Positions 1 through 64,000 of a DNA stretch of 64,000 bases are shown piece after piece. The position numbers were made by a program, and so were the translations under genes. The notes beneath the pieces are model-generated. The model had not been told where the DNA came from, searched no databases, and saw only the letters and a list, made by a program, of their open reading frames with translations. Origin of the DNA: Sphingobium yanoikuyae (GTDB lineage: Bacteria > Pseudomonadota > Alphaproteobacteria > Sphingomonadales > Sphingomonadaceae); contig NZ_CP139979.1 in the NCBI RefSeq assembly GCF_034424525.1, forward strand, positions 4,425,501 to 4,489,500. The letters are read 5' to 3'. How positions within the stretch are numbered: the first letter of the stretch is position 1; the number at the start of each line of letters is the position of its first letter.

Positions 1-675
1 CAGTATAAGCACACCGCCATGGTCACCGCGATCGACCATGAAGTGCCGCACGCCAACACCGCCTATGAAATCTTCTATGTCGGCGGTCCGCTCGCGCTGC
101 TGCCGATGCTGCCGGGCACCCGATCCGCCGTGGTCTGGACCGTGCCCACCGATCAGGCGCCGGCGATGCTCAAGCTGTCGGAACGCGCCTGGCTCGCCGA
201 AATGCAGAAGCGCATCGGCGGCTTCCTGGGCGAGATCAGCCTGGCCGGCCCGCGCTCCCCCTACCCGCTCGGCTTCCACCATGCCGCGCGCATCACCGAC
301 ACCCGCCTCGCGCTGGTTGGCGACAGCGCCCATGCCATCCACCCGATCGCCGGCCAGGGGCTCAATCTCGGCTTCCGCGATGTGGCGGCCCTGGTCGAGG
401 TATTGGTCGAAGGCATGCGCCTTGGCCTCGATCCGGGCGATGCGCAACTGCTCGCCCGCTATCAGCGCTGGCGCGGGCTCGATACGATGATGACCAGCGT
501 CGCGATGGATGGCCTGGTTCGCCTGTTCGACATTCCCGGCAAGCTGCCCTCGCTGGTCCGCCGCGCCGGCCTTGCCGCCGTGCAGCGCACCAGCCCGCTC
601 AAGAACCGCTTCATGGCCGAAGCCCGCGGCCAGTCCGGCGCCCTCCCGCGCCTGCTCGCCGGCGAGATGGTGTAG
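1..675 (+). CDS. UbiH/UbiF-family FAD monooxygenase, 3' part
   Basis: The frame is open from base 1, so the N-terminus, including the FAD-binding GxGxxG, lies outside the window. The visible part carries the second FAD-contact motif of the UbiH/COQ6 family, GDSAHAIHPIAGQGLNLG, near codons 107-124, followed by a helical C-terminus. Family members hydroxylate the aromatic ring of ubiquinone precursors at the inner membrane using FAD and NAD(P)H. Which ring position is modified (UbiH, UbiF or UbiI type) cannot be told from this fragment. The ATG at position 19 is internal, because homology continues upstream of it. It ends 134 bases before the cytochrome b561 gene, which is on the opposite strand. 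Confidence 0.88.
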   Translation, partial: QYKHTAMVTAIDHEVPHANTAYEIFYVGGPLALLPMLPGTRSAVVWTVPTDQAPAMLKLSERAWLAEMQKRIGGFLGEISLAGPRSPYPLGFHHAARITDTRLALVGDSAHAIHPIAGQGLNLGFRDVAALVEVLVEGMRLGLDPGDAQLLARYQRWRGLDTMMTSVAMDGLVRLFDIPGKLPSLVRRAGLAAVQRTSPLKNRFMAEARGQSGALPRLLAGEMV

Positions 676-707
676 GGGGCAGGCGAGCATAGTCGCTTAA
701 CCATCAT

Positions 708-797
708 CGTCACCCTGAACTGTTTCAGGGTCCATTTCTCCCAGCAGGCCAACCGCCAGTCGGACCTGATGGATGCTGAAACAAGTTCAGCATGACG
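708..797. repeat. Intergenic inverted repeat (REP-like)
   Basis: The arms CGTCACCCTGAACTGTTTCAG (708-727 region) and CTGAAACAAGTTCAGCATGACG (776-797) are imperfect reverse complements around a central spacer. Repeats of this composition are common between genes in sphingomonads (recalled, not searched). It lies between two convergent genes and could also act as a bidirectional terminator. Confidence 0.6.
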
Positions 798-808
798 TTA
801 GAGGGAGA

Positions 809-1321
809 TCACAGCATCCGCCGCAGCACCCCGTCCTTCAGCATGAAATGATGGCGCAGCGCCGCCAATATGTGGACGATGATGAGCGCGCTCCACAGCC
901 AGGGGATCAGCTCATGCGCCTCGTGCGAGATGCCGACGATCGCATCGCCCTTGGCCACGCCGAATTTCGGCACGTCGAACAGGAAGAACCAGTTCAGGGG
1001 CCGCTCGCCCGCCGACGACATGATCCAGCCGGACAGCGGCACGATCAGCATGAAGGCGTAGAAGGCGATATGGGTGAGGTTGGCGGCCAGCTTCTCCCAG
1101 CCCGGCATCGCGGCCGGCAGCGCCGGCGGCTTGTGCCCCAGCCGCCAGACGATGCGCAGGATCGTCAGCGCCAGCACAGTGAGGCCGATCGACTTGTGGA
1201 CCGGCATCACCTTCCATTCCCTGGGCAGGCTGTCATGGGCAAAGCCCAGCCACAGATTGACCAGGATCAGGATCGCGATGATCCAGTGCAACAGGCGGGC
1301 GACGGACGTGTAACGGGCCAT
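809..1321 (-). CDS. Cytochrome b561 family protein
   Basis: This 170-residue integral membrane protein has four hydrophobic helices. Candidate haem-ligating histidines occur in LLHW (about residue 12), VHKSIG (about 42), HEAHE (about 133-137) and VHILAALRHH (about 149-157), the usual bis-histidine layout of the bacterial b561 family. Such proteins pass electrons between quinol and periplasmic or superoxide acceptors in the inner membrane. The gene lies downstream of acs on the same strand, with 118 bases between them. A GATAAGG/CCTTATC palindrome in that gap could be an operator. The specific electron partner is unknown. Confidence 0.88.
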   Translation of the reverse strand: MARYTSVARLLHWIIAILILVNLWLGFAHDSLPREWKVMPVHKSIGLTVLALTILRIVWRLGHKPPALPAAMPGWEKLAANLTHIAFYAFMLIVPLSGWIMSSAGERPLNWFFLFDVPKFGVAKGDAIVGISHEAHELIPWLWSALIIVHILAALRHHFMLKDGVLRRML

Positions 1322-1413
1322 GGGCTGCTCCTTTTACGGAAGTCTCGCCTGGGCCCTGCGCGCGCTACCCCGCCCGCACGGCCCAGCTATGTCGAAAGGA
1401 TACGCACGGTGGC

Positions 1414-1428
1414 GATAAGGTCCTTATC
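1414..1428. promoter_or_regulatory. Palindrome upstream of cytochrome b561
   Basis: GATAAGG-T-CCTTATC is a perfect 7+1+7 palindrome about 93 bases upstream of the b561 start and just downstream of the acs stop. Its position fits an operator for b561, but no regulator is identified and it could be chance. Confidence 0.3.
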
Positions 1429-1439
1429 CGGCGTGTCTT

Positions 1440-3383
<1,944 letters not shown>

Positions 3384-3535
3384 CCAGCTATCCTTTCCTG
3401 TGCGCTAAATTCCATGCGCTTGCAGCAGGTTGTAGGAGGCGCGCAGCACGACTTAAAGGGGCGATGCGCGTTTCGCCGCGTTTCTGTGTTTTTGCGCCTT
3501 TCCCGGCGCGCGGCCCCGGCCTAACAGAAGATCAT

Positions 3536-4207
3536 ATGTGGCAACTTTTCCAATTCCCGCTCTGTCCCTTCTCCCGCAAGGTCCGTCTGCTGCTTGGCGA
3601 GAAAGGCATCGGCTATGATCTGGTGCGCGAATCTCCCTGGGAAATGCGCGACGAGTTTCTGGATCTCAATCCGGCCGGCACCACCCCGGTGGTCGTCGAC
3701 CAGGAAAAGGGCGTCACCCTGATCGACAGCCAGGCGATCTGCGAATATTTCGAGGAAACGGTCGAAAAATTTCCGCTGATCTCGGGCACGGCTGCCGGGC
3801 GCGCGGAAGTGCGGCGCCTGACCGCCTTCTTCGACCAGAATTTCTACGGCGATGTCGTCGGCCCGCTGCTGCATGAGCGGATGAAGAAGCGGCTGATCGA
3901 GCGCGTCTCGCCCGACGCCCGCGTCCTGCGCGAAGCGATGCGCCGGGCCAACGTCCATATGGACTATATGGATTATCTGCTCGACCATCGCAGCTGGATG
4001 GCCGGCGGCACGCTCAGCCTTGCCGATATCGCGGCGGCGGCGCATCTGTCGGTGGCGGATTATCTGGGCGGCATCGACTGGGCCGGGCATGAACCGGTCA
4101 AGCGCTGGTATGCCGGCTTCAAGTCACGCCCCTCCTTCCGCCCGCTCTTGTCCGAACGGATGGAAGTCATCACCCCGCCGACCCATTATGAAAAGCCGGA
4201 TTTCTAA
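3536..4207 (+). CDS. Glutathione S-transferase family protein
   Basis: This 223-residue cytosolic protein has an N-terminal thioredoxin-like domain (MWQLFQFPLCPFSRKVRLLL, with the CPFS redox/thiol position near residue 10) and a helical C-terminal GST domain from about residue 85. The segment LNPAGTTPVVVD has the cis-proline, and IDSQAICEYFEE has the Ser that binds the gamma-glutamyl group. The frame stays open upstream, but ATG 3536 begins exactly at the family N-terminus, so it was chosen. Members conjugate or reduce electrophiles with glutathione, and the substrate here is unknown. It converges with the GGDEF gene, leaving only 21 bases between the stops. Confidence 0.9.
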   Translation: MWQLFQFPLCPFSRKVRLLLGEKGIGYDLVRESPWEMRDEFLDLNPAGTTPVVVDQEKGVTLIDSQAICEYFEETVEKFPLISGTAAGRAEVRRLTAFFDQNFYGDVVGPLLHERMKKRLIERVSPDARVLREAMRRANVHMDYMDYLLDHRSWMAGGTLSLADIAAAAHLSVADYLGGIDWAGHEPVKRWYAGFKSRPSFRPLLSERMEVITPPTHYEKPDF

Positions 4208-4228
4208 AGGGCACGGGCACGACGCGGT

Positions 4229-5386
4229 TTAGTCTGCCTCGGCCGCCAGATAGACACGGTTGCGGCCATGTTCCTTGGCCAGGTAGAGCGCCCGGTCGGC
4301 GGCCTTCAGCGCCGCGCGCGGGTCGTCATAGGCCAGGACATTGGCAACGCCGGCGGAAAAGCTCACCCGCTCCATCCGCTCGCCATTGGTGCGGTTGACC
4401 AGGCTGCGATTGGCCAGATCCTCGCGCACTGCGTCGACTGCCTCACAGGTCTCGGCCGCCGTCTTGCCGCGAAACAGCATGACGAACTCCTCGCCGCCAT
4501 GGCGGGCGACATGGCAGCGGTCATCGGACGCCTTGGCCAGCAGCCCGGCGACGAATTTCAGCACCCGGTCGCCGGTCTCATGGCCATGGGTGTCGTTGAC
4601 CAGCTTGAAATGGTCGATGTCGCAGAAGGCGACCGACAATTGCTCGTCGCCTTCCTTCGCCAGCTTCAACTCCTCCCGCAGCACGCCCTCGAAGGCGCGG
4701 CGATTGGGCAGGCCGGTCAGATGGTCATGCTCGGCGGCGCGACGCGCGGTCTCCAGGCTCGATTTCAGCGCCTGGGTCTGCTTCTGGTTCTCGCGCAGCT
4801 GGGTTTCGACCTGGCGGGTCTTTTCCACCATCGACCGGGTCAGGCTGACCAGCCGCGCCAGGATCGGCTCATTGTCCGCGCCGGCGGCCAGGCCCTTGGC
4901 CTGTTCCTGCAATGCCGCGCCATAATCCTTGGCCGAATTGCGGGATTCGGTCATCAGCCCGGTGAATTCGTCCAGATTTTCCTCGACCTTGTCGAGCATG
5001 GAGGCGAGCGCGTCGGGCGTCACCTCGTCCGCGCGCTGGCTGGCGGCGAGCGATTCCATCCAGGCGTTGCTGATCTTGCCGCGCTCCATCAGCACTGCCT
5101 GCACCGCCTTTTCCACGCCGATGCTGGCCCCGGTCAGATAGTCGAGCGCCACGCCGAAATTGAGCGGCGTCAGGTCCAGATCATGGGCGAACAGAAATTC
5201 GCCAATCTCCTCATAGAGGCGACGACGGCGATTGATCTCGCGGCTGGCCGCGCTGCCGGCGCGCGCGCGCGGCTCGCTCTCCACCTGCGGTTCGTCCGGC
5301 TTGCCGGACAGGCCACGGGCCCAGCGGGAAAGGCGGTCGGTCAGCCCATGGTGCGAGCCGGCGGTGGATGTGGATGCCCCAGTCAT
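4229..5386 (-). CDS. GGDEF-domain diguanylate cyclase
   Basis: The protein has 385 residues. A roughly 210-residue N-terminal helical region of no recognised type carries a likely coiled coil (about 140-210), followed by a GGDEF domain (about 220-380). The active-site loop reads GGEEF, near residue 300, a catalytically competent variant, so synthesis of c-di-GMP from two GTP is expected. The four residues at the I-site position five residues before GGEEF read DDRC instead of RxxD, so product inhibition at the canonical site is probably absent. No transmembrane helix or phosphoreceiver domain is visible, so the input signal probably acts through the N-terminal region in the cytoplasm. Confidence 0.92.
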   Translation of the reverse strand: MTGASTSTAGSHHGLTDRLSRWARGLSGKPDEPQVESEPRARAGSAASREINRRRRLYEEIGEFLFAHDLDLTPLNFGVALDYLTGASIGVEKAVQAVLMERGKISNAWMESLAASQRADEVTPDALASMLDKVEENLDEFTGLMTESRNSAKDYGAALQEQAKGLAAGADNEPILARLVSLTRSMVEKTRQVETQLRENQKQTQALKSSLETARRAAEHDHLTGLPNRRAFEGVLREELKLAKEGDEQLSVAFCDIDHFKLVNDTHGHETGDRVLKFVAGLLAKASDDRCHVARHGGEEFVMLFRGKTAAETCEAVDAVREDLANRSLVNRTNGERMERVSFSAGVANVLAYDDPRAALKAADRALYLAKEHGRNRVYLAAEAD

Positions 5387-5478
5387 GCCGCTTATAACGG
5401 AGGCGCCCGATCAAGGTTAAGGGGGCGCTCGGCAAAAGTCGCAGGAACTTCAATCAGTGACAAATTTTCTACGCAAGT

Positions 5479-6363
5479 TCAGATATTTGCTGCCACCAGC
5501 CAGTCGCGGAAGATGCGCACCGACCGGGTCTGCAAAGCGCGCGGGCGACAGACGAAATAATAGCGATAGGGGCTGTCGCAGCGGATGTTGGGGAACAGCC
5601 GGATCAGCCGGGGATCACCCGACTGTTCGAAATGGCTGGCATGCATGACCGCCACGCCCAGTCCCTGGGCGGCGGCTTCCAGCATCAGCTGGCCCGAATC
5701 ATAATTGTCGATCGCCAGCGGCTGCAGGTCGGGAATGCCCGCCACATCCTTCCACGCGTCGAAGGACAGGGCCATGTCGCGATGCAGCAGGATCGTCTGT
5801 TGCGCCAGTTCGCTGGGCGACGCCAGCGCATTGGGGCCTTCCACCATTTCGCGGCGGCCGATCAGATAGACCTGTTCATGGTCCAGCTCATAGGCATAGA
5901 GCGCCGGGTCGATATCCTTGCTGGCCAGCACGATCGCCGCATCCAGTCCTTCGCCCAGCCGCGCGACCGCATGGGGCGTCGTTTCGATGTCGATATGCAG
6001 CTGCGGGTGCTGCTGGCGCAGCCGGCCCAGATGTGGGAACAGGCGCTGCGTCGCGAACAGCGGCATGACCGCCAGCCGCAGGCGCAGCTGATTGCCGCCG
6101 CTCTGGATATTCTCCAGTGCCTGGCTGAGCGAATCCAGCGCCGGGGCGATGTCGTCGAGCAGCCGCTGCCCCTCGGAATTGATCTCCAGCGCCTGATGCT
6201 TGCGGTCGAACAGCGGGCGTCCGATGAACCGCTCCAGCGCCTGGACGCGGCGGCTCAGCGCCGGCGTCGACAAAGCGAGTTCCTCGGCAGCCGCCTTGAC
6301 CGAGCCAAGGCGGGCAACCTGAACAAAGGCCTCCAGGGCCGTAAGAGGCGGCAATCTGCGCAT
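5479..6363 (-). CDS. LysR-family transcriptional regulator
   Basis: This is a LysR-type regulator of about 294 residues. The N-terminal winged helix-turn-helix (about residues 5-62) contains ALEAFVQVARLGSVKAAAEE and the recognition helix STPALSRRVQALE. The rest is a periplasmic-binding-protein-like effector domain. It resembles the GcvA-like subgroup, whose effectors vary. The ATG at 6363 gives the standard LysR N-terminus; a TTG nine bases upstream is a less likely start. It faces away from the CDC48-type ATPase gene across a 331-base gap, a common arrangement for LysR control of a divergent neighbour, but there is no direct evidence that it regulates that gene. Confidence 0.92.
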   Translation of the reverse strand: MRRLPPLTALEAFVQVARLGSVKAAAEELALSTPALSRRVQALERFIGRPLFDRKHQALEINSEGQRLLDDIAPALDSLSQALENIQSGGNQLRLRLAVMPLFATQRLFPHLGRLRQQHPQLHIDIETTPHAVARLGEGLDAAIVLASKDIDPALYAYELDHEQVYLIGRREMVEGPNALASPSELAQQTILLHRDMALSFDAWKDVAGIPDLQPLAIDNYDSGQLMLEAAAQGLGVAVMHASHFEQSGDPRLIRLFPNIRCDSPYRYYFVCRPRALQTRSVRIFRDWLVAANI

Positions 6364-6694
6364 AATCGTCAAATTCTATAAGCCGGTCCGCTGCGTCGCA
6401 TCATCTGTCATTATCGAACGGCGCGCTTCCCCGGTTCAAGCATCCTGACCTGCAATGAGCAGGAAAACGCGGCAAATGGCAAGATGCAAAAATTGCAACC
6501 ACCCGATTTTTTTCGCACTTGCAAAATTACCTGCTGCAGCGCACATAGGAAAGGCCTTTCAGGCATCCTCTCCTATAAACTTTCCGGGCTGGCGCTTGCG
6601 CTGGCCCTTTTTTTGTTCCGTGCATAACGAAGCACGGCCCCTTTCCCTCACCCCCGGCGTTACCTATCTTCGTTTCGCAACCAAAAGGACGGGG
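6364..6694. other. Divergent intergenic region with orphan terminator
   Basis: No convincing protein gene lies in these 331 bases. The stretch is AT-richer than its neighbours and has short direct and inverted motifs such as TGCAAAAATTGCA near 6485-6497. It ends with a strong plus-strand terminator hairpin (6586-6614) that no upstream plus-strand gene needs. It could encode a small RNA ending at that hairpin, or be a regulated leader of the AAA ATPase gene. The LysR promoter must also be here. Confidence 0.5.
6586..6614 (+). terminator. Rho-independent terminator without an upstream gene
   Basis: GGGCTGGCGC (6586-6595) pairs with GCGCTGGCCC (6598-6607) with two G-U pairs and a two-base loop. 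Seven T residues follow at 6608-6614. It works only in the plus direction and lies 80 bases before the AAA ATPase start, so it marks either the end of a small RNA or an attenuator. Confidence 0.75.
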
Positions 6695-8989
6695 ATGACC
6701 ATGGCCGATCAGGACAGCAGCGGACGCAGGATTCAGGTCGCCAATGCGCGGCCGGAGGATGCCGGGCGCGGTTTGGCGCGGCTTCCGCTGACGGTAATGG
6801 CCGAATTGCAACTGGCCGAAGGCGATGTTGTCGAGATTGTCGGCAAGCGATCGACTCCGGCACGGGTGGTGCGCCCCTATAAGGAAGACGAAGGTCTGGA
6901 CGTGCTGCGCCTCGATGGTTTGCAGCGCGCCAATGCCGGCGTCGGCTCGGGCGACTTCGTCCAGTTGCGCAAGATCGATCCGCGTCCGGCCCAGCGCGTC
7001 GTGTTCGCGCCTGCACAAAATAATCTCCGGCTCCAGGGCAATCCCGATGCGTTGAAGCGGGTTTTCTTTCAACGCCCCCTTGTCGCGGGCGATGTCGTCG
7101 CCACCGCTGGCCAGCAACAGGTGCCGCCCGGCGACATGCCACCCCATCTGCGCCAGATGCTGGCGGCGCCGGCCTATGCGCTGCAGGAAATCCGCCTGAT
7201 CGTGGTGTCGACCGTGCCCAAGGGCATCGTCCATATCGATGCCGAGACCGAGGTGGAGTTGCGCGCCGAATATGAGGAGCCGCGCGATTCCCGCCGCGCC
7301 GATGTCACCTATGATGATGTCGGCGGCATGGCGGAAACGATCGACCAGTTGCGCGAGATGGTCGAGCTGCCGCTGCGCTATCCCGAATTGTTCGAGCGGC
7401 TGGGCGTCGATCCGCCCAAGGGGGTGATGCTCCATGGCCCGCCGGGCACCGGCAAGACCCGGCTCGCCCGCGCCGTCGCCAATGAATCGGAAGCCGAATT
7501 CTTCCTCATCAACGGACCCGAGATCATGGGCTCGGCCTATGGCGAGTCGGAAAAGAAGCTGCGCGACATTTTCGAGGAAGCGGCCAAGGCGGCACCCTCC
7601 ATCCTCTTCATCGACGAGATCGACTCGATCGCGCCCAAGCGCGGCCAGGTCACCGGCGAGACGGAAAAGCGCCTGGTTGCCCAGCTTTTGACCTTGATGG
7701 ACGGGCTGGAGCCGCGCACCAATCTGGTCGTCATCGCCGCCACCAACCGGCCCGAGGCGATCGATGAGGCGCTGCGTCGGCCCGGCCGCTTCGACCGCGA
7801 AATCGTCGTCGGAGTCCCCGACGAACGCGGCCGGCGCGAGATATTGGGCATCCATACCCGCGGCATGCCGCTGGGGGATCGGGTCGATCTCGCCGAACTG
7901 GCGCGTATGACCTATGGCTTTGTCGGTGCCGATCTCGCTGCGCTGACCCGCGAGGCGGCGATCGAGACGGTGCGCCGGCTGATGCCCCGCCTCAATCTGG
8001 AGGAGGGCACGATCCCGCCCGACGTGCTGGAGGATCTGTCGGTCACGCGCGAGGATTTCCTCTCGGCGATCAAGCGGGTCCAGCCCTCGGCCATGCGCGA
8101 GGTGATGGTGCAGGCGCCCAATATCGGCTGGGCCGACATTGGCGGCCTCGACGATGCGCAGATGCGCCTCAAGGAAGGGGTCGAACTGCCGCTCAAGGAT
8201 CCCGACGCCTTCCGGCGCCTGGGCATCCGCCCGGCCAAGGGCTTCCTCCTCTATGGTCCGCCGGGCACCGGCAAGACCTTGCTGGCCAAGGCGGTCGCGC
8301 GTGAGGCGCAGGCCAATTTCATCGCCACCAAGTCGAGCGACCTGCTGTCCAAATGGTATGGCGAGAGCGAGCAGCAGATCGCCCGCCTGTTCGCCCGCGC
8401 GCGACAGGTGGCGCCGACCGTCATCTTCATCGACGAACTGGACAGCCTGGTCCCCGCCCGTGGCGGTGGCCTGGGCGAGCCGGCGGTGACGGAGCGGGTG
8501 GTCAACACCATCCTCGCCGAAATGGACGGGCTGGAGGAATTGCAGTCGGTGGTCGTCATCGGCGCTACCAACCGGCCGACTTTGGTCGATCCGGCGCTGC
8601 TGCGCCCTGGCCGCTTCGACGAACTCATCTATGTGCCGGTGCCCGACCAGGCCGGACGCAAGCGCATCCTGGCGATCCATACCAAGAAGATGCCGCTGGC
8701 GTCCGACGTCGATCTGGATCAGCTGGCGGCCCGGACGGAGCGGTTCACCGGTGCGGATCTGGAGGATCTGTCCCGCCGGGCGGGCCTCATCGCGCTGCGC
8801 CAGTCGCTGCGGGTCGAAGCCGTCACCATGGCCCATTTCGAGGCGGCACTGGAGGAAACCCGCGCCTCGGTCACGCCGGAAATGGAGCGGGAATATGAGC
8901 AGATCCAGGCGACCTTGAAGCAGAGCGCGATGCAGGTCGATCCGATCGGCTTCATTGCGCCCGGCATGCTGCGCGCCCGCGAACGCTGA
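6695..8989 (+). CDS. CDC48/p97 (VAT-type) double AAA+ ATPase
   Basis: The protein is about 764 residues long and has the full p97 layout. An N-terminal double-psi-barrel-like domain covers residues 1-185. D1 has Walker A GPPGTGKTRLA near 248 and Walker B ILFIDEID near 301. D2 has Walker A GPPGTGKTLLA near 521 and Walker B VIFIDELD near 575. Arginine-finger motifs RPGRFD occur in both rings. Such hexamers unfold proteins by threading them through the pore. The family is typical of archaea and eukaryotes and patchy in bacteria. Start ATG 6695 has an AAGGA ribosome-binding site; ATG 6701 is the alternative. No adaptor, SAMP/ubiquitin-like or proteasome gene is adjacent, so its client pathway is unknown. 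Confidence 0.93.
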   Translation: MTMADQDSSGRRIQVANARPEDAGRGLARLPLTVMAELQLAEGDVVEIVGKRSTPARVVRPYKEDEGLDVLRLDGLQRANAGVGSGDFVQLRKIDPRPAQRVVFAPAQNNLRLQGNPDALKRVFFQRPLVAGDVVATAGQQQVPPGDMPPHLRQMLAAPAYALQEIRLIVVSTVPKGIVHIDAETEVELRAEYEEPRDSRRADVTYDDVGGMAETIDQLREMVELPLRYPELFERLGVDPPKGVMLHGPPGTGKTRLARAVANESEAEFFLINGPEIMGSAYGESEKKLRDIFEEAAKAAPSILFIDEIDSIAPKRGQVTGETEKRLVAQLLTLMDGLEPRTNLVVIAATNRPEAIDEALRRPGRFDREIVVGVPDERGRREILGIHTRGMPLGDRVDLAELARMTYGFVGADLAALTREAAIETVRRLMPRLNLEEGTIPPDVLEDLSVTREDFLSAIKRVQPSAMREVMVQAPNIGWADIGGLDDAQMRLKEGVELPLKDPDAFRRLGIRPAKGFLLYGPPGTGKTLLAKAVAREAQANFIATKSSDLLSKWYGESEQQIARLFARARQVAPTVIFIDELDSLVPARGGGLGEPAVTERVVNTILAEMDGLEELQSVVVIGATNRPTLVDPALLRPGRFDELIYVPVPDQAGRKRILAIHTKKMPLASDVDLDQLAARTERFTGADLEDLSRRAGLIALRQSLRVEAVTMAHFEAALEETRASVTPEMEREYEQIQATLKQSAMQVDPIGFIAPGMLRARER

Positions 8990-8995
8990 TGGACT

Positions 8996-9055
8996 TGGGA
9001 TACGCGCGCGGCCAATGGCGGGTGAACCCATCGCCTGGCCGCGCGTTCTATCCCA
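8996..9055. terminator. Long multi-tier hairpin after the AAA ATPase gene
   Basis: Six bases after the stop, three nested stems form an almost continuous hairpin. TGGGATA (8996) pairs with TATCCCA (9049-9055), CGCGCGGCCA (9005-9014) with TGGCCGCGCG (9036-9045), and GGCG/GGT with ACC/CGCC inside. There is no T-run, so it is either a factor-assisted terminator or an mRNA 3'-end stabiliser. Confidence 0.6.
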
Positions 9056-9129
9056 TGGCGCGCAAAGCCGCTTGCCAGCGGACATCAATTTTGCGAGGCC
9101 GATTCTGTTAGTCAGTCAGGCGGATTTTG

Positions 9130-9777
9130 ATGGCCTCCCCACCGTTCAAAGACAAGAAGACCAGGATTTCGACGCGCGGTGGCAGCCGCTCCTTCCGCAG
9201 CCAGTGGGCCATGTTCTTCCGCCAGTTCATGAAGCATCCCGGCATGATCGGTTCGGTCATCCCCTCCTCGTCGCAACTGGTCGCGCGCTCGCTGGACGGC
9301 GTCGACTGGGCACGGACCCGCCTGTTCGTCGAATATGGTCCGGGTGTCGGCACCTTCACCCAGGCCATTCTCGATCGCATGCATCCCGACGCGATCCTGC
9401 TGGCGATCGACCTCAATCTCGATTTCGTCGCCTATCTGGAGGATGCGATCGACGATCCGCGCCTGCGCGTCGTGCATGGCTCGGCCGCCGACGTGCGCCG
9501 CTTCGTCAAGGAAGCGGGCTATCAGAAGGCCGACTATGTCCTGTCGGGCCTGCCCTTTTCCACCCTGCCGGCGGGCGTGGGCGAAACCATCTGCGAAGAG
9601 ACGCGCGCCGTGCTGCGGCCGGGCGGCAGCTTCATCATCTACCAATATTCGCGCTATGTCCGCCGTCTGATCGACCCGCTGTTTGGCCAGGTCAGCGACG
9701 AACTGGAATGGCGCAACATCCCGCCCTGTCGCCTGTTTCGCGCGGACAAGGACGAGGCGCTGGCCCAGGCGGCCTGA
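9130..9777 (+). CDS. Class I SAM methyltransferase (phospholipid N-methyltransferase-like)
   Basis: The protein has about 215 residues with a basic N-terminus and a Rossmann-type methyltransferase fold. Motif I reads VEYGPGVGTFT near residue 68, an acidic residue follows in LLAIDLN near 90, and motif IV-like SGLPFSTLP is near 140. The overall pattern resembles PmtA-like phosphatidylethanolamine methyltransferases and the KsgA/Erm fold. It may act on membrane lipid, but the substrate is inferred only from fold resemblance. A TTG immediately precedes the chosen ATG 9130. It follows the AAA ATPase gene on the same strand but is separated from it by the strong hairpin at 8996-9055. Confidence 0.78.
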   Translation: MASPPFKDKKTRISTRGGSRSFRSQWAMFFRQFMKHPGMIGSVIPSSSQLVARSLDGVDWARTRLFVEYGPGVGTFTQAILDRMHPDAILLAIDLNLDFVAYLEDAIDDPRLRVVHGSAADVRRFVKEAGYQKADYVLSGLPFSTLPAGVGETICEETRAVLRPGGSFIIYQYSRYVRRLIDPLFGQVSDELEWRNIPPCRLFRADKDEALAQAA

Positions 9778-9808
9778 TCTTTCCTGATCTGTATCAATAT
9801 CTGGCAGA

Positions 9809-9820
9809 AATTACGTAATT
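9809..9820. promoter_or_regulatory. Palindrome AATTACGTAATT upstream of LuxR-type gene
   Basis: This is a perfect 12-base palindrome 67 bases before the regulator start. A near-identical copy occurs just after the regulator gene at 11012-11023, and the similarity extends into the flanks. Such a pair around a regulator gene suggests operators, probably for autoregulation. Confidence 0.5.
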
Positions 9821-9887
9821 CGGCCTGCTGCGCGTTTGACTCCGCGATCGACTTGGGCAACCAATTGCCTGGGGACAAGGGGGTTAT

Positions 9888-10991
9888 ATGGCGTCTTATT
9901 ACGCCGAAGGCAGCGACCCGTGGGCCGACCTCTTTCTGTCGGCTGCGCTGGAGCCGCATCTGTGGGATCAGGCGATCCGTGCGATGGCGCAGGCGACGGG
10001 GTCGCGCCATGGTCAGTTGATCGGCTTTGGCCATGGAGCTGCCGGCTTCAACTGGATCAGTGATGTAGAGCCGGATATTGTCGACAAGTCTGCAACCATC
10101 GATGGGGCCGCGCCCGATCTCAATTTCCGCGTCGCGGCCGATCAATTGTCCGGGCGCCCCGACATCGTCCACGAAGCCTATTATGACATCGCCCGGCAGA
10201 GCCTGCGTTCTGCCGACTATCTCGATCTGTGCAGCGATTATGATATTTTCGATGGCTGCCAGACCCGGCTTTTCGCTGGTCCCGACATGATGATCGGCCT
10301 GGCCCTCTTGCGTGGTCGCAAGGATGGCCGGACCGATCAGGACCAGCGCGACCTGTTCGCCCATGTCGCCGGCCATGCCCGCAACGCCGTGCGGTTGCAG
10401 CGCGCAATCGAGCATCAGGGGTTCGCGCTGCTGGCCGGCACGTTCGAAACCATGGACCGCGCCTGCTGGCTGCTCGACGCGACGGGGCGGGTAGGGGGCA
10501 TGACGCCGCGCGCCGAAGCCCTGCTCTCCACCAGCCGGCTGCGGGTCGGTGATGGCTGGTTGCAGAGCGAACGGAGCGATGAGACGCGCGCCATCCTGCG
10601 TTCGGTCCGGGCCGTGGTCGACGCGCCCGCGCGGGAGGCCGATCCGGTGGCGCTGGCCGATGCCGATGGGGGCGTGGGCATCATGCTGGAATTTTTCCCG
10701 CTGCCGTCCCGGCCCTGGTCGCTGCCCTTCGCGCCGCATGCAATCATCGTCGCCCGCGTGGGCGCGCCGACCGAACGCCATGTCCGCCTGCTGATGCGGA
10801 CCTTCCGCCTGACACCGGCCGAAGCGGATATCGCCATTCATCTGGCCGCTGGCATGACCCGTGCCGATATTGCCGCGCGGCGCGGCGTTTCGGCCGAGAC
10901 GCTCAAGGCCCAGTTGCGCTCCATCTACGACAAGACGGGCTGCAATCGGGAATCGCAGCTGGTCCGCATCGTCGGGATGATGAGCAGCTGA
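9888..10991 (+). CDS. LuxR-type HTH transcriptional regulator
   Basis: The protein has 367 residues. A long N-terminal region of no recognised sensor type is followed by a C-terminal LuxR/GerE helix-turn-helix (about 302-360) containing RLTPAEADIAIHLAAGMTRA and the recognition helix VSAETLKAQLRSIY. The first 180 residues may be a GAF/PAS-like ligand domain, but no motif proves this. No receiver domain is seen, so it is not a standard response regulator. ATG 9888 is preceded by a GGG-rich ribosome-binding site. Palindromes at 9809-9820 and 11012-11023 bracket the gene and may be its own binding sites. proA lies downstream on the same strand, 236 bases away. Confidence 0.85.
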   Translation: MASYYAEGSDPWADLFLSAALEPHLWDQAIRAMAQATGSRHGQLIGFGHGAAGFNWISDVEPDIVDKSATIDGAAPDLNFRVAADQLSGRPDIVHEAYYDIARQSLRSADYLDLCSDYDIFDGCQTRLFAGPDMMIGLALLRGRKDGRTDQDQRDLFAHVAGHARNAVRLQRAIEHQGFALLAGTFETMDRACWLLDATGRVGGMTPRAEALLSTSRLRVGDGWLQSERSDETRAILRSVRAVVDAPAREADPVALADADGGVGIMLEFFPLPSRPWSLPFAPHAIIVARVGAPTERHVRLLMRTFRLTPAEADIAIHLAAGMTRADIAARRGVSAETLKAQLRSIYDKTGCNRESQLVRIVGMMSS

Positions 10992-11011
10992 GTTACGGAT
11001 TTTATTGCGAA

Positions 11012-11023
11012 AATTACGCAATT
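11012..11023. promoter_or_regulatory. Palindrome AATTACGCAATT between LuxR-type gene and proA
   Basis: It differs from the 9809-9820 palindrome at one of 12 bases. It lies 20 bases after the regulator stop and about 205 bases before proA. An overlapping ATTGCG/CGCAAT inverted repeat (11004-11009 with 11017-11022) is also present. It is a candidate second operator. Confidence 0.45.
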
Positions 11024-11227
11024 TACCCCCAATGGGGTATGCGTGCGCCGCGCAAAAAGGCTAGGCGAGTCGATAAGGCAGGACCATCTTGCCGGCCGAC
11101 GGCCGATCCATATGCGACCCATGGGTCGGCCGCCGGCAACCGCTCCCTGTATCTTCCCGCTTCGTCAGGGTTCCGTCTCGCGACATTTTCGTGCTAAGCC
11201 GCTGCCGGATTTGAAGCGAGATTACTG

Positions 11228-12493
11228 ATGAACGACCTGACGCAGACCCCCGAAATGCTGATCGCGCAGATGGGCGCGCGTGCGCGCCGCGCCGCCGCCC
11301 TGCTCGCGCCAGCCGGGGACGCGCAGAAGGTCGACGCGCTGCGCCGCGCGGCCCAGGCTCTGCGCGACCAGGCGCCCGCCATCCTCGCCGCCAATGCGCG
11401 TGACATGGACAATGGCATCGACAATGGCCTGTCCGCCGCGATGCTCGACCGGCTGCGGCTGGACGAGGACCGGATCGCCGCCATGGCCGCCGGCGTCGAT
11501 CAGGTCGCGATGCTCGAAAATCCGCTCGGCAGCGTGATCGACAGCAGCGTGCGCCCCAATGGGCTGGAATTGAGCCGCGTCCGCGTACCCTTGGGCGTTA
11601 TCGGCATCATCTACGAAAGCCGCCCCAACGTCACCGCGGACGCCGCCGCCCTCTGCCTGCGCGCTGGCAATGCCGTGATCCTGCGCGGTGGCAGCGAGGC
11701 GAAGGAAAGCAACCGCGCCATCCACGCCGCCATGGCAGAGGGGATCGCCGCCGCCGGCCTGCCCGCCGATGCTGTGCAGCTTATCCCCACCACCGATCGC
11801 GCCGTGGTCGGCGCGCTACTGCGCGCATCGGATTTCGTCGATCTCATCGTGCCGCGCGGCGGCAAGAGCCTGGTCGCGCGCGTGCAGGAAGAGGCGCGGG
11901 TGCCCGTGCTCGCCCATCTTGACGGCATCAACCACAGCTATGTCGATGGCGCGGCCGATCCCGCCATGGCGGAAAGCCTGGTCCTCAATGCCAAGCTGCG
12001 CCGCACCGGTGTCTGCGGTTCGACCGAAACGGTGCTGATCGACCGCGCCTATGCCCATGCCCCCGCGCTGGTGAAGGCGCTGCTCGACGCGAAGTGCGAA
12101 GTGCGCGGCGATGATGCGGTGCAGGCAATGGACGATCGCGTCATCGCCGCGTCGGACGAGGATTGGGATACCGAATATCTCGACGCCATTGTCTCGATCC
12201 GGCTGGTCGACGGCGTGGAAGAGGCGATCGCCCATATCGCCGCCCATGCCAGTCACCATACCGACGCCATCATCACCGAGGATGTGGCGGTGGCCGAACG
12301 CTTCCTCAACGCCGTCGACAGCGCGATCGTGATGTGGAACGCCTCGACCCAGTTCGCGGATGGCGGCGAGTTCGGCCTCGGCGCGGAAATCGGCATTTCG
12401 ACCGGCCGCCTCCACGCCCGCGGCCCGGTCGCGCTCGAAGGGCTCACCACCTATAAATGGATCGTGCGCGGTCGCGGCCAGGCCCGACCGTAA
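11228..12493 (+). CDS. proA: Glutamate-5-semialdehyde dehydrogenase
   Basis: This 421-residue cytosolic enzyme reduces gamma-glutamyl phosphate to glutamate-5-semialdehyde with NADPH, the second step of proline synthesis. Length and motifs match Pro[18 protein letters not shown] near 120, and the catalytic cysteine in [13 protein letters not shown] near residue 262. ATG 11228 is the family start. proB is not adjacent, so the pathway genes are split here. The gene converges on kdsA, and a GGTGAAGGGG/CCCCTTCACC hairpin lies at the junction. Confidence 0.95.
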
Positions 12494-12504
12494 GGCGTTT
12501 TCGG

Positions 12505-12532
12505 GGTGAAGGGGGAAAACTACCCCTTCACC
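12505..12532. terminator. Convergent proA/kdsA terminator hairpin
   Basis: GGTGAAGGGG (12505-12514) pairs perfectly with CCCCTTCACC (12523-12532). The right arm overlaps the last codons of kdsA. No T-run follows on the plus strand, so termination efficiency is uncertain. Confidence 0.5.
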
Positions 12533-13347
12533 ACCGCATCGATCGCCTTCAACTGCTTCAGCATCGGCCCGACCCAGTCGAGCTTCAGCATTACCGGCCC
12601 GTCCGAGGGCGCATTGTCCGGGTCTTCGTGCGCCTCGGCGAAGATCGCCGCCACGCCCGCGGCCACTGCGCTGCGCGCCAGCAGCGGCGCATAGTCGCGC
12701 TGCCCGCCTGAGGCTGATCCCAGCCCGCCGGGCTGCTGCACCGAATGGGTGGCGTCGAACACGACCGGATAGCCGGTTTCCGCCATCACCGGCAGCGCGC
12801 GCATGTCGCTCACCAGCGTATTATAGCCGAAACTCGCGCCGCGCTCGGTCAGCAAGATGCGCTCATTGCCGGTCGACGCGACCTTCTGCGCCACCGCCGC
12901 CATGTCCCAGGGGGCCAGGAACTGCCCCTTCTTGACGTTGATCACCGCGCCGGTCTTTCCCGCCGCGATCAGCAGGTCGGTCTGGCGACAGAGAAAGGCC
13001 GGGATCTGCAGGATGTCCACCGCCTGCGCCGCAGCCTCCACCTGTTCGGGGCCATGAATGTCGGTCAGCACCGGGCAACCCAGCACCGCCTTCACCTCGG
13101 CCAGGATCGCCAGCCCCGCATCGATGCCGACGCCGCGCTTGCCACTCACCGACGTGCGGTTCGCCTTGTCGAAGCTGCTCTTGAAGATAAAGGGCACGCC
13201 CGCATCCGCCGCCGCCTTGGCCAGCGCATCGGCCATGAACAGCGCATGGTCGCGGCTTTCGATCTGGCAGGGGCCGGAAATCAGGACGAAGGGCAGGTCG
13301 TTGCCGAAGGTGACCGGGCCGACCTTCACATGCTTGGGATCGCTCAT
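12520..13347 (-). CDS. kdsA: KDO-8-phosphate synthase
   Basis: This is a 3-deoxy-D-manno-octulosonate-8-phosphate synthase of 275 residues. It condenses phosphoenolpyruvate with arabinose-5-phosphate, the first committed step to the KDO of lipopolysaccharide. It has the family motifs [26 protein letters not shown] and TDIHGPEQV, and [11 protein letters not shown] late in the barrel. The frame stays open 51 bases further upstream, but ATG 13347 (MSDPKHVK) gives the normal length. The small phospholipase-like gene lies five bases upstream on the same strand, so the two are probably co-transcribed. Confidence 0.95.
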
Positions 13348-13352
13348 GCCGC

Positions 13353-13646
13353 TCACTTGGGCGCCTTTGCGAAGCGGCGCAACAATTGTCCGCGCCACAG
13401 CCCCTTGCCGGGATGATAATTCCAGCAGAACCAGCCAAAGGTCAGGCAGGCGAGCAGCGAGGGCAGCGCCATCGGATCGCCATTGGCCTTCATATGGCGA
13501 TAGAATGTCATGTCGGCGCGCCAGCGGTCGCGCTCGCTGCCGCCGCCATTGATGCCATACATATTGTCATGCTTCCTGCAGCCGACATTCCGGTTGTATT
13601 TGCGATGGTCTATGAAATAGCAGTAGTCGCGTTCGGGCGTGGTCAT
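13353..13646 (-). CDS. Small phospholipase A2-like protein
   Basis: This 97-residue protein has the sequence [10 protein letters not shown] near residues 24-33, which matches the catalytic Cys-x-x-His-Asp-x-x-Tyr helix of the phospholipase A2 fold. A tyrosine/aspartate-containing segment [14 protein letters not shown] precedes it. The C-terminal half has a short hydrophobic stretch ([15 protein letters not shown]). No clear signal peptide is seen. The calcium loop of secreted PLA2 is not evident, so activity is unproven. The ATG at 13646 was chosen because the match starts at once; the frame stays open upstream across the divergent hydrolase gene. It sits directly upstream of kdsA. Confidence 0.62.
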
Positions 13647-13667
13647 GTCCCGATTAGGACCGGGGCA

Positions 13668-14792
13668 GTGCAGAAATTCAAGCGTAAAGTCTTTTACCTG
13701 GGTGGTTTTGATCCGCGCGGCGTCCGTTTCTATCACCAGCTCTATCGCGATCAGGCGGCCCGCTACACCGCGCTGACCGGCGAAGCGGTGGCGGTCAGCG
13801 CGCGCCGCGCCGGCCCCGCCAACAGCGCGATCTGGACCGTCACCAACGCCAGCGCCGGGGTCGAGACCGATTATGAATATCTCCGCTGGGAAGATCTGAT
13901 CGGCAAGGTCTGGATCCGCCATCCCTTCACCCTCGCCTGGCGCGCCGCCCGCGCCTATGCCGGCCATGCCCGGCTGATGCAGTTCGGCCGGATGCGCAAA
14001 TTGCGCCGTGGTCCGGTCATCACCATCCTCTATCCGCCGATCCTGGCCGTGCTGATCCCGCTGCTGCTGGCGCTGGTGCCCGCGCTCCTGCTGTCGCTGC
14101 TGCTGCCCTTCTGGGCCAGTGCGCTTGTCGGCATCGGCATCAGCGCCTTCTTCTCCGGCCGCATCCTCGACAAGCTGGTCGTGTCCTGGCTGCTGCGCTT
14201 CATGACCTATCATGGCGCGCTCGCCGCCGACGGGCCGGGCGACGAGCTTAATGCCCGGCTCGACCAGTTCGCCGCCCGCATCGCGGCGGAACTGGACGGC
14301 GACTGGGACGAGATCCAGCTCGTCACCCACAGCGCCGGCACCATATTGGGCATGAGCTTGCTGCGCCGCATCCTTGCACTACGCGGTGGCGCGCTGCCCG
14401 ACCATTTCGTCATGGTCGGCATGGGGCAGGTCGTGCCGGTCATCGGCCTGCGTCGCGATGCCGGCTGGTATCATGCCGACCTCAAGGCGCTCGCCGACCA
14501 GCCTTTCCGCTATGTCGACATCAGCTCCCCGCCCGACGGCGCGGCCTATTACAACGTCAATCCGCTGCGCCTTGTCGCCGATCAATTTGCCGCGCGGGTG
14601 GACATGCTATCGCCCCGTTTCCATCTCTTCTACTTGGCCGAAAATTATCACGGGGGCTGGTCCAACAAATATGAGGCGCATTTCGATTATCTCAGGGTCG
14701 GCGACCGCCTGTCGCCGCTGGATTTCGTGAGCCTGACCGCCGGCCGCCGCACCGTGGACGAGGCCGTCGCCGCCTTCCGGACGATCCCGTGA
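13668..14792 (+). CDS. Alpha/beta-hydrolase-like membrane protein
   Basis: The protein has about 374 residues. A nucleophile-elbow-like sequence LVTHSAGTILG near residue 225 suggests a serine hydrolase, with Thr-His-Ser-Ala-Gly replacing the usual GxSxG. Two strongly hydrophobic helices lie near residues 120-170 (ITILYPPILAVLIPLLLALV and following), so it is probably membrane-anchored. The start is taken as GTG 13668 (MQKFKRKVFYLGGFDPRG), 21 bases from the divergent small gene. The last codons overlap the P450 start in GTGA (14789-14792), which indicates translational coupling. The substrate is unknown; a lipid or ester would fit the P450 partner. Confidence 0.72.
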   Translation: MQKFKRKVFYLGGFDPRGVRFYHQLYRDQAARYTALTGEAVAVSARRAGPANSAIWTVTNASAGVETDYEYLRWEDLIGKVWIRHPFTLAWRAARAYAGHARLMQFGRMRKLRRGPVITILYPPILAVLIPLLLALVPALLLSLLLPFWASALVGIGISAFFSGRILDKLVVSWLLRFMTYHGALAADGPGDELNARLDQFAARIAAELDGDWDEIQLVTHSAGTILGMSLLRRILALRGGALPDHFVMVGMGQVVPVIGLRRDAGWYHADLKALADQPFRYVDISSPPDGAAYYNVNPLRLVADQFAARVDMLSPRFHLFYLAENYHGGWSNKYEAHFDYLRVGDRLSPLDFVSLTAGRRTVDEAVAAFRTIP

Positions 14793-16159
14793 GCGCGCCC
14801 TTCACGCCCCCCTATCCCGAGCCGCCCAAATCGAAGCGCGGCCTTATCAAACGCTTCCTGCGCGGCTGGCACAGCTGGATCCATGTGCTGTTCGACAAGA
14901 GCTATACGATGAAGATGGGCGAGATCCGCATGCCGGGTCAGACCATGTATATCGCCAACGAACTGCCCTTGGTCGATCGCATCCTCAAGGGCGGCACCGC
15001 CTTCCCCAAGCATAGCGAACTGGTCCGCAATCTCGATCCGCTGATCGGCAATTCGGTCTTCTCCGCCAATGGCGAGGATTGGGAAAGCCAGCGGGCGATG
15101 GTCAATCCCGCCTTCGCCCATACCGCGCTCAATCGTTCCATGCCGCTGATGGTCGCCGCCGCCGACGATCTGCTCGCCCGGCTCGATGCCGCTGATCGGT
15201 CAAAGCCGGTCGATATCGACCCGATGATGACCCATGTCGCGGCCGACATCATCTTCCGCACCCTCTTCTCGCAGACGCTGGACGAGGAACGCTCCAACAT
15301 CATCCACACCGCCTTCGGCCGGTTCCAGCGGCTCGCCCATTCGGCCTCGATGCTGCGCCTCTACGGCATCCCCGCCGGCTGGTTCGAGAAGCGCTCGAAA
15401 GGGCCGGCCCGCGCCATCCATGACGTGTTCCGTCCGATCGTCGAGGCCCGCTACGAAGGCTATCATGACCGGGGCGAGGCACCCCATCGCGACATTCTCC
15501 AGTCGCTGATCGAGGTGCAGGACGCGCAGACCGGCGCCCATTTCACCTGTGAACAGGTGATGGAACAGGTCTCGACCATCTTCCTCGCCGGCCATGAAAC
15601 CTCGGCCAGCACCATGACCTGGGCGCTCTACATGCTCGCCGAATGCGCCCATATCCAGGATCGGGTCCGCGCCGAAGTGGCCGGCATCGCCGGCGACGCA
15701 GTGCTGACCGCGCCGATGCTCAAGGATATGAGCCATGTCCGCAACATCTTCCGCGAAACGCTGCGCCTCTATCCGCCGGTCGCCTTCTTCCCGCGCGAAG
15801 TCACCTGCCCGATGGAGATGCGCGACAAGCAGTTGGAGGAAGGTTCGATGCTGGTCGTCGCGCCCTGGCTGACCCAGCGCAACAAGGATAATTGGGCCTG
15901 CCCGCACGCCTTCGACCCCGACCGGTTCGATGATCCGGCCAATGCCGACATGGTGAAACAGGCCTGGTTCCCCTTCGGCCGCGGCCCCCGCGTCTGCGTC
16001 GGCGCAGGCTTCGCCCAGCAGGAGGTGATGACCGTGATCGCCTCGGTCATCCGCCGCTACAAGCTGACGATGCCCGCCGGCTTCAAACCCGAACCCATCA
16101 GCCGCCTCACCATCCGCCCCAGGACCGGCATGAAATTGCTGTTCGAGCGGGTGGGGTAA
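14789..16159 (+). CDS. Cytochrome P450
   Basis: This 456-residue haem monooxygenase has the I-helix oxygen-activation motif AGHETSAS near 267, the K-helix ExxR in FRETLRLYPP near 316, and the haem-thiolate signature FPFGRGPRVCVGAG with the cysteine near 402. The length and the HETSAS motif resemble class E/CYP4-like and fatty-acid-type bacterial P450s. The GTG start at 14789 overlaps the stop of the hydrolase gene by four bases, so the two form an operon. No ferredoxin or reductase gene is adjacent, so redox partners must come from elsewhere. The substrate is not deducible. Confidence 0.93.
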   Translation: MSAPFTPPYPEPPKSKRGLIKRFLRGWHSWIHVLFDKSYTMKMGEIRMPGQTMYIANELPLVDRILKGGTAFPKHSELVRNLDPLIGNSVFSANGEDWESQRAMVNPAFAHTALNRSMPLMVAAADDLLARLDAADRSKPVDIDPMMTHVAADIIFRTLFSQTLDEERSNIIHTAFGRFQRLAHSASMLRLYGIPAGWFEKRSKGPARAIHDVFRPIVEARYEGYHDRGEAPHRDILQSLIEVQDAQTGAHFTCEQVMEQVSTIFLAGHETSASTMTWALYMLAECAHIQDRVRAEVAGIAGDAVLTAPMLKDMSHVRNIFRETLRLYPPVAFFPREVTCPMEMRDKQLEEGSMLVVAPWLTQRNKDNWACPHAFDPDRFDDPANADMVKQAWFPFGRGPRVCVGAGFAQQEVMTVIASVIRRYKLTMPAGFKPEPISRLTIRPRTGMKLLFERVG

Positions 16160-16175
16160 CTCGAAATCGAACTGC

Positions 16176-16337
16176 TCAACGCGACAGCTTGGCGCAACCT
16201 TGCGTGCGGGAAAAAGCGCCGATCACGCCCCCTCCGCGATTGGAACAGTTGATCGCTCCAACTATCTGGTCAATCAATCCAATCGTAAAGATGGTCACAA
16301 CGACAACTATCGGGATTAAATGCTTGAAGCGTCTCAT
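16176..16337 (-). CDS. Hypothetical small membrane protein
   Basis: This possible 53-residue protein has a basic N-terminus (MRRFKH), one hydrophobic helix (LIPIVVVVTIFTIGLIDQIV) and a Gly/Cys-containing tail. The frame continues upstream, but this ATG begins just before the helix. It converges on the P450 gene, with 16 bases between the stops. Coding status rests only on the tidy start/TM/stop layout, and no family was recognised. Confidence 0.4.
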   Translation of the reverse strand: MRRFKHLIPIVVVVTIFTIGLIDQIVGAINCSNRGGGVIGAFSRTQGCAKLSR

Positions 16338-16393
16338 TTCGTTGAAACTCGCCGATTGAAATATTGACGTCAACGCCTGTTCTACTTCCCTGT

Positions 16394-16443
16394 CGGCAGT
16401 TCCACCTGCACCTGCGTCGGGACCGGCGCGGCCATGATCGCGA
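16394..16443 (-). pseudogene. Duplicated 3' end of the small membrane-protein gene
   Basis: These 50 bases match 17887-17936 at 45 positions and in the same orientation. On the minus strand they still encode IVAIMAAPVPTQVQVELP, like the C-terminus of the 17860-18048 gene. The rest of that gene is missing here. It marks one edge of the disturbed region 16.4-17.9 kb. Confidence 0.65.
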
Positions 16444-16509
16444 CGATGCTGGCCGGCATCGCGCAGTTTGAGCACGATATGCTCAGCGGGCGTGTCCGCT
16501 CTGGGTTGA

Positions 16510-16701
16510 GCGCGGGGACGCAAGCTCGGACGACAACTGGGGGAATGCCCCAAATCCGATCGGCTCGGTCCCAAGGTGCTGGCGCTGGTGGCAGAAGGAC
16601 GTAGTTATCGCTGGATCGCGAGCGATCTTGGCCTGAGCAAGAACACGGTCTCTGCGATCGTGAACCGGGACAGGTTGGCTGCAAAAATGATGTTGAAATA
16701 A
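16510..16701 (+). pseudogene. Serine recombinase (resolvase/invertase) C-terminal fragment
   Basis: A 63-residue frame, closed by stops at both ends, has no start codon of its own in the right place. It reads like the C-terminal helix-turn-helix of Hin/Tn3-type serine recombinases: ARGRKLGR, then VLALVAEGRSYRWIASDLGL, then SKNTVSAIVNRDR. The catalytic N-terminal domain is absent. This is a remnant of a mobile element, next to an atypical gene and a duplicated gene end. Confidence 0.72.
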
Positions 16702-16761
16702 CGGTATGAGCGCTCTCTAAAAGTCATCTGTCCACGTCCCGCTGCGGAAGTCTAAGATAAC

Positions 16762-17811
16762 ATGCACGTATTCGATCGACGCCTTCTTTATATATGGTTG
16801 TTGATGACGCTGGGAGCTGGTTGCGCGCTTTTTCTGCCAGAAATAGTCGTTCTTCTGATGCTGGCGCTTATCGGCTTTCCTTTGGCATGGTTGATGACCC
16901 TCATGCCAGGAGCATGGATTTATTTCACGCCGACACTGGCCATCTATATGATCCTACGCAGAGTGTCGGACGCCCCTCCGCGCTTGATGATGCTGGTTGC
17001 TGCCGCCTTACTGCCGGTTGCCGTCGGCTTTGCTATTCCATGGTGCGCTAATGGGATCACTGAACGACGCGTCCAAGCCCTGATCGCACAAGATCATGGC
17101 GCGCCTCCAATATTGCCAGTAGGCCTTTCCATCACCCATGCAATCGACAGAGGCTTAGGTTCGTCCGGCAAATGCTGGGACACCTGCCAACGGCTCCTAT
17201 TTTCGCGCACCGCAAAGAGCATTGCTGAAGTACCACTCGACATGCTGCCGAAGCAAGCCTCGCTCCCGGTTCCTGCACGTCGCTTTTCGCTCGGACCGAT
17301 TGGACCGGGATGTAACAATACACGGTTACAAACGACGTATGCCACGAGCACAGAAACTGGTCGCGAGGTTCCACCCCCTCCGCCACCACTCTCGGACAAA
17401 CTGGAGGACTTCGCACAGGAAGGATTGTGTTTGCACGATGATGCAGTGCGAGATGTGCGCTCCGACGTGCTCATTGTGGAACGGCGGAACTATGATCCGG
17501 CTTTCCGGGGCTTCCATTTTGAGGGTGAGGGCTGGCGCGCCTCGCTGCATCCCATCGCCCCATTCAAAAGGCGTGAAGTTTTCCGACATGCGCCTTCCGG
17601 CTTGGTGCGGCTTATGCGCCGCACTGAGGTCCGATATGCGCTCTTGGCGGAGCCATTATGGCTATCTCCAGGATTCCGTTTCGACACGGCGTCCCCGACG
17701 CACTGGGCTTGGCGCGACGAGCGTGTCGTCGGCAGTCCGGTCGACAGCTTTCAGCCGACCCAATGGAACGGGCTAATTGCCAACGATCTGGCGGTGCATG
17801 GTCTCCGCTGA
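16762..17811 (+). CDS. Hypothetical membrane protein of atypical composition
   Basis: This 349-residue protein has no recognised family. Two or three hydrophobic helices fill residues 8-100. A soluble part of about 240 residues follows, with a polyproline patch (VPPPPPPLSDKLEDF) near 203-217. The codon use is visibly AT-richer than neighbouring genes. It lies between a recombinase fragment and a duplicated gene end, so horizontal acquisition is likely. ATG 16762 follows a poor ribosome-binding site. The polyproline patch could need EF-P for translation. Function unknown. Confidence 0.6.
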   Translation: MHVFDRRLLYIWLLMTLGAGCALFLPEIVVLLMLALIGFPLAWLMTLMPGAWIYFTPTLAIYMILRRVSDAPPRLMMLVAAALLPVAVGFAIPWCANGITERRVQALIAQDHGAPPILPVGLSITHAIDRGLGSSGKCWDTCQRLLFSRTAKSIAEVPLDMLPKQASLPVPARRFSLGPIGPGCNNTRLQTTYATSTETGREVPPPPPPLSDKLEDFAQEGLCLHDDAVRDVRSDVLIVERRNYDPAFRGFHFEGEGWRASLHPIAPFKRREVFRHAPSGLVRLMRRTEVRYALLAEPLWLSPGFRFDTASPTHWAWRDERVVGSPVDSFQPTQWNGLIANDLAVHGLR

Positions 17812-17859
17812 AGTATCAGCGGCGGACCGAAAACGCCGCAAATGTGGAGCACCATCGGT

Positions 17860-18048
17860 TTAGGGTGTCATTTCGCCCTGCGCCGCCGGCAATTCCACCT
17901 GTACCTGCGTCGGGATCGGTGCCGCCATGATCGCGATGCCCGAGACGATCCCCAGCACGCCCCAGGCCCAGCGTTTCGCGCGCAGGTCCATGACGCCGCG
18001 CGCCAGGCAGTAAAGGCCGGCCAGAACCAGGATGATGGCGGCGATCAT
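17860..18048 (-). CDS. Small two-helix membrane protein, last gene of the transglutaminase operon
   Basis: This 62-residue protein has two hydrophobic helices (IAAIILVLAGLYCLARGV and WGVLGIVSGIAIMAAP) and a polar tail ending TQVQVELP and beyond. Its ATG overlaps the stop of the transglutaminase-like gene (18045-18048, ATGA), so it is coupled to that operon. A broken copy of its 3' end lies 1.5 kb away at 16394-16443. No family was recognised; it may anchor or assist the operon products at the membrane. Confidence 0.65.
   Translation of the reverse strand: MIAAIILVLAGLYCLARGVMDLRAKRWAWGVLGIVSGIAIMAAPIPTQVQVELPAAQGEMTP
17887..17936 (-). repeat. Intact copy of the 50-base direct repeat
   Basis: This lies inside the small membrane-protein gene and matches 16394-16443 at 45 of 50 positions in direct orientation. 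The two copies flank the atypical segment with the recombinase fragment and the 349-residue gene. Confidence 0.65.
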
Positions 18049-18950
18049 GCGACTTCCTCTTTTGCGGTCTCGTCTTCGGGCACGACATCGACGGCGACGC
18101 TGATGCTCTGGCCCGATCCGCCGACGAACAGCCCGTCCATCGGCGCGACATCGGCATAGTCGCGGCCCATGGCGATGAACAGATGGTCCTCGCCGGTGAT
18201 GACGCCATTGGTGGGATCGAAGCCGATCCAGCCGCGCGTCGGCCCGCACCACAGCATCACCCAGGCATGCATGGCGTCGGCGCCGACCAGCCGGGGCATG
18301 CCCGGCGGCGGATAGGTGCGGAGGTATCCGCTGACATAGGCGGCGGGCAGGCCGACGAGGCGCAGCGCCACCACCATCACATGGGCGAAATCCTGGCACA
18401 CGCCATGGCGCGCGGCAAAGGCGTCGGCTACCGGCGTCCCGGCATCGGTGGCGCTGGGATCATAGGCGAAGTCCGCCTTGATCCGCTGCGCCAGTTCCCA
18501 TGCCGCCGCGACGATCGGCCGGTCGGGCGCCAGCATGTCGCCCGCCCAGCTGCCGATCGCGTCCAGCATCGGCGCGCGGGGGGAGGCATAGAGGAATTGC
18601 GCGGGGGCAGAGGCGCTGATGTCGCGATCGGCCAGCGCCGCGCGCGCCACCATGGCGATGCTGGGATCGTCCGCCTGCGGCAGGATTGGCGCGCCGCCTG
18701 CCACCCCGGCGCGGAACCGGCTCTCGATCGTCAATTGCCGCAATGGCTGGTCTATAACCAGCCGCTCGACATGCACCGGCCAGGCGCCCGGCCGCGCCTC
18801 GATCGACAGCGGCGCGGGATCGACGCTCAAGGCATAGTCGGCGGTCCATTGCCCGGCCCAGGCCATCGGCCGCAACCGCACATTGAAGCGGGCGACCCGC
18901 ACCGGCGCGCCATAGCGCAATATGCTTCTGTGCCGGACATGGTAGATCAT
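18045..18950 (-). CDS. Transglutaminase-like cysteine protease family protein
   Basis: This 301-residue protein has the bacterial transglutaminase N-terminal beta domain (residues 1-80, starting YHVRHRSILRYGAPV) and the transglutaminase core. The catalytic triad is visible: Cys in RHGVCQDFAH near 189, His in ADAMHAWV near 233, and Asp in IGFDPTNG near 250. Such enzymes hydrolyse or transfer amide bonds. It is encoded within an operon: its ATG overlaps the stop of the ATP-grasp/alpha-E gene (18947-18950), and its stop overlaps the next gene. The ATG at 18950 is preferred over the longer frame because it starts at the domain boundary. The physiological substrate is unknown. Confidence 0.9.
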   Translation of the reverse strand: MIYHVRHRSILRYGAPVRVARFNVRLRPMAWAGQWTADYALSVDPAPLSIEARPGAWPVHVERLVIDQPLRQLTIESRFRAGVAGGAPILPQADDPSIAMVARAALADRDISASAPAQFLYASPRAPMLDAIGSWAGDMLAPDRPIVAAAWELAQRIKADFAYDPSATDAGTPVADAFAARHGVCQDFAHVMVVALRLVGLPAAYVSGYLRTYPPPGMPRLVGADAMHAWVMLWCGPTRGWIGFDPTNGVITGEDHLFIAMGRDYADVAPMDGLFVGGSGQSISVAVDVVPEDETAKEEVA

Positions 18951-21442
18951 GACAGCAGCTCTGCGCCCTCGACCTTTTCCGTCTTGCGGACCTGCAGGAA
19001 ATAGCGCTGGCCGATCGCGTCGGACAAGGCGAGCAGCCGGCTTTCGATATCGGTCAGCGCCGCCATGGTCAGCATGTCGCCGGTCAGCGGCGCCAGCGTC
19101 GCCGCCAGCGCGCCGGCCAGCCGCTGCGGTTCCTCCGGCATCCCATCGCCGCGCAGCGTCGGCAGGGCAGCGACATGCTCGGCAATGCACAGTGCCTGAT
19201 AGGCGATCGAGCGCGGATTTTGCGGCTCCAGCGCCACCAGATCGCGCACCGGCGGCAACGACGGGCCGGTCAGGTAGCGGTTGCGATAGCTGATCTGGCT
19301 GTCATGCAGGTCGAGCAGCACGGTCAGGTCGTCGGCCGTCGCCCAATCGCTGCCCAGCAGCAAGGTCAGCCGGCATCCGGTGATCGCCCGCTCGATCCGC
19401 CGCCCCATATCGTGGAAGCGCCATCCTTCGGTGCGCGCCATATTCTCCGCCGCCAGCCCCGACAGCGCCGAAATCCGCTCGATCATCCGCGACGCCGCAT
19501 CCAGCAGCGTCTCGGTCACCGCCCCGTCGAACGGGGGCAGCGGCAGGCGCACCAGCCGCCAGAAATCGGTCGCCAGCCGATCGCGCAGCCCCTCGCCGAT
19601 ATTGGCGACCACGCCCATCAGCGCGCGCACGCTGCCGGACTGGCGCGCATCGCCCAGCGCCTGCGCGCACAGCGCGCCGACCGGCTGCGCCGCGTTGCCG
19701 GTGGCGCCCCACAGCGCCAGCTGCCCCGCCAGCCGTGCCATGGTCGGCGAATCCGACGATGGCCCCATATCGACCTCGATCGATTCGCCGATCACCGCGC
19801 GGATCACCCGCAGCGTCATTTCGGTCCGCTCGATATAGCGGCCCAGCCAATAGAGATTGTCCGCCGCCTTGGTCGGCAACAGCCCGCCGATCCGCCGGAT
19901 CGCCGGCGCGCCGCCATCGCCCAGCCCAAAACCCAACAGCGTATCGGGCGGCACCGGCTGACTATCGATCACGCACATGTCGGCCGACATGTCGCCTTCG
20001 CCCATCAAGGCGGCGCGGATGTCGCCATGGGCGGCCAGCCGCGCAAAGGCGCCGGGCATGATCCGCCATTGCCCCAGTCCATCGCGCGCCACGAACACGC
20101 GCAGGGTGAAGGGCAGGGGGGTGAGGCGCCCGCCGACGATCGCCGGTGTGGTGGATAATTTCACCACTTCCTGCCCGACATAATCCATCGGCCGCCGCGC
20201 CATCGCCTCCAGCAGGGTGGCGCGCTGGTCCGCGTCCAGCGCCGATCCCTGCACCGATCGCGCCGGGCCAAGCCCCGCCGCATCCCGGTCGAACGCCGAT
20301 GCCACCAGCAATGCGTCCAGATGGCCGGTCACATGGCCGCGCTCGCGCTCCTGCCCGCACCACCAGGTGGCGATATTGGGCAGCAGCAGGTCGGTGCCCA
20401 GCAGCGCCTTGGCCAGTTGCGGCAGGAAGGCGGCAAAGGCGCGCGCCTCGATCACGCCCGCACCCGGCCAGTTGCTGACCATCAGCCCGCCGCGCGCGCA
20501 GGCATCATAAAGGTCAGGCACACCGATCCGCGATTCCCCGTCGAACGCCAGCGGGTCGAGGAAGCGGCTGTCCATCCAGCGCCACAGCCCGTCGATCCGC
20601 TTCAGCCCCTCGATCGTGCGCACGAACAGGCGCCCGTCGCTGACGATCAGGTCATCGCCCTCGACCAGCATCAGGCCCAGATAACGGGCCAGATGTGCCT
20701 GCTCGGCATAGCTCTGGTTGAACCGGCCCGGCGTCAGCAGGCCGATGCGCGGATCGGCGCGCTGGCAATCGACCGCCAGGCCCCGACGCAGGTCGGCGAA
20801 GAAGGGCGCCAGCCGCCGCGTGTTCATCGCACCCAGCAGATCGCCGGTCGCGCGCGACAGCGCCAGCCTGTTCTCCAGCGCATAGCCGACGCCCACGGGC
20901 GTACGCACCCGGTCGGCCAGCACGCGCCATTCGCCATCCGGCCCGCGGCCGACGTCCGCGGCGTAGAAATGGAGATAATGGCCGCGCGGTGGCGCCGCCC
21001 CAGTCATCACCCGCCAATAATGCGGGCTGCCGGTCACCACCGCGGCGGGCAGCTTGCCCTCGCGCACCAGGCTCTGGGTGCTGTAAATGTCGCTGATCAC
21101 CCGCTCCAGCAGCTCGGCCCGCTGCATCAGCCCCTGCTCGATCCGGGTCCATTCGCCCGCGCCGATCAGCATCGGGATCGGGCTCAGCGGCCAGGGCCGC
21201 TCCTGCTCGTCACCGGTCAGGCGGAACGCCAGGCCCAGATCCTGCGCCTGCCGCTCGACATTGCCGGCCAGCGTCGCGGGATCACCCTGTCCCTGTTCCG
21301 ACAATCGATCCAGCATCGCCCGCCAGCGTGGCGCCATTTCCGCCGGCGCCCCGGCGAACAGGTCGCCACCCGACGCGCGCGCCAGATAGTCGCCGGCCCA
21401 GCCGGACGCTTCGAGACCCGGCAGGACAGGCGAGTCGGTCAT
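18947..21442 (-). CDS. Circularly permuted ATP-grasp / alpha-E fusion protein
   Basis: The protein has 831 residues. The first roughly 480 residues correspond to the circularly permuted ATP-grasp type 2 region (DUF404/DUF407 type), a predicted ATP-dependent amide ligase. The last roughly 300, from LPTKAADNLYWLGRYIERTE near residue 524, are the all-helical alpha-E domain (DUF403 type). In many bacteria these are separate genes; here they are fused. The family is repeatedly found with transglutaminase-like genes, and it has been proposed to make and remove a peptide or amide tag. It starts three bases after the DUF2126 gene and overlaps the next gene by four bases. Confidence 0.9.
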   Translation of the reverse strand: MTDSPVLPGLEASGWAGDYLARASGGDLFAGAPAEMAPRWRAMLDRLSEQGQGDPATLAGNVERQAQDLGLAFRLTGDEQERPWPLSPIPMLIGAGEWTRIEQGLMQRAELLERVISDIYSTQSLVREGKLPAAVVTGSPHYWRVMTGAAPPRGHYLHFYAADVGRGPDGEWRVLADRVRTPVGVGYALENRLALSRATGDLLGAMNTRRLAPFFADLRRGLAVDCQRADPRIGLLTPGRFNQSYAEQAHLARYLGLMLVEGDDLIVSDGRLFVRTIEGLKRIDGLWRWMDSRFLDPLAFDGESRIGVPDLYDACARGGLMVSNWPGAGVIEARAFAAFLPQLAKALLGTDLLLPNIATWWCGQERERGHVTGHLDALLVASAFDRDAAGLGPARSVQGSALDADQRATLLEAMARRPMDYVGQEVVKLSTTPAIVGGRLTPLPFTLRVFVARDGLGQWRIMPGAFARLAAHGDIRAALMGEGDMSADMCVIDSQPVPPDTLLGFGLGDGGAPAIRRIGGLLPTKAADNLYWLGRYIERTEMTLRVIRAVIGESIEVDMGPSSDSPTMARLAGQLALWGATGNAAQPVGALCAQALGDARQSGSVRALMGVVANIGEGLRDRLATDFWRLVRLPLPPFDGAVTETLLDAASRMIERISALSGLAAENMARTEGWRFHDMGRRIERAITGCRLTLLLGSDWATADDLTVLLDLHDSQISYRNRYLTGPSLPPVRDLVALEPQNPRSIAYQALCIAEHVAALPTLRGDGMPEEPQRLAGALAATLAPLTGDMLTMAALTDIESRLLALSDAIGQRYFLQVRKTEKVEGAELLS

Positions 21443-21445
21443 CGT

Positions 21446-24400
21446 CTAATATTCGGGATGCCTGAACCGAAGGTCCAGCGTCATCGGAAATTCGCTCGGG
21501 GGTTCGGCTGGCGGCATGTCGACCGGGCCGGGCGTATGGCCATGATCCTGGAATCGCGCCTTGCGCCGCGCCTCCGCCTCATAGCTGTTGATCGGCACAT
21601 CGTCATAATTGCGCCCGCCCGGATGGGCGACATGATAGACGCAGCCGCCCAGCGACCGCCCGCTCCAGCTGTCGAAGATATCGAAGGTCAGCGGCGCATT
21701 GGCGGGCAGATTGGGGTGCAGGCAATTGGCCGGCGCCCATGCCTTGTAACGTACGCCGCCCACCGCCTCGCCCGGCACGCCGGTCGGCGTCATCGGCACT
21801 CGCCGGCCGTTGCAGCTGACGATATGGCGCCCGGCGACCAGGCCGGACACGCGCACCTGCAACCGTTCGGTCGAACTGTCGACATAGCGCACCGTGCCGC
21901 CGATCGCGCCGGTCTCGCCCAGCACGTTCCACGGCTCCAGCGCATGGCTGATCTCCAGCCCGACGCCGCCGGCCTCCACGCTGCCATGCACCGGGAAGCG
22001 GAACTGGCGCTGCGCCTCGAACCAGTTGGGATCGAAGTCGTATCCCGCCTGGCGCAGGTCGTTCAGCACCTCCAGGAAATCGGCCCAGACGAAATGGCCC
22101 AGGAAGAAACGGTCGTGCAGCGCCGTGCCCCAGCGCACCAGATTGCCCTGCTGCGGCTCGCGCCAGAACCAGGCGGTCAGCGCGCGCAGCAGCAATTGCT
22201 GGGCCAGGCTCATCTGCGGGTCTGGCGGCATCTCGAACCCGCGAAACTCGACGAGGCCCAGGCGCCCGGTCGGCCCATCGGGCGAGAACAGCTTGTCGAT
22301 GCAGATTTCGGTGCGGTGGGTGTTGCCGGTCACATCGACCAGCAGGTTGCGGAAGAGGCGATCCACCAGCCAGGGCGGCGGCAGCTTGTCCTCGCCGTCG
22401 CGCACCGGATTGGGCACCTGCGCCAGCGCGATCTCCAGCTCATAGAGGCTGTCGTGCCGCGCCTCGTCGATGCGCGGCGCCTGGCTGGTCGGGCCGATGA
22501 ACAGGCCGGAGAAGAGATAGGAGAGGGACGGGTGCCGCTGCCAGTAGAGGACGAAGCTCTTGAGCAAGTCCGGCCGGCGGATGAACGGGCTGTCGTTCAC
22601 GCTCGCTCCGCCCAGCACCAGATGATTGCCGCCGCCGGTGCCGACCGACCGGCCATCGACCATGAACTTGTCGGCGGTCATCTTCACTTCGCGGGCATCC
22701 TCATAGACGCCCTGGGTAATCGCCACCGTCTCCGCCCAGCTTGTCGCCGGCTGGATATTCACCTCGACCACGCCGGGGTCGGGCGTCACCTTGAGCACAT
22801 TGACGCGCGGGTCGGACGGCGGGGCATAGCCCTCGATCCGCACCGGGATGCGGGTCGCCTCGGCCACCTTTTCGACCTGCGCAATCAACTCCAGATAATC
22901 GTCCAGCGTCTTCACCGGCGGGATGAAGACCGACAGGAAATTGCCGCGCGGCTCGACCGTGACGGCGGTGCGCACCGCCCCTTCGATGAACACCTGTTCC
23001 TGCCGGTCCTGATGCTCGGCCTGCGCCACCTCGGACCGCTCGAACCGCTCGGCCGGCGCGCTGCTTTCCACGCCCGCTTCAGCACGATAATCTGCCAGCG
23101 GTTCGCGCGGTTCGCTCGTGTCCTGCGGGTGGATATAGGGGAAATCGGACGGCGGCACATAGGGCAGGGTGCCCAGCGGCAGGCGGTATCCCAGTGCCGA
23201 ATCCCCCGGCACCGCGAACAGCGCCTTGCGCCGCACCTTCCACACCTCGCTCTGCCAGCGCGGCGCACTCGCCTGCGTCTGCCAGCGCTGGATCGGCAGC
23301 ACATAGCCGACCGTCTTGCTAAGGCCGCCCTCGAATGCGCGCACCATCCGGCTGCGCTCCTCGGGATTGTCGAACTTGGGGTCGCCCGGCTCGGTATTGG
23401 CGGGCAGTTCCGCCTCCTTCACCGACCAGGCCAGCGCATCCTCGAACACCGGCTGGACGAAATCCGTCTCGACCCCCAGCCCGTCCGCCATGGCGGTCAG
23501 GAAGCGGCCGGCATCCTCGGCGGTAATGGTCGTATCGCCCGCCTCTGGCTCGCCCGCAATCAGCCCGGCGTCACGCCAGATCGGCACGCCGTCCGCCCGC
23601 CAGTAGATCGAATAGCCCCAGCGCGGCAGGCTTTCGCCCGGATACCATTTGCCCTGGCCATGATGCAGCAGCGCGCCCGGCGCGAACCGATCGCGCAGCC
23701 GCCGGATCAGCCGGTCGGCATAGCCCGCCTTGGTCGGCCCGACCGCATCGCCATTCCATTCGCCCGCCTGTGGATCGTCGACCGCGACGAAGGTCGGCTC
23801 GCCGCCGGTGGTCAGCCGCACGTCCTGTGCGATCAGGTCGGCGTCCACCTGCTCGCCCAGCGCCATCAGCGACGCCCAGCGTCCCTCGGTAAAGGGCTTG
23901 GTGATCCGCACCGCCTCGGCAATGCGGCTGACATTCATGGCGAAATTGAAATCGACTTCGGCCGGTTCGGCCATGCCGCTGATCGGGGCTGCGGACCGAT
24001 AATGGGGCGTGGCGCAGAGCGGGATATGCCCTTCGCCCGCAAACATGCCGCTGGTCGCATCAAGCGCGATCCAGCCGGCACCGGGCACATAGGCCTCGGC
24101 CCAGGCATGCAGGTCGACCACATCCTGGGTGACGCCCTTCGGCCCCTCGATCGGCTCGACGTCTGCGACAAGTTGAATTGAATAGCCCGACACGAAACGC
24201 GCGGCAAAGCCCAGCCGGCGCAGCAGTTGCACCAGCAGCCAGGCGGAATCGCGGCACGACCCGGTGCCGATGTCCAGCGTCTCCTCGGGCGTCTGGACCC
24301 CGGTTTCCATGCGGATGACATAGCCGATGCGCTGCTGCAGCTTGCTGTTCACATCGACCAGGAAGTCGATCGTCCGCCCCTCGAACGATGCATGCTGCGC

Positions 24401-24790
24401 GACCAGCGCCTCGAACAACGGCCCCTGCGCCTCGACGTCATAATAGGCCGCCAGATCGGTCTCCAGCTGCTCGTCATAGGTGAAGGGGTAATTTTCGGCA
24501 TAGGGTTCGACGAAGAAGTCGAACGGGTTGATGATATCCAGATCGGCCAGCAGGTCGACCTCGATACTGAAATGATCGACCGGATCGGGAAAGACGATCC
24601 GCGCCAGCCAATTGCCGTGCGGATCCTGCTGCCAGTTGAGGAAATGGTTCGCCGGCTCGATCTTCAGCGCATAATTGGGGATCTTGGTGCGACTGTGCGG
24701 CGCGGGCCGCAATCTTATCACTTGCGGACCCAGACGGATCGGGCGGCTATAGCGATAGGCGGTCAGGTGGTGCAGCGCGGCCTTGAGCAT
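21446..24790 (-). CDS. Large transglutaminase-like protein with DUF2126
   Basis: This protein of about 1114 residues has an N-terminal transglutaminase region, with Cys in [14 protein letters not shown] near 176, His in [10 protein letters not shown] near 225 and Asp in IALDATSG near 240. A very long C-terminal DUF2126 region follows, with conserved patches such as GGNHLVLGG and [13 protein letters not shown] 24790 ([18 protein letters not shown]) matches the family N-terminus; the longer frame is rejected because it runs through palindromic repeat DNA. It is the first gene of the four-gene operon. A role with the ATP-grasp protein in amide-bond chemistry is inferred from conserved neighbourhood. 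Confidence 0.9.
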
Positions 24791-24857
24791 GATGCGATCA
24801 GAAACCACGCTTTGCTGCAATGCAATGCGAAACTGTCGCCTCGCCAAAGATTCTCTT

Positions 24858-24985
24858 CCTCCCCGGTACGGGGAGGGGGACCATTTGCGAAGCAAATGGT
24901 GGAGGGGGTGTTCCTCGCGGCGCTGCGCCGCTAGGCGTCCCCCCCTCCGTCGCGCTTCGCGCGCCACCTCCCCGGCACGGGGAGG
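24858..24985. repeat. Palindromic intergenic repeat cluster
   Basis: Two near-identical palindromes, CCTCCCCGGTACGGGGAGG (24858-24876) and CCTCCCCGGCACGGGGAGG (24967-24985), enclose further hairpins. These include ACCATTTGCGAAGCAAATGGT minus its last base (24880-24899) and GCGGCGCTGCGCCGC. Composite GC-rich repeats of this kind are common between sphingomonad genes (recalled, not searched). Confidence 0.7.
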
Positions 24986-24993
24986 AATGGCCC

Positions 24994-27093
24994 CTATTTC
25001 CCCTCCAGCCTTTGGCTGAAATAGACCATCTGCATCGCCTGCAACCGCGCGCCCTGTTCGATATCGGCGTCGCCCGAATGACCGCCGGCGGTGTCCTCGT
25101 AGAAGAGATAGGGCAGGCCATAGTCCTTCAGCCGCGCGGCGAACTTGCGCGCATGCTGCGGTCCGACCCGGTCGTCCTTGGTCGTGGTCCAGATATAGGG
25201 CGTGGGATAGGCCACATCCTTGCGGATATTGGCATAGGGCGAGATTTTCTCGAGGAACGCCTTTTCCTCCGGCACCGACACGCTGCCATATTCATCGACC
25301 CAGGACGCGCCGGCCGCGATCTGTTCATAGCGGATCATGTCGAGCAGCGGCACCTGGATCACCACCCCGTTCCAGAGGTCAGGATGCTGGTTGAATTCCA
25401 CCCCCATCAGCAGCCCGCCATTGGACCCGCCATAGATGCCGAACTTCTGCGGGCTGGACAGTTTGCGCGCGAAGATATCCTGCGCCACCGCTGCGAAATC
25501 ATCATAGATGATCTGGCGCCTGGTCTTGAGGCCCGCCTCATGCCAGGCCGGGCCGAACTCGCCGCCGCCGCGGATATTGGCCAGCACGAAACTATTGCCC
25601 CGCTCCAGCCACAGCTTGCCGGTGATCGCGGCATAGCTGGGCGTCATCGGCACCTCGAAGCCGCCATAGGCGGTCATGATCGTCGGCGTGCTGCCGTCGG
25701 GCGTCATCCCCTTTTTGTGGACGATAAAATAGGGAATCTTGGTCCCGTCGGTGGACGTCGCCTCAAATTGTTCGACGACAAGACCCGCCGCATCGAAGCG
25801 CGCCGGCATCGCCTTCACCTGCACCGGTTTCGGGTCGGCCGCGTCCATCGCCCACAGCGTCGTCGGCGCCAGGAAGCCCGCGACGCTGAGATAAATATTG
25901 TCGCTCTTGTCGGACGCGGCGACCGTGCTGATCGTCGCATTGTCGGGCAGGTCGACCGGCTGCGCGCTCCAGCCCTTTGCCCCGCGCGCATAGACCCGCA
26001 CCCGCCCGCGCACATTGTCGTTGAGGCTCAGCACGACCCGATTCTGCGTCGCCACCACCCCGTCGATCGACTGGCGCGGCGTCGGCGCGAACAATATCTC
26101 GGGCGTCAGCACGCCGCCATCCTGCAACGCTTTCAGCGCCACGCTCGCCAGCGCCCCTGCCGGCACGGTGACGCCGCCGCTGGTCCATTCCTCGCTGGTC
26201 TGGATCAGCACCTGCCCGTCGACCATGCCCTGCAACTGGCTCTTGGCCGGCAGCGCCAGCCGTTTCGTCCCCCGCGCCGTCAGCAGCCAGGTCTCGTTGC
26301 TAAAGAAGGTGACGCCGCGAAACAGGAAGGCCGCCCTATTGCCCTGTCCATCGCTCAGCAGGATCGGCATCGACATCAGCTGGTCGCTCGCCGCGCCGCG
26401 AAACACTTCCTGCGCGTCGTCCAGTGTCTGCCCGCGCTTCAGTGTCTTGATGACAAAGGGATAGCCCGACTTGGTCAGGCTATCCGCCCCCCAGTCGCGC
26501 GACAGCAGCAGGCTGTCCTTGTCCAGCCACACTGCATTCTGCTTGGCATTGGGAATGTCGAACCCGCCCGGCACGAATGTGCCGTCGACCAGGTCGAACT
26601 CGCGCAGCCGCACCGCATCCTCGCCACCATCCGACAACGCCAGCAGCGCGATCCGTTCCTCGGGGTCGAGGATGGTCGCGCCCTTCCAAACCCATTTCCT
26701 GCCTTCCGCTTTGGACAAGGCATCGAGGTCCAGCACGGTCGTCCAGCTCGGCGACGCCGCCGCATAATCGGCCTCGGACGTATAACGCCACACGCCCTGC
26801 GGATGGTCGGCATCGCGCCAGAAATTATAGATGCGGCCATGGATCAGCATCGGCATCGCGACCCGGTCCTTGGCCGATGCGATCGCCAGCGCATCCTTAA
26901 AATAGCCGGCATAGCGCGGATCGCCCTGCAGCGTGGCGACGGTCGCCTTGTTCTCCGCTTCCACCCACTGCATCGCGCGCGGCCCGGTCCAGTCTTCCAG
27001 CCACACGAACGGATCGTCGGCAGGCGCGTCGGGGGCGGGCGCAGCGGCGCCGGTCAGCAGGGCAGCAGAAACCATCGTCAAAAACCTCTTCAT
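24994..27093 (-). CDS. Prolyl oligopeptidase family serine peptidase (S9A)
   Basis: This 699-residue protein has a signal-like N-terminus ([18 protein letters not shown]), so it is probably periplasmic. A beta-propeller region (about 80-420) is followed by the peptidase domain. The nucleophile is in [10 protein letters not shown] near 556, the Asp in TKDDRVGP near 643, and the His in GGHSGD near 672. Family members cut short peptides after proline. The ATG at 27093 was chosen for the signal peptide; upstream in-frame sequence belongs to the next gene region. The 3' end abuts the palindromic repeat cluster. Confidence 0.93.
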
Positions 27094-27113
27094 TGCGCCC
27101 CCCTTTGTTGTCC

Positions 27114-27440
27114 TCAATCCCGCGCGAGCTGTCCCCGCAGGTAACGCCGCCGCAGCACCGCGCCCGCCACCAGCAAGGGCAGCGACGCGGCGCAGGCGAC
27201 CAGCCCCAGCAGCATCGGCGACCAGCCCATCAGGCTGTGAACGCCAAAGGCCGACGGCAGGATCAGCAACAGCGCGCCCAGCGTCAGCAGCCACAGCCCC
27301 CAGCGCCGCGGCCGCACCGCCACCATCCGCATCTCATGCCGCAACGCCTTGCGCCGGGCCTTCTCGGAATCGGGATGGGGTGGCTGGCTGTTCCGCACGA
27401 TCGGCCTCTTGCTGGATATCCTTCCAGTTATGGTCTCCAT
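27114..27440 (-). CDS. Hypothetical small membrane protein
   Basis: A protein of about 108 residues (from ATG 27440) or 72 residues (from ATG 27332). It has a basic N-terminal half and two hydrophobic helices, GLWLLTLGALLLILPSAFGV and LGLVACAASLPLLVAGAVL, then a charged end. The frame extends further upstream through the TPP riboswitch on the other strand; those starts are rejected. It ends 20 bases before the peptidase start, so the two may be co-transcribed. No family recognised. Confidence 0.6.
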   Translation of the reverse strand: METITGRISSKRPIVRNSQPPHPDSEKARRKALRHEMRMVAVRPRRWGLWLLTLGALLLILPSAFGVHSLMGWSPMLLGLVACAASLPLLVAGAVLRRRYLRGQLARD

Positions 27441-27512
27441 CGCCCCGGCGCAAGGCGATCGGCTCGCGAAGGGCTTCCCCTGCCGCCGCGCTTGCGCTAT
27501 CCATTGCCCATA

Positions 27513-29566
<2,054 letters not shown>

Positions 29567-29574
29567 GGCTTTGG

Positions 29575-29605
29575 CACCCGGTAACTTTCTCGATTTTACC
29601 GGGTG
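29575..29605 (+). terminator. Hairpin after thiC
   Basis: CACCCGGTAA (29575-29584) pairs perfectly with TTACCGGGTG (29596-29605), starting nine bases after the thiC stop. No T-run follows, so it may be a weak terminator or a transcript-end stabiliser. Confidence 0.55.
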
Positions 29606-29660
29606 ATCCGCTCACCGCTTCATTATAGATGGTTCGGCATCCTATGGGGAACCGTGACCG

Positions 29661-29894
29661 ATGCCGACCATCTTGCGCCTCGATGGCTATCGCTTCTATT
29701 TCTACAGCCACGAACCCAATGAACCGCCCCATGTCCATGTCGACAAGGGCGGTGCTTCGATCAAGGTCTGGCTAGACCCTATATCCCTCGCAAGGAACAC
29801 CGGCTTTCGTCGCCAGGAGATAAATGGCATAATGACGATGGTGGAGGCCCATCGGGCGCGCCTGCTGGAGGCTTGGCATGAATATTTCGGCTAG
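29661..29894 (+). CDS. DUF4160 protein
   Basis: This 77-residue basic protein has the DUF4160 pattern: MPTILRLDGYRFYFYSHE at the N-terminus, then EPPHVHVDKGG and a C-terminal helix ending LLEAWHEYFG. The conserved HVHV segment near residues 24-27 suggests a metal- or acid-base-related role, but no activity is established here. It overlaps the DUF2442 gene by 17 bases, so the two are translationally linked. The pair layout (two small, overlapping, co-directional genes) resembles toxin-antitoxin modules; this is inference. Confidence 0.85.
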   Translation: MPTILRLDGYRFYFYSHEPNEPPHVHVDKGGASIKVWLDPISLARNTGFRRQEINGIMTMVEAHRARLLEAWHEYFG

Positions 29895-30144
29895 GATCAC
29901 CGACGAACGTGTTGCCGATGTTCGCTGCGATGCGGATAGCCTGATCGTCGACCTGATGGACGGTCGGACCATCTCTGTCCCCCTTGCCTGGTATCCACGC
30001 CTTGCCAGCGCGACACCCGATCAGCGTGCCGTTTGGGAAGTCGCCGGTGGTGGCTATGGCATTCATTGGCCGGATATTGACGAGGATCTCAGCACGGAAG
30101 GATTGCTCCGGGGAGCGCCTGCGCCGGTACACCATGCTCGGTAA
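29878..30144 (+). CDS. DUF2442 protein
   Basis: This 88-residue protein has the DUF2442 pattern: ISARITDERVADV, then LIVDLMDGRTISVPLAWYPRL, and near the C-terminus GYGIHWPDIDEDLS. Its ATG lies inside the DUF4160 gene. The family is acidic and small, and is recurrently paired with DUF4160 proteins (recalled from genome annotation). If the pair is a toxin-antitoxin system, this would be the likelier antitoxin on charge, but this is a guess. Confidence 0.85.
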   Translation: MNISARITDERVADVRCDADSLIVDLMDGRTISVPLAWYPRLASATPDQRAVWEVAGGGYGIHWPDIDEDLSTEGLLRGAPAPVHHAR

Positions 30145-30298
30145 GCCTTCAGACTATGCCGAGTTTGCGGCAGCAATGCTGCTGGCCGAGCGGATCATGT
30201 GTGAAGATCGCGTCATATTATGCGTGTTGGCGAACTAGCGCTTCGGTTCCGCCAATATCCCCTGTCCTACACGGCGATCCTCTGATCTACCCTGGGGA

Positions 30299-30595
30299 AT
30301 GACACAGAACCTCCCCGCTCGCCCGCCCGCGCAGCCCGCGCCGGCCATCTTCACCCCCGCCCGCTGGACCCCGGCCCGGCAGCGGACCTTCCTGACCGCC
30401 CTCTACCAGAGCGGCAGCGTGGCCCAGGCCGCGCGCATGGTCGGCATGTCGCCCTCCAGCGCGCATCGCCTGCGCCGTCGCCTCGCCGGCACCGCCTTCG
30501 ACCGGGACTGGAGCAACGCGCTGGCGCTGCATGCCCAGGCGATGGCCGACCCGATCGCCACCCAGCTTCGCCCGCAGGCCGCGACGCGGTGCTGA
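30299..30595 (+). CDS. Small helix-turn-helix protein
   Basis: This 98-residue protein has a proline-rich start and then a helix-turn-helix-like core: RWTPARQRTFLTALYQSGSV and AQAARMVGMSPSSAHRLRRR (about residues 22-61), with FDRDWSNAL after it. The pattern resembles small sphingomonad regulators often labelled LysR-like by short HTH homology, but there is no effector domain. It may bind the GGYGCAAA repeats immediately downstream (30604-30732); this is only a positional guess. Confidence 0.7.
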   Translation: MTQNLPARPPAQPAPAIFTPARWTPARQRTFLTALYQSGSVAQAARMVGMSPSSAHRLRRRLAGTAFDRDWSNALALHAQAMADPIATQLRPQAATRC

Positions 30596-30603
30596 GGCAT
30601 ATC

Positions 30604-30732
30604 GGTGCAAAACAGGTGCAAAGCTGTCGCGTCACCGGGGCATCATGGGCGCAAAATGCGTCGCCCCGGTGGCGCGTTCTGATGCAGAACAGGCGCGTGG
30701 GTGACGCGCGGCCGGTGCAAAACGGGCGCAAA
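30604..30732. repeat. Cluster of GGYGCAAA motifs
   Basis: The octamer GGYGCAAA occurs at 30604, 30615, 30648, 30714 and 30725, with a degenerate copy near 30680. The copies at 30604/30615 and 30714/30725 form two tandem pairs with the same 11-base period, matching at 17 of 20 positions. The region (30596-30863) has no convincing gene. It could be a binding-site array or decayed repeats. Confidence 0.5.
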
Positions 30733-30863
30733 TCGCCCGAAAAGGTCGATAACGCTGTGAACTTCGGGCGTGACCCAGCGCCCATCGCCAGTGTCGCCTT
30801 GCGGGATCGCGGAAAATATGAGAACAAATAACGAACATGATTCGTCCTCAGGGGAGGAAGTCC

Positions 30864-31265
30864 ATGGTTCATCGTCTCGCTTCGTTATTGCCGCTTCTGC
30901 TCGCCGCGATCATCGTCGGTGCGCCCGATCCGGCAGCGGCCAAGCCCGATTTTTCTCATGTCACCTCGCGCGAACAGGCGGAGGCGCTGGTGGCGACTGG
31001 CACGCTGGTGCGCATCTATCTCTTCCCGCTCCGTCTGGGCGGGCCGAGGCGCAAGGCCAATATCAGCTATGTCCCGCCGGAGGCTGGCGCGGCGCTCGAC
31101 CAGATTACCGGGACATTGCAGCGCTTCACCCGCGAAGGGCTAGTCGATCAGTTGAGGATCATACCCGAATATCGCGGCACCAGTTTCGTGCCGACGCGCA
31201 TCAATATGCATGCCACCCATAGCGGGCAGGAGGGCGGCTTCCACCCGAGCATCGAGATATGGTGA
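30864..31265 (+). CDS. Exported hypothetical protein
   Basis: This 133-residue protein has a clear signal peptide (MVHRLASLLPLLLAAIIVGA, predicted cut after PAAA near residue 28). The mature part is about 105 residues with no recognised family. ATG 30864 is preceded by GAGGAAG; an upstream ATG at 30837 would add nine residues before the signal peptide and is less likely. Periplasmic location is expected. Function unknown. Confidence 0.7.
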   Translation: MVHRLASLLPLLLAAIIVGAPDPAAAKPDFSHVTSREQAEALVATGTLVRIYLFPLRLGGPRRKANISYVPPEAGAALDQITGTLQRFTREGLVDQLRIIPEYRGTSFVPTRINMHATHSGQEGGFHPSIEIW

Positions 31266-31293
31266 CGGTCGGCGCGCAGCAGGCGCCGCCAGT

Positions 31294-31953
31294 TCAGGCC
31301 TCCAGCATGCGCAGGGTGCGGCGCTTCTTCCAGTCGAGTACCACCTGGATGCGCATGCTCCAGCTGCCGTCCCAGTCGACCGCCAGGTCATGGGCGTCGA
31401 GCTGGGCGGCGATCCGCCGGCCGATGTCGAGCGCCGCCGCCTCGCCCGCTGCGCAGGCACCGTAATTGAGGTAGAGCGCCTCGCCCTCCACCGCCGCCTC
31501 GGTGTCCTGCATGTGGAAAAAGGCATAGCCCTCGGCCGGACGCCCTTCGCCGATCGCTTCCTCGATCTCGTCCCAGATCTCGATCGCGCCGCAACTGCCG
31601 CAGCAGGTGAAATTCTGCCGCGCGATCACGCCTTCGGCCTCCAGCGCGGCAAAGGCGGCGTCCAGCCGGTCGCAATCGGTCATGTCGGGCCAGGCCTTTT
31701 CGGCGGCATTATGCTCGGCCAGCGCCTGACGCAGCGCGGCCGATGCCTCGCGGCGCAGGGTCGGGCCGGGCAGTTCCTCGACGAACGTGTCGTGGGCGGC
31801 GGTCAGGATCGCGTCATCGTCATGAAATCCCCCGGCGACGTCGCGCCACACCTGGTCGCGCAGCGCCGCGAGCGGATCATAGGGGGGAAGGGCGGGTTCT
31901 TGCTCGGGGGCGTTGGTCTTGCCGAAGATTCGATTCCACAATGCGCCGAACAT
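31294..31953 (-). CDS. DUF6891-like protein
   Basis: This 219-residue cytosolic protein has an N-terminal helical region and a C-terminal domain with FTCCGSCGAIEIWDEI near 115-130, GYAFFHMQDTEAA near 143, and LYLNYGACAAGE near 160. The paired cysteines CC-x-x-C may bind a metal. The pattern matches what I recall of DUF6891, but the assignment is not certain. It converges on the exported protein gene with 28 bases between the stops. Confidence 0.7.
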   Translation of the reverse strand: MFGALWNRIFGKTNAPEQEPALPPYDPLAALRDQVWRDVAGGFHDDDAILTAAHDTFVEELPGPTLRREASAALRQALAEHNAAEKAWPDMTDCDRLDAAFAALEAEGVIARQNFTCCGSCGAIEIWDEIEEAIGEGRPAEGYAFFHMQDTEAAVEGEALYLNYGACAAGEAAALDIGRRIAAQLDAHDLAVDWDGSWSMRIQVVLDWKKRRTLRMLEA

Positions 31954-32181
31954 GCGTTTGTCTGCCTCCCGCGATGCACTTTACTCCGCCCCAACATGGC
32001 GTGGCTTCGGGCAAAGGAAAAGGGGGCATTTCACCCATGAATCGCGACAGCTTCACGGTCCGCCGCAGCGATGCCTCATCTGCATAAGGCGTGTCAGGGT
32101 TTTTGCAGAAAATCGAAACGGCCAGCCCGATCCTCCAGTCGACCGCCCAACGTCAGTATTCTATGGGTGGTCGGGTGGGGG

Positions 32182-32247
32182 TTCAAACGAGTCACGTGCC
32201 TCGTTTGAAGGCTGGTGCGGCACAGAAAATGCGTTCCCGCATTTTCT
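32182..32247. repeat. Two tandem perfect hairpins
   Basis: TTCAAACGAG (32182-32191) pairs with CTCGTTTGAA (32200-32209), and AGAAAATGCG (32224-32233) pairs with CGCATTTTCT (32238-32247). They lie in the 298-base gap 31954-32251, where no gene was seen. They sit just after the minus-strand gene 32252-32695 and may terminate it. Confidence 0.55.
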
Positions 32248-32251
32248 AAAA

Positions 32252-32695
32252 TTAAGGCGCGGGTTCCAGCACCACGTCCCAATGATCTTCCGTCACCGCC
32301 ATGCGCTTCGCCTCCTCGGCATCGAACGCCGCCTTGTCGGGGAACATCCGTGCCTTGGCCGCCGACATCGCTGCCTTGTACGCTTCACCCGCGCCCACGC
32401 CGTCGGCGCCATGCGTGTAGACGATGGTGGTGCGTACGTCCCACCGCGTGCTGCCGCCCATATGGGTGAAGGGCATCTCGACCGTGACTTCGCTGATATA
32501 GCCCTGCCGCATCATCTCGCGCAGCAACGCCTCATGCTGCTTGTGATAGGTGGTCAGGAACTGGCCCATCCCGCCCCATTTGACGCGGTAGTAATTTTCC
32601 ACCTTCAACGGGCCGTCGGCGGGTGCCGCGGTCTGGGCGGTGGCGGGCGCGGTGGCCAGGCTGGCGAGCAGGATCAGGGCAGGGGGGAAACGCAT
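32252..32695 (-). CDS. Exported hypothetical protein
   Basis: This 147-residue protein starts with a signal peptide (MRFPPALILLASLATAPATA, predicted cut near residue 20). The mature part starts LKVENYYRVKWGGMGQFLTTYHKQHEALL and ends DHWDVVLEPAP, which suggests a ferredoxin-fold, NIPSNAP- or EthD-like dimeric barrel, but this is uncertain. ATG 32695 is chosen for the signal peptide. Periplasmic location is expected. Confidence 0.65.
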   Translation of the reverse strand: MRFPPALILLASLATAPATAQTAAPADGPLKVENYYRVKWGGMGQFLTTYHKQHEALLREMMRQGYISEVTVEMPFTHMGGSTRWDVRTTIVYTHGADGVGAGEAYKAAMSAAKARMFPDKAAFDAEEAKRMAVTEDHWDVVLEPAP

Positions 32696-32841
32696 CGGGC
32701 AAGGGGCCTTTCGCAATCGAAGATCATCTGCCCCTACAGACGGATCAGCCGCCAATTTCCGCGCCCGTGGCGCAATCGCGCTTGCTCGCTGCCGCGTCCC
32801 GCCCCACCATGGGGGCATTCTCCTCCCGCAAAGGACCGCCG

Positions 32842-33384
32842 ATGACCCGCCACCGCCTCTGGACCGTCCTGACCCTGCCCATCCTCCTGTCTGCCGCGCT
32901 GGCCGCCTGCAGCGGCGAGAAGAACAGCCCGGCCGACAACGCCGCCGACAATGCGGTCAACGCGGTCGAAAATGCCATGGCGAACGCCGCCAGCGCGACC
33001 AATGCCGCCGCGCCCAGAGCCGACGCCTTCAGCCCCTATGTCGGCAAATATCCCTTCGACAAGGTCGGCGCCCATAGCTGGAACGATGATCCCGCCGTGG
33101 TCGCGGCGGTAAAGGCGGCGGTGGCGGACAAGGCGGTGCGCAAATGGGTGCTGGAGGATGGCGGCCCGTCCTCGCCGATCGCGACCGTCGACGGCAAGAT
33201 CGCGGCCTGGTCGTGCGAAACCCATAATTGCGGTCCGCACCAATGGCTGACCCTGGTCGATCCGGCCAGCGGCACGGCCGAGGTCTGCTATTATGACGAG
33301 GCCGTCGATGCCCAGTCGACCCGCTGGTTCAAGGCCGGCAAGGAAGAAAAGCGTCCGGGCCAATGCCCTGACGTGTCGAGCTGA
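32842..33384 (+). CDS. Ivy-like lysozyme inhibitor lipoprotein
   Basis: This 180-residue protein has a lipoprotein signal (TLPILLSAALAACSG, lipobox LAAC with the cysteine near residue 20). An Ala/Asn-rich linker (about 25-55) and a compact domain follow. The segment SCETHNCGPHQWLTLV near 132-147 resembles the CxxHxC loop of Ivy proteins, which plugs the active site of vertebrate c-type lysozyme. The preceding VRKWVLEDGG also fits. It would be anchored at the outer or inner membrane, facing the periplasm. Start ATG 32842 has AAGGA upstream. Assignment is by motif resemblance only. Confidence 0.68.
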   Translation: MTRHRLWTVLTLPILLSAALAACSGEKNSPADNAADNAVNAVENAMANAASATNAAAPRADAFSPYVGKYPFDKVGAHSWNDDPAVVAAVKAAVADKAVRKWVLEDGGPSSPIATVDGKIAAWSCETHNCGPHQWLTLVDPASGTAEVCYYDEAVDAQSTRWFKAGKEEKRPGQCPDVSS

Positions 33385-33393
33385 CGGGACAGG

Positions 33394-33414
33394 GGCGCCG
33401 CATGATGCGGCGCC
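33394..33414. terminator. Convergent GC hairpin
   Basis: GGCGCCGCA (33394-33402) pairs with TGCGGCGCC (33406-33414) across a three-base loop, between the convergent Ivy-like and tannase-like genes. No T-run follows on either strand. Confidence 0.5.
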
Positions 33415-33424
33415 GCCTCTGCCG

Positions 33425-35557
33425 CTATTGGACGACGACCCGCACCCGACCCAGATTCTGGATGCGGGCATAGGGGGTGGCGGCGTCGCCCCTGCGTTCC
33501 GACGCGATGCGCAGCGCGGGGAAATAGGTGCCGGGCGCGGCGAAGCTGTGGCGTGTGGTCAGGGTCAGGCTATTTCCAGAGCCGCCAGGAAGCTTGGCCT
33601 TCTCCGCAAAGGCGCCGCTGCCGTCGAAATCCCATTCCGCCGACACGATCCGGCCGGCGCCCGGCGGCACGCTGATGGTCGCGCGGAAGGTCACGGGCGT
33701 GCCCGGCTTCACCACCGCCTTGGCCGCGCCATTGGCGGTGACGCTGGCGACCGGCTGGATGCCGCCGCGCGCCGCCGCATCGGCCGGCACGATCACCTGG
33801 CCATGATCGATGCGATAGGCAGTATTGGCGGGCGGGGCGACGCCCTTTTCCACCCAGGCGGACAGGTCGCGCAGCGCCTGTTCCAGCACGCCCAGATAGC
33901 TGACCGTGCGGGTCGGGTCTTCCTGATGGCTGCTGTCGCCATGCAGCGCATGGTCGGTGAACCAGATGCGGAAATTCTGGTCGGCGCCCGCGCCCTGCGC
34001 AGCGATCACCCGCTGGCGATACCAGTCGCCCTGCCAGGGCATGGCTTCGCGATCCCACAGATTTTCGACCAGGATCATCTTGCCCTGGAACTGCCCGGTC
34101 ATCGGCGGCTGGCCCATCGGCTTGCCGGTGGTCGCGGCGGTGAAGAGCGGGCCGAGCAGGAAAGGACGCTGCGGATAAAGCGGCTTGCCATCGCCCCCGC
34201 GAAACTGGTCCCAGACCGGATAGCCGGCATTAGCCTGCGGCACCTGATGCCAGTGATAGGTTTCGGCGGCGAGGAAATTGCTATTGTCGACCCGCACCTG
34301 GTCGCCAGCCTTCAGCAGGTCGACCACGGCATCATCCACCACGCCCAGGATCACGACATCGCCAGCGATGCGGTTGATCGTCAGCCGCTTGCCCTGTGCC
34401 GCGCCCGACCCGACGATCAGGTCGCCGCCGACGAAATAGGTGGCGGGCGGCGGGCTCGACAGGCGGAAGGCGACGATACGCTGTGCCGCCCGGCCCTGCA
34501 GCGCGGCAAAGGCGTTGTCGACATTGGCCGCGCCATCGGTGATGCGGGTATCGAGCTTCAGTTCGGCTGCCTGCGCCGCGCTGATCGGTGCAGCGATGGT
34601 CGCGTCATGCTGCAACCGATAGCCGTCGAAACTCTTGGGGTCGTCATGGCCGAGATAGCCCGGCTTGGTCCAGAAATCGGTGAAATAGCCGGCATCGGCC
34701 ATCACCATCCCACCATAAAGGGCGGCAAAGCCATGGATGCCCATCGTCTTCCAGCCGAACCAGCTGGGCGTCGGGAAGCCCATCGCCGTCGCCTCGCGCA
34801 GCACAGATGCCTGTTGCGGCGTCAGCCCGGCATAGGGATCACCCGAGCCGCCCGGTTCGACCGCGTCCAATATCTGCGGGAACTTGTCATTGAGAACCCG
34901 CATCGCGCGCATCCGCACGGAGAACATGTTGGGCGGCGCCATCGGCGATCCCAGCACATAGGGGACGACGCCGTCCCATACGCCGGTGGTATTCTCGATC
35001 GAGCCGACGGTGCGGAAGCCGCCGCCGCTGCCGCCAAAGGCATAGCCATAGGGGCGCTTGCCGCCGTACATCTGCTGCGCGACGACCCGCGAATAGCGCG
35101 CTGAAGCGGCATTGGCGCGATAGGCGGCGATGGTGAAATCGTTGGGCTTGCCCGGCATGCCCACCTGGTCACGGCCGCCGCCATTGGTCTCGACATAATA
35201 GCCGCCCGACGCGATCGAAAAGCCGATATAATTTTCCTCGCCGTCGGTCAGCTTCTGCGCCAGATTTTCGTCATCCGGGACCGGGGTGATGTGCTGGAAG
35301 AAGCGGCCCTGATAATGCGCCTTGTCGGGAAAATAGAAGGAGAAGCGGGTTTCCGTCCCCTTGAACCCGCCATGGACATAGCGGTGTCGCACCGGCGCAT
35401 CGCGCCATTCGTCGATATCGATATAGGGCTGGGTGAAGAGCGGATCTTCGGCGGCGCTTGCAGGCCCGGCAGGTGCGCTGCCCTGCTGCGCCCCCGCCAT
35501 GCCGGCCATGAGCACCGCTGACAGGGCTGTCACGCCCATTGCAATTGATCGACGCAT
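33425..35557 (-). CDS. Tannase/feruloyl-esterase-like secreted hydrolase with PKD-like domain
   Basis: This 710-residue protein starts with a signal peptide (MRRSIAMGVTALSAVLMAGM, cut near residue 23). The alpha/beta-hydrolase core has the nucleophile elbow GYAFGGSGGGFRT near 170-182, as in tannase-like enzymes. Late acid and His candidates lie in IWFTDHALHGDSSH near 535. The last roughly 100 residues read like a PKD/immunoglobulin-like domain (VPPGAGRIVSAEWDFDGSGAF). It probably releases carboxylic acids from esters outside the cytoplasm, which could feed the neighbouring acyl-CoA genes; that link is inference from position. Confidence 0.78.
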   Translation of the reverse strand: MRRSIAMGVTALSAVLMAGMAGAQQGSAPAGPASAAEDPLFTQPYIDIDEWRDAPVRHRYVHGGFKGTETRFSFYFPDKAHYQGRFFQHITPVPDDENLAQKLTDGEENYIGFSIASGGYYVETNGGGRDQVGMPGKPNDFTIAAYRANAASARYSRVVAQQMYGGKRPYGYAFGGSGGGFRTVGSIENTTGVWDGVVPYVLGSPMAPPNMFSVRMRAMRVLNDKFPQILDAVEPGGSGDPYAGLTPQQASVLREATAMGFPTPSWFGWKTMGIHGFAALYGGMVMADAGYFTDFWTKPGYLGHDDPKSFDGYRLQHDATIAAPISAAQAAELKLDTRITDGAANVDNAFAALQGRAAQRIVAFRLSSPPPATYFVGGDLIVGSGAAQGKRLTINRIAGDVVILGVVDDAVVDLLKAGDQVRVDNSNFLAAETYHWHQVPQANAGYPVWDQFRGGDGKPLYPQRPFLLGPLFTAATTGKPMGQPPMTGQFQGKMILVENLWDREAMPWQGDWYRQRVIAAQGAGADQNFRIWFTDHALHGDSSHQEDPTRTVSYLGVLEQALRDLSAWVEKGVAPPANTAYRIDHGQVIVPADAAARGGIQPVASVTANGAAKAVVKPGTPVTFRATISVPPGAGRIVSAEWDFDGSGAFAEKAKLPGGSGNSLTLTTRHSFAAPGTYFPALRIASERRGDAATPYARIQNLGRVRVVVQ

Positions 35558-35581
35558 CGCTTCCTCTCCCTTTTTGCCGGT

Positions 35582-36562
35582 TCAGGCTGCTGCCTCCAGC
35601 GCGGCCCTGCCGGTCCGTTCGTCCCAATGATCCGCATCGCCGCCGAGCGCGCCATTCAGCATCGCGCGCTTCAGGAACAGGTGACAGGGATGTTCCATGG
35701 TGAGGCCAATGCCGCCATGGAGCTGGATCGCCTCTTCCGCGACCAGCCGATAGACGGCGCAGGCCAGCGCCTTGAGCGCGCCCAGAGCGATGATATCGAC
35801 GTCGGCCTGCTGCGCCCGGCTCCAGAACAGGGCGTCGGCGGCGGTCAGTTGCGTCCGCATGTCGGCGACGCGATGCTTGAGCGCCTGGAACAGCGCCAGC
35901 GGCCGGTCGAACTGTTGCCGCGTTTCGAGATAGGCGACGGTCATGGCCAGCGCCGCCTCCGCGCCGCCCAGGCTGTCGCCCGCCAGACAGAAGAGGCGCA
36001 GCGCCTCGATCCGATCGGCCAGCGCGCGGGCGGCATCGCCCTGCGCCAGCGTGAGGCCGGGGCCTTCAAGGACGACATCGAACAGGCGACGGCTCTTGTC
36101 CCAGCCTTCCCGATAGGTGACGGAAACCTGCTCGGCCGGCACCAGCGCCACTCGATCGGCCGTGACGTGCAAAACATGGCTGGCGGTATCGGCATCAGGC
36201 ACGCAGGTCAGGCGCTCAGCGCCATCCAGCCCGCCCGCCAGCGATGCGGTCATCACCTCGCCCGCCATGGCGTCGGCGATCAGCGCGTCGCGCTCGGCCA
36301 GGCCATCGGCGGCCGTCAGCGCCTCGATCGTCAGCATCTGCGCCAGCACGGGGCCGGGCACCAGCGCCTTGCCCACGCCCTGATGGATGACGCCCGTCGC
36401 CTCGCGGCCGAGGCCCAGGCCGCTCAGTTCCTCCGGCACGCCCATCATCAGCCAACCCATTTCGGCGATCAGCGCCCAACTCTGCGCCGCATCCGGGGCC
36501 AGATCGCTCTGGCCGAAGGCCTTGTCGGCCGCATCCTGCACTTCCGCGCGGGTCATGGTCAT
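35582..36562 (-). CDS. Acyl-CoA dehydrogenase, short subunit
   Basis: This 326-residue protein is shorter than a normal acyl-CoA dehydrogenase (about 380-400). N-terminal helical and C-terminal flavin/substrate domains are recognisable (FDRPLALFQALKHRVADMRT near 218, LHGGIGLTMEHPCHLFLKRA near 282). The middle beta domain is eroded and lacks the usual flavin-contact motif. It overlaps the long dehydrogenase gene by four bases (36559-36562). Such adjacent long/short pairs form alpha2beta2 dehydrogenases in steroid-type catabolism, where the short subunit is often the non-catalytic partner. Confidence 0.88.
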   Translation of the reverse strand: MTMTRAEVQDAADKAFGQSDLAPDAAQSWALIAEMGWLMMGVPEELSGLGLGREATGVIHQGVGKALVPGPVLAQMLTIEALTAADGLAERDALIADAMAGEVMTASLAGGLDGAERLTCVPDADTASHVLHVTADRVALVPAEQVSVTYREGWDKSRRLFDVVLEGPGLTLAQGDAARALADRIEALRLFCLAGDSLGGAEAALAMTVAYLETRQQFDRPLALFQALKHRVADMRTQLTAADALFWSRAQQADVDIIALGALKALACAVYRLVAEEAIQLHGGIGLTMEHPCHLFLKRAMLNGALGGDADHWDERTGRAALEAAA

Positions 36563-37767
36563 GCCGCGCCCTCCTTCAAGGTCCAGCTTTTGGGTTCACG
36601 CGGCATGCCGACCAGTCGTTCCGCGATGATGTTGCGCTGCACCTCGTCGCTGCCGCCGGCGATGGTCCAGGCATAGCTGTTCATGAAATCGGCCATCCAG
36701 TTGCCGGTCTCCATGCCGCCGCCAAAGGTGATCGGGCTGTGATATTGCGCGTCGATGCCGCCCAGCCGAATCCCGAGCGATGTGAATTCCCGCAGCGTGC
36801 GGGAGTAGGACAGCTTGACGATCGACGCGTCGCCGACCCGCTCGATCCCGGCGATGCGGTTGGCGAGGAACTGGTCGGCGACGGCGCAGGTCGCATCCAC
36901 CTTGGCGCTCAACCGGCCGAAGTCGCGGACTATGCCCTGATCGTCCTGCCGGCCCTGCGCGCGGATCAGGTCGCCGAGCCGCCACAAGGCGCCACGCAGC
37001 CGGGCGCTGAGTTCCAGCAGGGTCAGGCCGCGTTCGGACGAGAGGGTGGATTGCGCCACGGCCCAGCCCTGCCCCTCTTCGCCCAGCCGGTCGCTGACGG
37101 GAATCTCGACATTGTCGAGGAACAGCTCGGCAAATTCCTCGTCACCATGAATCTGGTGGATCGGCCGCGCGGTGACGCCCGGCGCCTTGAGGTCGAGCAG
37201 CAGATAGGTGAGGCCGGCCTGTTTCGGCCCGTCATTGCTGGTGCGCACCAGCAACAGGCATTTGTCGGCGAACTGGCCCATGGTCGACCAGAGCTTCTGG
37301 CCGTTCACCACATATGTGTCGCCAACCCGCTCGGCGCGGGTGCGGACATTGGCAAGGTCGGACCCGGCATTGGGCTCGGAAAAGCCCTGGCACCAGATTT
37401 CCCCGGCCAGGATGCGCGGGATCAGCAGCGCCTGCTGCGCCTCGCTCGCCCATTCGAACAGGGTGCAGGCGGCATGATAGGTCGACATGAAGGACAGCAG
37501 CAGCCGCGGCGTATCGGCTCGGGCCAGTTCCTCGTAGAGGATCTTCTGTTCGGCAAGCGAGCGACCGCCGCCCGGCCATTGGGCCGGCCAGTGCGGCACG
37601 GCATAGCCGCCCTCGACCAGCTTGGCGAACCAGTCGCGCTGGATTTGCAGGAACGCGGCCTCGCTGCTGCTGCGCTCGCGCCAGCCCTGCGGCGCATTGT
37701 CGGCCAGCCACTGGCGCACTTCCTGCCGCAGCCTGTCGAGCGCGTCGGTCAAAGCCTGCCCCTCCAT
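36559..37767 (-). CDS. Acyl-CoA dehydrogenase, long subunit
   Basis: This 402-residue flavoprotein has the middle-domain motif WCQGFSEPNAGSDLANVRTRA near 125-145 and GQKLWSTMGQFADKCLLLVR. The C-terminal motif GGSDEVQRNIIAERLVGMPREP matches the FadE large-subunit type. It oxidises an acyl-CoA to the 2,3-enoyl-CoA and passes electrons to ETF. It is translationally coupled to the short subunit downstream. The size and partner point to a bulky acyl group, perhaps ring-bearing; the substrate is not deducible. Confidence 0.92.
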   Translation of the reverse strand: MEGQALTDALDRLRQEVRQWLADNAPQGWRERSSSEAAFLQIQRDWFAKLVEGGYAVPHWPAQWPGGGRSLAEQKILYEELARADTPRLLLSFMSTYHAACTLFEWASEAQQALLIPRILAGEIWCQGFSEPNAGSDLANVRTRAERVGDTYVVNGQKLWSTMGQFADKCLLLVRTSNDGPKQAGLTYLLLDLKAPGVTARPIHQIHGDEEFAELFLDNVEIPVSDRLGEEGQGWAVAQSTLSSERGLTLLELSARLRGALWRLGDLIRAQGRQDDQGIVRDFGRLSAKVDATCAVADQFLANRIAGIERVGDASIVKLSYSRTLREFTSLGIRLGGIDAQYHSPITFGGGMETGNWMADFMNSYAWTIAGGSDEVQRNIIAERLVGMPREPKSWTLKEGAA

Positions 37768-37857
37768 CCCATTCCGGTTCCTCTCATCCCCGACGCTAGG
37801 CCCAATTGCGCCGCCCCCCGCAAGATAGCGGCCGGTGATATCCCCAAGGCGATGGGG

Positions 37858-38172
37858 CTAGATCGCCACCTCGATCATGTCGTCGACGATGCGGACGGGA
37901 TAGGTGGCGATCGGTTCGCTCGCCGGGCCGGTCAGCGGTGCGCCGGTCTCCAGGTCGAAGCGGGCGCCATGGGCCGGGCAGGCGATCCAGCCGAGACGAA
38001 TGCGGCCGCAGGCGAGCGGTTCGTCGGCATGGGAACAGAGCGCGGCGATGGCGTGGATCTGGCCGTCGCTGTTGCACAACAGGATGGTCTGGCCGTCGAT
38101 GGTCACGCTTTTGGTCTTGCCCAGCGGCACCGCATCCAGGGAGGCTGCCATTTTGAAATCGCTCTCGCTCAT
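37858..38172 (-). CDS. Rieske-type 2Fe-2S ferredoxin
   Basis: This 104-residue soluble Rieske protein has cluster ligands in CSHADEPL (Cys/His near 46-48) and CPAHGARFD (Cys/His near 65-68), as in ferredoxins of multicomponent oxygenases. It could deliver electrons to one or both Rieske oxygenases in this window (41383-42783 and 48353-49714). No ferredoxin reductase gene is seen nearby. It lies upstream of the acyl-CoA dehydrogenase pair on the same strand, with a 90-base gap, and is divergent from the next dehydrogenase pair. Confidence 0.92.
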   Translation of the reverse strand: MSESDFKMAASLDAVPLGKTKSVTIDGQTILLCNSDGQIHAIAALCSHADEPLACGRIRLGWIACPAHGARFDLETGAPLTGPASEPIATYPVRIVDDMIEVAI

Positions 38173-38312
38173 GACCGAAAGCTGCCCAAGCGCGCTGGTC
38201 GCGGCAAGGGCCTGCCCAAGCCCATCACCGGGGCGTTCTCTTGCCCGCCGCCCTGTCGCGGCGCGCTGCTCTTAAGTATCGCATCCCTGTTCGGCAGGGG
38301 ATGCGTGGACCG

Positions 38313-39458
38313 ATGGATTTTGAATGGACGCAGGATGAAGAGGCTTTTCGCCAGCGGTTGCGCGACTTTCTCGCCGCGACGCTGCCGGAGGATTGGGAGC
38401 GTTTCTCGCAGCATGGCCCGGCCTCCCCGGCGCTGACCGACTATGCCCGCACCTTTTGCGGGCGGCTCGCCGACGAAGGACTGCTGACGCCGCATTGGGC
38501 GAAGGAGATTGGCGGCCAGGGGCTCGATCCCTGGCATCAGACCATATTGGCCGAGGAAATGTGGATCGCGGGCGAACCGCGCGGCGGCCAATATATGAAC
38601 GTCAATTGGGTCGGGCCGACGCTGATCCGCTATGGGTCGGATGCGCAGAAGGCACGCTATCTGCCCGCCATCACCGAGGGCCGGGCGCTCTGGTGCCAGG
38701 GCTTTTCCGAACCCGGTTCCGGCTCCGACCTCGCCTCGCTGCGCACCCGCGCGACCCGTGACGGCGATGCCTATCGCGTGTCGGGGCAGAAGATCTGGAC
38801 CAGCTATGCCGGGCTTGCCGACACCTGTTTCCTGGTCTGCCGCACCAGCGACGATCGCAAGAAGGGCATTTCCATCCTGCTGGTGCCGATGGACACGCCC
38901 GGCATCACCGTGCGGCAAATCCCGTCGCTGATCGGCGAAGGCGATATTCACGAAGTCTTCTTCGACGAAGTCGTCGTGCCGGTGGAGGCGCGGCTGGGCG
39001 AGGAAGGTCAGGCCTGGGAGATTATCGGCTATTCGCTCACCAATGAGCGGCTCGGCATTCCGCGCTATGCGCTCGCCCGCGCGGCGCTCGACCGGGCGGT
39101 GGCGTTGCTCCAGGCGCAGGGCGAATTTGCCGGCGAGGCGGTGCGGATCGAGGCCGCCCATGCCGCCGCCCTGTGCGAAGCCGCGCGGATGGCCAGCTAT
39201 GCGCTCGTCGATCGCCGTTGCCGCGGCGAGGCGATCGGCGCTGAATCCAGTTCCGCCCGCTTCGCCACGGTGATGGCAGAACGGCGGGTATGCGAATTCA
39301 TCGTCGAATATCTGCAGCAGGCTCTGGCCGACGCGCATCCCTATCTCAAGATGCATCATCAGCGCGGGATCGTCGCGGGCATCGCCGCCGGCGCGGCGGA
39401 GATTCAACTCAACATCATCGCGACCGATGTGCTCAAATTGCCGCGGGAGCCGCGCTGA
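38313..39458 (+). CDS. Acyl-CoA dehydrogenase, long subunit
   Basis: This 381-residue protein has WCQGFSEPGSGSDLASLRTRA near 126 and GQKIWTSYAGLADTCFLVCR in the middle domain. The usual C-terminal GGTSEIQRNII is replaced by AAGAAEIQLNIIATDVLKLP. The ATG at 38313 (MDFEWTQDEEAFRQRLRDFL) is the family start; the longer frame runs through the divergent promoter. It overlaps the short-subunit gene by one base (ATG in CTGATGG). It is the second long/short dehydrogenase pair in the window, oriented away from the first. Confidence 0.92.
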   Translation: MDFEWTQDEEAFRQRLRDFLAATLPEDWERFSQHGPASPALTDYARTFCGRLADEGLLTPHWAKEIGGQGLDPWHQTILAEEMWIAGEPRGGQYMNVNWVGPTLIRYGSDAQKARYLPAITEGRALWCQGFSEPGSGSDLASLRTRATRDGDAYRVSGQKIWTSYAGLADTCFLVCRTSDDRKKGISILLVPMDTPGITVRQIPSLIGEGDIHEVFFDEVVVPVEARLGEEGQAWEIIGYSLTNERLGIPRYALARAALDRAVALLQAQGEFAGEAVRIEAAHAAALCEAARMASYALVDRRCRGEAIGAESSSARFATVMAERRVCEFIVEYLQQALADAHPYLKMHHQRGIVAGIAAGAAEIQLNIIATDVLKLPREPR

Positions 39459-40372
39459 TGGACCTGTCCCTGACCGATGACCAGATCGCGATTCTCGACG
39501 CGATCGACACGCTGACCCGGCCCTATGCCGGCGCGACGCTGCATGAGGCGGGCTTTGCCCTGACCAGCGAGGCGCTCGACCGCGATCTCGCCGAAGGCGG
39601 CTTCCTCGACATCGGCTTCGATCCCGATCTGGGTGCTATCAGCGCGGCTCTGGTGGTCGAACGGCTGGCGCGTCTGCCCCAGACGGTGGAGGCGGCAGCC
39701 AGCGCCCTCATCCGCCCATTGCTGGGTGATGCGACGCCGCGTCCGCTCTGCCTGGTGGAGGAAGGGAAGGCGCACCGCCCAATCCGCTTCCTTGCCCCCG
39801 GCGCGACGGTGTTGCTGGTCGGGCCGGATCGGGTGCGCAGCTTCGTCGCAGCGCCGGAGCATGTCCGGGCCCAACCCGAGGCCCTTTATGCCTATCCGAT
39901 GGCCAGCCTGATCGCCCAGCCGGACGACCTCATCGATCACGCCGTGTCGGCCGACGATGTCCGCACCCGCTGGCGCGTGGCGCTGGCAGCGGAGGCGGCG
40001 GGTCTGCTCGCCGCCGCGCTCGACAGCACGGCCACCTATGTCACCGATCGCCAGCAGTTCGGCCGCCCGCTCGCCACCTTCCAGGCGCTGCGCCATCGCC
40101 TGGCCGAGGCGCAGGTGCGCGCCAACGGCCTCTACTGGCTGGCGATGAAGGCGGCGGCCACGCTCGATGCCGGGGACGCAGCGCTGGCGGCGCTGCACGC
40201 GCAGGAATCGGCGCGCAGCTGCGTCTATGATTTCCACCAGTTTCTGGGCGCCATGGGCATGACGCTGGAGCATCCGCTGCACCTGTGGACCTATCGGCTC
40301 AAGGCGCTGATCGGCGACCTGGGCGGACGCGGCGGCCAAGCGCTGGCGGCGGCCGATGCGCTCTGGGGGTAA
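39458..40372 (+). CDS. Acyl-CoA dehydrogenase, short subunit
   Basis: This 304-residue protein carries the C-terminal acyl-CoA dehydrogenase fold (RQQFGRPLATFQALRHRLAE near 200, and FLGAMGMTLEHPLHLWTYRLKAL near 263) but has a reduced N-terminal and middle part. As in the other pair, it is probably the beta subunit of a heteromeric enzyme and may lack the catalytic glutamate. Start and stop with the upstream gene share one base. It ends before the composite hairpin at 40383-40444. Confidence 0.88.
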   Translation: MDLSLTDDQIAILDAIDTLTRPYAGATLHEAGFALTSEALDRDLAEGGFLDIGFDPDLGAISAALVVERLARLPQTVEAAASALIRPLLGDATPRPLCLVEEGKAHRPIRFLAPGATVLLVGPDRVRSFVAAPEHVRAQPEALYAYPMASLIAQPDDLIDHAVSADDVRTRWRVALAAEAAGLLAAALDSTATYVTDRQQFGRPLATFQALRHRLAEAQVRANGLYWLAMKAAATLDAGDAALAALHAQESARSCVYDFHQFLGAMGMTLEHPLHLWTYRLKALIGDLGGRGGQALAAADALWG

Positions 40373-40382
40373 AATCCTTGAG

Positions 40383-40444
40383 AGAGCCTGATTCACGCCA
40401 TCGGTGAAAGCGCGGCGCGCTTCCACCTCAGACGATCAGGCTCT
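40383..40444. terminator. Composite inverted repeat between convergent genes
   Basis: AGAGCCTGAT (40383-40392) pairs with ATCAGGCTCT (40435-40444), with smaller hairpins in between (TTCACGCC region and GCGCGGCGCGC). The right arm includes the stop of the monooxygenase gene. It may be a bidirectional terminator or a sphingomonad repeat. Confidence 0.6.
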
Positions 40445-41363
40445 AGGCCAGCTTGGGCTTGATCTCCTCGATCACCCAGCGGGCATAATCCTCATATTCG
40501 CTGATGCTGCGCACCGCCGGGATCGGCACCGAACTCATGGTGACGCCCAGCGTCCCGAACCAGCCCAGGCGGTCGATGATCTCCGGCGCGGTCATGCCCG
40601 GCCGGGCGCGCGGATCATCGACCACGGCATGCCCCTCACCCACCCGGCTGGTGGCAAAGCCGTACATCACGTCGAACGGACGGCCGTCATAGCCCGGCTG
40701 TGACTTGATGAAGTCGATCTTCGCCGGAATATCCTCAGGTCTGGTGAGATAGGGCCACCAGCCGCTGGCATGGCGCGCGGCGCGCTTCAGCACCGCGTCG
40801 GCCTCCCCGCCCATCCAGATCGGCAAATGTGGCTGCTGCACCGGGCGGGGCGCAAAGGCGACATCGCGGAAGGAGACGAACTCGCCCTCAAACTGCGGAT
40901 CGTCGCTGGTCCACAGCTCGACGATCGCGGCGAGATATTCGTCGCACATTCGCCCGCGCTGGTGGAAGGGGACGCCGAGCAGGTCGAACTCCTGCTCCAG
41001 CCAGCCCGCGCCGAAGGTCACCATCGCCCGGCCGCCCGACAGCCAGTCGATCGTCGACAGCGCCTTGGCGGTGATCGCGGGATGCTGCAGCGGCAGGATC
41101 GAGATCGAGCTGTTGATGCGGATGCGGCTGGTCGCGCCAGCATAATAGCCCATCGCCGCATAGGCATGGAAATGATGCGGCCCCGACAGGTCGACATGGG
41201 CGCGCGGGATCAGGAAATGTTCCGGCACGCTGATCATGTCGTAACCCAGATCATCGGCCAGCTTGGCCAGCCGCGTCTGGTCCGCGCCCGTGACCGACAA
41301 TTCCCAGGGCTGCATCGTCGCCTTCAGCTCGATCAGCCGCGGCATGCCGAAGGCGAATTTCAT
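40443..41363 (-). CDS. Luciferase-like monooxygenase family protein
   Basis: This 306-residue TIM-barrel protein belongs to the bacterial luciferase (LLM) superfamily: LADDLGYDMISVPEHFLIPR near 35, RIRINSSISILPLQHPAITAK near 84, FGAGWLEQEFDLLGVPFHQRG near 122, and PHLPIWMGGE near 185. It resembles the TIGR03619-type subfamily, in which actinobacterial members use F420; in a sphingomonad FMN is possible. The substrate is unknown. It lies 19 bases downstream of the Rieske oxygenase gene on the same strand. Confidence 0.88.
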   Translation of the reverse strand: MKFAFGMPRLIELKATMQPWELSVTGADQTRLAKLADDLGYDMISVPEHFLIPRAHVDLSGPHHFHAYAAMGYYAGATSRIRINSSISILPLQHPAITAKALSTIDWLSGGRAMVTFGAGWLEQEFDLLGVPFHQRGRMCDEYLAAIVELWTSDDPQFEGEFVSFRDVAFAPRPVQQPHLPIWMGGEADAVLKRAARHASGWWPYLTRPEDIPAKIDFIKSQPGYDGRPFDVMYGFATSRVGEGHAVVDDPRARPGMTAPEIIDRLGWFGTLGVTMSSVPIPAVRSISEYEDYARWVIEEIKPKLA

Positions 41364-41382
41364 GACCCCGCCTCCCGTCGGC

Positions 41383-42783
41383 TCAGAAGCCCAGGTCGAG
41401 CACCGGCCCGTCGAAATTGCCGGCCAGCTTCTGCGTCGCCGCGCTCAGCTTGTCCATGGGTTCATGCCGGATATAGCCGTCGATGATCCGCTGATAATTG
41501 CTGATCAGCCCTTCGATCACCTTGGACAGGCGCATGAAGTCGAAGCCCTCGGCATGCAGCCCCTTCTGCTGCAGCGGGATGTTGGAATAATCCTGGCGCG
41601 GGATCATCGGGAACTGATCGCTGTCATAGGGCAGCATCACCGGTTCCATCACCACCGGCGGCTCCTGTCCTTCGGGGAAATGGGTCAGCGACCAGAGTTC
41701 GAACATGCAGCTTTCCGGGCCGAGCGGGCGGATGCGATAGGCCGCCATGCTGGAAAGGAAGGGCAGCAGGAAATAGTTGGGGAAGATGAATTCCACCGAC
41801 TTGACCGGGGTTTCCACCGCCAGTCTGTTGAGATCGGGCGTGGGTTCGCCGCGCGCCTGCCCGGCCTGGGTCACGCAATGATTGACCATGCCGAACCAGT
41901 GCATGATCGCCTGTTGCGGGTCTTCGGGCAGTTCGACGTCGATCAGCGTGCGGGCGACGGCGACATCCTTGGCATGGCACATGCCGGCCATGCCCTCGCT
42001 CAGCAGCTGCATATGGTCGACTTGGTCGACGATATTTTCCTTCATCGACCGGTTGGGATTGATCGGCACGCCGATCCCGCCCGTGTCCATGCCGTACATC
42101 ATGTTGTAGAGGATCGGCACCTTCTGCTGCAGCTGCGGATGGGTGCGCATGACATGATAGCCTTCCATGAAGGCTTCCATCGCGACCTTCCAATTGGCCG
42201 GCAGCACCGTGCCGAAACACCATTCGGCGCGCATCTTGTCGGCATTATAGGCGTCGAGCCCCACCGCGAGCGGGCCGAGCTGTTCGCGCAGCGAGGGCGC
42301 GTCATCGTCGAAATTGATGAAGACGCAGCCCATCTCGATCTCGGTGCGGCACGGGCGCAGGGCCAGATCCTGCTCGTCCAGCTGATGCTCGGAGAACATG
42401 TGCCGGCCATAGACGAAGGTATTCTTGCCCTCGATATTCCAGCGCCAGCCATGGAAAGGACAGATGAAGCCCTTGCCCTTGCAATTGCCATGGCTGCCCT
42501 CGGTCAGCGGCACGCCGCGATGGCGGCAGGCATTATGATAGGCGCTGATCCCGTCCTTGGTCCGCACGATGATGACGGACTTGCCCAGATTGCTATATTC
42601 GATCCAGTCGCCGACCTCGGGCACCTGCTCCACGCGGCAGGCCATCTGCCAGACATGGGGCCACAGCTCCTCGCATTCGCGGCGATAGAAATCCGCGTCA
42701 TAATAGCGTGCCGTGGGAATGCGCTCGGGATCGCTGATTTCCAGCGGGAAGCCCGCGCGCGTCATTTCAGCAGCCTCAACCAT
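41383..42783 (-). CDS. Rieske aromatic-ring-hydroxylating oxygenase, alpha subunit
   Basis: This protein of about 466 residues has the Rieske 2Fe-2S ligands in CRHRGVPL and ICPFHGWRW (about residues 85-110) and the mononuclear iron ligands in NWKVAMEAFMEGYHVMRTH (His-x4-His near 210). No small (beta) subunit gene is adjacent. Members of this group hydroxylate or O-/N-demethylate cyclic substrates. Start ATG 42783 gives a normal N-terminus; the frame upstream lies in the CoA-transferase gene. Electrons may come from the Rieske ferredoxin at 37858-38172. Confidence 0.92.
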   Translation of the reverse strand: MVEAAEMTRAGFPLEISDPERIPTARYYDADFYRRECEELWPHVWQMACRVEQVPEVGDWIEYSNLGKSVIIVRTKDGISAYHNACRHRGVPLTEGSHGNCKGKGFICPFHGWRWNIEGKNTFVYGRHMFSEHQLDEQDLALRPCRTEIEMGCVFINFDDDAPSLREQLGPLAVGLDAYNADKMRAEWCFGTVLPANWKVAMEAFMEGYHVMRTHPQLQQKVPILYNMMYGMDTGGIGVPINPNRSMKENIVDQVDHMQLLSEGMAGMCHAKDVAVARTLIDVELPEDPQQAIMHWFGMVNHCVTQAGQARGEPTPDLNRLAVETPVKSVEFIFPNYFLLPFLSSMAAYRIRPLGPESCMFELWSLTHFPEGQEPPVVMEPVMLPYDSDQFPMIPRQDYSNIPLQQKGLHAEGFDFMRLSKVIEGLISNYQRIIDGYIRHEPMDKLSAATQKLAGNFDGPVLDLGF

Positions 42784-42868
42784 GCCATGCCTCACCCAGA
42801 TTTCTTGCTTGGATGAAGTGGTAAAGGCTGGGTCGGGGAGCGCCAAGGCAGCGCCCCAACCCATCGCC

Positions 42869-44035
42869 CTACCGATGGACGGCCGCGCCCAGTTCGTCCA
42901 GCACCTCCCGGCTATGCGCGCCCAGTTCCGGCGCGCCGCCCGCGACCCGGCCCGGCGTCTGCGAGAACCAGGTCGGCACGCCGGGGAAGCGCACCGGCCC
43001 CTGCGGCGTCTCGACCGTCTCGAAAAAGCCGATGGCGTTGAGATGCGCATTGTCGAACAGTTCATCCGTGGTGCGCAGCGGCGCGGCCGGGATATGCAGT
43101 TCCTCCAGCAGCTCCAGCCATTCCTGCGTCGTCCGCTCGACAAAGGTTTCGCCCAGCAGGCCATAGACCCGGTCGATCTGCTTCGCGCGCTTGGCCAGCG
43201 TGTCGAACTCGTCGGTCGCCCAGGGCGGGTTCACCGCCGCGACGAAGGCGTTCCAATGCTTGTCATTATAGACCAGCGCGGCGACATGGCCGTCCTTGGT
43301 CGCATAGGGCTTGCGATTGCGGGCGACGACGCGGTGATAATGGGCCGGCCCCAGCGGCGGCTCGAACAGCATGCCGCTCGCATGTTCGGTCAGCATGAAG
43401 GACGCCATGGTCTCGAACATGGAGACTTCCACCTCCTGCCCCTCGCCGGTGCGCTCGCGGTGGAACAGCGCCATCATCGTCGCATAAAGGCCAGTGAGGC
43501 CCGCCACCTTGTCGGCGATGATCGTTGCCATGAAATCGGGCTTGCCGGTCATCAGCTGCTGCAAATGCGGGATGCCGCATTCCGCCTGGATCGTGTCGTC
43601 ATAGGCAGGCTTGTCACCGTCCGGCCCGCGCCGGCTATAGCCATAGCAATTGGTGTAGACGATGTCGGGCCTGATCGCCTTCACCGCCTGATAGTCGAAG
43701 CCCAGCTTGGCGATCGCCTTGCCGCGCATCGAATGGATGAAGACGTCGGCGGTGGCGATCAGCGCGCGGAGCGTCGCCTTGTCGCCCTCCTGCCGCAGGT
43801 CCAGCACCAGGCTGCGCTTGCCGCGATTGACGTTGGTGAAGACGCCACCCAGCTCGGGCGTCGGCCCGGCATTGATATAGCGCGTCGCATCGCCCGCCGG
43901 CGGCTCGATCTTGATCACATCGGCGCCCATGTCGGCCATGATCTGGGTCGCATAGGGGCCGAATACCATCGCCGTCAGGTCCACCACGCGGATCCCGGCC
44001 AGCGGCCCTTTCGGCATGTGCGTCGCGTCCATCAT
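42869..44035 (-). CDS. Class III (CaiB/BaiF) CoA-transferase
   Basis: This 388-residue protein has the family N-terminus GPLAGIRVVDLTAMVFGPYATQ (GPLAGIRVVDL visible near 10-20), DMGADVIKIEPPAGD near 40, and NRGKRSLVLDL near 70. The catalytic aspartate region is near residue 155-165 (MATIIADKVAGLTG). It moves CoA between a donor acyl-CoA and an acid. It is first in a minus-strand operon with the Rieske oxygenase and the luciferase-like monooxygenase. There are three such genes in this window. Confidence 0.92.
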   Translation of the reverse strand: MMDATHMPKGPLAGIRVVDLTAMVFGPYATQIMADMGADVIKIEPPAGDATRYINAGPTPELGGVFTNVNRGKRSLVLDLRQEGDKATLRALIATADVFIHSMRGKAIAKLGFDYQAVKAIRPDIVYTNCYGYSRRGPDGDKPAYDDTIQAECGIPHLQQLMTGKPDFMATIIADKVAGLTGLYATMMALFHRERTGEGQEVEVSMFETMASFMLTEHASGMLFEPPLGPAHYHRVVARNRKPYATKDGHVAALVYNDKHWNAFVAAVNPPWATDEFDTLAKRAKQIDRVYGLLGETFVERTTQEWLELLEELHIPAAPLRTTDELFDNAHLNAIGFFETVETPQGPVRFPGVPTWFSQTPGRVAGGAPELGAHSREVLDELGAAVHR

Positions 44036-44100
44036 CCTCTCCCCTTCACTGCCTTGGGGCTAGGCCAAGGGCGCGGCGAAATCCACGCGCAACCCCTTCG

Positions 44101-44169
44101 CCCCACCGATATGTGGGGCCGCCCGATTGTGCGCGCGGGAGGCCGGATGATACCCGCAGGCGATCATCC
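44101..44169. promoter_or_regulatory. Two inverted repeats in a divergent promoter region
   Basis: CCCCAC-CGATAT-GTGGGG (44101-44118) and GGATGAT (44145-44151) with ATCATCC (44163-44169) lie between the divergent CoA-transferase and acyl-CoA dehydrogenase genes. Either could be an operator for a shared regulator. Confidence 0.4.
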
Positions 44170-44196
44170 AGACGCCAGCAGAAGGCCCCCAGAGAC

Positions 44197-45363
44197 GTGG
44201 ATTTTGCCCTGACCGAAGACCAGAGGAACATCCGCGACGCGGTGTTCCAGCTCTGTGCCCAGTTCCCCGACGATTATTGGCTGGAACGGGACAAGGATGC
44301 CGTCTTCCCGTTCGATTTCCACCGGGCGATGGCCGACGCCGGCTGGCTGGGCATCGCCATGCCCGAAGCCACCGGCGGCGCGGGTCTGGGCATTACCGAA
44401 GCGGCGATCATGGTGCAGGCGGTGGCGGAGGCCGGCGGCGGCATGACCGCCGCATCCGGCATCCACGGCCCGGTCTTCAGCCTGGAGCCGATCGCCCTGT
44501 TCGGCACGGACGAACAGCAACAGCGCATGATCCCGCCGATCATCTCCGGCGCGGAGAAGATGTGCTTTGCCGTGACCGAACCCAATACAGGGCTCGACAC
44601 GACCAAACTCAAGACCCGCGCCGAGCGGGTCGAGGGCGGCTACCGCGTCAATGGCGAGAAGATCTGGATCACCAACGCCCATGTCGCCGACCGGATGATG
44701 TTGCTTGCTCGCACCACGCCGCTCGATGAAGTGAAGAACAAGACGCAGGGCCTGTCGCTCTTCTTCACCAAACTGGATCGCAGCAAGATCGAGCATCAGT
44801 TGATCCCCAAGATGGGCCGCCACGCGGTCGGCTCCAACATGCTGTTCATCAACGACCTCTTCATCCCCGAAGAGGATCGGATCGGCGAGGAGGGACAGGG
44901 CTTCAGGATCATCCTCAAGGGGCTGAACCCGGAGCGCATATTGCTCGGCGCCGAAGCGATCGGCATCGGCCGCAACGCGATCCAGCGCGCCGCCCGCTAT
45001 GCCCGCGAACGCATCGTCTTCGACCGGCCGATCGGCATGAATCAGGGCATCCAGCATCCGCTCGCCAAATGCTGGATGCAGCTGGAGGCGGCCAACCTGA
45101 TGGTGATGAAGGCCGCTACCCTGTTCGACAAGGGCGAGGATTGCGGCGTGGAGGCGAACAGCGGCAAATATCTCGCCGCCGAATCCGCGTTCGAGGCCTG
45201 CCATACGGCGATGCTGACCCTGGGCGGCATGGGCTATGCCCAGGAATATCATGTCGAACGGCTGCTGCGCGAAGTGCTGATCCCGCGCACCGCCCCGGTC
45301 AGCCCCCACATGATCCTCAATTTCATCGCCGAAAAGGTGCTGGAATTGCCCAAATCCTATTGA
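44197..45363 (+). CDS. Acyl-CoA dehydrogenase
   Basis: This 388-residue protein is a complete, single-gene acyl-CoA dehydrogenase: CFAVTEPNTGLDTTKLKTRA near 130, GEKIWITNAHVADRMMLLAR near 157, and MLTLGGMGYAQEYHVERLLR near 350. The start is taken as GTG 44197 (MDFALTEDQRNIRDAVFQL) because it matches the family N-terminus; the frame extends upstream to an ATG at 44113 without homology. It heads an operon with a CitE-like lyase, a CoA-transferase and an enoyl-CoA hydratase. Confidence 0.92.
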   Translation: MDFALTEDQRNIRDAVFQLCAQFPDDYWLERDKDAVFPFDFHRAMADAGWLGIAMPEATGGAGLGITEAAIMVQAVAEAGGGMTAASGIHGPVFSLEPIALFGTDEQQQRMIPPIISGAEKMCFAVTEPNTGLDTTKLKTRAERVEGGYRVNGEKIWITNAHVADRMMLLARTTPLDEVKNKTQGLSLFFTKLDRSKIEHQLIPKMGRHAVGSNMLFINDLFIPEEDRIGEEGQGFRIILKGLNPERILLGAEAIGIGRNAIQRAARYARERIVFDRPIGMNQGIQHPLAKCWMQLEAANLMVMKAATLFDKGEDCGVEANSGKYLAAESAFEACHTAMLTLGGMGYAQEYHVERLLREVLIPRTAPVSPHMILNFIAEKVLELPKSY

Positions 45364-45373
45364 GGCGAAAACG

Positions 45374-46255
45374 ATGACGCTGCCGATCAAGATGCGGTCC
45401 TGGCTGTTCGCGCCGGGCGACAGCGAGAAGAAGATGGCCAAGGCGGCGGACAGCGCCGCCGACATCGCGCTGTTCGACCTGGAGGATGCGGTCGTCACCG
45501 AGAACAAGCCGCTCGCCCGCCAGATGGTGCATGATTTCCTCGCCGCCAGGCCGGAAGGGCGCGAGCGGCTCTGGGTCCGGGTCAATCCGCTCGATGGCCC
45601 CTATACGCTCGATGATCTCGCCGCAATCATGCCGGCGCGGCCGGGCGGCATCATGCTGCCCAAAGTCTATGGCCGGCAGGATGTCGAATTGCTCGACCAT
45701 TATCTGACCGCGTTCGAGGCGGCGCATGGCATCGAACGGGGATCGACCCCGCTGATCGTGCTGGTCACCGAAACGGCAGAAGCCATGTTCCATACCGGCG
45801 ATTACAAGGGCGCGCCGCGCGTGGTGGCGCTGACCTGGGGCGCGGAGGATCTGGCCGACTCGATCGGCGCCAGTTCCAACCGCAATGCCGATGGCAGCTA
45901 TGGCTTCACCTATGAACTGGCGCGCTCCATGTGCCTGCTGGGCGCGGCCACCGCCGGCGTCACCGCGATCGAGACGATCCAGGGCGACTTCCGCGATCTC
46001 GACGGGCTGAAGGCGCGGGCCGAGAAGGTGCGGCGCGACGGCTATCGCGGCATGCTGGCGATCCACCCGGCGCAGGTCGATGTCATCAACGCCGCCTTCA
46101 CCCCGACCGAAGAGGAAATCGCCGAAGCGCAGGCGATCGTCGACATCTTCGCCGCCAATCCCGGCGTCGGCGCGATCGGCTACAAGGGCGGGATGCTCGA
46201 CCGGCCCTATCTCAGCCGCGCCGAGCAGTTGCTGCGCCAGGCCGGGGCGTCGTGA
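45374..46255 (+). CDS. CitE/HpcH-family acyl-CoA lyase
   Basis: This 293-residue protein has RSWLFAPGDSEKKMAKA at the N-terminus, the metal/substrate region ALFDLEDAV near 36, and GYRGMLAIHPAQVDVINAAF near 225. Such Mg2+-dependent lyases cleave or form 3-hydroxyacyl-CoAs like malyl-, beta-methylmalyl- or citramalyl-CoA. The next gene encodes a Cat1-type CoA-transferase and overlaps it by four bases, as in itaconate/citramalate pathways. The true substrate is not deducible. Confidence 0.88.
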   Translation: MTLPIKMRSWLFAPGDSEKKMAKAADSAADIALFDLEDAVVTENKPLARQMVHDFLAARPEGRERLWVRVNPLDGPYTLDDLAAIMPARPGGIMLPKVYGRQDVELLDHYLTAFEAAHGIERGSTPLIVLVTETAEAMFHTGDYKGAPRVVALTWGAEDLADSIGASSNRNADGSYGFTYELARSMCLLGAATAGVTAIETIQGDFRDLDGLKARAEKVRRDGYRGMLAIHPAQVDVINAAFTPTEEEIAEAQAIVDIFAANPGVGAIGYKGGMLDRPYLSRAEQLLRQAGAS

Positions 46256-47499
46256 TCGACCTCACCCCCTATCTGCGGCGCGGCGACCGCATCGTCTTTG
46301 GCCAGGCCTGCGGCGAGCCGGTCAGCCTGGTCAGCGCGCTGATCGAACAGGGGGCGCGGATCGGCGACCTGTCCGCCTTCATCGCCACCAGCTTTTCAGG
46401 CCTGTTCACGCCGGAGAGCGCCGACAGTTTCCGCCTTTCCTCCATGGGCGCGATCGGCGCGCTGCGATCGATGACGAAAGCCGGCAAGCTGCAGGTCATC
46501 CCCATCCATGTCAGCCAGGTCGCGCCGATGATCACGGCCGGCATCATCGGCTGCGACGTGGCGATGATCCAGCTCAGCCCGGCCGACGCCGATGGCAATC
46601 ATAGCTGCGGCCTGATCGGCGACTATGTCCGCGCCGCCGTGGACAAGGCGCGGGTGGTGATCGCGGAGATCAACGAAGCGGTGCCCTATGTGCCGGGCGA
46701 ACTGATCCCGGCCTCGGCGATCGACGTCGCCATCCCCGTGTCGCGCCCGCCGGTCGAGGTGGCGCCCGCGACAATCAGCGAGACCGACGAGGCGATCGCC
46801 CGCCATTGCGCCGCCTATATTGGCGACGGATCGGTGATCCAGACCGGGGTCGGCGCGGTGCCCGACGCGATATTGCGACTGCTGGGCGACCGGCGCGACC
46901 TGGGCGTGCATTCGGGCATGCTGGGCGACGGGCTGGTCGAACTGGCGGAGGCCGGCGTGCTGACCAACGCCCGCAAGGAAATCGACACCGGCGTCTCGAT
47001 CAACGGCGCGCTGATCGGCACCCGCCGCCTCTATGACTGGGCGCACAACAACCCGGCGATCCGCATGTGCGCGACCAGCTACACCCATGATGCCGCCGTG
47101 CTGGGGCGCTTATCCCGCCTCGTCACCATCAACAGCGCGCTGGAGGTGGACCTGACCGGCCAGGTCAATGCCGAACAGTCTGGCGCGGCCTATCTGGGCG
47201 GCACCGGTGGCCAGGTCGATTTCGTCCGCGCCGGCGCCCGCTCGCCCGGCGGCTGCTCGATCATCGCGCTCTCCGCCTCGGCCAAGGGCGGCAGCCTCAG
47301 CAAGATCGTGCCAGCCTTGTCCGGCCCGGTCACCACCGCACGCAGCGATGTCGACATCATCGTCACCGAATATGGCGCGGCGGAACTGAAAGGGCAGACA
47401 CTCGCCGAACGCACCCGCCGCCTGATCGCCATCGCCGACCCGGCCTTCCGCGAGGAACTGGAGCGGTCGGCCCATATCATCCAGCAGAGGGGGTATTGA
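46252..47499 (+). CDS. Cat1-type acetyl-CoA hydrolase/CoA-transferase
   Basis: This protein of about 415 residues has GDRIVFGQACGEPVSLVSAL at the N-terminus and VIQTGVGAVPDAIL, DLGVHSGMLGDGLVELAEAG and GGTGGQVDFVRGA-type (GGTGGQVDFVRAGARSPGG) segments further on. It belongs to the family with 4-hydroxybutyrate and itaconate CoA-transferases. The GTG start at 46252 overlaps the lyase stop (GTGA). The stop shares one base with the hydratase start. It probably activates an acid by CoA exchange. Confidence 0.88.
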   Translation: MIDLTPYLRRGDRIVFGQACGEPVSLVSALIEQGARIGDLSAFIATSFSGLFTPESADSFRLSSMGAIGALRSMTKAGKLQVIPIHVSQVAPMITAGIIGCDVAMIQLSPADADGNHSCGLIGDYVRAAVDKARVVIAEINEAVPYVPGELIPASAIDVAIPVSRPPVEVAPATISETDEAIARHCAAYIGDGSVIQTGVGAVPDAILRLLGDRRDLGVHSGMLGDGLVELAEAGVLTNARKEIDTGVSINGALIGTRRLYDWAHNNPAIRMCATSYTHDAAVLGRLSRLVTINSALEVDLTGQVNAEQSGAAYLGGTGGQVDFVRAGARSPGGCSIIALSASAKGGSLSKIVPALSGPVTTARSDVDIIVTEYGAAELKGQTLAERTRRLIAIADPAFREELERSAHIIQQRGY

Positions 47500-48278
47500 T
47501 GCCCGACGCTTCAACCGACGCAGTCCTGTTCGAGGCGCGGCCCGACGGCATCGCTATCCTCACCATCAACCGCCCCGACCAGCGCAATGCCCTGGGCCGC
47601 GACGTGCGCGAGGGGCTGCGCGCCGCCTGGGACCGGTTCGAGCATGATCCCGCGCTGCGCGTCGCCATCCTGACCGGCGCGGGGGACAAGGCCTTCTGCG
47701 CGGGCGGCGACCTCAAGGAAATGGTCGACACCGGCATGGCCGTGCCGCCGCGCGCCATGTTCCCGCTGCCCTATGACAGTATCGAACTCAGCAAGCCGAC
47801 GATCGCGGCGGTGAACGGCGTCGCCTTTGCCGGCGGCTGGATGATCGCCCAGGCCTGCGACCTGTGCGTTGCCAGCACGGCCGCGCGCTTCGCCATTACC
47901 GAGGTGAAGGTCGGGCGCAGTTCGCCCTGGGCCGCGCCGCTCATTCACATGATCCCGCAGCGGATCATGATGGAGATCATCCTGACCGGAAAGCCGATCA
48001 CCGCCCAGCGCGCTTACGAGATCGGCCTGGTCAATCGCCTGGCCGAGCCGGAAGCGCTGATGCAGGCGGCGCTCGATCTGGCGGCGGAGATTTTGGAGGG
48101 TGCGCCCTTGTCGGTGAAGGCCGGGCGCGACACGGTGATGCTGGCGACCGAGATGGGCCGCGCCGCCGCGCTGCAGGCCGCCCGCGCCGCCTCCGAACAT
48201 ACCTATAACAGCCAGGACGCGCAGGAAGGACCGCGCGCCTTTGCCGAAAAACGCACGCCGCAATGGACCGGGCGCTGA
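47499..48278 (+). CDS. Enoyl-CoA hydratase/isomerase
   Basis: This 259-residue crotonase-fold protein has the first oxyanion region DKAFCAGGDLKEM near 66 and PTIAAVNGVAFAGGWMIAQA near 96-116. The usual catalytic glutamates of ECH are not obvious (ITEVKVGRSSPWAAPLIHMI near 138), so the exact reaction (hydration, isomerisation or hydrolysis) is unclear. It starts at ATG 47499, overlapping the CoA-transferase stop by one base. It is the last gene of a four-gene operon; the Rieske oxygenase gene follows after 74 bases. Confidence 0.9.
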   Translation: MPDASTDAVLFEARPDGIAILTINRPDQRNALGRDVREGLRAAWDRFEHDPALRVAILTGAGDKAFCAGGDLKEMVDTGMAVPPRAMFPLPYDSIELSKPTIAAVNGVAFAGGWMIAQACDLCVASTAARFAITEVKVGRSSPWAAPLIHMIPQRIMMEIILTGKPITAQRAYEIGLVNRLAEPEALMQAALDLAAEILEGAPLSVKAGRDTVMLATEMGRAAALQAARAASEHTYNSQDAQEGPRAFAEKRTPQWTGR

Positions 48279-48352
48279 GCCCGACTGTCTGAAATCGTCA
48301 AGTCCGGGTGACGCGGGCATGGCAAAAGGGTGAAATGGAGAAGGAATAGGCC

Positions 48353-49714
48353 ATGAACGAGATCAGCAGCATCGGCACGCCCGGCGAGGATCTGATCGAG
48401 CCAGTCATCGTCCCGGTCGAAGCCTATGTGTCGAAACACTATGCCCGCGCCGAGCAGGACCGGCTGTGGCGCAAGGTCTGGCTGCAGGCGGCCCGGCTGG
48501 AGGATATCCCCCATGTCGGCGATTTCGTCACCTATGACATTCTCGAAGATTCGGTCATCATCATGCGCACCGGGCCGGATGAGCTGAGCGCCTATCATAA
48601 TGTCTGCCCGCATCGCGGCCGCCGCCTGATCGACACGCCCGCAGGCCAGCGCAACGCGCGTGGCAACCGCAAGTCGATCATCTGCGGCTTCCATGGCTGG
48701 ACCTTCGACCGCCAGGGCCAATGCACCTTCGCCAATCATGCCGATGACTGGCAGGGCAAGCTGACGGCGCAGCGCACCGCGCTCGGCAAGGTCAGTGTCG
48801 ATAGTTGGGGCGGCTGGGCGTGGATCAATCTCGATCCCGATTGCGGCCCGCTCACCGAGTATCTGGGCGTGGTGCCCGACATGCTCGATCCCTTCGGCCT
48901 TCAGAATATGCGCTATCGCTGGCGCAAATGGATCATCTTCGACTGCAACTGGAAGGTCGCGATGGAGGCGTTCAGCGAGACCTATCATGTCCAGACCACC
49001 CACCCCGAATTCAACGCCTTTGGCGAATTTCGCGGCTGGGCGCGCAAACATGGGCTGCACACCAATATCGGCTATGAAGCGCCCAAGAATATGGACGAGA
49101 ACCAGGCCAAGCTGCGCATCGGTTCAGGCGAAGACCCGCGCCTGTCGACCGCCGAGATGCAGCTTTTCACCTGGGAAAATGCAAACACCAACACCACCAT
49201 GACATTGGTCGCCGCCGCCCAGCGGCTGAAGGACGAACTGCCCGAGGGCACCCCTGCGCCGCAGGTGCTGCAGCATTGGCTCGCCACGGCGCGGGCCGAT
49301 GACGAGAAGCGCGGCGTCTTCTGGCCGCTGGTCGAACCCGCCCATACCGCCAAGAGCGGCACCGCCTGGCAGATCTTCCCCAATTTCCAGATCGGCCATG
49401 CCGTCAACAACATGCTCTGCTATTCGGCCCGCCCCTATGGCGCGGACCCGGACAAGTGCATTTTCGAGGCGGCAGTGTATGAACTGTTCCCGGAAGCGGA
49501 AACGCCCGCCACCGAATGGGAATATACCAGCGCGGAGCAATGGCCGCCGGTGCTGCAACAGGACTTCACCAATATGCAGGCGGTGCAGCAGGGCATGAAG
49601 AATGTCGGCTTCCGCGGCACCCAGCCCAACCCCTATATGGAGCGGGCGGTGGCCAGTCTCCATTACAACCTGTCCCGCTACATGGGGACGGGCGCACCAA
49701 AGCCGCTGGACTGA
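48353..49714 (+). CDS. Rieske aromatic-ring-hydroxylating oxygenase, alpha subunit
   Basis: This 453-residue protein has Rieske ligands in CPHRGRRL and ICGFHGWTFD (about 85-112) and mononuclear iron ligands in NWKVAMEAFSETYHVQTTH (His-x4-His near 212). It differs clearly from the first Rieske oxygenase of the window (41383-42783), so the two probably act on different intermediates. No beta subunit or reductase is adjacent. GAAGGAA upstream is a good ribosome-binding site. A 15-base-pair terminator follows. Confidence 0.93.
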   Translation: MNEISSIGTPGEDLIEPVIVPVEAYVSKHYARAEQDRLWRKVWLQAARLEDIPHVGDFVTYDILEDSVIIMRTGPDELSAYHNVCPHRGRRLIDTPAGQRNARGNRKSIICGFHGWTFDRQGQCTFANHADDWQGKLTAQRTALGKVSVDSWGGWAWINLDPDCGPLTEYLGVVPDMLDPFGLQNMRYRWRKWIIFDCNWKVAMEAFSETYHVQTTHPEFNAFGEFRGWARKHGLHTNIGYEAPKNMDENQAKLRIGSGEDPRLSTAEMQLFTWENANTNTTMTLVAAAQRLKDELPEGTPAPQVLQHWLATARADDEKRGVFWPLVEPAHTAKSGTAWQIFPNFQIGHAVNNMLCYSARPYGADPDKCIFEAAVYELFPEAETPATEWEYTSAEQWPPVLQQDFTNMQAVQQGMKNVGFRGTQPNPYMERAVASLHYNLSRYMGTGAPKPLD

Positions 49715-49823
49715 CCGACATTGCCGCGATCATGGCCCTTCGCCGCCGATCATCTGTCTGGCGGCGGAGCGCTTTCGCGTCTCCATTTTCACCAATGACT
49801 GTCTTCGACGACCGCCCTCCAAT

Positions 49824-49858
49824 GGAAAGGGGCGCTCCCGGCAGGAGCGCCCCTTTCC
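49824..49858 (+). terminator. Strong terminator hairpin
   Basis: GGAAAGGGGCGCTCC (49824-49838) pairs perfectly with GGAGCGCCCCTTTCC (49844-49858), then GTTTT. It separates the Rieske oxygenase gene from the convergent amidohydrolase. Confidence 0.85.
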
Positions 49859-49880
49859 GTTTTCATCCGGATTGCGCCCC

Positions 49881-51155
49881 TCAGAAAGGCAGCTTGTAGA
49901 GGTTCACCGCATTGTCCTGCAGCACCTTCTTCTTCACTGCAAAGTCATAGCCGCCCAGCACATCGGTCAGATGCGCCTGCACGCCCGGATAGAGCGAGGT
50001 CGGGTGCGGGAAGTCGGTTTCGAACATGACCTTGTCGACGCCGATCGTTTCCAGCAGCAGCTTGGGCGCGACCTTCTCGAACCAGAAGGTGACCCAGAAA
50101 TGGTCGCGGAAATATTCCCACGGCCGCTTGTTGAGCAGGCCCTTCTTGCTAGGCAGCATCTCGTCAAACTGATGCTCCAGCGCCTCGATCGCGAAGGGTA
50201 CCCAGCCCGCGCCGCTTTCGATCAGGCCGATCTTCAGCTTGGGATGGCGGTCCAGCCGGCCCGACACCATCCAGTTGCCCAGCGTCGCGGCATTGCCGAT
50301 CGAGAACATGGTCGCGACCACCGACAGCGTCTGTTCAAAGCCGAAGCCGTCCCAGGTGAGCGTATTGGGATCGATCGCCGCATTGAGGTGGAAATTGAGC
50401 GGCAGGCCTTCGGCTTCGCACATTTCCAGGAAGGGGGTCCAATAATCATTGAGGAAGCTCGGCACGCCGACGCGCTCGGGCGTGTCGGGCAGCACGAAGC
50501 CGCGCAGGCCCATGTCGACGCAGCGCCGCGCTTCGGTCTCCATCGCCTTCTGGTCCCAGAAGGGCAGATGGGCCATGTTGAAGATGCGCTCGCCCGACAC
50601 CTGCTGATATTCGGCCGACGCGTCATTATACATCTGGATGATCGCGACCGCGAGGTCGGGATCGCCCAGCGACATCAGCGATCCGGCCTGGGTCACGCCC
50701 GAATTCTGGAAGCCGATCTGGGCATAGATGCCCATGTCGTCCATCGCTTGCAGCCGCTCCTTGATCAGGTGACCGCCTGGATGCGCTTGCGCCAGCTTGG
50801 GGAAGGCAAGACGGCCGAGCAGCTTGTTATTGTCGGCGCGAATGACGTTGCCGCCCATCGATCCGAAATTGCGGTCGCCCACATACCAGCGTTCGACCCC
50901 GTCGGCGTCCTGCTTCACATAGGGCACCTTGGCCTTGTACTTGGCCGGCGCGCGCGAAGTGAAGAGGTCGGGCGCCTCGGTGATATGGGTGTCGGTGTCG
51001 ACAATCTTGATGCCGGCCAGCGACGGGTCGAGCCCGCCCGACTGGGTGCTGTAATCGACCTCGCGGATGACGCCGCCTTCGGTATAGCCTTCGGCCGACC
51101 AATATTTACGCGCGGCCTGGGCGTCGGCGACGTCCTTGTCCTTCACGTCAGCCAT
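49881..51155 (-). CDS. Amidohydrolase (ACMSD-like, Amidohydro_2)
   Basis: This 424-residue TIM-barrel protein has the first metal-binding motif KIVDTDTHITEAPD near 50 (DxH), a middle LNFHLNAA near 255, and the late metal aspartate in VMFETDFPHPTSLYPG near 378. Members of this subgroup decarboxylate, hydrolyse or hydrate ring-cleavage products. Its start overlaps the IclR stop by eight bases, so the regulator and enzyme are co-transcribed. It is probably part of the same catabolic route. Confidence 0.9.
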   Translation of the reverse strand: MADVKDKDVADAQAARKYWSAEGYTEGGVIREVDYSTQSGGLDPSLAGIKIVDTDTHITEAPDLFTSRAPAKYKAKVPYVKQDADGVERWYVGDRNFGSMGGNVIRADNNKLLGRLAFPKLAQAHPGGHLIKERLQAMDDMGIYAQIGFQNSGVTQAGSLMSLGDPDLAVAIIQMYNDASAEYQQVSGERIFNMAHLPFWDQKAMETEARRCVDMGLRGFVLPDTPERVGVPSFLNDYWTPFLEMCEAEGLPLNFHLNAAIDPNTLTWDGFGFEQTLSVVATMFSIGNAATLGNWMVSGRLDRHPKLKIGLIESGAGWVPFAIEALEHQFDEMLPSKKGLLNKRPWEYFRDHFWVTFWFEKVAPKLLLETIGVDKVMFETDFPHPTSLYPGVQAHLTDVLGGYDFAVKKKVLQDNAVNLYKLPF

Positions 51156-52014
51156 GCTTCACCTCCAGCGCGCCCTGCCAGCTGGCGGATTCGAAGATCG
51201 GCTGGACGGAGGCGGCCGGCGACTGTTCCTCGACCGAGCGGCGGACCGCTTCGCTGAGCGTGCGCTGCAGGCCGGCGGCGTCGATCTGGTCGGACGGTTC
51301 ATAGACGAAGCCGATCGCCAGCGGCTGGCCGTCGGGCATGTGGGGCAGCAGCATGGCGGTGACGTCGGCGATCGAACCGAAGCCGGCAAAGCCGCTGATA
51401 TGGCCCTCGTCCCGGCAGCGCTGCACCTGGCCGGCGACATCGGCGAAGACGAACTTGCGCTCCTGCGGCGCTTCGGCATTGAGGCGGCGGATCAGGCCGT
51501 CGCGGCGCGGCTGCTGCACGGTCGACAGCATCAGCAGACCGGCGGCGGAGTCGGTCAGCCGTTCCTGGCGGCCACCGGCCAGGCCGTTATTGGCCGAGGT
51601 GCGCAGCGCCTTCTTGCCGGCGCGCCAGTGAACGATCTGGATGTTGAGGCCGACCATGCCGAACACGGCAATGCCAAGGCCGGTCTGGGCCGACAGGCGA
51701 TCGATCAGGCCGTTGAGGACGCCATCGCGCACCATGCGCGGCTGGATCGCGGCACCCAGCATCGCGGCGCGCGGGGTCGGCGAATAGGCGCGCGAACCCG
51801 GATCCTTGTGGAGCAGGCCCAGATCGACCAGGCTCGACAGCAATTCGGACGTGCTCGACTGCGGGCGGTCGAAGCGACGGACAATGTCCATCACCGTCGC
51901 CTGCGGATGATCCTCGTCGAAAAATTCCAGCACCTCGACCACGCGCTTGGCGATCTTCGCCTTGTTAGACTCGGTCTTGGCTACCCTCGGCTTATGGGAC
52001 TCGATCAGAGCCAT
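51148..52014 (-). CDS. IclR-family transcriptional regulator
   Basis: This 288-residue regulator has an N-terminal winged helix-turn-helix (ATVMDIVRRFDRPQSSTSEL near 40-58) and a C-terminal IclR effector domain. It probably represses or activates the catabolic genes in response to a pathway intermediate. A TGAACA/TGTTCA palindrome (52034-52049) lies 20 bases upstream of its start and may be its operator. It overlaps the downstream amidohydrolase gene. Confidence 0.9.
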   Translation of the reverse strand: MALIESHKPRVAKTESNKAKIAKRVVEVLEFFDEDHPQATVMDIVRRFDRPQSSTSELLSSLVDLGLLHKDPGSRAYSPTPRAAMLGAAIQPRMVRDGVLNGLIDRLSAQTGLGIAVFGMVGLNIQIVHWRAGKKALRTSANNGLAGGRQERLTDSAAGLLMLSTVQQPRRDGLIRRLNAEAPQERKFVFADVAGQVQRCRDEGHISGFAGFGSIADVTAMLLPHMPDGQPLAIGFVYEPSDQIDAAGLQRTLSEAVRRSVEEQSPAASVQPIFESASWQGALEVKHG

Positions 52015-52033
52015 GGTTCCTCTCCTTCGTTAT

Positions 52034-52049
52034 TGAACATGGTTGTTCA
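52034..52049. promoter_or_regulatory. Candidate IclR operator
   Basis: TGAACA-TGGT-TGTTCA is a perfect palindrome with a four-base centre, 20 bases upstream of the IclR start. Autoregulation is common in the family. Only this copy was noticed when reading the intergenic gaps of the cluster. Confidence 0.5.
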
Positions 52050-52091
52050 CTAACGCCGGGAGGCTGTCAACAAAAAATGAGATGCCCTCGT

Positions 52092-53624
52092 TTATGTGAT
52101 ATTCTCTGTCTCATTCTCCGCTTCCGGCGACATATTCGCAAACAGCGTCTGAAGCGCGCGACGATCGGTCTTGAGCGACGGGGTGCGCGGCAAGTCACTG
52201 ACGAACAGCCATTTTACCGGAATATGGGTGGCAGGAAGATGCTGGCGCACATGCGTTTCCAATGCTGCGATCGCAGGTGCAGCAAAATCGGCGTGAAGCC
52301 GGATCGCGGCCGCCGGCACTTGCCCCAGCCGGTGATCCGCCATGCCTGTCACCGCCGCTTCGGCGACGGCGGGGTGCAGCATTAGCGCGCGTTCGATCGA
52401 CTCGGGCAGCAATTTGAAGCCGCCGCGGATGATCGCCCCGTCCGCCCGGCCGCGCAGGAACAGGAAATCATCGGCATCGATCAGGGCGATGTCGGACGTG
52501 CGAATCCAGTCCGGGCCGATTCGCGGCGCAATGACTTCCAACAGACCTTCGATGTCGGGTGGTAGCGGGACGCCACTATCTGGATCGACGACGCGTAGCT
52601 CAACACCCGGCATGGCGCGGCCAACCGACCCGATCTTGCGGGCGCCCCATTCGGTATGGAGCGCGGCGGTCATCGACGCTACCGGGCCGGCGAACTCGGT
52701 GGCGCCATAGGAGAGCAGGATGGGAATGCCGTAGCGCGCCTCGAACGCCTGTTGCACGCCGGGATCGAGCGGCGCCGCGCCGCAGCCGATTGCGCGCAGG
52801 GAAGCGAGGTCATCGACCGGTAAGTCGGCATCCAGCACCGCCTGCACGCTGGCCGGCGGCAGGCCGCCATGGCTGGGCCGCCAGCGCCGCACATGGGCAT
52901 GCCAGGCGGTGAGCGAGAAGCGCTCCAGCAGCTCGACCCGCTGCCCGCGCAGCAGCATCGGCAGCGTCGAATAGAGGCCGGTGATGTTGCCGAGCGGGAA
53001 ATAGAGGAGGAAGGGCGGTGCGGCCTGGGGATCGTCCGCCTGCTGCCGGGTCAGCGGGGTTGAGAGGAAATGCCGTTCCAGCAGCGCATAGGGCACGGCA
53101 AAGCTTTTCGGCGGTCCGGTGGTGCCGCTGGTCAATATTTCGATCTGCGGCGCGGCGAGGCCGTGGCGCTGCTGAACTTCTGGCGAGGCATATTCATGAC
53201 CCGGCAGGGCGGTGGCGGCCATGCCGTCGATTGCAACCGCGACCATGCCTTCCGTCGCCAGCACGGCCCGGATCTCCGGCCCGATATCCTCGACAAAGGC
53301 GACCAGCGCAGCGGGGGCCATCCGCGTCAGGTCGCGGGCGATCGCGGCGTCCGACTGAAAGGCATAGATCATGCGGATCGTCCGCCCCTGCGCGATCAGC
53401 CCCAGCAGCGCGGCGAGCGCCGCCGGCCGATTGCGCGCGACGAAGGCGACCGCGGCATCCGCCGCAATGCCGCTCGCATCCAGTGCCGCATCGATCTCTT
53501 CGGCTACTGCGCGCAGCGCTCCCCAAGCGATCCATTCGCCCTCATAAAGGATCGCTGCCTGATCGGCGGGCCGTTGCAGGGCGTCGGCGGCGAGCGCGCG
53601 CAGACTAGGGTGATCCGTCTCCAT
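52092..53624 (-). CDS. Acyl-CoA ligase (AMP-binding enzyme)
   Basis: This protein of about 510 residues belongs to the ANL adenylating family: EILTSGTTGPPKSFAV near 156, YGATEFAGPVASM near 312, and FLRGRADGAIIRGGFKLLPE near 388. The C-terminal lysine region reads LPRTPSLKTDRRAL. It would activate a carboxylic acid to its CoA ester using ATP. The ATG at 53624 (METDHPSLRALAADAL) was chosen; the longer frame reaches into the divergent hydratase gene. It lies upstream of the IclR gene on the same strand, with a 77-base gap. Confidence 0.9.
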   Translation of the reverse strand: METDHPSLRALAADALQRPADQAAILYEGEWIAWGALRAVAEEIDAALDASGIAADAAVAFVARNRPAALAALLGLIAQGRTIRMIYAFQSDAAIARDLTRMAPAALVAFVEDIGPEIRAVLATEGMVAVAIDGMAATALPGHEYASPEVQQRHGLAAPQIEILTSGTTGPPKSFAVPYALLERHFLSTPLTRQQADDPQAAPPFLLYFPLGNITGLYSTLPMLLRGQRVELLERFSLTAWHAHVRRWRPSHGGLPPASVQAVLDADLPVDDLASLRAIGCGAAPLDPGVQQAFEARYGIPILLSYGATEFAGPVASMTAALHTEWGARKIGSVGRAMPGVELRVVDPDSGVPLPPDIEGLLEVIAPRIGPDWIRTSDIALIDADDFLFLRGRADGAIIRGGFKLLPESIERALMLHPAVAEAAVTGMADHRLGQVPAAAIRLHADFAAPAIAALETHVRQHLPATHIPVKWLFVSDLPRTPSLKTDRRALQTLFANMSPEAENETENIT

Positions 53625-53736
53625 GGCGCGATATTGCGGCAGGGCGCCGCGCTGGTCAGCCATCGTCTGCAACGCCCTGGCGATCAGTGCTGCGTCCGCC
53701 TTTGCCGCGCTTCGGCCCGGTCCTACCCTGCCACCC

Positions 53737-54684
53737 ATGCCCGGCCATGCCGCCCTGATCGACCCCGATGGCCTGACCCTTCCCTGGGCCGGGGAGGTGC
53801 AAGCCTATGGCCTGATCGATCTCGACCGGGCGCCGCGCACCGATGTGCCGTTGCACCTGCCACCCTTTCCGCTGCTGGGGATCGGTGACCCGACCCACCC
53901 GCTCGCGCCCCGGCTTGATGCGCTGGTCGAACTGCCGATGTCGCTCGGTGCGATCACGCAGCAGATCATGGCCCAGCCCGAAGCGGCGCGCGTGCTGGTG
54001 CAATTGTTGCGGCTGATCGAAGGGCTCGACCCGGCCCAGGCGCTGGTCGCGGAATCGCTTGCTTATGGCCTGCTTCAGCGCAGCGCCGGCCATGCTCGCT
54101 GGCTGGCCGCGCAAGTTCCCGCACCGGTGCAGGCACCCGGAACGATCGGCGTGGATCGGGACGGCGACCGGCTGTCGATCCTGATCGATCGGCCCGGTGC
54201 CCATAATGCCATCGACCGCGATCTGCGCGACGGGCTGCGCGCGGCGTTCGACATTGCCGCGCTTGATCCCGATATCAGCCATGTCAGCCTGCGCGGCGCG
54301 GGCCGCAGCTTCTGCACCGGGGCGGACCTCAGCGAATTTGGCACCACGCGCGATCCGGGAACCGCGCATGATATCAGGATGCAGACATTGCCGGCCCATG
54401 CGCTGCTGCGCTGCGCCGATCGGCTGACGGTTCATGTGCAGGGCGGCTGCGTCGGCTCTGGCCTGGAAATGGCGGCCTTTGCCGGGCAGATCACGGCCAG
54501 CGCCGACGCCTGGTTCCATCTGCCCGAACTGGCGATGGGGATCATTCCTGGCGCAGGCGGCTGCGTCTCGCTCAGCCGCCGGATCGGGCGTCAACGCGCG
54601 GCGCTGATGATCCTGTCGGGCAAGCGGATCAACGCCCGCACGGCGCTAGGCTGGGGTCTGGTCGATGCCATAATGGACGATTGA
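53737..54684 (+). CDS. Enoyl-CoA hydratase/isomerase family protein
   Basis: This 315-residue protein is longer than usual because of an N-terminal extension of about 130 residues. The crotonase core has IDRPGAHNAIDRDLRDGL near 150, RSFCTGADLSEFG near 190, and HVQGGCVGSGLEMAAFAGQI near 230. The catalytic region ELAMGIIPGAGGCVSLSRRI near 263 has a Gly-rich loop in the usual place. Start ATG 53737 lies 112 bases from the divergent ligase. Its last 39 bases overlap the end of the convergent amidohydrolase gene. Confidence 0.85.
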   Translation: MPGHAALIDPDGLTLPWAGEVQAYGLIDLDRAPRTDVPLHLPPFPLLGIGDPTHPLAPRLDALVELPMSLGAITQQIMAQPEAARVLVQLLRLIEGLDPAQALVAESLAYGLLQRSAGHARWLAAQVPAPVQAPGTIGVDRDGDRLSILIDRPGAHNAIDRDLRDGLRAAFDIAALDPDISHVSLRGAGRSFCTGADLSEFGTTRDPGTAHDIRMQTLPAHALLRCADRLTVHVQGGCVGSGLEMAAFAGQITASADAWFHLPELAMGIIPGAGGCVSLSRRIGRQRAALMILSGKRINARTALGWGLVDAIMDD

Positions 54685-56040
54685 TCCACCGATCCACGTC
54701 ATCGCGACATCGTCGGTCCGCAGGCGGTTCCGCGCCTGCACCCAGGGGCGATCCAGCAGGCACAGGTCGGCCGGCGCGCCGACGGCGACCGCACGCTGCC
54801 GGCGCAAATCCAGCGGATCGGCGAGATAGAGGGCGAGCGCCGCCTCGGGCGTCAGCGCCTCGTCCTGCCCGATGATCGCGCCGTTCGGAGTTTCGCGCGA
54901 CACCGCCGCGCGCATCGCCGCCCAGGGATCGGCGACGCCATAGGGGGCGTCGCTGCCCGCTGCCAGCACCAGCCCGGCGCGGGTGAAGGCGCCCAGCCGA
55001 TAGAGCAAGGGCCGTTCACGCGGTTCGACATCGCGCAGATACTGATCGCCGCGCTCGGCGATGAAATGCGGCTGGCTCACCACCTGCACCTCCAATTCGA
55101 TCATCTGCTCCAGCAGCACATCGGGGGTGACGCCGGCATGCTCGATCCGGTCGCCCGGTCGCGCGCCGGCCTGTGCCAGCGCGGCGAGGGTGAAGACCAG
55201 TTCGGTCTCGGTCGTGCAATGGCTGGCGATCGCTCGCCCCTGATCATGGGCAGCGCGCAGGAAAGCGACGCACTGGTCGAAGTCGGGCAGGGCATTTTCA
55301 TGCAGGTGCAGCTTGGCCGGGCCGACCGCGATGCCGGGCGGGGGAGGCGTGTCGGCCAGCGCCAGCGTGCCGGCGGCGACCAGATGCTGCGGCAGGTGCC
55401 CGGCCCTTCGCTCGACGGCGAACCAGGCAAGGCTCGCGCCATCATTGCCGGGCGACATGTCGGTAACGCCGGTGACGCCATGGCGGGCCAGTTCGGCCCC
55501 GACCGCGTCCAGCGCCGGCGGCGTGCCGCCCAGTACCCCGCGCAGCCAGCCATCCTCGTCGAACAGCCGTCCGGTCCAGCGCCCGTCGATCCGCTCCAGC
55601 CCCGGCGGCGGCGCATCCAGCGCCAGCAGCAGGTCCAATGCCCGGCTGTTGAGCAGCCACATGCGCCCCGACCGATGCTGGATGCGCACCGGCCGTTCCG
55701 CCTGCCACCGGTCGATCGCCATCGCATCGGGCAGGCCGGCGACGCTCTCATGATAGCCGATGCCGCGCAGCCAGCCTTCGCCCGGCTGTGCCAGCGCGGC
55801 GGCCAGATCGGCTTCACTGGTCACGGCCGGCGGTCCGCAGGGCAGCGAGGCGCGGGCGACCGCATAGGCCGCAAGATGGATATGATGGTCGTGCAGGCCG
55901 GGCAGCAAGGCGCCGCCGCCCGCATCCATCACCGCTTCGCCGGGCAGAGGGGCCAGCGCGCCGATCGCCGCGATCCGCCCATCGGCGATACGCAGGTCGG
56001 CCCGGCCCACGCCCCATAGTTCGGCGTCGCGGATCAGCAT
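54646..56040 (-). CDS. Amidohydrolase family protein (YtcJ-like, Amidohydro_3)
   Basis: This 464-residue metal-dependent hydrolase has the urease-superfamily motif LLPGLHDHHIHLAA near 48-61, a second HCTTETELVF near 274, and an acidic AAGSDAPYGVADPWAAM near 364. It is distinct from the ACMSD-like amidohydrolase at 49881-51155. The start at 56040 overlaps the CoA-transferase stop by seven bases. The 3' end overlaps the convergent enoyl-CoA hydratase by 39 bases. It probably hydrolyses an amide or cyclic bond; the substrate is unknown. Confidence 0.9.
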   Translation of the reverse strand: MLIRDAELWGVGRADLRIADGRIAAIGALAPLPGEAVMDAGGGALLPGLHDHHIHLAAYAVARASLPCGPPAVTSEADLAAALAQPGEGWLRGIGYHESVAGLPDAMAIDRWQAERPVRIQHRSGRMWLLNSRALDLLLALDAPPPGLERIDGRWTGRLFDEDGWLRGVLGGTPPALDAVGAELARHGVTGVTDMSPGNDGASLAWFAVERRAGHLPQHLVAAGTLALADTPPPPGIAVGPAKLHLHENALPDFDQCVAFLRAAHDQGRAIASHCTTETELVFTLAALAQAGARPGDRIEHAGVTPDVLLEQMIELEVQVVSQPHFIAERGDQYLRDVEPRERPLLYRLGAFTRAGLVLAAGSDAPYGVADPWAAMRAAVSRETPNGAIIGQDEALTPEAALALYLADPLDLRRQRAVAVGAPADLCLLDRPWVQARNRLRTDDVAMTWIGGSIVHYGIDQTPA

Positions 56041-57188
56041 AGCCAGGCCTCATTATCCTGCCCCAGCGCCGCAACCGGTCCCATGGTTCGCGACTCTACG
56101 ACAGGAAAGGCATCGCCCTCGGCCGCGGCCCAGCGTTGCAGCGTCGCGGTGAAGCCCGCGTCGTCGCGCGCCCGTTCCCAGCCGATCGCCTCGGCCACCA
56201 CGGCGCTCATCGACAGCAGCAGATGCGCGCCTGTACCGCCATGCCACTGTGCCAGCCCTAGGTGTGCAGCATGGATCCCGGTGATCGGGTCGGCGCAGGC
56301 ATCGCCGCCAAAGCCGATCCGCCCGCTCGCCTGTCGCAGTGCGGCGCTCAGTCCCCCGGCGACACTGCAATCATCGCCAAAGCCGATCCAGTGGGCGGCG
56401 TCGCCCTCCGCGCCATGGCCGGTGATCGTCACCCAGACCAGCCCCGGCACCGCGCGCACCAGCGCGTCGGCATCGATCCCCAGTTGCGTCAGCGCGCGCG
56501 GCCGGGCGGCGGCGATCACCATGTCGGCGCGGCGGATCAGCGCGATCAGCGCCGCCCGATCCTCCGCATCGCGCAGGTCGATCGCGACATTGGCCTTGTG
56601 CTGGTTCAGCCGCCCGAACAGCAGCGGATCGCCCGCGCGCATCCGGTCGGGCCGGTTGCGGCTCTCCACCTTGATGACTTGCGCGCCGGTCAGTCCCAGC
56701 AGATGCCCGGCCAGCGGCCCGGCCCAGAGCGCCGACAGGTCGATCACCAGCGGCTGACGTTCGCGCTTCGGCCGCGCACCTCCTGTCATCATCACGCGAC
56801 AGGCCGGGCTGGCCGGCACCTCGTCGATCGCCGCGATCGCAAGGCCCAGTTGCCGTCCCTGTGTCACGATCGCGCTGGTCTGCGCAGTAGCGAAGCCTGC
56901 GACAATATCGCTGTCACTTTCGATGCCGACATCGCCAAACAGAGCCGGCATCAAGTCGCGGTCGTCGGCCCGCGCCAGGGTCAGCGCGACCTGTCCGTCG
57001 ATCGCGTCATAAAGCCGGCATCCACCCCCGGCCGAGCGCCGACCCGGTATGGAAAAACCGTTCAGCGCCGCCCGCTCGCCCAGCAGTTGCGCGCCGCTCA
57101 AACCCGCCAGCGCCGGCGTTCCCGCCAGCGCCCGGATCGCCTGCAATTGCGCCTCGGCCCAGCCGGCAAGCGGCAGGGCGAGAGCCAC
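56034..57188 (-). CDS. Class III CoA-transferase-like protein
   Basis: This protein of about 384 residues has the CaiB/BaiF motifs shifted inward: PLVIDLSALWAGPLAGHLLG near 145-165, TGAQVIKVESRNRPDRMRAG near 167, and LNQHKANVAIDLRD near 190. A roughly 130-residue segment precedes the usual N-terminus, so it looks like a rearranged or fused family member. The GTG at 57188 sits one base before the ligase stop, so it was chosen over the longer frame. It is in operon with the acyl-CoA ligase upstream and the amidohydrolase downstream. Confidence 0.8.
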   Translation of the reverse strand: MALALPLAGWAEAQLQAIRALAGTPALAGLSGAQLLGERAALNGFSIPGRRSAGGGCRLYDAIDGQVALTLARADDRDLMPALFGDVGIESDSDIVAGFATAQTSAIVTQGRQLGLAIAAIDEVPASPACRVMMTGGARPKRERQPLVIDLSALWAGPLAGHLLGLTGAQVIKVESRNRPDRMRAGDPLLFGRLNQHKANVAIDLRDAEDRAALIALIRRADMVIAAARPRALTQLGIDADALVRAVPGLVWVTITGHGAEGDAAHWIGFGDDCSVAGGLSAALRQASGRIGFGGDACADPITGIHAAHLGLAQWHGGTGAHLLLSMSAVVAEAIGWERARDDAGFTATLQRWAAAEGDAFPVVESRTMGPVAALGQDNEAWLC

Positions 57189-57189
57189 G

Positions 57190-58686
57190 TCAGGCTGCGA
57201 ACAGCTTCTTGATTTCCCGGCGGAGGAGCTTGCCCATTTCATTATAGGGCAGGCTCTTAGCAAAGAGCACGCGTTCGGGCACTCGCGAAGAGCGAAGCCG
57301 GGCACGGATGACCTGCTTCAGCTCCTCGTCGGCCGGCGCGTGATGGCCGTCGCGCACGACCACGATCAGGCCGACCGCCTCGCCCCATTCGGCCGAGGGG
57401 ATGGCGACCGCCGCCGCTTCGGCAATGGCGGGCAGGGCCAGCATCACATCCTCGATCTCGCCGGGCGAGATATTCTCGCCACCGCGCACGATCACATCGT
57501 CGGCACGGCCCGACAGGAACAGATAGCCCTCGGCATCGATATAGCCGGCGTCGCGGGTCGGGAACCAGCCCTCGGCATCGAGCGCGCTGCGCTCGCGATA
57601 TTCGCCCGACACCTGGTCGCCGCGGACATAGATTTCGCCCGGCTCGCCGGCGGGCAGGCAGCGGCCATCCTCGTCGCGAATCTCGATCTCGACCGTCGGC
57701 AGCGGCCGGCCGACCGACGCCAGCCGAGCACGGGCGGCGGGATCGGTCGCGACATGGGCGGCCCGATGTTCGTCCGGCCCCAGCAGGGCGACCGTCGAAC
57801 TGGTCTCGGTCAGGCCATAGGCATTGGTGAAGCCGGTATCGGGAAACAGGTCGAGCGCGCGCTGGATCAGTTCCAGCGGCATCTTGCCGCCACCATAGGC
57901 GACCGCGCGCAGATTGCTGAGGTCGGGGCGGACACCCTTGTCGACCGTCTCGATGATGCGCGACAACATGGTCGGCACGACGAAAGCATTGCTCGCCCGC
58001 TCGCCTGCCGCCAGGTCCAGCCAGGCGGCCGGATCGAAGGCCGGCAGCAGCAGGATGCGGCGCAGCGCATAGATGGAGCTGAGCAGGGCGGCGATGCCGG
58101 CGATATGATAGGGCGGCACGCTGACCAGCGCGGCATCCTCTTCCGGCGCGGCGCCGAACTCGACCGTACCCAATATATAGGAAACCAGATTGGCGTGGCG
58201 CAGGATCGCTGCCTTGGGCGCGGCGGTCGTGCCGCTGGTGAAGAGCTGGATGGCGACGCCATCGCCTTCGTCCGCTTCTGCCGGCGCATCGGCCGCAGCG
58301 TCCAGCGCGGCGGTCACGAAATCGGCGCGCGCCAGCACCTTGTTGTCGGCCGAGGGGCAGAGCCGTTCGACCCGCGCGACATCGCCGACGATCAGCGCCG
58401 GGGTGATCCGCGTCAGCAGCGCGGCGAGGTCGGCGTCGGCCAGCCGATAGTTGAGCGGCACATAGGGCACGCCGGCGATCGCCGCGCCGAACAGCGCCAT
58501 CGCCGCCGCCTCGCTGCTCTCGTCGAGCAGCGCGACATGGCTGCAGCCACTGTCCCGGATCAGTGCGGCAGCACCCCGCGCGCCGGCCAGCAGCCGGGCA
58601 TAGCTCCAGCGCTGGCCGTCACAGACCAGGCCGATACGGTCGGGCGCGGCATCAGCCGCCATTTCGAGGAACAGGGCGATGTTCAT
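57190..58686 (-). CDS. Acyl-CoA ligase (AMP-binding enzyme)
   Basis: This 498-residue ANL-family enzyme has QLFTSGTTAAPKAAIL near 147, YGLTETSSTVALLGP near 290, and SGRADDVIVRGGENISPGEI near 387. The C-terminal catalytic lysine sits in LPYNEMGKLLRREIKK. It activates a carboxylic acid to its CoA ester. It is the second such ligase in the window. It lies between the small 96-residue protein gene upstream (10 bases away) and the CoA-transferase downstream, in one operon. Confidence 0.93.
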   Translation of the reverse strand: MNIALFLEMAADAAPDRIGLVCDGQRWSYARLLAGARGAAALIRDSGCSHVALLDESSEAAAMALFGAAIAGVPYVPLNYRLADADLAALLTRITPALIVGDVARVERLCPSADNKVLARADFVTAALDAAADAPAEADEGDGVAIQLFTSGTTAAPKAAILRHANLVSYILGTVEFGAAPEEDAALVSVPPYHIAGIAALLSSIYALRRILLLPAFDPAAWLDLAAGERASNAFVVPTMLSRIIETVDKGVRPDLSNLRAVAYGGGKMPLELIQRALDLFPDTGFTNAYGLTETSSTVALLGPDEHRAAHVATDPAARARLASVGRPLPTVEIEIRDEDGRCLPAGEPGEIYVRGDQVSGEYRERSALDAEGWFPTRDAGYIDAEGYLFLSGRADDVIVRGGENISPGEIEDVMLALPAIAEAAAVAIPSAEWGEAVGLIVVVRDGHHAPADEELKQVIRARLRSSRVPERVLFAKSLPYNEMGKLLRREIKKLFAA

Positions 58687-58696
58687 GGGATGGGCG

Positions 58697-58987
58697 TCAG
58701 TCCGAAGCGGGCAGGGGCTTGGCGTCCTTGGGGCTCAGGGCGACGCCGTCGACCGACAGCGAACCCTTGCCCGGCTTGACGCACAGCAATTCGAAATTGC
58801 CGGCCGCATCGACATAGCGCTTGCCCATCAGTGTGCCGGCGCTGAAATCGGCGGCGGGCGTGCCCACGGTCTCAGGTTTGGCCTCGCCCATGGCGCTGCC
58901 GCCGCATTCGATCGTGCCGGCGCCGCTGCGGATCACCATCACTTCGGTGTCGCACACCGCGCTCTTCAGTTTCGTACCCGGTTTCAT
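58697..58987 (-). CDS. Small conserved protein of acyl-CoA gene clusters
   Basis: This 96-residue protein has MKPGTKLKSAVCDTEVMVIR at the N-terminus, GAGTIECGGSAM near 23-34, LMGKRYVDAAGNFELLCVKP in the middle, and KDAKPLPASD at the end. I recall similar small proteins beside acyl-CoA synthetase genes in actinobacteria and sphingomonads, but no function is known. The three cysteines (12, 28, 69) could bind a metal. It is upstream of the ligase gene on the same strand. Confidence 0.75.
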   Translation of the reverse strand: MKPGTKLKSAVCDTEVMVIRSGAGTIECGGSAMGEAKPETVGTPAADFSAGTLMGKRYVDAAGNFELLCVKPGKGSLSVDGVALSPKDAKPLPASD

Positions 58988-59023
58988 ATCATTCCTGCCT
59001 TCCAGCCCCCCGACGTCGCCCCT

Positions 59024-60262
59024 TCAGGCGATAGCGCCGCTGGCCTTCCATTGTTCAATCTGGTCCCACTCGACGCCCAGTTCCATCAGCACCAGTTCGG
59101 TATGTTCGGATGCCTGGGGCGAGCGCGTGGTCTGCACCGGCTGGCCGTCAAACTGCACCGGCCCGCGCACCAGCCGCAGCGGCGCGCCGCCATCGGCGCC
59201 CTCGACCTCGATGATCATGTCGTTGGCGATCGCCTGCTCGTCAGTCAGCAGATCCTTGAAGCTCTGGATCGGTGCCCATTGCCCCTTCATCGTCTTCAAA
59301 TGCTCGCGCCAATAGGCGAAGGGCTTCTGACCGAAGGCCTTGACCAATATGTCGCTCGCCGCGCCGGCATTCTCGATCAGCGCCAGCACATCCTTGAAAC
59401 GCGGATCGTCTGCCGCCTCGGGCACGCCGACATGGGCGAAGGTGTCGGCGATCAGGCCGGTTGGGCTGACCATGCACAGGTTGATCGTGCCGCCGTCCGA
59501 GGTGCGGAAATTGCCCATGAAGGGGTTGCGCAGCGACCCGCCGGACGACGGCATGCCGTTGCGGGTGAGGATGTCGGTCTCCATCACCTGCGCAATCAGC
59601 GCGCCCGATGCCCACCAGGCGCTCGACAGCAGCGACACGTCCAACTCGACCGCCTCGCCGGTCCTTTCGCGGTGGAACAGCGCGCCGGAAATGCCGCCGG
59701 CAATGAACATGCCGCCGATGGAATCGCCAAAGGCAGGAATGCCCTGGGTCAGCGGGCCGGGCAGTTCCTCGGGCGTCATCGCATGGGCGACGCCGCTGCG
59801 CGACCAGAAGCAGGTGCCGTCGAAGCCGCCGACCTCGCGCTCCGGCCCCTTGTTGCCCAGCGCGCTGCCACGGGCATAGATGATGTTCGGATTGACCGCG
59901 CGGATATGCTCGATGTCGAACTTGTTCTTCTGCCGCACCTGGGGAAGATAATTGGTGAGGAATACGTCGGCGCTCTTGGCCAGCTCATAGAGCACGGCCT
60001 GGCCTTCTTCGGTCGACAGGTCGATGCCGACACTGCGCTTGCCGCGATTGGGATGCTCGAACAGGGTATGGCGCAGTGGATCGAGCTGCACCCCGCCCAT
60101 GTTCAGGAACCCGCGCTGCGTGTCACCGCGCACCGGATGTTCAATCTTGATGACGTCCGCGCCCCAGTCGGCCAGGATCGCGCCGGCAGCCGGCACATAG
60201 GTGAACTGCGCCACTTCCAGAACGCGCACCCCCTTCATCACCTGGGTCATAAAATCAGCCAT
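59024..60262 (-). CDS. Class III (CaiB/BaiF) CoA-transferase
   Basis: This 412-residue protein has the standard layout: MKGVRVLEVAQFTYVPAAGA near 9, DWGADVIKIEHPVRGDTQRG near 32, and NRGKRSVGIDLSTEEGQAVL near 69. The active-site aspartate is expected in QGIPAFGDSIGGMFIAGGIS (Asp near 182). It starts a minus-strand operon running through the small protein, ligase, second CoA-transferase and amidohydrolase. The divergent short-chain dehydrogenase gene is 207 bases away. Confidence 0.93.
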   Translation of the reverse strand: MADFMTQVMKGVRVLEVAQFTYVPAAGAILADWGADVIKIEHPVRGDTQRGFLNMGGVQLDPLRHTLFEHPNRGKRSVGIDLSTEEGQAVLYELAKSADVFLTNYLPQVRQKNKFDIEHIRAVNPNIIYARGSALGNKGPEREVGGFDGTCFWSRSGVAHAMTPEELPGPLTQGIPAFGDSIGGMFIAGGISGALFHRERTGEAVELDVSLLSSAWWASGALIAQVMETDILTRNGMPSSGGSLRNPFMGNFRTSDGGTINLCMVSPTGLIADTFAHVGVPEAADDPRFKDVLALIENAGAASDILVKAFGQKPFAYWREHLKTMKGQWAPIQSFKDLLTDEQAIANDMIIEVEGADGGAPLRLVRGPVQFDGQPVQTTRSPQASEHTELVLMELGVEWDQIEQWKASGAIA

Positions 60263-60469
60263 CCCCTCATTCGCCGCATGATGCGACCTGTTGGGGAAAG
60301 GGTAGAAGCTGCGCCGGTCGCCGCAAGTCCGCCGGGCCTGCTATCGCTATCGCGATGCGCCCCGGCCCCCTAGCGCCGCGGCGATATTGCCGGCGTCGGC
60401 CGGGCCATGGCTTGAGCCGCCTTGCCGCTGTGCCATAGCCGGTCCGAAAACAGATGTGGGAGACATGCC

Positions 60470-61261
60470 ATGAAACTCGACTCTTCCCTGTCCGCAGTGG
60501 TGACCGGCGGCGCGTCGGGCCTGGGGCTGGCGACGGTGCGGGCGCTGCGCGAAGCCGGCGTGAAGGTCGCGATCTTCGATATCAACGAGGATAGCGGCCA
60601 GGCGATCGCGGCGGAGGTCGGCGCCACCTTCTGCCAGGTCGACATCATGTCGGAAGACAGCGTGCTCGCTGGTTTTGAGGCGGCGCGGGCGGCGCAGGGG
60701 CAGGAACGCATCCTGGTCCATTGCGCGGTCGTGTCGAAGGGCGGCAAGACCGTGTCGAAGGACAAGGAGACGGGCGGCTTCAAGCGCATGTCGACGCAGG
60801 ACTATGCGATTTCGGCTGAAGGCGTGCTGGTCGCCAGCTATCGCATCGCCTCGATCGCGGCGCTCGGCATGGCGGCGCTTGACCCGCTGGAGGATGGCGA
60901 GCGGGGTAGCATCCTGTTGACCTCCAGTGCTGCGGCGCAGGATGGGCAGGTCGGCCAAGTCGCCTATGGCTCGCTGAAAGCCGGGGTCAACGGCATGGTA
61001 TTGCCGATGGCGCGCGACCTGATGGAGCTGGGGATTCGCGTCAATGCGATCATGCCGGGGATCTTTGCGACGCCGCCCATGCTGCGCTTCAAGGACATGA
61101 ACCCGGCCATGTACGAAAGCCTGAACAACAGCGTTCCCTTCCCCAAGCGCCTTGGAAAGCCCGAGGAATTTGCCGGGCTGGCGCTGGAGATCACGCGCAA
61201 CAGCTACATCAACGCCCAGCTGTTCCGCATTGACGGCGCGATTCGCTTTCCGCCGCGCTGA
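60470..61261 (+). CDS. Short-chain dehydrogenase/reductase
   Basis: This 263-residue Rossmann-fold protein has TGGASGLGLA near 12 (cofactor loop), an aspartate in VAIFDINE near 37 that favours NAD(H), and the catalytic Ser and YxxxK in TSSAAAQDGQVGQVAYGSLK near 160-180. It resembles 3-hydroxyacyl-CoA dehydrogenases of the SDR type (HSD17B10-like). A role in beta-oxidation of the cluster substrate is likely. Start ATG 60470; a terminator follows the stop. Confidence 0.92.
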   Translation: MKLDSSLSAVVTGGASGLGLATVRALREAGVKVAIFDINEDSGQAIAAEVGATFCQVDIMSEDSVLAGFEAARAAQGQERILVHCAVVSKGGKTVSKDKETGGFKRMSTQDYAISAEGVLVASYRIASIAALGMAALDPLEDGERGSILLTSSAAAQDGQVGQVAYGSLKAGVNGMVLPMARDLMELGIRVNAIMPGIFATPPMLRFKDMNPAMYESLNNSVPFPKRLGKPEEFAGLALEITRNSYINAQLFRIDGAIRFPPR

Positions 61262-61291
61262 AGCAACGGCGCTGCATCCATTGGGCGAAGA

Positions 61292-61320
61292 GGCCGCGTT
61301 CCATATGGACGCGGCCTTTT
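61292..61320 (+). terminator. Terminator of the short-chain dehydrogenase gene
   Basis: GGCCGCGT (61292-61299) pairs with ACGCGGCC (61309-61316), followed by TTTT. Confidence 0.8.
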
Positions 61321-61363
61321 GTCTGCCCGCTCAAGCTGCTGTTCGCACATGCAAAAATAAATA

Positions 61364-61409
61364 CTAAGCTAGGTTGACATTATTCTCGGCAATAGCTAAC
61401 CTAGCTTAG
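61364..61409 (+). promoter_or_regulatory. Promoter overlapped by a 12-bp inverted repeat
   Basis: CTAAGCTAGGTT (61364-61375) and AACCTAGCTTAG (61398-61409) are perfect reverse complements 22 bases apart. Between and overlapping them is a -35-like TTGACA (61374-61379), 17 bases, and a -10-like TAACCT (61397-61402). The arms touch both promoter boxes, the usual arrangement of a repressor site. The gene downstream encodes a small exported protein. Confidence 0.65.
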
Positions 61410-61460
61410 TGTTAAGGGGATATATCTCCCCGACCCGTTTTTAGTTGAAGAGGTTGTGCC

Positions 61461-61763
61461 ATGACTCGTTTCGCCAAGATCGCCCTGTCGCTCTCCCTCG
61501 CCGCTGCCGCCCTGCCGCAGGTCGCTGCCGCTGGCGAAGCCGTCCAGATCAGCGCGGCCACCGCTGCCGCCGACTACAAGGGCAAGATGCTCTACACCGC
61601 CAGCGGCGATCGTCTGGCCGCCATCTATCGCGTCGCTGCCGACGGCAACGCCCAGATCATCCTCAACGGCAAGATGGTGAACGTGCCGGCGTCCAGCCTG
61701 ACCGCCGCCGACGGCAAGCTGACCACCAGCCTGTCGAAGAAGGATCTGCTGACCGCGCACTAA
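61461..61763 (+). CDS. Small exported hypothetical protein
   Basis: This 100-residue protein has a signal peptide (MTRFAKIALSLSLAAAALPQ, cut expected after VAAA near residue 24). The mature part is about 76 residues without cysteine; it contains YKGKMLYTASGDRLAAIYRV and ends KKDLLTAH. No family recognised. It is preceded by a promoter with a strong inverted repeat and followed by a terminator whose T-tract has been split by the IS element. Periplasmic location is expected. Confidence 0.75.
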   Translation: MTRFAKIALSLSLAAAALPQVAAAGEAVQISAATAAADYKGKMLYTASGDRLAAIYRVAADGNAQIILNGKMVNVPASSLTAADGKLTTSLSKKDLLTAH

Positions 61764-61807
61764 GAGATCGCCGGGCGCGGCCTCCCCTGCGCCGGCCGAT
61801 AGCGAAT

Positions 61808-61832
61808 GGGCCGCTCCTCGCCGGAGCGGCCC
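61808..61832 (+). terminator. Terminator hairpin interrupted by IS insertion
   Basis: GGGCCGCTCC (61808-61817) pairs with GGAGCGGCCC (61823-61832) over a five-base loop. Only TT follows before the IS left end. Seven T residues appear directly after the IS right end (63190-63196). Removing the element restores a hairpin followed by seven T residues. Confidence 0.8.
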
Positions 61833-61839
61833 TTATGGG

Positions 61840-61851
61840 ATGGCCCGCCCC
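61840..61851 (+). repeat. Left subterminal inverted repeat of the IS
   Basis: ATGGCCCGCCCC, the perfect reverse complement of 63175-63186. A further hairpin (CACCAGCATCA, 61856-61866, with TGATGCTGGTG, 61871-61881) lies just inside. Confidence 0.85.
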
Positions 61852-61905
61852 TTTTCACCAGCATCAGGTATGATGCTGGTGCTTGAAAGGGAAAGGAGCG
61901 GACCG

Positions 61906-62937
61906 ATGTCTATTGTGATCCTTGGCGTTGATTTGGGCAAGAATGCCTGCAGTGTCGTAGGCGTTGATGCAGCAGGCGCTGTCATCGTGCGTAAGTCGAT
62001 GCGCCGACAGACACTTATCGATTACGTGACCAAGCTTCCGGCTTGCGTGATTGCAATGGAGGCGTGCTGTGGTGCCCACCACCTTGGTCGACTTTTCGCC
62101 GCGCAGGGGCACGAAATCAGATTGATGTCGCCGGAGTACGTGCGCCCGTATGTTAAAGCGCAGAAGAATGATGATCGTGATGCGGAGGGGATTGCCGAGG
62201 CCGCCTCGCGCCCGACGATGCGCTTCGTCGAACTCAAGACTCAGGAGCAGTTGGACATCCAGACCCTCCACCGCGTCAGGTCCCGCCTGGTAGCCGAGCG
62301 CACAAACCTCATCAACCAACTGCGGGCGATCCTGCTGGAGCGGGGGACCATTTGCCCGGCCGGACGGCGCAAGCTGGAGCTGGGCATTGATGCCATGCTG
62401 GCCGCCGAAGATACGACCCTATCACCACGCTTGAAGCAACTGGTGGGTGAACTGCGTGCCGAATGGCACGAACTTGATACCAAGGTCGAGGCACTGAACG
62501 GCGAGTTTGTCGAACTGGCTCGCAATGATGCAGCTGCCCGGCGGCTCACGTCCATCCCCGGCATCGGTACATTGAACGCAACCGCTTTGATTGCAGCCGT
62601 GGGCGATGCCAGCAGCTTTGCCAAAGCGCGAGACTTGGGTGCCTGGCTCGGCCTGGTACCCAGGCAACATACTACCGGCGGCAAGCCCCGGCTGCTCGGC
62701 ATCTCCAAGCGTGGCAACACCTATTTGCGCACTTTGCTCATCCATGGCGCCCGGGCAGCATTACCGTCACTGGCGCGCAGCGAAACCCCGCTGGGACGTT
62801 GGTTAACAGGAATGATCGAGCGAGGAGTTCATCGCAACGCAATCGTCGTCGCATTGGCGAATAAACTGGCGCGGATCGCTTGGGCAGCCCTCCGCAAAGA
62901 AGTGAGCTTCGAACGCGGCTATCCAGCAGCGGCATAA
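61906..62937 (+). CDS. IS110-family DEDD transposase
   Basis: This 343-residue recombinase has the RuvC-like DEDD catalytic residues: Asp9 in GVDLGKNAC, Glu52 in AMEACCGAHHLG, and Asp residues in KAQKNDDRDAEGIAEA near 89-92. The C-terminal Transposase_20 domain contains SIPGIGTLNATALIAAVGD and LVPRQHTTGGKPRLLGISKR near 255-290, with a Thr-Thr-Gly-Gly segment where related proteins carry the catalytic serine (SGG). The ATG at 61906 has GGAG upstream. It appears intact. Confidence 0.93.
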   Translation: MSIVILGVDLGKNACSVVGVDAAGAVIVRKSMRRQTLIDYVTKLPACVIAMEACCGAHHLGRLFAAQGHEIRLMSPEYVRPYVKAQKNDDRDAEGIAEAASRPTMRFVELKTQEQLDIQTLHRVRSRLVAERTNLINQLRAILLERGTICPAGRRKLELGIDAMLAAEDTTLSPRLKQLVGELRAEWHELDTKVEALNGEFVELARNDAAARRLTSIPGIGTLNATALIAAVGDASSFAKARDLGAWLGLVPRQHTTGGKPRLLGISKRGNTYLRTLLIHGARAALPSLARSETPLGRWLTGMIERGVHRNAIVVALANKLARIAWAALRKEVSFERGYPAAA

Positions 62938-62943
62938 CGGATC

Positions 62944-63138
62944 GGCTGCGTGCTTCTGCACGCGTAGCCCAACGATGTTTGCAGGAAGGATCGTGAAGAT
63001 GGCCTGACAGTCGATCGGCGTCTGGAAAGCCCGGGCAAAAAAATGGCACCTGTTGCCGGTTCCCTTATTGTGGCTCCAGACGTGCGGATGTCCATCTTGG
63101 CCACGGGATGCTCCCGTGAGACCGCATACGTTGACGCA
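62944..63138 (+). ncRNA. Candidate bridge RNA (seekRNA) of the IS110-family element
   Basis: Four stem-loops follow one another. They are 62944-62969, 62972-62994, then a stem CGTCTGGA (63019-63026) with TCCAGACG (63075-63082), and a stem TGCG (63083-63086) with CGCA (63135-63138). The last two each enclose an internal loop and an apical hairpin (GGCA/TGCC and CACGGGA/TCCCGTG). In the last module the 3' loop strand has CATACGTT, identical to the right end plus core (63184-63191). In the module before it, the 5' strand has seven A and the 3' strand CCCTT, matching the right and left flanks of the insertion site. This fold was drawn by eye. Confidence 0.6.
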
Positions 63139-63174
63139 GACTGATCAGAACACCGTAAAATCCTACTTGCAAAC

Positions 63175-63186
63175 GGGGCGGGCCAT
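63175..63186 (-). repeat. Right subterminal inverted repeat of the IS
   Basis: GGGGCGGGCCAT, the perfect reverse complement of 61840-61851. It is followed by ACG and then the T-run of the interrupted terminator. Confidence 0.85.
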
Positions 63187-63233
63187 ACGTTTTTTTATGT
63201 CCGGTAATGGGCGCGCCTGGGCACCGGCGGCCT

Positions 63234-63698
63234 TCAGGGCTTGACGATATTTTCCGAAATCGTGTCGAGCAGGCTGTTGAGGCGCTTCAAATCCTCGGCC
63301 GAGAAGCCGGCAAAGGCGACCTCCTCATTCTCCTGCGCGATGCCGGATAGCTGCATCGTGATCGCCTGGCCGCGCTCGGTCAGGAACACGGCATGGGCGC
63401 GCCGATCATCATCCTTCTGCCGCCGTTCCAGCAGGCCGTCGGCACAAAGCCGGTCGATCAGCCGCCCGGCCGATGCCTCGGCCATTTCCAGCAGATTGGC
63501 GATATGGCGCTGGGTCGTGCCGGGATAGCGCGCGACCGCCGCGATCACCGTCCATTGCGAGCGGGTGACGCCCAGCCGCACCACGCTCTGGTCGAAATGC
63601 GCGCGCAACTGACGCGCGATGATCGTCAGCTTCATCGTCGCGTTGCGCATCAGCGCCGGCGGGTTGTCAGCGAGTGTCTTGTCCTGCAGGCTTTCCAT
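63234..63698 (-). CDS. MarR-family transcriptional regulator
   Basis: This protein of about 154 residues (from ATG 63698) has the MarR winged-helix core: QWTVIAAVARYPGTTQRHIA, then MAEASAGRLIDRLCADGLLE (recognition helix) and RRQKDDDRRAHAVFLTERGQ (wing), within about residues 48-108. A GTG at 63788 would add 30 residues and overlap the thiolase stop by eight bases. Which start is used is unclear; the shorter one matches the usual length. The gene lies downstream of a thiolase on the same strand and probably controls catabolic genes. The inverted repeat at 61364-61409 is one possible target (position only). Confidence 0.85.
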   Translation of the reverse strand: MESLQDKTLADNPPALMRNATMKLTIIARQLRAHFDQSVVRLGVTRSQWTVIAAVARYPGTTQRHIANLLEMAEASAGRLIDRLCADGLLERRQKDDDRRAHAVFLTERGQAITMQLSGIAQENEEVAFAGFSAEDLKRLNSLLDTISENIVKP

Positions 63699-63780
63699 TG
63701 TGCGCGCAGCATAGCGCCATCGCGGCGAAACGAAAGCAGCCTCCTCCTGTTCGGCGCAGCGCGGCGGCCGGACGATCCGA

Positions 63781-64000
<220 letters not shown>

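Follow-up and report, generated by a model that had tools for sequence, protein, structure and literature searches.

A candidate bridge RNA 3' of the transposase gene of an IS1111-type insertion sequence in Sphingobium yanoikuyae, and the sites at which its guides and those of its relatives point

Introduction

Does the noncoding stretch behind the transposase gene of an insertion sequence in Sphingobium yanoikuyae encode an RNA that directs the element to its insertion sites and, if so, where do its guides aim? The question was raised by an earlier note, made from the letters of the DNA alone, which described the interval 62944-63138 of the window (the whole 64 kb stretch of DNA analyzed, to whose forward strand all coordinates below refer) as a folded RNA with guide-like loops. 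RNAs of this type, termed bridge RNAs or seekRNAs, are 70-100 nt long in the IS1111 type and co-purify with the transposase. The type of RNA, its position and its polarity are already published (Siddiquee 2024; Durrant 2024); what seems to be new is where the guides aim, namely at terminator-like joints and frameshift A-runs. Based on the comparison described here, we consider it very probable (approximately 0.94) that the element at 61833-63191 is an IS1111-type insertion sequence of the IS110 family, which encodes a bridge RNA 3' of its transposase gene and which has been recently active.

Architecture of the element and its transposase gene

The left junction carries the core dinucleotide TT (61833-61834), followed by the left end ATGGG (61835-61839), which is the proposed partner of the donor-loop 5' strand, and by the left subterminal inverted repeat (STIR) ATGGCCCGCCCC (61840-61851). 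On the right side, the STIR GGGGCGGGCCAT (63175-63186) is followed by the right end ACG (63187-63189) and by the core TT with the displaced T-run that constitutes the right target (63190-63196). The STIRs are 12 bp long and are offset by 7 bp on the left, with the core TT counted, and by 3 bp on the right, as given for IS1111 elements in PMC11187229. Among the elements of the 77 distinct RNAs compared, the left offset was 7 bp in 58 and 6 bp in 19, the ends of relatives having themselves been placed by this offset rule (7 or 6 bp left, 3 bp right).

The transposase gene (61906-62937, 343 amino acids) was taken to start at ATG 61906 behind GGAGCGG, a start that is our choice. Its product matched PF01548 and PF02371 of Pfam, as well as NCBIfam NF033542 with 313.7 bits against a cut-off of 140. 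By sequence, two relatives were found in the PDB, the IS621 and ISCro4 transposases, and the IS621 chain matched residues 185-337 with an E value of 4.2e-11. These matches assign the protein to the IS110-family DEDD type at the level of family profiles. Between the transposase stop codon and the right STIR lie 237 nt of noncoding sequence, which hold the proposed RNA.

Within this stretch, TTGCAA (63167-63172) resembles a -35 element and would stand 17 bp from TTATGG in a circle with joined ends, where the two may form a junction promoter. TTGC was present near the right end in 75 of the 77 RNAs; in 65, joining of the ends would put it 17 bp from TTATGG, an arrangement in line with the junction promoter reported for ISEc11 and ISEc21 (PMC11187229).

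The sample comprised 166 loci, 160 with a transposase match, 159 with some inverted repeat and 125 with a repeat starting ATGG or ATGA. The other 35 loci, which were truncated or degenerate, carried other STIRs or had a longer chance repeat picked, were excluded from all guide counts. Three sets were used: 91 distinct sites, 77 distinct RNAs and 47 RNAs in structural alignment. In addition, 14 plasmid loci, taken from listings of 13 and 60 rows, were examined for guides, and one further plasmid locus for its empty site only.

Conserved fold of the 3' noncoding region

Conservation of the structure in homologous elements, which the earlier note had named as a check, was analyzed in a structural alignment of 47 RNAs (transposase identity of at least 58%, RNAs less than 88% identical), whose consensus holds 36 pairs over 188 columns. 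Here, 95.5% of the cells were paired, compared to 27-43% when the partners were slid by 1 to 3 columns. Both sides had changed in 16 of the 36 pairs, and neither the paired share nor the compensatory count was reached in any of 500 shuffles, which ignore relatedness. Compensatory changes were found in the target-loop outer stem (63015-63026 with 63075-63087; 9 of 12 pairs), the target-loop apical hairpin (63044-63058; 3 of 5) and the donor-loop apical hairpin (63098-63124; 4 of 7), and in none of the 12 pairs of the other three helices. The consensus also pairs AGATGG (62997-63002) with CCATCT on the donor 5' side (63092-63097), a predicted contact inside the RNA that is nearly invariant and shows no covariation.

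The covariance model of this fold, R1, gave a single match in the 64 kb window, at 62973-63142 (161.1 bits), the identical copy L001 having been in the training set. The previously proposed interval additionally covers a leading hairpin, GGCTGCGTGC..GCACGCGTAGCC (62944-62969), which lies outside the model. That hairpin is located directly 3' of the transposase stop codon, and the second element variant of the genome, described below, has similar complementary arms with altered letters.

R1 was searched in 30 sources, 25 of which had a match. It matched all 10 held-out loci at 47-54% transposase identity (48-89 bits) and, weakly, five of nine loci at 39-44% identity (18-34 bits; at any position relative to the transposase gene). 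No match was detected in the other four of these nine loci, nor in L120, a 64% relative in which usable end repeats were likewise not found. Single-sequence folding was unremarkable (z of -2.05 for 62938-63200 and -0.37 for 62994-63144), and folding energy, being too weak as proof, was set aside for covariation.

The plan of outer stem, internal loop and apical hairpin, which had been read into both modules of the RNA, was found for the target loop. The donor-loop outer stem (UGCGG/CCGCA) was rejected as not conserved, as it was paired in only 66.8% of the cells with zero compensatory changes; it appears if this segment of the window is folded by itself. In the model, the donor strands belong to a multi-branched region and not to a simple internal loop. 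The lack of conservation of this stem, the one IS621-type outer stem examined, does not speak against IS1111 membership, since the IS1111 form is often a multi-loop, in which many relatives have their donor strands (PMC11208160).

Target-loop guides and insertion-site flanks

The sequence matches on which the RNA had originally been proposed were all present. In the target loop, the seven A of the 5' strand (63037-63043), the candidate right-target guide, are complementary to the seven T of the top strand at 63190-63196. On the 3' strand, the candidate left-target guide TTCCC plus core TT (63060-63066) includes CCCTT (63062-63066), which is identical to the top strand of the left flank plus core (61830-61834).

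The comparison of guides with flanks took each distinct guide pair once (64 rows) or, after clustering of the RNAs at 80% identity, each cluster once (35 rows). For the 64 guide pairs, the score was 462 of 576 for 5'-strand pairing to the right flank, compared to 340.3 (sd 8.2) with the flanks redealt (z 14.8). For 3'-strand identity to the left flank it was 273.5 of 320, compared to 126.1 (sd 8.4; z 17.5). With one row per RNA cluster, z was 8.5 for the right and 13.1 for the left flank. The right-guide score is the best of three registers, in observed and shuffled data alike; a score at fixed register, which gave z 9.2, 7.4 and 6.3 in three sets, was abandoned because alignment gaps shift the register by one.

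In a polarity test with 65 guide pairs, z reached 13.3 and 17.8 for the proposed order and only 1.5 and -0.8 for the swapped one, which bears out the earlier suggestion that loop matches of the same polarity are not due to chance. As judged by these comparisons, the strands of the target loop follow the element's own flanks, and this holds for the proposed polarity only. The target-strand order of IS621 is the reverse of the order seen here.

Regarding individual copies, the own flank was unbeaten among 89 distinct flanks for 35 of the 64 guide pairs (ties allowed) and within the best tenth for 55; it was beaten by another flank for 29 and badly, with at least 13 flanks better, for eight. The expectation that the loops of other copies would follow their own flanks and ends hence held overall and failed for these eight pairs. 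Among the 14 plasmid copies added later, the own flank was unbeaten among the 89 known flanks in eight and beaten in six, in a set that is no independent sample with respect to the earlier one (several elements are near-identical, and L240 and L241 share a site). Two of the plasmid copies belong to the window variant, and both lie at CCC-TTTTTT. Clear cases of guide versus flank are L055 (GATTTTCGACAA vs. TTGTCGAAAATC) and L154 (GCACACGAA vs. TTCGTGTGC).

Several loci showed particular features. L087, L094, L104, L119, L145 and L239 combine a well-fitting left guide with a right guide that fits the flank poorly, which may reflect either insertion at partial matches or later change. The right flank of L054 starts with AT instead of TT, and its right guide AAGGAACGAT pairs with the flank, possibly reflecting a different or mismatched core. 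L239 (NZ_CP102386.1) contains two adjacent IS110-family transposase genes, the copy examined being located at ...CTCAAT^TACCCC.

Donor-loop guides and element ends

The 3' strand of the donor loop, CATACGTT (63125-63132), is identical to the right end plus core of the element (63184-63191). Identity with the element's own right end plus core, which in the window copy comprises the seven letters ATACGTT, was found in 77 of 77 distinct RNAs. The strands ended in ATACGTT, ATACATT or ATAGATT, and the right ends were ACG in 68 cases, ACA in six (L108 at 66% identity and five at 47-54%) and AGA in three (47-48%). By this comparison, the donor-loop 3' strand follows the right end across three end variants. 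Together with the covariation of the fold and the tracking of the flanks, this supports the assignment of the 3' noncoding region as an IS1111-type bridge RNA with guides.

On the 5' strand, TCCAT (63091-63095), the proposed guide for the left end, can form four pairs and one wobble with ATGGG, and pairing with the own left end is possible in 74 of the 77 RNAs when G-U is allowed. At the fifth base of the left end, A stood opposite C in 0 of 18 cases and G opposite C in 11 of 40; the strand was otherwise nearly invariant. Because of this near-invariance, the suggested contact with the left end is compatible with the data and plausible rather than demonstrated by covariation.

Element copies and uninterrupted sites

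Seven copies of the element, in two variants, were found in the assembly. Two copies, in the window and on contig C3, are 100% identical to the query. The second variant has five copies, 86% identical to the window element; three of them are letter-for-letter identical and the remaining two have an equal BLAST score. Both variants carry the A7 right guide and differ in their left-target guides (CCC-TT vs. TCT-TT), and the letters of the donor hairpin differ compensatorily between them. The nearest named transposases (99-100%) are those of Sphingobium lactosutens and S. scionense. Identical copies of the element are located at different, unrelated loci, and in the same genome two copies of an IS3-family element each contain an insertion of the second variant.

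Uninterrupted sites were also recovered. L167 and L170, further copies of this IS3-family element in the same genome, are uninterrupted; at the junction their sequence is, base for base, the left flank of L004 joined to its right flank, and the right flanks diverge approximately 18 bases past it. The window's own site is uninterrupted in the relatives L213 and L214, where it reads GAGCGGCCC-TTTTTT-ATGTCC, with six T vs. seven in the window. At the plasmid site of L001, the searched pattern was found uninterrupted, with seven T, in 13 of 94 genomes of the genus, and L070 represents the same site, filled, with seven T vs. six in L001. Insertion was exact, site-specific and without target duplication, the length of the T-run varying by one at the window and L001 sites.

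Terminator-like hairpins and other insertion sequences at the target sites

In the window, the element lies between the stem of a terminator-like hairpin (GGGCCGCTCC-TCGCC-GGAGCGGCCC, 61808-61832; -22.6 kcal/mol) and its T-run. We take a strong hairpin with a T-run, as at this site, to be the textbook form of an intrinsic terminator. The window guide spells CCC-TT-TTTTT, and seven of the 12 window-variant sites lie behind a hairpin with a folding energy of -10 kcal/mol or lower (the L001/L070 site was counted once, L069 and L147, which have a common left flank, as two, and two are plasmid copies). CCCTTTTTT occurs 43 times in the genome, compared to 11 occurrences of the pattern read backwards. 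It stood behind such a hairpin in 20 of 30 inspected occurrences vs. 60 of 300 positions drawn at random from the same loci, by a score that is permissive in that these 60 pass, as do the IS630 sites L013, L075 and L121 and others inside coding sequence. In this genome, the CCC-TT-TTTTT address is therefore usually the joint between stem and T-run of a terminator-like hairpin, the address itself mostly meaning a terminator. A preference for hairpin structure as such was unsupported, since insertions (7 of 12) lay behind hairpins no oftener than the bare sequence (20 of 30).

Other insertion sequences formed a further class of sites. Reading frames in the flanks matched IS630 (NF033545), IS5 (NF033580), IS3 (NF033516, below cut-off) and IS21 (NF033546), and one flank gene carries an IS630 annotation in its own record. 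Site classes were assigned with 18 transposase seeds from 11 of the 91 sites; all 18 seeds match transposase families at E 1e-3 or better, several below the curated cut-off. Seed matches were detected in 75 of 182 site windows vs. 7 of 148 windows located 700-1400 bases off. An insertion-sequence frame lay at most 40 bases from the junction at 38 of the 91 distinct sites (IS5 15, IS630 12, IS3 9 and IS21 2; the match of L014 to IS5 is weak, 2e-6), and at 27 of 80 sites when the seed loci were left out; the other 53 of the 91 fell outside these classes. The flank frame of L049, assigned to IS3 by eye, had no family match in Pfam or NCBIfam and was not counted as IS3.

At the 25 sites readable on both sides, the frame step at the junction was -1 in 18, 0 in five and +1 in two. 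The 18 sites with a -1 step contain A-runs such as A7G and A4G5, which we take to be programmed frameshift points of those families. On the transposase tree, 14 of the 15 IS5 cases fell into one group of 18 rows (L016, L017, L018, L020, L021, L045, L111, L118, L124-L126, L128, L129 and L131-L135), all with the guide CCCC-TT and a 6 bp left offset; these 14 rows lie in IS5-family transposases, mostly at a -1 frame step. Target labels changed 24 times on the tree, compared to 34.6 when shuffled. In L055 and L027, relatives at 47-48%, the guides match the FDNM/YDNM codons of an IS21 transposase, where the frame is unchanged.

These observations suggest that guides in this alphaproteobacterial clade may have repeatedly settled on signals constrained letter by letter, i.e., the -1 frameshift A-runs (A7G, A4G5) of IS3, IS630 and IS5 transposases and the joints between terminator stem and U-tract, a reading that we advance tentatively, as not quite an even bet. 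The preference for insertion sequences could instead be a by-product, A-runs being scarce in G+C-rich genomes and present mostly in frameshift signals and terminators, so that A-run guides land there. The use of terminators by the window variant fits such availability, as does the frequent change of target labels; on the other hand, the IS5-aimed group has a more complex address, CCCC-TTT plus mostly GGCG.AAAA on the other strand, and still lies in IS5 in 14 of its 18 rows, and IS21 sites are matched by guides that lack an A-run (L055, 12 nt). We regard the by-product explanation as possible and give it rather less than even odds. If the guides have indeed settled on constrained signals, such addresses would recur in every host, and a split terminator could let host transcripts run into the transposase gene and RNA of the element.

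Proposed mechanism and remaining alternatives

We propose that the transposase gene and the 3' noncoding region are co-transcribed, probably from the promoter formed by the joined ends in the circle, and that the RNA would be processed and bind the transposase. The donor loop would read the joined ends, its 3' strand AUACGUU pairing with the bottom strand of the right end plus core and its 5' strand perhaps with the left end. In the target loop, the top strand to the right of the core would be read by the 5' strand AAAAAAA, and the bottom strand to its left by the 3' strand CCCUU. Strand exchange would take place at the TT core, giving insertions of a single orientation that duplicate no target sequence. 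We infer pairing with ends and target, and exchange at TT, from the anatomy and from published relatives.

That the transposase alone selects T-runs or terminator hairpins by their structure, the RNA guides being secondary, is highly improbable: many sites of the A-run relatives are T-runs, and the hairpins at seven of the 12 window-variant sites would fit, but transposases 81-82% identical to that of the window are found at sites that lack a T-run yet match the guides of the element concerned (L154, GCACACGAA; L079, TGAACGAA), and hairpins are no commoner at insertions than at CCCTTTTTT generally. We likewise give very little credence to the folded region being a cis regulator (attenuator or 3' UTR) of the transposase mRNA, with matches that are coincidental or inherited from one ancestral insertion, since, even though the region would be co-transcribed with the gene in any model and one helix (columns 29-34/133-138) is without covariation, the loops differ between relatives where the flanks differ, as controlled by shuffling, the right end co-varies with the donor loop, and identical elements occur at unrelated loci.

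Comparison with known systems

The bridge RNA proposed here resembles the IS1111 seekRNAs of ISEc11, ISKpn4, ISPst6 and ISPa11 as presented in PMC11187229: the RNA lies 3' of the transposase gene, the STIR offsets are 7 and 3 bp, the complement of the top strand precedes the match to the bottom strand, and targets vary between relatives. According to the same source, the IS1111 target-strand order is the reverse of that in IS110, and targets include attC sites and REP sequences, in contrast with the terminator-like T-runs and frameshift A-runs found here. Recognition of the ends of the insertion sequence was left open in its discussion, a point addressed by the tracking of the right end by the donor loop.

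As described in PMC11208160, IS621 and predicted IS110/IS1111 bridge RNAs share with the present RNA a target and a donor loop, two guide strands in each and a common core dinucleotide; that paper inspected six elements and had already put forward donor pairing for three of them that belong to the IS1111 group. The IS110-group RNAs described there are located at the left end of the element and present their donor strands in a simple internal loop. The present RNA instead lies 3' of the transposase gene, its target loop begins with the right-target strand, and its donor strands are modelled as multi-branched.

RNA-guided nesting in another insertion sequence has a precedent, since ISEc21, of the IS110 group, targets a conserved stretch of IS3 transposase codons (PMC11187229). 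The codons chosen by ISEc21 surround the second D of DDE, whereas the relatives analyzed here lie at the -1 step between transposase halves, in three families. We found no report of IS110/IS1111 elements aimed at frameshift signals or terminators among the matches listed, in the titles and abstract openings of open-licence PMC papers. The words 'frameshift' and 'IS630' are absent from the main text of Siddiquee et al. (PMC11187229), where at least one of the three uses of 'terminator' concerns a construct; the latter word is absent from the main text of Durrant et al. (PMC11208160).

The comparison adds 64 natural guide pairs and sites for IS1111 bridge RNAs, a natural reprogramming that may be of use in work on programmable recombinases. 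It also suggests a readable landing rule, by which such elements insert at transcription terminators and in the frameshift signals that other mobile elements carry, and offers a testable reason for insertion sequences nested in insertion sequences.

Finally, Rfam at its gathering threshold gave two matches in the window and none at the element; the window contains a TPP riboswitch at 27508-27616 (RF00059, 58.0 bits) and a suhB/mmgR-type small RNA at 6547-6622 (RF00519, 47.2 bits), both on the forward strand.
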